From the IMG/VR virus record IMGVR_UViG_3300036770_003181, positions 1-28,680 of that record: 28,680 bases of DNA, one strand, 5' to 3'. The first letter of the stretch is position 1, and every line of letters begins with the position of its first letter. The stretch comes from a virus. Under the pieces are notes generated by a model. It was not told where the DNA came from. It did not search any database and saw nothing but the letters and a program-made list of their open reading frames with translations. Both the position numbers and the translations under genes were made by a program. Below are positions 1 through 28,680 of the stretch, one piece after another.

Positions 1-344
1 GATATTCCTTCCCCGGATTTATTTATAGTGTCAACTTCGTTGTATAAATGTTTAAAAGTTTTAAACTGATTGATGTCCTTGGTTTTGGCTTTTCCCTTAT
101 CGAGGAAGACGTTGTACTCTTCAACAGTATTTCTTAACTCATCTATATCAGTAACTGTTTTATTTACCCATTGTTTAGCCATCCATCCTACAAATTTACG
201 AGTAGGGGTTGGATCTATTTCAACAAGAGTCTTAAGCTCTTGAGGGGTTAGTTTATCTTGATCAACATACACTTTAGCTTGCTTTACATTCTCTAGAATG
301 TACTGCTTATTCTCTTTAAGAAGGATAGTGTATACCGGTTTCAT
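1..344 (-). CDS. Putative packaged virion protein, N-terminal part (truncated by window edge)
   Basis: An open frame begins with ATG at 344 and runs off the left edge after 114 codons, so only the N-terminus is visible. It starts 5 nt after the stop of the upstream cupin-like gene. The first residues (MKPVYTILLKENK) carry the LLxE pattern seen at the N-termini of several other proteins in this window, which resembles a T4-type capsid-targeting leader with a protease site after E11. Further on, DPTPTRKFVGWMAKQW (about residues 46-61) resembles a Trp-containing motif I associate with large phage virion polyproteins; this is recollection, not a search result. No catalytic motif lies in the visible part, so I assign no enzymatic function. 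There is no Shine-Dalgarno sequence; the upstream region is A/T-rich. Confidence 0.75.
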   Translation of the reverse strand, partial: MKPVYTILLKENKQYILENVKQAKVYVDQDKLTPQELKTLVEIDPTPTRKFVGWMAKQWVNKTVTDIDELRNTVEEYNVFLDKGKAKTKDINQFKTFKHLYNEVDTINKSGEGI

Positions 345-349
345 GTTTG

Positions 350-628
350 TTAATAAAGGTAGATCTTTACTCTTAATTTTCCAGAACCTTTAATAACACG
401 GTGCCATTCGTGCCTTTTAATAAATATCCTTTCACCCTCTTTAAGAAGGATGGGCATTTCATTGTCTCTTTGGAACTGCCAATCACTAGGGCAGAGTGGT
501 TCTACAGTACGATCTTCGTCGTCCCTATGCCACATTAATTCGATAGGATCTATGCTATCATCAAACTCCCTTATAATATAACCTTGAGTGATCTCTAGAT
601 CAGTGTACGGACGATCACCAGAATCCAC
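350..628 (-). CDS. Small cupin-like phage protein
   Basis: This small protein has the pattern WHRDDEDR, then a DWQFQ segment, then EMPILLKEGERIFI, then HEWHRVIKGSGKLRV near its C-terminus. The spaced His residues and short beta strands suggest a small cupin-type barrel, a fold I associate with T4-like phage genomes; its role is unknown. The frame stays open to a GTG at 718, but that start would overlap the preceding gene by 104 nt, through that gene's conserved C-terminal motif. The GTG at 628 (or TTG at 631) overlaps it by only 14-17 nt and gives about 92 residues that include the whole conserved core, so I prefer it. The next ATG (residue 62 of the long version) would cut into the core. The start remains uncertain. 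Confidence 0.6.
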   Translation of the reverse strand: MDSGDRPYTDLEITQGYIIREFDDSIDPIELMWHRDDEDRTVEPLCPSDWQFQRDNEMPILLKEGERIFIKRHEWHRVIKGSGKLRVKIYLY

Positions 629-1544
629 CAAAGCTTGATTTAAGTCCAAGTAGCTTTGCGTATCTAGGGAGTCTGCATGACCAGTAACCTGCCTTAGTCT
701 TGTCTTTCTTTTGAGCACAGTTGTGACGGGTTGCGAAATTACGACGAGCTTCTGGGTTATTGATCTTGGCAGATAAGCCTGATGTATCTCCGAAGTTTAC
801 TTTGATAATCTTTCCTGTTTTAGGATTGCGGGTGTAAACGTAGAACTTCTTAGGTCCTCCTCTCTTAGGCTTGTTTAGGGCCACTTCTTTACCTTTGTAC
901 TTAGCTTCAGCTAAAGCTTCAGAAGTAATATCAACTACCCAGATGTCCGGGTCTGTATCTTTGCCGGAGCTAATCAAGCTAGAAAGAACATCTTCACCGG
1001 CTACGATTTCGTACTTAACCGTTCCTGCTTCTTCATACTTAAGTACTACCGGCATTTGGATTTGATCGTTGTCTGAGAATGTTACTCCTTCTTCTCCTGA
1101 AGGCTCAGGTAGGATTGGATCGATATCCGTATACTTGGCTGTGTATCCAAATCCACCGGCTGCTTTTGATATGTCGGAAAGCTTCTTCCACTGCTCCTCT
1201 CCCATCTTCTGAATCTGAGGGTTAGTTGAGGCCTGTTGCCAGGTTGCTTCTGCATCTGGAATAACAAAAGAGATCTCTTCGATCATCGGGAAGTCTAAAG
1301 GTACTTTCTGTCCTTCGTACTCTGCGTATTCTCCTACCTCGGTTTCAAAGAGGAGTTCCATATCTTCAAAGCAAAGATTTTGAAGCACTCCTTCATTCAT
1401 TAGAAGACGTGCCTGACGGATGGTATTGAAGTATTCCTCTGAACCTGGACGGTAGATATTTTCGTATAGCGGGGTACCGGTCTCTAAATGATATTTAAGA
1501 CCCTCTGTTAGTACCGCAGTAACTTTTGACTCAGTTAGAAGCAT
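615..1544 (-). CDS. Putative packaged virion protein with degenerate ParB-like segment and RHxC/YWSCR C-terminal domain
   Basis: This 309-residue protein has three recognisable parts. The N-terminus MLLTESKVTAVLTEG holds two successive LTE sites that fit the T4 prohead-protease rule (L/I)xE. Next comes a segment HLETGTPLYENIYRPGSEEYF (about residues 19-39) of a type I recall near the N-termini of T4-like virion proteins. Around residues 165-205, VKYEIVAGEDVLSSLI followed by DIWVVDI looks like a ParB-type core (the usual AGNxRL appears as AGEDVL), so nuclease activity is doubtful. The C-terminus has KIIKVNFGD, then RRNFATRHNCAQKKDKTKAG and YWSCR, a Cys/His-containing phage domain of unknown function. 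A CTATTTAT motif lies 12 nt before the ATG, directly after the previous stop. Packaging is an inference. Confidence 0.75.
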   Translation of the reverse strand: MLLTESKVTAVLTEGLKYHLETGTPLYENIYRPGSEEYFNTIRQARLLMNEGVLQNLCFEDMELLFETEVGEYAEYEGQKVPLDFPMIEEISFVIPDAEATWQQASTNPQIQKMGEEQWKKLSDISKAAGGFGYTAKYTDIDPILPEPSGEEGVTFSDNDQIQMPVVLKYEEAGTVKYEIVAGEDVLSSLISSGKDTDPDIWVVDITSEALAEAKYKGKEVALNKPKRGGPKKFYVYTRNPKTGKIIKVNFGDTSGLSAKINNPEARRNFATRHNCAQKKDKTKAGYWSCRLPRYAKLLGLKSSFGGFW

Positions 1545-1556
1545 TGGAGTTTCTTT

Positions 1557-1564
1557 ATAAATAG
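1557..1564 (-). promoter_or_regulatory. CTATTTAT late-type motif
   Basis: Exact CTATTTAT on the minus strand directly after the TAA of the zinc-ribbon gene, 12 nt before the ATG of the 309-residue gene. The 14-nt context CTATTTATAAAGAA is identical to that at 24.1 kb. Confidence 0.55.
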
Positions 1565-2137
1565 TTATTCCATGTGCTTCTTCAGGTGCTCTAGATACTC
1601 GTTAACGTTTTTCATTATCTCTGCTTTTTGCTTGGCAGAGTTATTGTTCCAGTCTTCAATAGTTCCGTCTTCAGTAACAAAAGTCATACTTTCGTTTATC
1701 TGATCATCTACCCATTGTTCTAATCCGGTTGCCCAGGCCTGTATATTACCTTGCATCATCTGCTTTTCGTACTGCTCGTATAAGCCGGCCTTGCGGAGAT
1801 TAGCTTCCATCTCGATAGTACAGTCAAAACAAAAGCCATGAATCTTATACATCTTTTTAGCTAAATGATGGTTCATTGAACCGCTACATTTAGGGCAGGT
1901 TAACGGTACTTGAGCTAATTTCTTAGCAGCATCTAACTTAGTAACATTTTGTTTGAGCCCGTTTTTAATAGTCCACGTTCTACCATCTTCCTCCCAGACA
2001 TCACCTTCGCTATGCCTTTCTTTTACTTTCTCATAGCCGGAACCGACCATGGTTCGGGCTGTAAAGTTTTTGGAAATAATGTTACGGGCCCTGTTTACTG
2101 CCCTTTCATCAAATTCCTTCTTCAGATGACTTGACAT
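1565..2137 (-). CDS. Zinc-ribbon phage protein of unknown function
   Basis: This 190-residue protein carries one clear CPKC...CFDC pair (about residues 80-83 and 102-105), consistent with a four-Cys zinc ribbon. Before it lies EGDVWEEDGRTWTIKNGLKQ (about residues 44-63), a Trp-rich stretch that looks strongly conserved in character. The N-terminal ERAVNRARNIISKNF and the charged C-terminal half look alpha-helical. The gene overlaps the HAD phosphatase gene by 29 nt and is followed, 20 nt past its stop, by the next gene with a CTATTTAT motif between. It has no LLxE leader, unlike its neighbours, so packaging is less obvious. I do not recognise a function; nucleic-acid or protein binding through the ribbon is possible. 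Confidence 0.7.
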   Translation of the reverse strand: MSSHLKKEFDERAVNRARNIISKNFTARTMVGSGYEKVKERHSEGDVWEEDGRTWTIKNGLKQNVTKLDAAKKLAQVPLTCPKCSGSMNHHLAKKMYKIHGFCFDCTIEMEANLRKAGLYEQYEKQMMQGNIQAWATGLEQWVDDQINESMTFVTEDGTIEDWNNNSAKQKAEIMKNVNEYLEHLKKHME

Positions 2138-2669
2138 AACCGAGTTTTTTTAATCTTGTAATAACGTTAGACGGGTTTCCGTTTTCCGGGTGGTATATTC
2201 CTACACCTCCGGCAGCATTCCATCTTTCAATTGTATCCTCTCTATCATCGATCAGGATATCATCTGGACCTGAGCATTCCAGGTGTTTTTCTTTAGCTGG
2301 GCGGAAGATGATTGGAGGGATAGGGGTTAGTTCTCTGTTTACCCACTCCACTTTACCATCTCTGGAGGATTGCTCTTCCGAAGGAGCGGTAAGTAGGGTT
2401 GGATTAAAGTCTCGGATATACTCCCATAGGGTTTCGCCGTGAGGAGTCCATTCCATTCCCTCCCAGAAGATCTGTCCGACTGGGGCGATAGCGCTCCAAA
2501 ATCCTCCTACACCTTTTTTCTCTTTGTACTCGTTCGGATGTACGCCAAAGTAGTGGTCAAAGCGTCCAACGAAGTCTGTTAATACTCCGTCCATATCACA
2601 AAAGAGTTTACCTTTTGGTTTTGGATTCTGCTCCTCTTCAGTAAGTAGTAAATCTGCTAACTTGCCCAT
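2109..2669 (-). CDS. HAD-superfamily 5'-nucleotidase-like phosphatase with LLTE leader
   Basis: This is a compact (186-residue) HAD hydrolase. FCDMDGVLTDF (about residues 23-33) is motif I, with the two Asp residues that form the phosphoaspartate and act as acid/base. NPTLLTAPS (about 89-97) supplies the motif II Thr/Ser. A Lys in RPAKEKHLE is a plausible motif III, and DDILIDDREDTIERWNAAGG (about 136-155) is the motif IV acidic pair. The insert GFWSAIAPVGQIFWEGMEW is of the kind seen in 5'(3')-deoxyribonucleotidases, which suggests a nucleotide monophosphate substrate. The first 12 residues (MGKLADLLLTEE) match the LLxE leader found on other proteins here, so the enzyme may be packaged and matured. 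It sits 1 nt after the multi-enzyme gene. Confidence 0.85.
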   Translation of the reverse strand: MGKLADLLLTEEEQNPKPKGKLFCDMDGVLTDFVGRFDHYFGVHPNEYKEKKGVGGFWSAIAPVGQIFWEGMEWTPHGETLWEYIRDFNPTLLTAPSEEQSSRDGKVEWVNRELTPIPPIIFRPAKEKHLECSGPDDILIDDREDTIERWNAAGGVGIYHPENGNPSNVITRLKKLGYVKSSEEGI

Positions 2670-2670
2670 T

Positions 2671-5600
2671 TTATTTTAAGTTTGGAATACCTCCGATTTG
2701 AGGAATTCTAGCTTTCCAAAGATCGTAAATTTTTTGCTTATTTCCAACTGTTATGATCTCTGTATTTACTAGATCATCTAAATAAGCATCAACTACTGTT
2801 TGGAAGTCTTTCTTCTCGTACTTTGATTTAGTATAAAGTCCCTGGATGTTTGCATCTACTTCTTTTGGAAGCATGTAGTACTTGTACCAGCTCTCAGGGT
2901 TTTTACGAATCTCTCTTCTTCTAGCTTCGTCTTTTCTCATCCACTTATCGGGCTTGACCTGGTCACCGGACTGAGTTAGGTGTTCGGTCTCGTGGCGGAT
3001 AAGGTCAGTTAAGGTGGGTTGAATAGTTTGAAGCATATTAGTTCCGTCTGCCGGATTAAATGCTAGCATAATCTCTAATGAACCTTCATCAGAATCAGCT
3101 GCACCATCTACGTAGAAGGTACCGGGCTTAACTTTTTCTGAAAGTGCAAACTTGAGTTCTACCTCTACTGTAGTTGAAGTTCCTTTTTCGCTTTTGCTTT
3201 CAAATTTACCTATGTAGGCTACTTGCTTTTCAGTATTAAGCATTAAACCTAGAGGAGACATTCCATATTCGGCTGCTAGTTTTTCATCTGCTTTTGATGG
3301 CTCTCTCTTAGTCTTTACGTTGTACCCTTTTAGCTTTTTACCGTCCAGAAGGGTCTTAAGAGCAATATTAACTGCCTGTCTAACATCGGCAACGATAGAG
3401 CGGTATTTAGTACCTTCCTTTAGATCTTGGGCAAGGTCCGGGTACTTCTTTTTTAGTACCTGGTGGATTTCTTTCCAAGTTTTCAGGTAAGTGTTCCACA
3501 TTGTTATAGATACCTTAGAGAGAAGATAGCTTTTATTGCTTCCTTCAATACCCTCTTCTTCTGCAAATTTGTCAAATGCTTCTTTAAATGCTGGTAGGTT
3601 TGTAGTTAATTCTCTCCATTCATTTCCCAGAGCAGGATTTTTCTCTTTCTCACGTTGAATAGCAAGTTCAATAAATTGCTTATTAAACTCATCGTTCTTT
3701 TCTAATCCTTTCAAGAATTTAATGTAGGGTTCAGGAGCAACAATGTTTTTAATGTCATCTATGTAGCCAAAGAGCCCATCAATGGCTCTGCTTATAACCA
3801 AACTAATAAGAGGGGCAGCAAGTTTTGCAATGATATTTGCAAGTGCATTTTCATTCACCGGATTATATCCAGACTCGTAAGGAGCTGCTTTACCGTCTTG
3901 AGGATCATTATACTCGTTTTTAACTGAGTCTTCCCACTCTCTCATAGTCATGCTTCCTAAGTAGTGAGCTTCTTTTTCAATCTCGTTTAGGGCAGAATCT
4001 TCCTGGGTGTTTGTGGTAGTGATGAGAGGTAAACGGCCTTCTAGGTTCTGCATATGATGAATCATCTCATGGCAGAAGGAACGTAAAACGTCTTTAGGGT
4101 GACGACCTGTTACATACAGCACGACCTCTTTCTTACTAGGATCGTAGTAAGCAGAGTTACCAAATATGTTAGCAGCGTTTTCTTCATCCTGTCTGGTTTT
4201 GATCTCCGGTAGCGGCATTACAGTCATGCCCTTTCTCACCATGTACTCTAGGATGCTAGCAATGTAAGGAACGTAGTTTATAGCCGCAGCAGTATCTTGG
4301 TACTCCTTAATAGGTTCCTGCTCGGGAGTGTAGTCGGGCTGACCTCCTATACGTGCTTTATTATATAACATAGGGGAAATAACGATAGACTGTCCGTTAA
4401 AATCTACAATCACATCGTCCGGGGCAAGCTTCTGAAAGTAGGAAGTAAGGTTTTGCATTCTTTGACGCTCTTCAGAAGGAAGAACTGCTATCGGTGCAAC
4501 CGGGGTACCCATTGTAACTTCTGCTACTTTGAGCTTAGGGGATGAAGCGTTAGTTCTAAATTCTGGCTCGCTTCTATCCTTGCGCTTGTAGGCTGTAGTT
4601 AGGTACAGGTCTTTTAGGCCGTCGTAATCATAGCTACCCATAGCTGAAGAGATATCAACTAGCTTGGTTAGGTGTGTAAACACTCTGTTAGAATCTTTAG
4701 GAAGATCTGCTAAAGCATCTCCGTATTTGTCGTGAATCTTAGACATCAAGTCTAAAATATCTTCCTCAGTTAATCCTCTTTCTATAACTCTTTCTTTAAA
4801 GTGCTTGGTGAAGTTGATATCAATATCAAGGTCGTCAAACATCGCATCTAAGGTGTCTTCTAGCTCGCTAAAAACTACTAACTCTCCTAAGAAGCTACCA
4901 AATACATCGTCAATAGCTTCGGCCATTTTATACTCCGGAGTTGCTTTTAAAATTCCGAGTACTGCTTTTTTATCATCTGCTGAAAGTTCTTCAGGCATCC
5001 ATTGACCTTTTTTAAGATAATCAGCATCTGTTCTGATTAAGGTAGCAGATAGTTTTTCTTCGTTAATTGTATCCACAAGTTTTAGTTTTGCTTTATCATA
5101 AAGCCCCTTCTTGTTATCTACCAGGGCTTTGTAGCGATCGGTATCTTCTTTAGATGCAATTACTACATAATGATTGTTTTGGTTGGCTTCAATCTCCTTA
5201 TAAACTGAAAGGATAGGGGTGATTGGTGCAATCTCAATTTCGGTGGGTTTGCCTAAATACTTGGCGTAGATCTCCCAGATCTCTTTTGACTGCTGAGCGG
5301 TAACGGTTTCACCTTCTCTAATTTTAGCACCGATGTAGATCTTGATTGAGTTTACATCCTTGGCTAGCTCCTTAGCAACGTAGAAGTGTCCGCGATGAGG
5401 TGGTTTGAAGCCGCCCCCATAAAGTCCGATCACAGTTCCTTCTGCTTCAGTTAGTGTTTGAGCAACTGCCGAAAGAGCTTTTTCTTTATTATCTCCTTTA
5501 GGAGTTCCTACTTCCCCGGATTTAACCGATACCATTGAGCGGAAGATTCCAGCTACGCGGTTCTTACTTCTGGGATTCTTTAAGGATCTTGCTACCTGGT

Positions 5601-6303
5601 CTAGGAGCTTTTCAAACGGCTGATTGAGGTCGAAATCCTTAAGCAAGTTTTGAACGTCCGACCAGTTGTTTGATTTCCAGATCTCCTCTCTTGATACTTC
5701 CTTAAAGTTCTCAAGGGTAACTTTTCTGAGGGTTAGGTTAACACTAGAAAGATTAAATTCGTATTCCTGATTTTTCTCTAGAGCAGGTATGTTTTTGATT
5801 CCTAAACGGGCAAATACTTCGGCTGGATTCTGTTCCAGTAATGCGGTCTTAACTAATCCTAGAATTAGACCCTGCACTTCGGCGGGCAGGTCTAGGAATG
5901 AGTTTTTAAACTGGTGTTCAGTTTCTGAAAGAGAAACCATAATGTCAACCTGAATGGTCTCGTTTGGTTCTCCTTTGATCGGGTAAAGTACCGAAATAAT
6001 CTCTCCAGAATTGTAGTACTTCTTTCCTGTGTACCTTTCGCTTTTAAAGGGAATAATCAGAGAGTCTGGCATCTTAGATACCGCATCGATGATTGCCTGC
6101 TTGGCTACTTTTTTATCATCGTACTCAAAGGTACTGATTATGTCTAGGTCTCCGAAATCGGTCTTAGTACCGGCCTTAACACTGCCGGAAAGGCTAGCTG
6201 TCTTATAGCCAGGAATTTTCTTAAGAACTTTATTCTCAAAATCGTTAAACGTTGCTTGAACGTTCTGCTTTTTAATTCTATTTCCGCCGGCTACTCCGCT
6301 CAT
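2671..6303 (-). CDS. Giant multi-enzyme virion protein: nucleotidyltransferase, HxGH nucleotidylyltransferase, two zinc-protease modules
   Basis: This 1210-residue protein contains at least four enzyme-like modules. (1) Residues 36-125: polymerase-beta-type nucleotidyltransferase, with G40-S41, D52-L-D54 and a third Asp at D120. (2) Residues 290-460: HxGH nucleotidylyltransferase, with GGGFKPPHRGH (296-306) and the C-terminal signature LSATLIR (418-424), as in NMN adenylyltransferase or cytidylyltransferases. (3) About 498-590: HFKERVIERGLTEEDI, possibly a RelE-like fold. (4) About 600-800: zincin with HEMIHH (745-750) and downstream Glu in EIEKEA (774-779). (5) About 1000-1210: second zincin with HETEH (1104-1108) and E1148. 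TLTE|A (283-287), MAE|A (460-463) and VAE|V (593-596) fall between modules and resemble prohead-protease sites. The start overlaps the previous gene by 4 nt (ATGA). Processing and packaging are inferred. Confidence 0.85.
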   Translation of the reverse strand: MSGVAGGNRIKKQNVQATFNDFENKVLKKIPGYKTASLSGSVKAGTKTDFGDLDIISTFEYDDKKVAKQAIIDAVSKMPDSLIIPFKSERYTGKKYYNSGEIISVLYPIKGEPNETIQVDIMVSLSETEHQFKNSFLDLPAEVQGLILGLVKTALLEQNPAEVFARLGIKNIPALEKNQEYEFNLSSVNLTLRKVTLENFKEVSREEIWKSNNWSDVQNLLKDFDLNQPFEKLLDQVARSLKNPRSKNRVAGIFRSMVSVKSGEVGTPKGDNKEKALSAVAQTLTEAEGTVIGLYGGGFKPPHRGHFYVAKELAKDVNSIKIYIGAKIREGETVTAQQSKEIWEIYAKYLGKPTEIEIAPITPILSVYKEIEANQNNHYVVIASKEDTDRYKALVDNKKGLYDKAKLKLVDTINEEKLSATLIRTDADYLKKGQWMPEELSADDKKAVLGILKATPEYKMAEAIDDVFGSFLGELVVFSELEDTLDAMFDDLDIDINFTKHFKERVIERGLTEEDILDLMSKIHDKYGDALADLPKDSNRVFTHLTKLVDISSAMGSYDYDGLKDLYLTTAYKRKDRSEPEFRTNASSPKLKVAEVTMGTPVAPIAVLPSEERQRMQNLTSYFQKLAPDDVIVDFNGQSIVISPMLYNKARIGGQPDYTPEQEPIKEYQDTAAAINYVPYIASILEYMVRKGMTVMPLPEIKTRQDEENAANIFGNSAYYDPSKKEVVLYVTGRHPKDVLRSFCHEMIHHMQNLEGRLPLITTTNTQEDSALNEIEKEAHYLGSMTMREWEDSVKNEYNDPQDGKAAPYESGYNPVNENALANIIAKLAAPLISLVISRAIDGLFGYIDDIKNIVAPEPYIKFLKGLEKNDEFNKQFIELAIQREKEKNPALGNEWRELTTNLPAFKEAFDKFAEEEGIEGSNKSYLLSKVSITMWNTYLKTWKEIHQVLKKKYPDLAQDLKEGTKYRSIVADVRQAVNIALKTLLDGKKLKGYNVKTKREPSKADEKLAAEYGMSPLGLMLNTEKQVAYIGKFESKSEKGTSTTVEVELKFALSEKVKPGTFYVDGAADSDEGSLEIMLAFNPADGTNMLQTIQPTLTDLIRHETEHLTQSGDQVKPDKWMRKDEARRREIRKNPESWYKYYMLPKEVDANIQGLYTKSKYEKKDFQTVVDAYLDDLVNTEIITVGNKQKIYDLWKARIPQIGGIPNLK

Positions 6304-7211
6304 TGTACTTTATACTTTACTAAGTTAGAATCGTCTGGAAGGAATTTACCTTTAAGCTGGAGTCTTTCCTGATTTTTAATCCAGTAATCCTGAAGATCTT
6401 CTGGAATATCAGCTCTTGTGCTATCAAGAATCTTGAGGTAGATATCATAAACCCTGTTAAGATCTTGCTCACTTAAATTCTTCTTCAAAGAATCCATCAC
6501 ACTAAAGTAATTCTCTAGAATTTCAGAAGTGAAGTCTGTTTTGTAGAGCTTGTTTAGGAGTTCGATTGCCTGTGCAGGAGTCGAAGCTTCTACTTCCTGG
6601 GTGTCTTTGTTCTTAACTCCGTAGTTGTGAGAAAAGATATATCCTTTATTTGCAAAGAGAGCTACCAGTAACTGGGTGCGGTGTAGACCTTTTACGTTGC
6701 CTGAATAAACGCTAGAGTAGTATGCAAACCTAAGCCAGTCTACATCTCCTACGTTGATATCAATCTGAACGTTTTTGTCTAGCTGCTCTCCTGCCTCGTT
6801 GTATTGAGGAGCTTGTAAGAACAGAGCACCTGCAGAAGATCCTTTAACGTCTACTGCTAGATCGGTATCAGCATCTTGAATTTTTTCAGCAATAGCTACA
6901 ATCACAGCTCTTTTCATAAGCTGATCTTCCGAAGCTGTTCTTGATCTCTTTTTGAATAGGTCAAAAAGCTCCTGTACATGAGCCTGATCTAATCCCCAAT
7001 CCTCAATCTTATCAAAGCTTTGATTGGAAATAGCTAGATCAATATCTCCAGAAACCTCTTTCTTTCCTACAGATCCTAAAGTTTGCATTTGTCTAAAATG
7101 CGGCTCTGCTTTAGGAAAAAGTCTCTTAAATTCTTTTAAAAAGTTTAAGAGGGTAGGCTTGATGTCCTCCCTCTTAATCTTATCTGTGGTTCCGAATACG
7201 TTTCCTCCCAT
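6300..7211 (-). CDS. Nucleotidyltransferase (polymerase-beta fold)
   Basis: This 303-residue protein has the nucleotidyltransferase signature LGSVGKKEVSGDIDLAI: G46-S47 followed by D56 and D58, with a third carboxylate in VQIDINVG (D151). These are the residues that bind metal and NTP in the family. The N-terminal helix region FLKEFKRLFP parallels the start of the following gene's first module, so the two are likely distant paralogues. The C-terminal half is helical, with no second motif recognised. Candidate acceptors for NMP transfer are tRNA, another protein or a small molecule; the sequence does not decide. The stop overlaps the next start by 4 nt, so the two are probably translationally coupled. 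A CTATTTAT motif within a 39-nt inverted-repeat element lies in the leader. Confidence 0.85.
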   Translation of the reverse strand: MGGNVFGTTDKIKREDIKPTLLNFLKEFKRLFPKAEPHFRQMQTLGSVGKKEVSGDIDLAISNQSFDKIEDWGLDQAHVQELFDLFKKRSRTASEDQLMKRAVIVAIAEKIQDADTDLAVDVKGSSAGALFLQAPQYNEAGEQLDKNVQIDINVGDVDWLRFAYYSSVYSGNVKGLHRTQLLVALFANKGYIFSHNYGVKNKDTQEVEASTPAQAIELLNKLYKTDFTSEILENYFSVMDSLKKNLSEQDLNRVYDIYLKILDSTRADIPEDLQDYWIKNQERLQLKGKFLPDDSNLVKYKVQ

Positions 7212-7216
7212 TTTGT

Positions 7217-7255
7217 GCTATTTATCACCCTAAAGATAGGCTCTTTATAAATAGC
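7217..7255 (-). promoter_or_regulatory. Inverted-repeat leader element with CTATTTAT motif
   Basis: The 44-nt gap between the nuclease stop and the nucleotidyltransferase ATG holds a perfect 9-bp inverted repeat, GCTATTTAT (minus 7255-7247) and ATAAATAGC (7225-7217), with AAAGA-GCCTA-TCTTT as a second 5-bp stem inside. One arm is the CTATTTAT motif. It could be a leader hairpin, a bidirectional terminator or an operator as well as a late promoter. Confidence 0.5.
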
Positions 7256-8038
7256 TTACAACTTTAGCGATAGGGGATATGTCTGGAATACCGGTTCGTC
7301 GGCTGGATTATCTAGAAGGTAGAGTTTATAGATAAGTTGGAAGAGTTCAAAGTTCTCTTCGATATTATCAACTACTTTTAGCTCCCATCCTTTACCCTGG
7401 AATACTCCGTCTTTGTTTGAGGTTGTACGCTTGGTTGATTTTAGCCATAGGATTCCGGTGCGGTCGATCTTCTGACCGTACATTTCCTCCCATGCCTTGG
7501 CGTATGCTGCAAGCTGCAGTTCATAAGACTTATGCAGGGAGTTAGAAGTTTTGATATCAAGCAGCCATACCTCATCACCGATCTTAGCAACGATGTCAGC
7601 AGTGCCTGCATACTTGTAGGTGTCCGAGAAGGTAAATTCTTCTGTTGCAATGATCTCGGGTTTCATTTCTCGCCAGGCTTCTGCGAACCTGTTGATCATC
7701 TGCCATACAATTAATGCATACTTAGCTTTACCGTAGTTGTCGATCCAGGTAACTTCATTACCTTTGATAAGCTCTTCGGCTGCATCATGGACAGCAGTAC
7801 CTTCCTCACCTGCTCTACGCATGATAAGATCGGCATTATGACCTACGTCTTTGATCCACTGCTCAAAGAACTTATTCTTAGGCATGTGCTGCAGTACGGT
7901 AGTAACCGAAGGGTAGAAAAGTCCTTCACCCCTCTTATAAACTCGACGGTCCGGGAGGGTGATCTGCTTTAGCTCTCCATCGAACTGAATGCGTTTTTGT
8001 TTATGTTCCAGTAGGAAGTTTGAACCTGGGTAAATCAT
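7256..8038 (-). CDS. PD-(D/E)XK nuclease, RecB/Cas4-like
   Basis: This 260-residue protein has the full RecB/Cas4-like nuclease order: an N-terminal His (GTAVHDAAEEL, H84), an acidic pair EE at 133-134, YAGTADIV with D148, LLDIKTS with D161 and K163, then the QxxxY helix YELQLAAYA (Q175, Y179). These make up the metal-binding and catalytic core of single-strand-acting exonucleases used in phage replication and recombination. There are no Cys residues arranged for an iron-sulphur cluster, so it is not a typical Cas4. Its start overlaps the primase stop by 1 nt, so the two are co-transcribed from the promoter at about 9.0 kb and act as early/middle DNA-metabolism genes. Confidence 0.88.
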   Translation of the reverse strand: MIYPGSNFLLEHKQKRIQFDGELKQITLPDRRVYKRGEGLFYPSVTTVLQHMPKNKFFEQWIKDVGHNADLIMRRAGEEGTAVHDAAEELIKGNEVTWIDNYGKAKYALIVWQMINRFAEAWREMKPEIIATEEFTFSDTYKYAGTADIVAKIGDEVWLLDIKTSNSLHKSYELQLAAYAKAWEEMYGQKIDRTGILWLKSTKRTTSNKDGVFQGKGWELKVVDNIEENFELFQLIYKLYLLDNPADEPVFQTYPLSLKL

Positions 8039-8958
8039 TATAAATCTAATTTGTATCTTAGGAGGTCGCTGAAGGTTAGCTCCTGAGACTGTTGTACATG
8101 ACGGGTGAAACTAGCAAAACCCATTTCTGAAGGATCTTTGTCCAACATGTCGACTAGGAATACACGCTTACCCATTGAGAGAAATTGCTCACAGTAGCTT
8201 AGCGCACGTTTTAGAGCATCTTTATCCAATGCTATATAAATGTCTTGAACCTTATTCGACACTAATTTCATCATTAAGCTCTTAGATATAGATTTACCTA
8301 AGATCGGAACTGCATTACGCTTAACAGCCATAGCATCGAACACTCCTTCAACGAGTACGACTGGCTGGTCCCAATTAATCATATTTTCAAAACCTATTAT
8401 GTCTTTTGAGGCAGATGGATTCTTATATTTAAAGTAATCATTCTCAAAAGTTCTAGCAACAAAGAAGTTTAGCTGATTATTATCATCGTATGAAGGTACG
8501 ACTATTCTTCCGGCATATTCTCCGGTCATACAGTATCCTATGTTATACTTGATAAAATCATTATCAGTTAAACCTCTTCGGTATAAGTACCCTCTAACTT
8601 TATTTGCAATCACTGAAGTCTGTGATGCAGTTGCTAGGGGTTGGAATTCTTTTGGAAGCTCTACAAATGTTACTTCGTAGTCAGCTGTTTCTCCTTTACG
8701 AACGTACTTAAGAACTTCGTTAGCTTCTTCTCTACTAAGCTTCATTTGCCTTAGCAGTGACTTAATAGTACGGCCTCGGGTATTGCATACCCAGCACTCC
8801 CAAGGATTTTCTCCCTTTTCGTTTGTAGAGAGTTTGACCTCTAGTTTAGGTTTGCGGTGATTGCAAAAAGGGCAAGTGAAAGCGTAGTTATCTCTAGCTC
8901 TCTTATGCGACTTTCCTAAGACGTTCTCTACAGCGTTTAATAAAATAGGGTTCTCCAT
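8038..8958 (-). CDS. 61: DNA primase, T4 gp61-like
   Basis: This primase is 306 residues long, slightly shorter than T4 gp61. The N-terminal zinc-binding domain shows C29-P-F-C32 (with H34 nearby) and C55-W-V-C58. The TOPRIM catalytic domain has VVLVEGVFDAM (E204) and IALDKDA (D245, D247), followed by LDKDPSEMG (272-280), the conserved late acidic patch. Between them, RRGLTDNDFIKYNIGY is the usual linker region of DnaG-type enzymes. It would lay RNA primers for lagging-strand synthesis with a replicative helicase not in this window. A host-type promoter lies in the 56-nt gap upstream, and the nuclease gene follows with a 1-nt overlap. Confidence 0.92.
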   Translation of the reverse strand: MENPILLNAVENVLGKSHKRARDNYAFTCPFCNHRKPKLEVKLSTNEKGENPWECWVCNTRGRTIKSLLRQMKLSREEANEVLKYVRKGETADYEVTFVELPKEFQPLATASQTSVIANKVRGYLYRRGLTDNDFIKYNIGYCMTGEYAGRIVVPSYDDNNQLNFFVARTFENDYFKYKNPSASKDIIGFENMINWDQPVVLVEGVFDAMAVKRNAVPILGKSISKSLMMKLVSNKVQDIYIALDKDALKRALSYCEQFLSMGKRVFLVDMLDKDPSEMGFASFTRHVQQSQELTFSDLLRYKLDL

Positions 8959-8982
8959 TAGGAGTTTTAATAGTTTATAACC

Positions 8983-9013
8983 TTAATATATGAACGAAAC
9001 CCTTATCGAGCAA
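8983..9013 (-). promoter_or_regulatory. Host-type (Bacteroidota) promoter for primase
   Basis: On the minus strand TTG (9013-9011) is followed by exactly 20 nt and then TATATTAA (8990-8983), close to the Bacteroidota -7 consensus TAnnTTTG. The spacer ends CGTTCA, similar to the AGTTCG before the -7 box of three other promoters here. The -7 box ends 24 nt before the primase ATG. Confidence 0.7.
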
Positions 9014-9014
9014 C

Positions 9015-9581
9015 TTAATAGTCAATAAGCTTGAGATTGCCCTTAAAGTCCATCATAATATTATTAAGATCTCCGGTTAGATCTATGTTATCAGTCTCAA
9101 TACCGGCACCTAACATCTCCTTGCGAACTCCTGTAAAAAAATTATGTAATGAGTATTCTCTACCTCCGGCCTGAATCTTATCTGGAGTGTCTTTAAGATG
9201 TTTCTTATCTCCTGTATTAACGTACGCATCAAAGTCGTATAGAACTGATCCGTCTTTTAGTGCGTTATAAATCTCTTGAGGAGCATTTTTAAGGTTTTCT
9301 ACCTGGTACCATCCTGCATTTCCGGATGGATGTTCGTCGGTTTCGCCGATGTTTGCTAGATACTTGAAGGTCTTACCGCTAGCTTTTTGAGCATCTTCCA
9401 TCTCGTACATATCGCTAGTTATTTTATGTACCCATCCTTCAACACCCATATCAAATACGCTTCCATTCTGGCCGTATCCGATCTGTTCACCGTCCAGTTG
9501 TTTGAACTTACTTACAAGCTCCTGGTAAGCTTTATTACCGTACTTGTTGTCTTCAGTTAAAAGAGCTTGTGTCAGTTTCAT
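9015..9581 (-). CDS. Minimal protein-kinase-like protein with LLTE leader
   Basis: This 188-residue protein reads as a stripped-down kinase fold. It has a glycine loop IGYGQNGSVF (34-43), a candidate ATP-binding Lys at K53 (WVHKIT), a catalytic-loop-like stretch DLTGDLNNIMMD (167-178) with D167 and N173/N174, and a metal-binding Asp in LIDY (185-188), which is the very end of the protein. The HRD His is absent, the Asp-to-Asn spacing is two residues longer than usual, and everything after the DFG-equivalent is missing. The leader MKLTQALLTED matches the packaged-protein pattern. It overlaps the GIY-YIG gene by 4 nt. It may be an active small kinase delivered with DNA or a pseudokinase. Confidence 0.7.
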   Translation of the reverse strand: MKLTQALLTEDNKYGNKAYQELVSKFKQLDGEQIGYGQNGSVFDMGVEGWVHKITSDMYEMEDAQKASGKTFKYLANIGETDEHPSGNAGWYQVENLKNAPQEIYNALKDGSVLYDFDAYVNTGDKKHLKDTPDKIQAGGREYSLHNFFTGVRKEMLGAGIETDNIDLTGDLNNIMMDFKGNLKLIDY

Positions 9582-10045
9582 AGAAAATCTTTCCTGTAGA
9601 ATTTACCTAAGATATTATCGTTGTAGTATAGCGGATTATTCTCAATGGCATCGTATTTAAATAAATATTTACACTCGTAGTAGGTAAGCATTTTTTTAGT
9701 TGATGCAAATTCTAAGATCTCTTTTACGAATTCTTCTTTAGGATGAGTTTTAACTAAAGATAAGAACTCTTTGTTAGATCCGTAGTATGTTTTCCAATCA
9801 CTTTCCTTGGTAACAAGCTTAGTGGTTGGTTTGCGGCCGGGGCCGGTCTGCTCAGCAATTTCGGTTTTAGTCAGTTTTACCTTGCGAGTAAAATACAGAA
9901 CTTTTTTGCCGATGTATCTTTTATTGGTAGGAGTATGAGTAATCTGATAGATAAATCCGAAAATACCTTCCGGGATATCCTTTAATTCAGTTACCAGCCT
10001 GCCTTTATGGGTCCAGGTAGGTTCTGTCATGTTTTTAAGAGTCAA
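9578..10045 (-). CDS. GIY-YIG endonuclease-like protein (Seg type)
   Basis: This 155-residue protein shows the GIY-YIG nuclease core as GFIYQI (about residues 30-35) and KRYIGKK (about 43-49), followed after a Lys-rich insert by DWKTYYGSNKEF (about 82-93) and a helix with KEEFVKEILEF. This layout resembles T4 Seg-type free-standing homing endonucleases. It would nick or cut DNA and may spread itself into related genomes. The annotated ATG overlaps the upstream tail gene by 11 nt; a second ATG at 10030, after that gene's stop and preceded by an A-rich stretch, is equally plausible and keeps the whole domain. The close packing between virion genes suggests it is settled rather than freshly inserted. 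Confidence 0.75.
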   Translation of the reverse strand: MTLKNMTEPTWTHKGRLVTELKDIPEGIFGFIYQITHTPTNKRYIGKKVLYFTRKVKLTKTEIAEQTGPGRKPTTKLVTKESDWKTYYGSNKEFLSLVKTHPKEEFVKEILEFASTKKMLTYYECKYLFKYDAIENNPLYYNDNILGKFYRKDFL

Positions 10046-11249
10046 ATTTAACTACAAATGTCATATCGGTGTACCTTGATTTAGGTACCGGTTGGGCTAA
10101 TTTACCCACTGCAACGAGTTCGTTAGCGTCGTTGTAAAGTCCAATTGTTGAAACGTATGGCTGGAAGTAGCTTCCGGTAGCAAAGTCATAAACGTCTCCG
10201 TTACTTCCTGATTTGATCGAAGGGTTTTGAGAGTAGTTTAGATTACTTTCTTTTACTCTACATCTATATTCATGCTGGAATACCGTATGGGTGTTTTCCC
10301 AAGAAAAAGAGCTTGAATACTGTTCGGCGTACCACAGATGACTTGCAAAAGAAGAATTTGTTACTACTGCGATACCGTGAGGGTAGTAAATATTTCCTAC
10401 AGTATCTCCTGTAGTAAACGATTTAGCAGGTGCTAGAAGAGTGTAATTTATACTAGAGCTTGTGTAGATAAACTCGATATCATTACCGGCTCCTCCGTTA
10501 TCAACGTAGTTTAAGGTACCTGCATCAAAAGTTCTAATAACCTTACTACTATTCCAGTCTAACTCGCTTAGTTCAGGCTGTACTACCTGTAGTACTTCTC
10601 CTCCGTTAACCTGGAAGGGAGTTGTTAACAGTGTTCCCTGGTAAGAAGCAGTAACTAGGGTATATGTAGCGTCAAGCCCATAAGTTGTATCCGAAAGGAA
10701 CTGTATAAAAGGTGTACCGGTATCTATTGTATCAATTTCTAAACTCTCAGATACTATGTGAATGACTGTAGTAGCACTATATACATCTTGTATAGTCGTA
10801 CTACTAGACATAATAAGGTTTCCTTCTGCATCATCAATTATTGCAAAAGTAGAACCTGAATAAAATCTAAAAGTACCTGGGTTGATTGCTTCTCCAAAGC
10901 GTTCTCTTTTTAAAGAGAATACAAACACATGATCTCCATCATTCTCTTCAATACCTTTTGAAAAGTACAGGGTGCTTTGATTGTAATTCTCAAAGCTACC
11001 ACTTTCTTCAAGAGAACTACTAAAATTAGAGTAGTACAGATGCTTAACTGAATCGTATACTAGACGATCGTAAGCTCCATTATTAGAAGATTCCTGCGTG
11101 TTAAAGACTGTGCTTCTATCTCGAGTACCGTACAAAAAATCTAATCCACCGCTTCCACTATTTAAAGTAGAAATCAAAGAAAAAGATTTATGCGCAGTAT
11201 AAGGTACTACGAATGCATCCTGCTTGTTTAATTTTACAAACGCACTCAT
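10035..11249 (-). CDS. Tail/fibre structural protein, paralogue of the upstream gene
   Basis: This 404-residue, Ser/Thr/Tyr-rich beta protein is a paralogue of the 339-residue protein encoded just upstream. Shared segments include RERFGEAINPGTFRFYSGS (matching DRDRFKESLLPGSF), ESNLNYSQNPS (matching NSEFNYSTNPS) and the C-terminal block TIGLYNDANELVAVGKLAQP (matching TVGMYNDNNELLAVAKLSRP) with a final VKFD. The NYSxNPS plus GLYN...ELxAVxKL combination is one I associate with structural proteins of marine T4-like phages. The gap to the upstream gene is 4 nt, so the pair is co-expressed. Likely role: tail or fibre subunit; the exact position in the virion is unknown. Confidence 0.7.
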   Translation of the reverse strand: MSAFVKLNKQDAFVVPYTAHKSFSLISTLNSGSGGLDFLYGTRDRSTVFNTQESSNNGAYDRLVYDSVKHLYYSNFSSSLEESGSFENYNQSTLYFSKGIEENDGDHVFVFSLKRERFGEAINPGTFRFYSGSTFAIIDDAEGNLIMSSSTTIQDVYSATTVIHIVSESLEIDTIDTGTPFIQFLSDTTYGLDATYTLVTASYQGTLLTTPFQVNGGEVLQVVQPELSELDWNSSKVIRTFDAGTLNYVDNGGAGNDIEFIYTSSSINYTLLAPAKSFTTGDTVGNIYYPHGIAVVTNSSFASHLWYAEQYSSSFSWENTHTVFQHEYRCRVKESNLNYSQNPSIKSGSNGDVYDFATGSYFQPYVSTIGLYNDANELVAVGKLAQPVPKSRYTDMTFVVKFDS

Positions 11250-11253
11250 TCAT

Positions 11254-12273
11254 TTAGAAATCAAGCTTGATTCTAATTAACGCTTCTTTTGTGAAATCTT
11301 TAAGAAGAGGTCTTGATAGCTTAGCTACAGCTAGAAGTTCATTATTATCGTTGTACATTCCTACAGTTGTAATATAAGTCTGAGGAGCGTTAACCATGTT
11401 AGCAATTCTTAAATCTCCTGATCCTGTAATATACGAAGGATTAGTTGAATAATTGAACTCACTATTTCTAACTCTAGTAAATACGAACTGTGAAGAGATT
11501 GTCTCCTTATAGTTTAGCTGGAAGGATGCACCGGTTTTAATGGCTGTATGAAGCTTAGCCATGTTAGTAGGAGTGGGAGTAGTTGAGCTTCTACCTGTGC
11601 CTAGATTAAGTCCACCGTTAGCGGCACTTTCATCTAGAGCTTCGCCGTTTAATAAAATTACCCCGATGTCTGGAAGGAAGTATCCGTAAGAACCTGATGC
11701 TGGTGAATATCCATTTGCATTAACTACATCAGTAGGGGTTCCGTTTGAGCCACTAACTACCTGGAATACTCTACCGGCATCGTTAAAGCTAATAGTAGAA
11801 GTTACGACACTATTATCAGTAAGGTTTAGAATAGCAGAACCGTTTGTAAGTTTTAAATTAAAAGATCCTGGGAGTAGAGATTCCTTAAAGCGATCTCTAT
11901 CAATTGTAACTACATAAAAGTAATTAGAAGTAGTTCCGCCGAACGAGAAAGAACTTTCCTCATCCCCTAGTACTAGCGTCCTATACTGTCCGTAGATTGT
12001 AGAAGAAGGTGATTTACCCGGTACTGCAGAGTTATATGCAGTGGAGCCGGAACCTAATCTATCTGCGTACGCAATTGAATACTGTACTGCAGCTCCATCT
12101 ATATCAGAACCAGTCTGATATACGTCTAAGTAATAGTTACCTGAAGTAGTTGAAGGTTGTGTGGAGGAGGTAAAAAAGGATGTAAGGGTTGGGGTACCGG
12201 TACTCCATACTGGAGCTGATACTGGTTCAGCGCTTACTACTAGATCGTCAGCTTCGAATCTTTTAAATGACAT
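11254..12273 (-). CDS. Tail/fibre structural protein, paralogue of the downstream gene
   Basis: This 339-residue protein is rich in Ser, Thr, Gly and Asn and predicted mostly beta. Its C-terminal half holds FVFTRVRNSEFNYSTNPSY and a terminal block TVGMYNDNNELLAVAKLSRP followed by a basic stretch and IRIKLDF. Both blocks recur in the downstream 404-residue paralogue, while the N-terminal halves have diverged. A conserved assembly domain with a variable outer part is one reading. It begins 6 nt after the 218-residue gene, in the same late unit. No enzymatic motif is visible. Confidence 0.7.
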   Translation of the reverse strand: MSFKRFEADDLVVSAEPVSAPVWSTGTPTLTSFFTSSTQPSTTSGNYYLDVYQTGSDIDGAAVQYSIAYADRLGSGSTAYNSAVPGKSPSSTIYGQYRTLVLGDEESSFSFGGTTSNYFYVVTIDRDRFKESLLPGSFNLKLTNGSAILNLTDNSVVTSTISFNDAGRVFQVVSGSNGTPTDVVNANGYSPASGSYGYFLPDIGVILLNGEALDESAANGGLNLGTGRSSTTPTPTNMAKLHTAIKTGASFQLNYKETISSQFVFTRVRNSEFNYSTNPSYITGSGDLRIANMVNAPQTYITTVGMYNDNNELLAVAKLSRPLLKDFTKEALIRIKLDF

Positions 12274-12279
12274 ATCTTA

Positions 12280-12936
12280 TTAGTTTACTTTTGTAATGGT
12301 TACCGGGATGGTTAATCTTGCTCCTGAATCTCTACCAATTACTGTGAGGGTAGTCTGTAGAGTTGTATTAGTTCCGAATAGGGTATTAACCGTTGTAGCA
12401 GTTAGGTTGATTGAAGTACCGATTACAGTCTTAGAAACATTAGTTCCTAAGGTTGTGGTCTGGTTTAGGGCTGCAGCTTCTGGTGTGTTAATTCCTACTC
12501 CGTTAAATGTTGCAAGAACTCTAGCGTCAGCAATCGTCACTGTGTACCCGCTAGTTTCAAATGTCTGATTTGATCCTAAGTAGTTGAGGGTTTGAGGAGT
12601 GATTGCTAAAGAAGCTCCTTGCTTTAACGTGATTGCTGAATATCCTAGATTTAGGATAGGAAGTCGAGCTGTTCCTCTAGGAAGAGTTACAAGCTTATAC
12701 TTCATAATTTGAGTCTCATCTGGGAACGCTTCAAGCAGTGGCATATTCTCTATAGCCTCACCGTAGTATGAAGATCCCGAAGGATGAGTTGTATTATATA
12801 AGGTATAGTCAATTTCGTCGTCAGATAGAGCGAATTGGGTAATACGGAATGAACCGTCACCTCTTGCTAGAAGCTCTCTACCTTTTTTAGTTAAGATAGC
12901 ATCTACTGTTACTACAGAGTTGTTTAAATATGCCAT
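12280..12936 (-). CDS. Tail-associated structural protein with C-terminal Ig-like region
   Basis: This is a 218-residue protein. The N-terminal part (about residues 8-100) has a dense run of motifs: VDAILTKKGRELLARG, FRITQFALSDDEIDYTLYN and PDETQIMKYKLVTLPRGT, typical of a conserved phage structural family known to me from T4-like genomes. The C-terminal half (about 125-218) is Thr-rich and beta-strand-like with a repeated TTLGTNVSKTVIGTSINLTA pattern, suggestive of an Ig-like domain of the kind found on phage surfaces. It leads the sub-unit 218-339-404, and a CTATTTAT motif sits 19 nt before its ATG in the 44-nt gap after the giant tail gene. Confidence 0.7.
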   Translation of the reverse strand: MAYLNNSVVTVDAILTKKGRELLARGDGSFRITQFALSDDEIDYTLYNTTHPSGSSYYGEAIENMPLLEAFPDETQIMKYKLVTLPRGTARLPILNLGYSAITLKQGASLAITPQTLNYLGSNQTFETSGYTVTIADARVLATFNGVGINTPEAAALNQTTTLGTNVSKTVIGTSINLTATTVNTLFGTNTTLQTTLTVIGRDSGARLTIPVTITKVN

Positions 12937-12955
12937 GTTTCAGTGGTTTATACTA

Positions 12956-12963
12956 ATAAATAG
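12956..12963 (-). promoter_or_regulatory. CTATTTAT late-type motif
   Basis: Exact CTATTTAT on the minus strand in the 44-nt gap between the 1504-residue gene and the upstream 218-residue gene, 19 nt before the ATG of the latter. It is one of seven such motifs found in short gaps before genes. Confidence 0.5.
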
Positions 12964-12980
12964 ACTCTTTTTAATTTCCT

Positions 12981-15900
12981 TTAATTGTTACCGCTCTTTA
13001 AACTAGGAAGTACTTTCTTTAATGCAGCTTCAGTTGCAGGAGTTATATACTCCGGTACAAGTACTCCAGGACCGGTATATCCGCCCGGTACAGTACCTCT
13101 TAAGACTATACTATTTGCATCTTCTACATTTCTCCTTATTAAAAAGGAGCTTAGATGATCTCTAGAACCTGTTAAAGTATTTAGAATAGGTGGATCAAGT
13201 TTTATCACCAGGCTTCCAGAAAACGTTGCCACGCCGCCGCCGATTTTTGGAAGAGATCCTACCGAATCTGGGGTTATTACCTCCACTACGTTATGGGTGT
13301 ATACTTCGTTGTTTGCAAATCTAATTTGATCTCCTACCTCTACTGTGAAAGGTAAGCTACAGGATGGGTAATTTTCAGCTGCGTGAGTTTGGGTCTGTCC
13401 ATATGCGTTAGAGAGTGCAGTTGAGAATCCGCTATTAGCAAGTAAGTAAGATGTTCCGTTCTCTATTCCAAAAGCAGGTGCGCCGGCGGAATACCAGTAG
13501 CCTAGTAGTCCGGGTGTTATATTAACTGCAGGACTTATAGTCTGTGTTATTTCAAAAGCTGAACCTGCTTTAATCTCTAAATCACCTTCCTTACAGAAGA
13601 TTCTAGCTCTTACCTTATCTCCTATTTTGAAGTTTACAGGTCCTCCTGTTCTAAAATTTGGAGCAGCTTTAACTTTTATTATGTTATCTGATGATTCTGT
13701 GTCTATGCGAACCGTATAAGGGTTGCTTGCATCCGGAAGTCGGCTAGTACCTCCTAAGCTAACGATAGAATGTTTAAGCTGATACCAGTTAGATCCAGAG
13801 AAGTACTCCACAATAGGTTCAATATCTTCACTTACGTCAAACCAGGTTTTTCCATCTAAACTGTCTACATTAAACGTAACAGTAAAGTTCACTCCAAAGG
13901 TTGGAGCTACAGAGAATGTATACTCTCCGGTACCGGTGTTGAATGTTCCTCCTGCTGATTGGAAGGCTGTATTGTTAAATATGATAGCATATCCGGTATC
14001 GTCTGCTGCGTATGTAGGGGATTGCGAAGTCGTTAGATTGTGACGTCCTGTAAAATCTGTAATACTAGCATCTTCTCCAAATTTCAAAGTGCTTGTATAA
14101 TTCCTACCTTCAGAACCTGTATGACTATAAACAATTGGAACTGGACGTACTCCCGATTGAGCGACTGTTCTAGCTCCATTAGCAATTGCTACATTAATAT
14201 TATTGAATAAATTACTATTCAAAGCTACTTTCGAAACACTACCTCCTGGGAATGATTGAATTAAGTCGTAGTATTCGCTAGATTCAAGCTGAATGTCTAG
14301 GAGGTTGGCTTGTTGATCAATTAAGTACCTTATATCTGCTGTTAAAGTTCCCGGTAGTACTGGTGTATTCTCTGTCAGTTGATTAAAGTAGGAGAAGTAT
14401 ACTGCCTTATCTTCTACTACCGGTTCTTTTCCGTATGTAATATCCCCCTCAGAATATATATTTAGTAAAGCTCCATTTAATTGCTTACCTATATACTTTC
14501 CTCTAACCATTCCTGTGCTGTTGTAAATATACTCCTGCACTTCTGCTTTGTCTGCAGTGTTGTTTCTTATAGCAGCTATGTTAATAGGCATGTACGGGTT
14601 ATCCGAATAATCTAATTTCTGCACGTTGGCAGCATTGGAAATAACTGTAGCGTTATTTAGGAGTGCATTGTAATCTGAATTGTAGTAACGGTAGGGTACG
14701 TAAGGTAGTAAGGTTATAGAAACTGTAGTTGCGGTTGTTGGGTATGTGGCGGGGTTAAACGCAAATCCGGTACCTGGGTCGGATAGTGTTAGAAGAGTGT
14801 TATTTCCTCCGAGTATGTTTTTCTGAAACCCTGTATAAGTAGTTCCATTCACAACAATAGTTGTAAACTCTCGTACTGCGCTACTAATGTTAATTCCATT
14901 CAAGCTAGTATTTCTAAACCAGATATATTTTAGGTAATTATACCCACCTTTACTGCTGTAGTCCCAGAAAAAATACATATTTCCTGTACTGAGTGGTAAA
15001 GTGGTAAAGAAGTCTTGCTCTGAGATTTCGTCAAATCCAGCGCCAGGTGTTGAAAGAGACAGGTACTGAGTTAGTTGGTAAGTTAGAGCTGGTGGATCGT
15101 TCTCAAAGAAAGGGTTATCTCCATTAAGATTTTCGGTGTATAAATCTAAAACTGTGCCTCCTAATTCTCCGTTGTATTTTTCAACCTCTGTGTTTTGGAT
15201 TTGAGTAACCGTTCCTAAGAGTCCCGGAATGCTTGCAGTATATGCTGTAGAATAGCTGTCTACAGCTCCTCCGTCACTTGCAGTTACAAATGCAGTATCA
15301 ATTGAGGCTGAATATTCTGGGCGGCTCCATTCAACAGACGGTGATTTAATTTTACTTCTATTAAGTACGTGCGGTTTAATAATAATACCCGAAGTAGTTA
15401 CATCTCTAGCGGGTACGAAATCACGTACCATTTTGAATAGTTGATTATCAAAAAACTTAATAAGCCTTACGAAATCAAATACGTTGTATGTACTTGATCC
15501 AGAAAGTAAAGTTTCAGCTACGCTGTATAAGTTTGTATTATTTAAACTGTTGTAGTTACTTTCGTTTAGGTACCTTGGATCTCCAATATATTGATCTATG
15601 TCAAAACTACCGGTAACAGTGCCTTCAATAAAATTATTTATATTGTAAGCAGGTGAAAATCCTACTTCTACTAAGTTTACGTCTTGTGTATACTTCTTAT
15701 CTTCTTTCTGAATAGAAGTGTAGTATGATAAGGTATCTCCTGCCACCAGGCTTCCGGTATTATCTAATCTAATTTTACTTCCAGTTGGAAGAGCAGAACC
15801 GAAATACGGAGAAGTAGAGAAGCTGTTTACTCCACCGAACACATTTATTTCTAGGGACCCACTAGGAATGCCAAAGCAGTTAATAAGAGCTCTTAATCCT

Positions 15901-17495
15901 CTCTCAGTACCCTTTGTCTTAATAAGGTAGGGTAAGTTGTGGTAAATTCTTTTATAGGTTTCCGTTAAAATATCTCTATCTGGGGTCGGTAGGTTTGATG
16001 CAGTAACAAAGGTATTTATTTGCTCAGAACCACTATCGTAAAATTCTCCTAGTAGTAGAGAAGCTAGATTGGCTGCAGAGAAATTTGAAGAATAAAGCTT
16101 TACACCAAAATTTCGTAACGTATCTTCAATTAAATCTTTGGAAACACCGTAGTTAATTCTATTATCTGCATTATACTTACCAGTTACTGCTTTAGCATAT
16201 ACCCATAGGTTATCGAAGTGCTGAGCTACCATGTCAACAAATAAGCTGTATGGTGTGTTCGAAGTATCCTGTCTTATAAATTCAGGGATAGTGTACACCA
16301 GTCTGCTTTCATTTAACTCATCATACAGTGATGCAGATGTAGTTTGTGCAGCGAACCAGCTTATAGCAGTAGGATTACTACTTAAGTGATTAAGGTATGG
16401 GCGGGTACTCGTAGATTTTGGCCAGCTATAGCTAGAACTCTCAAAGTAAAGGTACTTTTCATACCCGTCAAATTTAGAAAGTACTCCGGTTATTAAGCTA
16501 TCATAATAAGCGTTACTAGCAACGATAGCAGGGGCTGCATTAGATAAACTTCCTGTAGCTGCGCGGCGGGCTTCGTATAAGTGAACTAAGTCTAATTTGT
16601 ACTTAAAATTAGCTAAACGCTCGTATGCAGATGAAAAATGTACAAAATTGCGATAGTCTGTGTAATCTATATTTAACTCTACTCCACTTCCGGATAATGT
16701 AGTAAATAGTTGATGATACGAGCTTGTAACTGGGTAGCTGAGTAGTGTACTGTAGTCCAGGTATTCAGTAGAGATTGAGGATTCTTCTCCTACTTCTAAG
16801 TTAAAGTTAGGCCCTTTAAGGTAATTTACCGGGGTTATACTTGGAGTAAAAGTTGTTTCAATCTCGTATGCAATAGGATTCGATACTTCTTCCAAAATTG
16901 AAAAAGTAACCTTAATGCCTAAAGAGGACGGTAGAGGTTCGTATAATTTAATCAGTAGATCCCCGTCTTCTGCTAAATCTATATTTACTCCTATTACATA
17001 TTGGTTGTTTCCAAAGTTTAGTCGAATTTCATCAAAGTAAGCTTGATTTAGTAGCTTGTTCTGGACTTCTTGGAATTCTGATACAAAGTTGTAAGTAGGT
17101 GTGGAGGGTGTTGCTTTTATCTCTGTTCTGTCTGTAGAGATTTCTCTTATATAAAAAGTATCTAGAAACAGGTTGTTAAAGAAGTAGTATGTAAGTATAA
17201 CTCCTCCATTTCCGTATCCATATAACTGAGCATCTTTAATGGGGTCTATATACAAAGCTTCGCTTCCTTCTTTACCCGCACTGACAGCGTCTCCTAATTG
17301 ACGGGCTCCAGCGTAGTTTGTAACTGTCTGGAGTAGTTTTCTATCTACTGAGTATATGCCTACCTCTATAAAATTTTTCTCTAAATCAAAGACGCCAGGT
17401 AGGGTTACTTCTGTGGCTATATTAAGATCTTCTTGTTTAAAATCTTGATAACCCGCAGGAGAGGTATTAATTAAGTTGTACTGTAAGTCTGCCAT
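12981..17495 (-). CDS. Giant tail/baseplate structural protein (possible gp7/P2 gpI-like segment)
   Basis: At 1504 residues this is the largest gene in the window. The N-terminus (about residues 30-60) contains a segment like GVFDLEKNFIEVGIYSVDRK. Around residues 410-550 the sequence changes from Ser/Thr-rich beta to helical: VAQHFDNLWVYAKAVT, GVSKDLIEDTLRNFGVKLY, and YHNLPYLIKTKGTERGLRAL followed by CFGIPSGSLEI. The last resembles the lKTKGT...L...FGIP signature of P2 gpI-like tail proteins, which correspond to wedge gp7 in contractile systems. The rest is long beta-rich sequence with repeated Tyr, Ser and Asn, suited to a large peripheral baseplate or fibre element. It lies in the gp25-gp6 cluster and starts 3 nt after the small coiled-coil gene. 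The gp7 comparison is an inference. Confidence 0.75.
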   Translation of the reverse strand: MADLQYNLINTSPAGYQDFKQEDLNIATEVTLPGVFDLEKNFIEVGIYSVDRKLLQTVTNYAGARQLGDAVSAGKEGSEALYIDPIKDAQLYGYGNGGVILTYYFFNNLFLDTFYIREISTDRTEIKATPSTPTYNFVSEFQEVQNKLLNQAYFDEIRLNFGNNQYVIGVNIDLAEDGDLLIKLYEPLPSSLGIKVTFSILEEVSNPIAYEIETTFTPSITPVNYLKGPNFNLEVGEESSISTEYLDYSTLLSYPVTSSYHQLFTTLSGSGVELNIDYTDYRNFVHFSSAYERLANFKYKLDLVHLYEARRAATGSLSNAAPAIVASNAYYDSLITGVLSKFDGYEKYLYFESSSYSWPKSTSTRPYLNHLSSNPTAISWFAAQTTSASLYDELNESRLVYTIPEFIRQDTSNTPYSLFVDMVAQHFDNLWVYAKAVTGKYNADNRINYGVSKDLIEDTLRNFGVKLYSSNFSAANLASLLLGEFYDSGSEQINTFVTASNLPTPDRDILTETYKRIYHNLPYLIKTKGTERGLRALINCFGIPSGSLEINVFGGVNSFSTSPYFGSALPTGSKIRLDNTGSLVAGDTLSYYTSIQKEDKKYTQDVNLVEVGFSPAYNINNFIEGTVTGSFDIDQYIGDPRYLNESNYNSLNNTNLYSVAETLLSGSSTYNVFDFVRLIKFFDNQLFKMVRDFVPARDVTTSGIIIKPHVLNRSKIKSPSVEWSRPEYSASIDTAFVTASDGGAVDSYSTAYTASIPGLLGTVTQIQNTEVEKYNGELGGTVLDLYTENLNGDNPFFENDPPALTYQLTQYLSLSTPGAGFDEISEQDFFTTLPLSTGNMYFFWDYSSKGGYNYLKYIWFRNTSLNGINISSAVREFTTIVVNGTTYTGFQKNILGGNNTLLTLSDPGTGFAFNPATYPTTATTVSITLLPYVPYRYYNSDYNALLNNATVISNAANVQKLDYSDNPYMPINIAAIRNNTADKAEVQEYIYNSTGMVRGKYIGKQLNGALLNIYSEGDITYGKEPVVEDKAVYFSYFNQLTENTPVLPGTLTADIRYLIDQQANLLDIQLESSEYYDLIQSFPGGSVSKVALNSNLFNNINVAIANGARTVAQSGVRPVPIVYSHTGSEGRNYTSTLKFGEDASITDFTGRHNLTTSQSPTYAADDTGYAIIFNNTAFQSAGGTFNTGTGEYTFSVAPTFGVNFTVTFNVDSLDGKTWFDVSEDIEPIVEYFSGSNWYQLKHSIVSLGGTSRLPDASNPYTVRIDTESSDNIIKVKAAPNFRTGGPVNFKIGDKVRARIFCKEGDLEIKAGSAFEITQTISPAVNITPGLLGYWYSAGAPAFGIENGTSYLLANSGFSTALSNAYGQTQTHAAENYPSCSLPFTVEVGDQIRFANNEVYTHNVVEVITPDSVGSLPKIGGGVATFSGSLVIKLDPPILNTLTGSRDHLSSFLIRRNVEDANSIVLRGTVPGGYTGPGVLVPEYITPATEAALKKVLPSLKSGNN

Positions 17496-17498
17496 ATA

Positions 17499-17828
17499 TT
17501 ACTGTCCTGATAGATTAAAGATCTCCTGGTTTGCTTCTAGTAGCCTCTGTCTTAGTTCTGCGATTTCGTCAAGCAGTGGCTGTATTTCTTCATTTACCTG
17601 TGAGGGTGTAAATAGTTCAGAGCTCTTAGTTACTAGGTACTCATGGGAATTAGTACCGGTAACAGGTATAGAGAAGAAGAGTTTATTATATAATCTGAAT
17701 AGTTCAGGTATAGTATCTGTATCTACTGCTGGGGTAGGTTTGACATAGTACTTAAAGGACGTGTCTACAGCTTTTTGAAATTTACCGTTATTTAAAACAG
17801 TCTTTTCTATATTTACTTTTTCAGCCAT
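17499..17828 (-). CDS. Small structural protein with C-terminal coiled coil
   Basis: This 109-residue protein begins MAEKVNIEKTVLNNGKFQKA, has a central stretch PELFRLYNKLFFSIPVTGTN, and ends in a Glu/Leu-rich helix (about residues 75-106: EEIQPLLDEIAELRQRLLEA) with heptad spacing, a probable coiled coil. Position between the DNRLRE-like protein (8-nt overlap) and the 1504-residue protein (3-nt gap) argues for a virion part, perhaps a trimerisation adaptor between the two. I do not recognise a family. Confidence 0.65.
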   Translation of the reverse strand: MAEKVNIEKTVLNNGKFQKAVDTSFKYYVKPTPAVDTDTIPELFRLYNKLFFSIPVTGTNSHEYLVTKSSELFTPSQVNEEIQPLLDEIAELRQRLLEANQEIFNLSGQ

Positions 17829-18939
17829 TTCTTACAACTTTAAATACTAAATTTTCATCTACAATGTTAGTAGATCCGTTGATAGTAGTTTTCAGTAAAA
17901 GACGGTAATATCTTTCCGGCTCTAATCCCCCCATATATATGTCTAAGTAGCTACTAGAAGTACTTGTACTTACTTTGGTAAAGTTTGTGTCAAAATCAAT
18001 GACCATTTCCTCTGTGTTTTCATCTCTAAGTCCCCAGTAGGATGTAGCTGGAAGTCTGTAATTCGTGAGGTAAGTAGAAGATGTTGTAAATGTACGGGTA
18101 GTGTATTTTGGACGAACAGTTAATTCAAATCTCTGTTTACCTTCATCTGTATATTCTCCTCTATTATTCTTAATTTTAATTACAGCATTAGAATCCGTTA
18201 TAACTGGGAGAGCTGTTTGATATTCCGAATCATCCCATTTAATCTCCAGGCAAGGAGGGTAGATGGTGTGAGTATCTGAAGAGAAATATCTTAAAGTAGT
18301 TTGATAGCTTGTCTGAAATTCGTAGCTGTCTGCAAGTTTAACGATAAATCCTGCATTGTAAATATCTCCGTTATACTGAGCTTTTACTCCTTCGGTTACG
18401 TTAATATCTACATCGTGAGTAGAGGTTACAGGATGAGATTGAGTTGCTTCAAAATTTGCTGTAGCGGATCCGGTATACCAAGAGCCTCCGGCTGCTGTGC
18501 TACCGGAGTAGGACTGTGTTACGTATGTTGTTGTGCTCCAGCTTGTTATACCCGGGCCGCTGTAGCTCCAGGAAGCACCTGAGGAGTTTCTAGGAAGATC
18601 TCCAAACTTTCCGTTACCTACAGTCCAGGAGTTACTACCGTTTACATAGGCTGGCCAAGCTTCTACCGAATAGTTAGTTGGAAGTTCGTTAGCGCTGGCT
18701 AAATATATTTTTAGCGATGCACTAAAAGCAGTAGAAGTTCCTGTAGATGCTGCTACAAATGTATCTAGTACTTCTGCAACTTCCTGAGAGTTAAATTGTA
18801 GGAGTGTTCTACTAACATAACCTGTTTCTGCCTTGTAGTATGAACCTACTTCTAAAATCTCATCTCTTCCGGTATTCATATCTGAATACTCGGAGTATAT
18901 TGAAGTGTCTTGTTCTGGGAATATTTTGTAAACAGCCAT
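17821..18939 (-). CDS. Tail structural protein with DNRLRE-like N-terminal domain
   Basis: This is a 372-residue protein. The opening KIFPEQDTSIYSEYSDMNTG followed by EILEVG and SRTLLQFN (about residues 5-49) matches the pattern of DNRLRE-type beta-sandwich domains (Dxx-IY...NxG...L.....SR.LL.F), which act as surface or adhesive modules. The middle (about 100-240) is rich in Trp, Tyr, Ser and Thr. The C-terminal third, with RFELTVRPKYTTRTF and GLEPERYYRLLLKT, looks like a further beta domain. It follows gp6 by 17 nt, with a CTATTTAT-like motif in the gap, and precedes the giant tail protein. A peripheral baseplate or receptor-facing role is an inference. Confidence 0.7.
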   Translation of the reverse strand: MAVYKIFPEQDTSIYSEYSDMNTGRDEILEVGSYYKAETGYVSRTLLQFNSQEVAEVLDTFVAASTGTSTAFSASLKIYLASANELPTNYSVEAWPAYVNGSNSWTVGNGKFGDLPRNSSGASWSYSGPGITSWSTTTYVTQSYSGSTAAGGSWYTGSATANFEATQSHPVTSTHDVDINVTEGVKAQYNGDIYNAGFIVKLADSYEFQTSYQTTLRYFSSDTHTIYPPCLEIKWDDSEYQTALPVITDSNAVIKIKNNRGEYTDEGKQRFELTVRPKYTTRTFTTSSTYLTNYRLPATSYWGLRDENTEEMVIDFDTNFTKVSTSTSSSYLDIYMGGLEPERYYRLLLKTTINGSTNIVDENLVFKVVRNG

Positions 18940-18948
18940 GGGTTTATA

Positions 18949-18956
18949 ATAAATAT
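18949..18956 (-). promoter_or_regulatory. CTATTTAT-like motif (ATATTTAT)
   Basis: ATATTTAT on the minus strand fills the 17-nt gap after the gp6 stop, 9 nt before the ATG of the DNRLRE-like gene. It differs from the CTATTTAT set at the first base. Confidence 0.35.
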
Positions 18957-20798
18957 TTACATTGAAGTTATGCGACCAGTAATATCAACATCTGGGATTT
19001 TTACTTCAAAGATACAGGGGTCATAAGAAGGGTACACTATGTTATTACGTGTTGCGCCTTGTATATCGTATCCATACTGGGAGTATAGTCCTCCTGTTTT
19101 ATTTACTACTTCTACCTTCTGTACAGTTTGTACTCCTTTTACCCTATCTAGTAAGGTGTATAGTTTAGAAATATTAATAGGCTGGTTTATACTCCATTTC
19201 TCAATTTGAAAATATTCACGGAGAACTTGGGTGCAATTTAATAGTACTTCTCTAGCTGGTACAGACGGTAATGTGATTATATCATACCTTACTCCAATGT
19301 TTACTATAAAAGCATCTTTAATGTTAACCGCATCCGTTATAAGTTTATACTGCTCTAAGTATGTCTTTAAATTACCTTTAAGTGTAGGGCCTGTAGTAGT
19401 AAGTTTTTTATCATTATCATAAGCTAGTACGTACATTGATAGACTGAGGGGGTTGCTATCCACTATAACATCTGTGGTTGATTTAGTACTCGTAAGTTGG
19501 TCTTGCGCTACGTAGACTTTTGCTACTGTTCCAAACCTACCCGGCAAAGATAGAGCTCTTACCGTATAATCCTCTCTAGTAACAGCTCTAAGTTGTTCAT
19601 TGAAAGATTTGTAAGCGTTTTGACGGATTTCCTCTACTGTGTCGCCGTCTTTACCTCCAGCTGCAGGGTGAGGATTATTAAAAGCTAATGAATTTAGGTA
19701 GGTTGTACCGGAGCCTCCTGGACCATAGTAGGATGGGTTTCTATTATCTAATATGGTTGTGATTGTATCAGCAGGTACATTAGCTTCAACACCGCCTCCT
19801 ACTAGGTACTGAATAGTAACTGTTCCAACTGGTGCAACTCCGTAAGTACCTGTAAACATAAAGTTAGATGGATCGTAGGCTACATCTATTTTTGAAATAC
19901 CTGTAGTCTGGTCTCCTAGTCCTACATTAGTAGGGTTCGGGGTTATTACCGTATCATCTGTGTTTGAAGTTCCAGCGCCAAATTGTATTTGAAGTGCACC
20001 GGTAGATGTGAATCTTGTTACAAATCGGCGAGGTACTTTCTGCAACTGTAACACGTATGGAGCTATATTTTTGTCTGCTCCGGTGTTTAAAGTTTCTACA
20101 AAAGTGGTATCTTGTCCTAGATAAGGTACTTCTGTCCACTCTCCTACGCTACTTGAAACATTAAGTACACCTATAATGTCATTGTCTTCTAGAGTAATTG
20201 TTGTAAATCTTTCTAAAGTAGGTATGTCAACCGTAGTAGATTTTACCGTTGCTGAAATAGCTCGAACTTTCTTCTTAAGCAAAAATTCAGTTACTGTTCC
20301 CCCTGAAGTAGCGTAGACTGAAATTTCTGTAGGGTCGTAAGAGCTTGAAAATCCAAAATTTACTTTTTCCTGGGTAATAAATTGTACTGGTGTGCCTGTG
20401 TTGGACTGTAGTTGAATATTTTCACTTAAAACTAAAGCATAGTCGTAATTAGGTATATAATCTACTCCGGATAGTACTGCAGGAACTCTTTGGTATACAT
20501 CTAGATCAACTATTGCAGCATTTGAAACTTTGGGGCGATATCCCATCATGTATGCCATAGCGTACAGATTAGAAGGTTCTTGTGCGTACTGTAGCAGTGT
20601 TTCTTGTAGTTGAATATCCTGGTAGAATGAAAGTACATCTCCTACGTAGGCAGCCATCTCCATAAACATCGTACCTGGAGATGTAGGGGAGAAATCGTTA
20701 TAAGTATCCGGGAAGTAGTTTTTAGCGTAATCTACTAACTGTTGGCGGAAATCGCTAAAAGTTTTATTTACGTACTGTATGTCGCGTTGTTGTGCCAT
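18957..20798 (-). CDS. 6: Baseplate wedge protein gp6-like (baseplate J family)
   Basis: This 613-residue protein is close in length to T4 gp6 (660). The N-terminal region has FSDFRQQLVDYAKNYFPDTY, SPTSPGTMFMEMAAYVGDVL and YQDIQLQETLLQYAQ, followed by AYMMGYRPK, the hallmark of gp6-type wedge proteins. The central part has GKDGDTVEEIRQNAYKSFNE then RAVTREDYTVRALSLPGRFG, the baseplate J core that forms the inner ring. The C-terminal region (YFQIEKWSINQPINISKLYT) is the usual end domain. Gp6 dimers join wedges into the baseplate ring and change shape on sheath contraction. Its start overlaps the gp25 stop by 1 nt, the conserved 25-6 gene order. Confidence 0.93.
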   Translation of the reverse strand: MAQQRDIQYVNKTFSDFRQQLVDYAKNYFPDTYNDFSPTSPGTMFMEMAAYVGDVLSFYQDIQLQETLLQYAQEPSNLYAMAYMMGYRPKVSNAAIVDLDVYQRVPAVLSGVDYIPNYDYALVLSENIQLQSNTGTPVQFITQEKVNFGFSSSYDPTEISVYATSGGTVTEFLLKKKVRAISATVKSTTVDIPTLERFTTITLEDNDIIGVLNVSSSVGEWTEVPYLGQDTTFVETLNTGADKNIAPYVLQLQKVPRRFVTRFTSTGALQIQFGAGTSNTDDTVITPNPTNVGLGDQTTGISKIDVAYDPSNFMFTGTYGVAPVGTVTIQYLVGGGVEANVPADTITTILDNRNPSYYGPGGSGTTYLNSLAFNNPHPAAGGKDGDTVEEIRQNAYKSFNEQLRAVTREDYTVRALSLPGRFGTVAKVYVAQDQLTSTKSTTDVIVDSNPLSLSMYVLAYDNDKKLTTTGPTLKGNLKTYLEQYKLITDAVNIKDAFIVNIGVRYDIITLPSVPAREVLLNCTQVLREYFQIEKWSINQPINISKLYTLLDRVKGVQTVQKVEVVNKTGGLYSQYGYDIQGATRNNIVYPSYDPCIFEVKIPDVDITGRITSM

Positions 20799-21208
20799 TA
20801 TTGTTCAAAGTTTATTACTACTTCGTCAGTTATATTTGTCTCTCGTACTGAGTATTTTAGGGAAAAAGTGACTAGGTTTTGATCCGGGTATGCAAATAGT
20901 TCAAGATTATTTACGGTAACTTGAGGGAAGTATAGGTCTAGAGACTCTACAATGAGTTGCCTAGTTTCATCTACTAGATCTTGGGTAAGGTTCTCAAAAA
21001 GAAAATTTCGTAGCCCAGCTCCAAACTCAACATTTAGTATTCTCTCGTTTTTTCCAGTTAGAAAAAAATTAATTAGGTTGGCTTTAGTAGCTTCTTTAGA
21101 GGTGTACGTAGAATTAAAAACCGCTCTACCGTCAAAAGGTAAAGCGACCCCAACAGCTTTTCTAGGCTGGAGGTCTAGGGGGTTTATCTTTCTTACATTA
21201 TACGCCAT
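20798..21208 (-). CDS. 25: Baseplate wedge protein gp25-like
   Basis: This 136-residue protein matches T4 gp25 (132) in length and in its core: TSKEATKANLINFFLTGKNE, RILNVEFGAGLRNFLFEN, a helix DLVDETRQLIVESLDLYFP, then beta strands ending in VVINFEQ. Gp25/GpW-family proteins form the wedge core next to the tail tube and sheath and are among the most conserved parts of contractile systems. The gene overlaps the upstream Pro-rich gene by 11 nt and gp6 by 1 nt. The family assignment is firm; the virion location follows from the family. Confidence 0.93.
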   Translation of the reverse strand: MAYNVRKINPLDLQPRKAVGVALPFDGRAVFNSTYTSKEATKANLINFFLTGKNERILNVEFGAGLRNFLFENLTQDLVDETRQLIVESLDLYFPQVTVNNLELFAYPDQNLVTFSLKYSVRETNITDEVVINFEQ

Positions 21209-21620
21209 AAGGCTCTTTCTTCTTATTTGACTGGTTTACAATAGCAGCTGCTTTATTTATAAAGCTCAACTGGGATAAGTCAATACCTGTTTTTGGTGCT
21301 GCTGCTACAGCCTGTGCTACCGCTCTAGGATCGTCGGAGATCGGTTTTAATTCCTGCTTAGGCATAAATGCGCTCCTGTTAAACATTTGAGCCATGTTGG
21401 AGGTAGCGGTACCCATATTACGGTAATCTTCGGAAGTCATAGATTTGCTCGTCATATTTAGGGCTTCCATAAGGGGATTACCTCCTGTAAACTGTACGGG
21501 AGTAGTAGGGGCGGCTGGTTGGGGCTGGGGCGGAGCTGGAGTTTTTACTTCAGCGAGCTCTTCTCTAATAGCTTCCCTAACGGCTTCTTTAATTAAATTT
21601 TTAAATTCACTAGCTTTCAT
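21198..21620 (-). CDS. Small virion-associated protein with helical leader and Pro-rich linker
   Basis: The 140-residue product opens with MKASEFKNLIKEAVREAIRE, an amphipathic helix that contains LIKE|A, matching the prohead-protease rule and a leader type I associate with T4-like virion proteins. Residues about 27-42 are a Pro/Ala linker (KTPAPPQPQPAAPTTP). The remainder is Met/Ala/Asn-rich and ends INKAAAIVNQSNKKKEPYGV, with no catalytic motif. It lies between the 351-residue helical protein and gp25 and overlaps gp25 by 11 nt. A CTATTTAT motif ends only 4 nt before the ATG. A tail-assembly or packaged role are both possible; I do not recognise the family. Confidence 0.65.
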   Translation of the reverse strand: MKASEFKNLIKEAVREAIREELAEVKTPAPPQPQPAAPTTPVQFTGGNPLMEALNMTSKSMTSEDYRNMGTATSNMAQMFNRSAFMPKQELKPISDDPRAVAQAVAAAPKTGIDLSQLSFINKAAAIVNQSNKKKEPYGV

Positions 21621-21624
21621 AATA

Positions 21625-21632
21625 ATAAATAG
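21625..21632 (-). promoter_or_regulatory. CTATTTAT motif, 4 nt before ATG
   Basis: Exact CTATTTAT on the minus strand within the 14-nt gap between the 351-residue gene and the Pro-rich protein. It ends only 4 nt before the ATG, too close for a normal promoter with a leader, which makes it the key test case for what this motif does. Confidence 0.5.
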
Positions 21633-21634
21633 AT

Positions 21635-22690
21635 TTAACCTAATTGGTTGTCAATTCTAAACTTAAGTTCTTCTATAAGTATATCGGTATTGGAACTATA
21701 AGAACGGGGACCCTCCAACACTACTACTCCTAGTGTATCTAGAGCTACAGCGTACCTCTGAGGGGCTACGGTATTTCCTTGTACTGTTCTTACTTCTAAG
21801 GTATAACCCCTGTAGGAAAGAGCTTGTCTATTTCTAGGAGTACTCTGAGGTGTTATTCTGCTTGCAAAAGAAGGAGCTTCTATTATACAAGTTCGTAGTA
21901 GTGCATCTGCAACTTGTAGAAAGCCTTGAAGTATTGTAATTTGATTGTTTGCAAATTGAACAGCTTTTGCTGCTTTACATACCTTATCGTCCAGGTCTGC
22001 TACTTCGTCGGAATACTTATCTGCTAATCTCTGTACTCTAGCTATTATTCGTGCGGTTAATCCTGATGCTCCGGTTGGAGTTGCTGCTTGAAGAGGTAGA
22101 GTTGCGTCAAGGCCTGCAATAGTGGTCTGTGCTGCTGTAATAGAAATGTTAATAGCATTAACTATACCTGATAGTACGTTAACGATCTTAGAAATTCTAT
22201 TAATTATAGATTGTAACTTGTTGACAATTTTTGTAAAGTTCTCTAACCTATTTAATAGGAGTAAAGTGCGCTCTTCAGTAGGACACTTTACTATTTTTCT
22301 CATCTCCTGCCTAATTACAGGTTCTAGCTGATCTATAGCAGTATTTATTCCAATTCCTATAAGATATTTGCGTAACTGTTGCTGCTCTTCTTCACTAAGT
22401 GAATTTAATCCATCTGATAGTACTTTAAATCCATACGGGGGTATTGGAAGTGTTGCAAAGAGTAGGTTTACTGCCTCTGAGGATCGTTCTTCCAAAAGGC
22501 TTTCTACAAAATTGTCTGTAATTACAGTACAGGGAGAAAAGTTATCTATCCCAAACTCTTGAAAAATTCTTTCTAGTTCTTGACACAGTATTACTTTTTT
22601 CTCTGCGATCTCAGTCACAAGAAAGTATGTTAACTTCTGTATTAAGTCTCTTCCATCGCAAGCTTGCACTTGATCAAATACTGTGGGCAT
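21635..22690 (-). CDS. Helical virion protein between spike and gp25
   Basis: This is a 351-residue protein of unknown family. Residues about 1-135 are helical and acidic; about 145-190 form long hydrophobic heptads (TKIVNKLQSIINRISKIVNV and following), a strong coiled coil; about 205-265 is another helical stretch; and the last 70 residues are beta-like, with RGYTLEVRTVQGNTV and DTLGVVVLEGPRSYSSNTD. It starts 1 nt after the gp5-like spike gene, so it probably belongs to the central hub or tail tip. No enzymatic motif is visible. Position and shape could fit a hub or tape-measure-like helper, but this is inference. Confidence 0.7.
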   Translation of the reverse strand: MPTVFDQVQACDGRDLIQKLTYFLVTEIAEKKVILCQELERIFQEFGIDNFSPCTVITDNFVESLLEERSSEAVNLLFATLPIPPYGFKVLSDGLNSLSEEEQQQLRKYLIGIGINTAIDQLEPVIRQEMRKIVKCPTEERTLLLLNRLENFTKIVNKLQSIINRISKIVNVLSGIVNAINISITAAQTTIAGLDATLPLQAATPTGASGLTARIIARVQRLADKYSDEVADLDDKVCKAAKAVQFANNQITILQGFLQVADALLRTCIIEAPSFASRITPQSTPRNRQALSYRGYTLEVRTVQGNTVAPQRYAVALDTLGVVVLEGPRSYSSNTDILIEELKFRIDNQLG

Positions 22691-22691
22691 A

Positions 22692-23753
22692 TTACTTACT
22701 TAGGTAGGTTTTGTTAGAGAGTAAGTTACTTGCGAGCTGATTCTGTCGTAATTCTGTGTTAGTTAGAGCTGTAGATGCTGTTTGAATCATAGGAGCATAC
22801 CCTAAAGTGCTTGCAAGTACTCCTAATTCACTTAAAACTTCTTTAAGATCTTCGTACAGTTTTGTTAGCTCATTAACTAATGCATTTCCTAAGACTGCTT
22901 GCTGGTTAGCTCCTTGACCTAGATTAATACGAGGTGCATCTATATTTACTGCAGTTGTACCTTCTATGTAGGATACTATCCCTTTTATCCCGATAGTAGA
23001 AGTTGCAGTTAATGTTATGGAATCAGATTTACTATTAAACACCAATCGTCCGGAGTTTATAATAACCTGACTTGAGTCGTAGAGTGAAGTTGGTGTGTAG
23101 GATGTCTGGGTAAATTGTTGAGATTCTCTAAGGGGTATTCCCTGTTTAGAAGTTAGATATATCGAACTATCATCTAAGTTTATATCCTCGCTTATATGGG
23201 TAAATCCATTAGGGTAACTCGATTGTCCGTTACTAATAACTATTAATGGGGCACCTTGAACTGAGCCGCTCCAAGGTGTCGATTCTGGGATTGTCTGAGA
23301 GAATCTAATGCTCTGCCCTAATCTACCTTCGAGGATTACATCCCCCGAGTATGGAAACATTGGGTTAATATCAGTCCTTTCCGAAAAGCTACTATCTAGC
23401 TCCACAAACTGCTTAGTCTCCGTTATTGCACTGTGGTGCGGGTGATTCCAGATATTAACTGTAGTCAGGTAGTAGACTTTAGGAGAGTGGGTACCTTCTT
23501 CTGTCTGCTCTGAAGGAGCATTAACTAAAAGTACAATTTCATCGACTAACGGAGGATGTTGCATAAATCGTAGCATCGGATAAGCTTCTCCTCTAACTAC
23601 AAAGTCTACATCTGTTAAGTTTTTAAATTCAATACTCCCTACTTTATCCGGTGTGTTTTTATCGTAGTTAACAGACACTACTTTTCCATAAAAAATTCCG
23701 GAAGTAGAAGCTTTAGTCCTTCTAACGCTCTTATTTACATCATACAGCCTCAT
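22692..23753 (-). CDS. gp5-like baseplate central spike protein (OB-fold, no lysozyme domain)
   Basis: The N-terminal 110 residues (IFYGKVVSVNYDKNTPDKVG, SIEFKNLTD, YPMLRFMQHPPLVDEIVLLV) fit the OB-fold of gp5/gpV-type spike proteins. The C-terminal part has repeated beta signals ending with INLGQGANQQAVLGNALVNE, a motif I associate with the end of gp5-like proteins, and a short helix. At 353 residues it is shorter than T4 gp5 (575), and no lysozyme domain with a catalytic Glu motif is visible, so peptidoglycan cleavage must come from elsewhere. It overlaps the upstream 112-residue gene by 1 nt. Confidence 0.8.
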   Translation of the reverse strand: MRLYDVNKSVRRTKASTSGIFYGKVVSVNYDKNTPDKVGSIEFKNLTDVDFVVRGEAYPMLRFMQHPPLVDEIVLLVNAPSEQTEEGTHSPKVYYLTTVNIWNHPHHSAITETKQFVELDSSFSERTDINPMFPYSGDVILEGRLGQSIRFSQTIPESTPWSGSVQGAPLIVISNGQSSYPNGFTHISEDINLDDSSIYLTSKQGIPLRESQQFTQTSYTPTSLYDSSQVIINSGRLVFNSKSDSITLTATSTIGIKGIVSYIEGTTAVNIDAPRINLGQGANQQAVLGNALVNELTKLYEDLKEVLSELGVLASTLGYAPMIQTASTALTNTELRQNQLASNLLSNKTYLSK

Positions 23754-24091
23754 TACTTTTGCTCTCCTAATGCATTAGCCTGTTCTAGGATTTGAGCTAG
23801 CTCTTCTGCTCCTAGTTCAAAACCTGCAGAATCTCCAGATGCTTTAGCGTTATCCATTCTCTGAACGATGGTTAGCATTTTTACTAACATTTCATCATTC
23901 TTAACTCCAATCTCTAGGTAGTTGGCGATCATAGGTACAACTAGAGTAGCATCCCCAATATTTTCAATAAGAGGTTTAAGCTCTCCAATCAGAGCATTAA
24001 TCTGCTTATCCTTCTTCTTGGAGTTGTTATAAATCTCCTCTAAGACATTAGAAACAGTCTTGCCGGTAAATAGCTCCTTATCTAGTGCCAT
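23753..24091 (-). CDS. Conserved small phage protein at the head of the virion cassette
   Basis: This 112-residue protein is mostly helical: SNVLEEIYNNSKKKDKQINA, LIGELKPLIENIGDATLVVP, then YLEIGVKNDEMLVKMLTIVQ. I associate the pattern 'vP.I..YL.igVkND..LvK' with small T4-like phage proteins of unknown function encoded near the sigma factor and the baseplate genes. No catalytic or membrane motif is visible. It follows the sigma gene by 24 nt with a CTATTTAT motif in the gap, and overlaps the gp5-like gene by 1 nt, so it is the first gene of the late virion unit. Confidence 0.7.
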   Translation of the reverse strand: MALDKELFTGKTVSNVLEEIYNNSKKKDKQINALIGELKPLIENIGDATLVVPMIANYLEIGVKNDEMLVKMLTIVQRMDNAKASGDSAGFELGAEELAQILEQANALGEQK

Positions 24092-24102
24092 ACTCTTTCT
24101 TT

Positions 24103-24110
24103 ATAAATAG
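24103..24110 (-). promoter_or_regulatory. CTATTTAT late-type motif at the sigma/virion boundary
   Basis: Exact CTATTTAT (in the context CTATTTATAAAGAA) on the minus strand in the 24-nt gap after the sigma factor stop, 11 nt before the ATG of the first virion-cassette gene. The same 14-nt string occurs before the gene starting at 1544. Confidence 0.55.
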
Positions 24111-24115
24111 AAAGG

Positions 24116-24817
24116 TTAGTTTTTTAGGTCCACCATACCTTCCTGCTCAAGAGCAGTGTAGATACTGTAGAACTCGTCTCTAAGCACATTGATGACTTTG
24201 GTAAGGTACGGGGTCTCGGTACCGGTCATCTCTCGTATATAGATATATAAAGCTTTCTTCTTGAAAATATCAAGATCGTAACGCTTTTCAAATAAGGTTA
24301 GAACCGCATCCGCTACTTTTCTATCTGCTTCCTTAGGAAAAAGGATCTCCAGGCGGTCGTAAGTACGTTCGATATAGATATCGAAGATTTGACGTAGGGT
24401 TAGAGCGTTAGGATGTATGTCGTTTGTCTCAAGCTCGTAGGTTCCGTTGAACTCATCTACTGGAGCTAGTGATTTTAAACGCTTATAGTTCTTGTTGTTG
24501 TAGTTGATTAGGTGTCTTTTGACGATAGTACCGAAGTACGAATATGCTTTTGCACCTCTAGTAGGATCAAACATATGAATCTTCTCTTCCACTAGCAGGG
24601 AAATGACCTCGTGTTTTAGATCTTCAAGGTCATCCACGTCGGTGTAGTAGAATTTAAAGGTGTGAATGATGTTTTCTACCAGTTTATAGAAAGGATAGTA
24701 GATTTCGTTAGTAAAAATCTTCTGTCTGAACGCTGTATCTTTAGAGTTATTATAAGCTACAATAGCATTCTCTGTATCCTGTGTAAAATAATTTGTGTTA
24801 CTCTTTTTTCTCCCCAT
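24116..24817 (-). CDS. 55: Late-transcription sigma factor, gp55-like
   Basis: This 233-residue protein has the sigma region 2 pattern of T4 gp55-type factors: YTDVDDLEDLKHEVISLLVE then FDPTRGAKAYSYFGTIVKRH and LINYNNKNYKRL (about residues 58-120). The YFGTIVKRHLIN helix corresponds to the part that recognises the promoter -10 element. The C-terminal half (TLRQIFDIYIERTYDRLEIL, LTKVINVLRDEFYSIYTALE) is helical and lacks an obvious region 4, as in T4, where a co-activator replaces it. It would redirect host RNA polymerase to late promoters. It is the last gene of the host-promoter operon at 26.0 kb, directly before the virion cassette. Confidence 0.85.
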   Translation of the reverse strand: MGRKKSNTNYFTQDTENAIVAYNNSKDTAFRQKIFTNEIYYPFYKLVENIIHTFKFYYTDVDDLEDLKHEVISLLVEEKIHMFDPTRGAKAYSYFGTIVKRHLINYNNKNYKRLKSLAPVDEFNGTYELETNDIHPNALTLRQIFDIYIERTYDRLEILFPKEADRKVADAVLTLFEKRYDLDIFKKKALYIYIREMTGTETPYLTKVINVLRDEFYSIYTALEQEGMVDLKN

Positions 24818-24821
24818 GAGT

Positions 24822-25091
24822 TTATCTTAAGTTGTACTCATCGAGTGTATCTTGTATAGCTTTTAAGTTAGAGAAAAAGAAACCGACTTCGTCATCTGAT
24901 GAAAAATGACCTGTTGCATCGACTTCACGTAACCTTTTTGATGAATCCTCTATCAAGCTTGCAATTCGCTCGACGTATATTTGCTGATTTTGAACGGTGT
25001 CCTCGTATTTTTCAAGTTTTCTCATGGTATTCCACGTAGTAAACCCGAGGACAATAACTAATATAGCTAAAATTATGATTGAAACCAACAT
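24822..25091 (-). CDS. Small membrane protein with helical tail
   Basis: The 89-residue product starts with one transmembrane helix (MLVSIIILAILVIVLGFTTW, residues 1-20), then a charged helical stretch (TMRKLEKYEDTVQNQQIYVE, about 22-41) and a conserved-looking FSSDDEVGFFFSNLKAIQD motif near the C-terminus. The topology is probably N-out with a cytoplasmic coiled coil. It lies between the HD hydrolase (2-nt gap) and the sigma factor (4-nt gap), so it belongs to the same operon. It could be an inner-membrane accessory protein; I know no function for it. Confidence 0.65.
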   Translation of the reverse strand: MLVSIIILAILVIVLGFTTWNTMRKLEKYEDTVQNQQIYVERIASLIEDSSKRLREVDATGHFSSDDEVGFFFSNLKAIQDTLDEYNLR

Positions 25092-25093
25092 TT

Positions 25094-25831
25094 TTAGATG
25101 TTTTTTAGTAGATTATTTAAACCTTCTGAGGATTTTACTGTTTTTCCTGTAGAAGATTTAGTTTTTTCGGTGTTAGGAGTGGTTTTTCCACCTAAACTCA
25201 TCCAACGATCGTACTCAATCTTAGAAGCCATAAAGTCGGCCTGGTGTAGAATGTAAACGATGTTAGTTTTAAAACGTGAATCTGGGTTATGACTGAAGAA
25301 ATATGCTTTGTTTGCATCATCATAGATACCATCATGAAGTCTGATAGCTAAATACTCCTTCTGAGACATGGAAATACTGTATTTCTGAAGGAGAAATAGA
25401 GAGCGGTCTTGGATGAGCATGAAATCGAGGTTGGTATTAATAGAATACTCCTCTTTTAGCTTATCTCTACGCCAGTTATCAGTTTGAGGAAGGTACCCAT
25501 CCTCTTCTCCGTTACCGATCTTACCTAAATCGTGGTTAAGAGCAGCAAAAACAAGTTCTTCTTCGGTAAAATCGATATTCGCACCGGATACCTCCCAGAA
25601 TTTAGTAGTTTGAAGAGCTAATTTAACAACCCTATTGACATGCTCTACATATCCCCCAGGAAATGCATTATGATACCATGATTTTGAAGAGGCAGGAGCA
25701 AGAACCATGTGTTCGGCAAGAGATTCGTATAGGGATTTTAATTTATCCTTACGTTCACCAGTAATGTATTCGTCAATGTATTGAAGATGACGATTCCAAT
25801 TAGCTTCTACTTGTTCGGGTGTAAGTTGCAT
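25094..25831 (-). CDS. HD-domain phosphohydrolase (YhaM-like HD)
   Basis: This 245-residue protein shows the full HD metal set: HNAFPGGYVEHVNRVVKLAL with H64, NHDLGKIG with H100-D101, IRLHDGIY with H166-D167, and LHQADFMAS with D199. The SWYHNAFPGGYVEH stretch resembles the HHxxxGGLLEH of YhaM-type 3'-5' exoribonucleases, though here the protein is the HD domain alone without the OB nucleic-acid-binding domain. Substrates of HD enzymes include dNTPs, nucleotides and RNA ends; the sequence does not decide. The C-terminus is Ser/Thr/Lys-rich and probably flexible. It is co-transcribed with the late sigma factor, so it is likely an early/middle metabolic gene. Confidence 0.85.
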   Translation of the reverse strand: MQLTPEQVEANWNRHLQYIDEYITGERKDKLKSLYESLAEHMVLAPASSKSWYHNAFPGGYVEHVNRVVKLALQTTKFWEVSGANIDFTEEELVFAALNHDLGKIGNGEEDGYLPQTDNWRRDKLKEEYSINTNLDFMLIQDRSLFLLQKYSISMSQKEYLAIRLHDGIYDDANKAYFFSHNPDSRFKTNIVYILHQADFMASKIEYDRWMSLGGKTTPNTEKTKSSTGKTVKSSEGLNNLLKNI

Positions 25832-25833
25832 AA

Positions 25834-26016
25834 TTAGGCTTTAAAGTATTCTTCTTCACGATTAATCATAGTTTGCATATCTCGAAGGATCTCTCGAGCT
25901 TTATCTAAATCTACGTAAGCTTGATCTCTATTCAGAGTTGCAACACTATGTTCAATCTTCTTGATTTGAGATTCAAGACGATTAATTTTTTCTTGATATA
26001 AATTTTTGTTTTTCAT
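25834..26016 (-). CDS. Small coiled-coil protein, first gene of the sigma operon
   Basis: This is a 60-residue, highly charged helical protein: YQEKINRLESQIKKIEHSVA (about residues 7-26) has clear heptad spacing, followed by LNRDQAYVDLDKAREILRDM. It lacks any motif for catalysis. It is the first gene after the host-type promoter at 26.1 kb, with an unusually long leader of about 95 nt, and lies 2 nt before the HD gene. The short length makes it less certain, but the frame, operon position and strong helix pattern support it. Confidence 0.6.
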   Translation of the reverse strand: MKNKNLYQEKINRLESQIKKIEHSVATLNRDQAYVDLDKAREILRDMQTMINREEEYFKA

Positions 26017-26052
26017 AAGTACTTTATAATTATAATTCTTTTTATAATATAA

Positions 26053-26068
26053 TATTAATTAATAATAT
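26053..26068. repeat. AT-rich palindrome in the sigma-operon leader
   Basis: TATTAATTAATA (26053-26064) is a perfect 12-nt palindrome, and the wider sequence can fold as ATATTA / TAATAT with a 5-nt loop. It lies in the long leader between the promoter and the first gene. It might be an operator; the surrounding A/T-richness makes chance likely. Confidence 0.3.
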
Positions 26069-26076
26069 ACAATATA

Positions 26077-26111
26077 TTCTTTCTCCCTCTCCCCTTTTTC
26101 TCCTCCCCTTC
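26077..26111. other. 35-nt strand-asymmetric pyrimidine/purine tract
   Basis: All bases from 26077 to 26111 are C or T on the plus strand, so the minus-strand leader is an unbroken run of A and G with several GGGG/GAGGAG blocks. It lies just downstream of the transcription start expected for the sigma operon, so the mRNA would begin with a purine-only segment about 60 nt before the first ATG. Confidence 0.6.
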
Positions 26112-26115
26112 GTTT

Positions 26116-26146
26116 CAAATATACGAACTAAATCAATACGAAACAA
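26116..26146 (-). promoter_or_regulatory. Host-type (Bacteroidota) promoter for the sigma operon
   Basis: Minus strand TTG (26146-26144), exactly 20 nt, then TATATTTG (26123-26116), a full match to the Bacteroidota -7 consensus TAnnTTTG. The spacer ends AGTTCG. It is the best match of the five in this window and would drive the 60-residue protein, HD hydrolase, membrane protein and late sigma factor. Confidence 0.8.
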
Positions 26147-26155
26147 CTGTTCTAT

Positions 26156-26187
26156 AAAAAAGTTTCTCACACGCGCCGCGCCGCGCG
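26156..26187 (-). terminator. GC-rich hairpin with T-run, candidate terminator
   Basis: Positions 26172-26187 are 16 consecutive G/C bases able to fold as CGCGC-(6)-GCGCG. Downstream on the minus strand, after about 10 nt, is T6 (26161-26156). It lies 19 nt after the stop of the 209-residue gene and just before the next promoter, which fits a terminator, although the T-run is farther from the stem than usual. Confidence 0.5.
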
Positions 26188-26206
26188 AAAAGTCGCACCG
26201 CAGATT

Positions 26207-26836
26207 TTAGTAGTAGTTAGCATCTCCGGTCTTCATTTGAGAGCCTAGCAGTTCAATTACTTCAATAGCCTTCTCTAGCGTAACCTCAAAGAATTCACGA
26301 GAGGAACCTTGATCACTAGTACGGCGATAGTTTACTAAGTACTCATGAACGGAATGCTCTAGCAGATAATCATTCTCTACCGGGAGTGAATACCGAAGCT
26401 TCCATTCGGAAACAACACCGGCTCCGTTAATTTGAGCAACTCTCCGTAAAGGATTAACCGCCTTCCCGATCTTAACAAACCCCGGGTAAGCTTCATTAGT
26501 AAGAACATACACGAATTGACCCTTGGAATAATACTGCTCAAACTTCTTGAGATCGTCCGTACGCTTGGCGAAAAGATACTTCCAGGTGTGGGTATTAGTT
26601 TCAGGCTCATAAGCCATAGGAACCTCTATACGATAGTCGCAGTTGAGCATATTAGAGACATCAGCCGGATTATGCTGACGAAACTTAAAACGTACATCGG
26701 CGTAGTTCTGGAACCATTCCTTGGCTCTAAGATGATAGTCTAGCTCAGAGGCATCTGGGTAGAAATCATAGATGGTAATGAGAGACTCAGATTCAAGTTC
26801 TAAAGCCTCTTCGAAGGAAAGCTTCTTAAGAGACAT
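26207..26836 (-). CDS. T5orf172/MUG113-type GIY-YIG-like protein
   Basis: This is a 209-residue protein. The C-terminal half carries FVYVLTNEAYPGFVKIGKAV (about residues 108-127), where VYVL and VKIG replace GIY and YIG, then PLRRVAQIN with the catalytic-type Arg, LEHSVHEYLVNYR, and REFFEV with the expected Glu (about 183-188). This is the order seen in T5orf172/MUG113 nuclease-like domains. The N-terminal half (LSFEEALELESESLITIYDF and a Trp-rich stretch) is not recognised and could bind DNA or a partner. Such proteins are often encoded in large phages; whether they cut DNA is uncertain. It follows the membrane protein gene by 3 nt. Confidence 0.75.
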   Translation of the reverse strand: MSLKKLSFEEALELESESLITIYDFYPDASELDYHLRAKEWFQNYADVRFKFRQHNPADVSNMLNCDYRIEVPMAYEPETNTHTWKYLFAKRTDDLKKFEQYYSKGQFVYVLTNEAYPGFVKIGKAVNPLRRVAQINGAGVVSEWKLRYSLPVENDYLLEHSVHEYLVNYRRTSDQGSSREFFEVTLEKAIEVIELLGSQMKTGDANYY

Positions 26837-26839
26837 ATA

Positions 26840-27049
26840 TTACTCGTTATCGTTATTGTCTCCGAACAGGACAGTCTTAATGAACATAGTCACAAAGAAG
26901 AGTAAGGCGATAGGCCAGATAAGCACTACAATAAAACGCTCTAGCATAGTAAAGCGATTCTGCTCGGATTCAAGCCGGGTAGTAATCAAATCCCACAGGA
27001 AGTTAAAAGCAACTCCTGCAAACAAGTACCAAATAATCGCACTAATCAT
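26840..27049 (-). CDS. Small inner-membrane protein, two transmembrane helices
   Basis: This 69-residue protein has two hydrophobic segments: MISAIIWYLFAGVAFNFLWD (1-20) and FIVVLIWPIALLFFVTMFIK (about 39-58), joined by a charged loop (TTRLESEQNRF), with an acidic tail DNNDNE. It is the first gene after a host-type promoter whose -7 box ends 23 nt upstream of the ATG, which supports expression and strand. An antisense frame over the same region lacks such signals. Function unknown; small phage membrane proteins often affect superinfection or lysis timing. Confidence 0.7.
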   Translation of the reverse strand: MISAIIWYLFAGVAFNFLWDLITTRLESEQNRFTMLERFIVVLIWPIALLFFVTMFIKTVLFGDNNDNE

Positions 27050-27072
27050 AACCTTTATTTTTTATTAATACT

Positions 27073-27103
27073 TAAAGATACGAACTAATTTACTTGGAGG
27101 CAA
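27073..27103 (-). promoter_or_regulatory. Host-type (Bacteroidota) promoter for the membrane protein
   Basis: Minus strand TTG (27103-27101), exactly 20 nt, then TATCTTTA (27080-27073). The spacer ends AGTTCG as in the promoters at 26.1 and 28.07 kb. The TTG lies inside the 3' end of the upstream gene, so it is an internal promoter of the cluster. Confidence 0.7.
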
Positions 27104-27524
27104 CTTTTTCTCCTATTGTTAGTTGAAGTATTTTCCAAAGCCTTGCACATTTTTCATAGTCTTCGGTAGACTCGTAAAACTCGAGTAAGGAGTCAACTGC
27201 AAAAGCTATCTCACTATCATCGAATTGACGGGCTTCTAAGATATGTTCTAATTTAGTCTCATCAAAGCGATCTAAGTAGCCATACAGACGGTCAAAGTAA
27301 GTCTGCTTTAGAGTCTGCTCAATTCTCTCAAATTTCTCCCCATAGGTATTACGGTATCTCTCACATATAATATAGAAGTTCTCTACCGATCTTAGAAAAG
27401 TACCAAAGATGATGTACGGGTGCTGGGTATAATTAATAACCGCTGCTGCAAATCCTTCTTTATTGATATCACCCTCATCCGAATAGTCGAATAAGTCAAA
27501 GAAAGAAGGAGGAAGAGGTTTCAT
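27090..27524 (-). CDS. Helical protein of unknown function
   Basis: This 144-residue protein appears entirely helical and rich in aromatic residues and charge: HPYIIFGTFLRSVENFYIIC, YRNTYGEKFERIEQTLKQTY, YFDRLYGYLDRFDETKLEHI, then YESTEDYEKCARLWKILQLT, the last reminiscent of a short helical hairpin repeat. I do not recognise the family, and no metal or nucleotide motif is visible. It overlaps the upstream 138-residue gene by 4 nt (ATGA), so the two are translationally coupled and may work together. Confidence 0.65.
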   Translation of the reverse strand: MKPLPPSFFDLFDYSDEGDINKEGFAAAVINYTQHPYIIFGTFLRSVENFYIICERYRNTYGEKFERIEQTLKQTYFDRLYGYLDRFDETKLEHILEARQFDDSEIAFAVDSLLEFYESTEDYEKCARLWKILQLTIGEKVASK

Positions 27525-27937
27525 AATGTGATTTCCTTGTGGTATCCTAATCGGCGAATGATATCGGGAGCATGATTGCTAGCGGCAATAAGTACCTGGC
27601 GTTTAAACCCCGGAGCATTAGGAGAGATATTGAATTCTTTAGCAATGCGGCGTTTAATATCAATATCCGATGATAGAGCTTGCTTTAAAAGATCTAAAAG
27701 AGAGACATTATCAAAAGCAAAATGACCGTACTCGCCATCTCTAAGACTGGGGGTAAACTTGTAGTGTATCATCTCACCGGTCCTACCTACTTCCGAATCT
27801 TTTTCCGGATGAACCTCTCCACCTAACATCTGGTATCCTTTCTTGAATACTTGATAGTCCCGGGCCTCCATATCCTTGGTGCTGTTGGTGAATAAGCCTG
27901 AGATAGATTCTTGAAGTAGGGCAGAAATGAGTTTCAT
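27521..27937 (-). CDS. Putative packaged protein with LLQE leader
   Basis: The 138-residue product starts MKLISALLQESISGLF, nearly superimposable on the leader of the kinase-like protein (MKLTQALLTED) and matching the (L/I)xE cleavage rule, so it may be packaged in the head and trimmed after E10. The body (RDYQVFKKGYQMLGGEVHPE, then GEMIHYKFTPSLRDGEYGHF) looks like a small alpha/beta domain, and the C-terminal region (IKRRIAKEFNISPNAPGFKR) is a basic helical segment that could bind nucleic acid. No family recognised. It leads the right-hand minus-strand cluster and has both a host-type promoter and a CTATTTAT motif upstream. Confidence 0.7.
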   Translation of the reverse strand: MKLISALLQESISGLFTNSTKDMEARDYQVFKKGYQMLGGEVHPEKDSEVGRTGEMIHYKFTPSLRDGEYGHFAFDNVSLLDLLKQALSSDIDIKRRIAKEFNISPNAPGFKRQVLIAASNHAPDIIRRLGYHKEITL

Positions 27938-27950
27938 GTCTTTTTTAGAT

Positions 27951-27958
27951 ATAAATAG
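27951..27958 (-). promoter_or_regulatory. CTATTTAT late-type motif
   Basis: Exact CTATTTAT on the minus strand, 13 nt before the ATG of the LLQE-leader gene and downstream of that gene's host-type promoter. This is the one place in the window where both signal types serve the same gene. Confidence 0.5.
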
Positions 27959-27975
27959 GATTCCTCCTGTAATAC

Positions 27976-28006
27976 TAAATATATAAAGATATATCTATAT
28001 AACCAA
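27976..28006 (-). promoter_or_regulatory. Host-type (Bacteroidota) promoter, leftward
   Basis: Minus strand TTG (28006-28004), exactly 20 nt, then TATATTTA (27983-27976). The -7 box ends 38 nt before the ATG at 27937. It lacks the AGTTCG extension of the other host-type sites. It is divergent from the rightward promoter at 28050-28080. Confidence 0.6.
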
Positions 28007-28049
28007 CTATATAGCGAAAAATTTGCCGAAAAAATTTTCCCGGGTTCTT

Positions 28050-28080
28050 TTGGATTATACCCAAAAAGTTCGTATATTAT
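28050..28080 (+). promoter_or_regulatory. Host-type (Bacteroidota) promoter, rightward
   Basis: Plus strand TTG (28050-28052, within TTTTGG), exactly 20 nt, then TATATTAT (28073-28080), with AGTTCG directly before the box. The box ends 54 nt before the ATG of the only plus-strand gene. A small TTTTGG/CCAAAA inverted repeat covers its TTG. Confidence 0.65.
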
Positions 28081-28134
28081 TCAATGTAAGGATTTGGTAC
28101 TACAAAGCTCTTTGACATTTTAAAAAATATTACT

Positions 28135-28533
28135 ATGGAAATTACATCATTTATTTTAGGTGTGTGTACGGTTATTGTCATTATGATGATCGTGGGCACG
28201 TCTGTGAATCACATGACAATCAAAGTCCTGAGAAAGGAAATTAAAAATCTAACAAATGCTATGGAGAGAAACTCTGAAGACCTTTATAGACAGTTAGAAA
28301 AACACGAAGAAGCTCGAGAAAAATTACACTCTGAGGTTATCAACTATACCGATGGCCTAAATAACAATGTTATGAATGAGTTAAATAATGTCTATGGTCA
28401 CATAGATAGTAGGGTAGATAAACTGGATGGTAGATTTACGGGTGAGATAAAAAGACTCTTATTAGAGCAGCAAGCTCTTAGTAAAGAGGTTAGTAGAGTA
28501 GAAACAGGTTATAAAGAAAAAATTAATTACTAA
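28135..28533 (+). CDS. Membrane-anchored coiled-coil protein (only plus-strand gene)
   Basis: This is a 132-residue protein with one N-terminal transmembrane helix (ITSFILGVCTVIVIMMIVGT, about residues 3-22) followed by a long charged helical region from about residue 28 to the C-terminus: KEIKNLTNAMERNSEDLYRQ, LEKHEEAREKLHSEVINYTD, then GEIKRLLLEQQALSKEVSRV. The pattern is that of a membrane-tethered coiled coil. The start ATG has an A-rich upstream stretch (TTTTAAAAAATATTACT) and no Shine-Dalgarno, typical of Bacteroidota-type initiation. It is driven by the rightward promoter at 28.07 kb, away from all other genes. Function unknown; the early-type promoter points to a host-takeover or superinfection role. 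Confidence 0.7.
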   Translation: MEITSFILGVCTVIVIMMIVGTSVNHMTIKVLRKEIKNLTNAMERNSEDLYRQLEKHEEAREKLHSEVINYTDGLNNNVMNELNNVYGHIDSRVDKLDGRFTGEIKRLLLEQQALSKEVSRVETGYKEKINY

Positions 28534-28680
28534 TCGTTAAAGAGCGTAGTACCTTCTCTTTACATATATAAATATATATCACTATACCTTAAAATTTGAT
28601 CAGAGAGTTGCAACCTAGTCTACCTGAGACAACCGTAGAGAAAACCGTATAGTGAAATATACTGGCAGGTTTATAGCACC
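28534..28680. other. Non-coding right edge
   Basis: The last 147 nt hold no convincing gene. A 7-bp stem TAAAGAG/CTCTTTA (28538-28544 with 28556-28562, 11-nt loop) follows the coiled-coil gene and could be a weak terminator, but it has no T-run. An AT-rich block (28561-28580) and a small GTATA/TATAC hairpin follow. I found no tRNA fold here. Confidence 0.4.

Follow-up and report, generated by a model that had tools for sequence, protein, structure and literature searches.

Polyvalent proteins combine many unlike domains in a single phage polypeptide, among them zincin metallopeptidases, BECR RNases and nucleotidyltransferases of the pol-beta type (PMC5512222). Their domains are shuffled, co-injection with the DNA and proteolytic processing have been proposed for them, and the processing has been ascribed either to autoproteolysis by the zincin or to a fused assemblin-like peptidase (PMC5512222). 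In phage T4, the protease gp21 cleaves after L/I-x-E. The internal proteins IPI-IPIII and Alt are cut after this motif and lose a short N-terminal propeptide, Alt being processed at its C-terminus as well (PMC9026906). In the heads of PhiKZ and SPN3US, gp21-type proteases (gp175 and gp245, respectively) cut after x-E at several sites per substrate, the motif being A-x-E in SPN3US and S/A/G-x-E in phiKZ, and these cuts trim propeptides (PMC10052503, PMC5694885).

The protein described here, P0001, is a modular protein from a distant T4-like phage akin to Flavobacterium phage immuto. Polyvalent proteins and the T4 internal head proteins are the known kinds nearest to it, and P0001 is probably a shuffled head-cargo polyprotein. 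Polyvalent proteins are recognized by the presence of at least two disparate domains, and pol-beta, PPAT/NMNAT and zincin-like folds are all predicted in P0001 by structure models. The preliminary description held the association of two metalloproteases with nucleotidyltransferases to be unusual, a view weakened by the similar combinations found in polyvalent proteins (PMC5512222); the HxGH domain is not mentioned in that study under the names searched. Unlike the polyvalent proteins of Iyer et al. 2017 (PMC5512222), the P0001 family sits in T4-like myovirus genomes, and its joints display the specificity of a separate gp21-type protease. The joints share the cleavage motif of the T4 internal proteins, and tag-like N-termini are likewise found on many ORFs here and on cyanophage HxGH homologues. 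However, cleavage at the joints of P0001 would free several enzymes instead of removing a short propeptide (PMC9026906). The occurrence of several x-E sites in one substrate is shared with PhiKZ and SPN3US, whose sites, in contrast, do not separate enzymatic domains (PMC10052503, PMC5694885).

Genomic context and relatives

The window, i.e. the whole stretch of 28,680 nt that was analysed, resembles a fragment of a contractile-tailed phage. Primase, exonuclease and baseplate-like proteins are recognizable, the latter through their resemblance to immuto genes annotated as baseplate, and no head gene is present within the 28,680 nt. The gene order primase, exonuclease, gp89, gp88, NT5C is common to the window and to immuto. 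An uninterrupted minus-strand ORF encodes P0001 (1210 aa), whereas many stops interrupt the opposite strand over the same interval (Table 1). The existence of this ORF agrees with the preliminary description, as do the positions of the motifs GS40-41, DLD52-54, HRGH303-306, LSATLIR418-424, HEMIHH745-750 and HETEH1104-1108.

Immuto gp88 (907 aa) is the sole homologue of P0001 retrieved from 50,697 phage records. It is annotated as 'nicotinamide mononucleotide adenylyltransferase NadR', an annotation that sees the HxGH part only. The 173-kb IMG/VR contig G001 (locus L019) encodes a relative at 85% identity, and its entire sequence was examined for comparison. Modules C and E are absent from gp88 as well as from G001 and its kin. 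The candidate sites in gp88 are TLAE↓A, VVKE↓G and VMAE↓G.

Table 1. Features of P0001 and of the following gene (positions in the window; the arrow marks the P1-P1' bond of each joint)
Feature	Residues	Coordinates	Strand	Basis
Whole precursor ORF P0001		2671..6303	(-)	ATG start; homologues, full-length or partial, in immuto gp88 and 22 IMG/VR loci
Module A, pol-beta-superfamily nucleotidyltransferase	1-286	5446..6303	(-)	GS40, DLD52-54, D120
Joint 1, TL-T-E286↓A		5443..5457	(-)	Conservation in relatives
Module B, HxGH nucleotidylyltransferase	287-474	4882..5445	(-)	HRGH303, SATxIR419, PPAT/NMNAT fold
Joint 2, FL-G-E474↓L		4879..4893	(-)	The sequence of relatives lacking module C continues from FLGE↓G or FLGE↓S
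Module C, RegB/BECR-like (HFKERVIERG)	475-595	4519..4881	(-)	Pfam REGB_T4 E 2.6e-4
Joint 3, KL-K-V-A-E595↓V		4516..4527	(-)	KLKVAE/KLAVAE/KLKVSE closes module C
Module D, zincin metallopeptidase-like	596-818	3850..4518	(-)	HEMIHH745, EKEAH776
Joint 4, PV-N-E818↓N		3847..3858	(-)	Module E after VNE↓N in L020, protein otherwise different
Module E, helical	819-963	3415..3849	(-)	Block present or absent in relatives
Joint 5, DL-K-E963↓G		3412..3423	(-)	Hydrophobic-x-E at module F start in relatives
Module F, second HExxH domain	964-1210	2674..3414	(-)	HETEH1104, KEVDAN1147
Next gene, HAD 5'-nucleotidase		2109..2669	(-)	PHROG 2643 E 1e-23; tag-like N-terminus MGKLADLLLTE↓E

Modules and joints of P0001

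The comparison of P0001 with its relatives suggests that five or six separate modules make up the chain and are exchanged as wholes at the joints. Module A, conserved across about 20 relatives, is modelled by AlphaFold with high pLDDT and its Foldseek match is DNA polymerase lambda/beta (E 1.8e-7). In module B, the predicted enzyme domain is followed by an amphipathic segment, KMAEAIDDVFGSFLGE. Residues 289-460 are predicted to adopt the PPAT/NMNAT fold (VIA-align Z 13.7 for PPAT, rmsd 3.3 over 149 aligned residues, and Z 13.1 for NMNAT). Together with the HxGH and SxTxxR motifs, this modelled fold places module B among the HIGH/HxGH nucleotidylyltransferases, the Pfam score for CTP_transf_like (20.8 bits) lying slightly below the cut-off of 21. 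A PPR-like match of the same module was ignored as spurious, its target being designed repeat proteins. The two nucleotidyltransferase folds thus form separate high-confidence domains in the structure models, as had been proposed from their motifs.

Joint 1 is strongly conserved: L284 is found in 21/21 cases and E286 in 19 of them, the remaining two carrying LLE one residue earlier. P1' is A or G, and the linker that follows varies in length and sequence. The preliminary description had placed three joints, at TLTE↓A (286), MAE↓A (462) and VAE↓V (595). The first and the third proved to be true joints, whereas MAE462 is replaced by KMLSAVD or KMADAID in relatives and was rejected as unconserved, the true joint being FLGE474, 12 residues downstream. 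Modules C and E and the joints at 474, 818 and 963 had escaped it.

Module C scores 19.3-21.5 bits against REGB_T4, under the curated cut-off of 27, and is therefore named 'RegB-like' only. It behaves as a block, missing from most relatives and present in L003, L060, L062, L197 and L199. In five relatives it ends with KLKVAE, KLAVAE or KLKVSE, irrespective of the module that comes next. Its model is of low confidence because few sequences are available. When modules C and E were searched as phage-wide families, tblastn returned no match among phage records.

Two zinc-protease modules had been proposed, and structure matching bears this out for the HEMIHH region. In module D the HExxH motif and a downstream E are invariant in the alignments, and the predicted structure matches Wss1, IrrE/PprI, Spartan, ACE, BepA and other zincins with Z values of 6-8, which are middling but consistent. 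Set against the clades of polyvalent proteins, its zincin assignment thus relies on HExxH, the downstream E and the fold match, the Pfam matches being below threshold. Relatives of module D were found in at least 538 stretches of IMG/VR. In module F, RHExEH and KExDAxxQG are invariant or nearly so, and stand-alone versions of about 250 aa occur in other phages. Foldseek gave no significant match to the PDB for the C-terminal half, and a second fold comparison (VIA) covered module D, for which it returned zincins; modules E and F were delimited by sequence and by their presence or absence in relatives.

Low-confidence stretches of the model (pLDDT <50) surround joint 4 (residues 796-869) and joint 5 (residues 949-966). 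The relative L020 carries module E and ends two residues past its LKE, at the expected start of module F. The start of module F has E at P1 and L, I, V or M at P3 in 17/17 relatives tested, in contexts that include VMAE↓G, TLNE↓G, VLTE↓G and SLTE↓K. Overall, the joints fall at the borders of modelled domains or within linkers of low confidence and are not buried inside one continuous fold, the case in which the idea of a cleavable polyprotein had been said to fail. Accessible sites of the gp21 type are accordingly present, of the form L-x-E at 286, 474 and 963 and V-x-E at 595 and 818.

Exchange of modules at the joint motif

Among relatives, modules shift as blocks and the breaks fall at LxE/VxE sites. 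In L004, L021 and L022 a different HxGH module precedes module D. The relatives L197, L185, L180 and L194 contain extra HAD, Zn-ribbon and further modules, with lengths of up to 1322 aa; L024 is 1999 aa long. A HAD domain of the kind encoded by the next gene is also fused inside L185.

To map breakpoints without regard to any motif, 63 non-redundant relatives were aligned all against all; after removal of similar windows 221 breakpoints were retained, many of which are noise from divergent loops. A [LIVMF]xE triplet lies within 4 residues of 92 of the 221 breakpoints, the expectation derived from these proteins being 39.4 (z 9.3); since the sequences are related, this and the following z values are approximate, a guide and not a probability. 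The signal depends on the identity and the spacing of the residues: other residues at P1 behind the same hydrophobic P3 gave z of at most 2.8, and E at P1 with the hydrophobic residue at other spacings gave z of at most 3.0. The preferred residues are L, V, M and I at P3 and G, S, E and L at P1', G being the strongest. At the 70 breakpoints that do not lie near the start of module D or F, the motif was found 35 times against 12.1 expected (z 7.3). Breakpoints inside modules D and F, intended as a control, showed a smaller surplus of the motif (19 against 10.4, z 3.0), and linkers or loops in general therefore account for part of the signal. Counting the motif in P0001 alone (26 [LIVMF]xE triplets, six of them followed by G, A, S or N) did no better than chance and was not taken as evidence; what counts is where the motif lies. 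The joint motif is that of T4 gp21.

Prohead protease, capsid sites and N-terminal tags

Homologues of gp21 are encoded by immuto (gp70) and G001, and their H, S and D line up with the catalytic residues of the T4 enzyme; the window itself stops short of the head genes. In their major capsid proteins (MCPs), IVSE↓A and IIKE↓S align with the T4 gp23 site FLTE↓A. Together with the motif-blind enrichment at breakpoints, the presence of this protease and of its capsid site in relatives strengthens the earlier proposal of a polyprotein cut in the head, which is probably right in kind and whose observations largely hold; its claim that prohead-protease-type sites separate the modules gains much support from the comparison.

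N-terminal tags that fit M(6-20)LxE↓G/A/S/N are overrepresented across the block that comprises the P0001 gene and the head genes: 13 against 3.5 expected in the 100-140 kb region of immuto and 10 against 1.6 in the 140-160 kb region of G001. Little or no excess is seen in the remainder of these genomes. Tag-like N-termini in the window include MKLTQALLTE, MGKLADLLLTE and MKLISALLQE. Distant HxGH homologues from two cyanophages begin with MKSYKEFLSEAR and MKSFTSFFTEAR, both similar to MKTYQEFIAEAR, the targeting sequence of T4 IPII. Cytidyltransferase/NMNAT-like proteins were reported in cyanophage virions in a 2023 study, whose authors caution about contamination (PMC10665884).

P0001 itself starts with MSGVAGGNRIKKQNVQ and contains no [LIVMF]xE within its first 100 residues. 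Proteins of the T4 IP type have an N-terminal targeting propeptide of 10-19 residues that ends in xE; P0001 is not classed among them because this propeptide is absent. The 14 relatives that share its N-terminal module are likewise without an N-terminal LxE tag, and about 14 others begin directly with HxGH or lack a tag for another reason. Only about 14 of the 43 carry one; in 15 the pol-beta module comes first, and most of the others open with the HxGH domain. Either an internal segment acts in targeting, the amphipathic KMxxAIDxVFxxF before joint 2 being a candidate, or not all such proteins are packaged.

Interpretation

P0001 is best read as a modular head-cargo precursor cut at its joints by the gp21-type protease of the phage, with a probability of roughly 0.6. 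Independent domains would be translated as one chain, linked by exposed hydrophobic-x-Glu sites; the gp21-type (S77) prohead protease would cut these sites while the head matures, and the separate proteins would remain in the head until they exit together with the DNA when the next cell is infected. Packaging, cleavage and ejection are what we infer; seen directly are the modules, their exchange in blocks, the motif enriched at breakpoints, the conserved joints 286 and 963 and, in complete relatives, the gp21-type protease and the MCP site. The missing N-terminal tag and the V, instead of L/I, at P3 of E595 and E818 run against the precursor reading. A literature search for virion proteomics of immuto or of the P0001 family found none. 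In the open-access papers searched, no description was found of phage polyproteins cut by prohead proteases at joints between enzymatic modules, which is not proof of novelty.

P0001 might instead be a polyvalent protein as Iyer et al. describe them, either delivered uncut or autoproteolysed by its own zincin modules, the LxE joints being zincin sites or mere linkers. Zincins are the commonest domain of polyvalent proteins and self-processing has been proposed for them (PMC5512222), and both HExxH modules of P0001 keep their catalytic residues. This account seems unlikely, as the joint motif coincides with that of gp21 and with the MCP cleavage site in these phages, also forms N-terminal tags on unrelated ORFs of the head region, and is retained as TFGE↓G in L023, a protein with a truncated start whose available part has no HExxH. 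Slightly less likely still is an uncleaved multidomain fusion of formerly separate tagged head proteins, with the internal tags and sites as relics. Modules do exist as separate genes, some of them tagged (the neighbouring HAD gene, stand-alone D and F), and tag-like segments do occur internally; yet relics would decay, whereas the sites are conserved and the flanking linkers are not, most clearly at the start of module F, and an exposed site in the head would be expected to be cut by gp21.

The least probable of the alternatives is an unpackaged cytoplasmic multifunctional enzyme with ordinary flexible Glu-rich linkers at its joints. It would suit a protein without an N-terminal targeting tag whose gene adjoins those of a primase and an exonuclease. 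The residue and spacing controls, however, oppose simple Glu-richness, the gene block is rich in tagged ORFs, and HxGH relatives have a T4-type targeting sequence, such enzymes having been reported in virions. As to the precursor reading, what its modules might do in the cell can be guessed from their folds: nucleotide/NAD metabolism, RNA cutting or host protein modification may be among their roles.

Biological significance

It is about an even bet that the scheme holds for a whole, widespread T4-like lineage, probably of Bacteroidota phages. The head-maturation protease would there serve as a polyprotein processor, interchangeable cargo enzymes joined by L-x-E would enter the head as a single chain to be cut there, and evolution would swap cargo at the boundaries set by the joints. 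If this is true, tailed phages have a polyprotein strategy run by the capsid protease, like those of RNA viruses and retroviruses. The joint motif alone would then suffice to find injected enzymes by sequence, in a family whose metagenome members number in the hundreds. The processing of large injected polyvalent proteins, a long-standing question, would become testable in cultured immuto (Flavobacterium sp. LMO8).

Modules of the P0001 family in other proteins

Relatives of individual modules of P0001, the proposed head-cargo precursor, were found in other arrangements. The very long relative at locus L024 combines repeats of the WG type with the HEMIHH module and with a second stretch that resembles a nucleotidyltransferase, and these parts of the chain are separated by LNE|G and LLTE|N (the bar marks a putative gp21-type cut site). 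The zincin-like module D and the second HExxH module F also occur as stand-alone IMG/VR proteins of ~245-262 residues, and distant HxGH modules of the family, lacking annotation, are carried by the 540-kb Prevotella Lak megaphages (matches H21-H34 and H36).

Neighboring and tagged ORFs

The start of P0001 is overlapped by a nucleotidyltransferase-like ORF located immediately upstream, for which Pfam and PHROG searches returned nothing convincing. Behind its N-terminal tag, another ORF of the window has a sequence of kinase-like appearance, and a family search of it gave no match; protein kinases have been reported in cyanophage virions (PMC10665884). In the Flavobacterium phage immuto, four to five otherwise unrelated ORFs share the N-terminal tag MENFDLKKFLVENKLTxNSxLLxE, which, judged from its sequence, resembles a targeting sequence used repeatedly.

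Coordinates of the ORFs and relatives discussed
Feature	Location	Strand	Remarks
Second nucleotidyltransferase-like ORF	window 6300-7211	minus	GS/DxD (LGSVGKKEVSGDIDLAI), motif resemblance
Tagged ORF	window 9015-9581	minus	tag MKLTQALLTE|D; kinase-like by appearance
L024 relative	L024:7424-13420		1999 aa; 344-kb contig
Stand-alone D/F modules, examples	L061, L059, L069		also ~250-aa ORFs, e.g. L147, L161, L150
Tagged immuto ORFs, examples	NC_055915.1: 1803, 103806, 117631, 118632		shared tag
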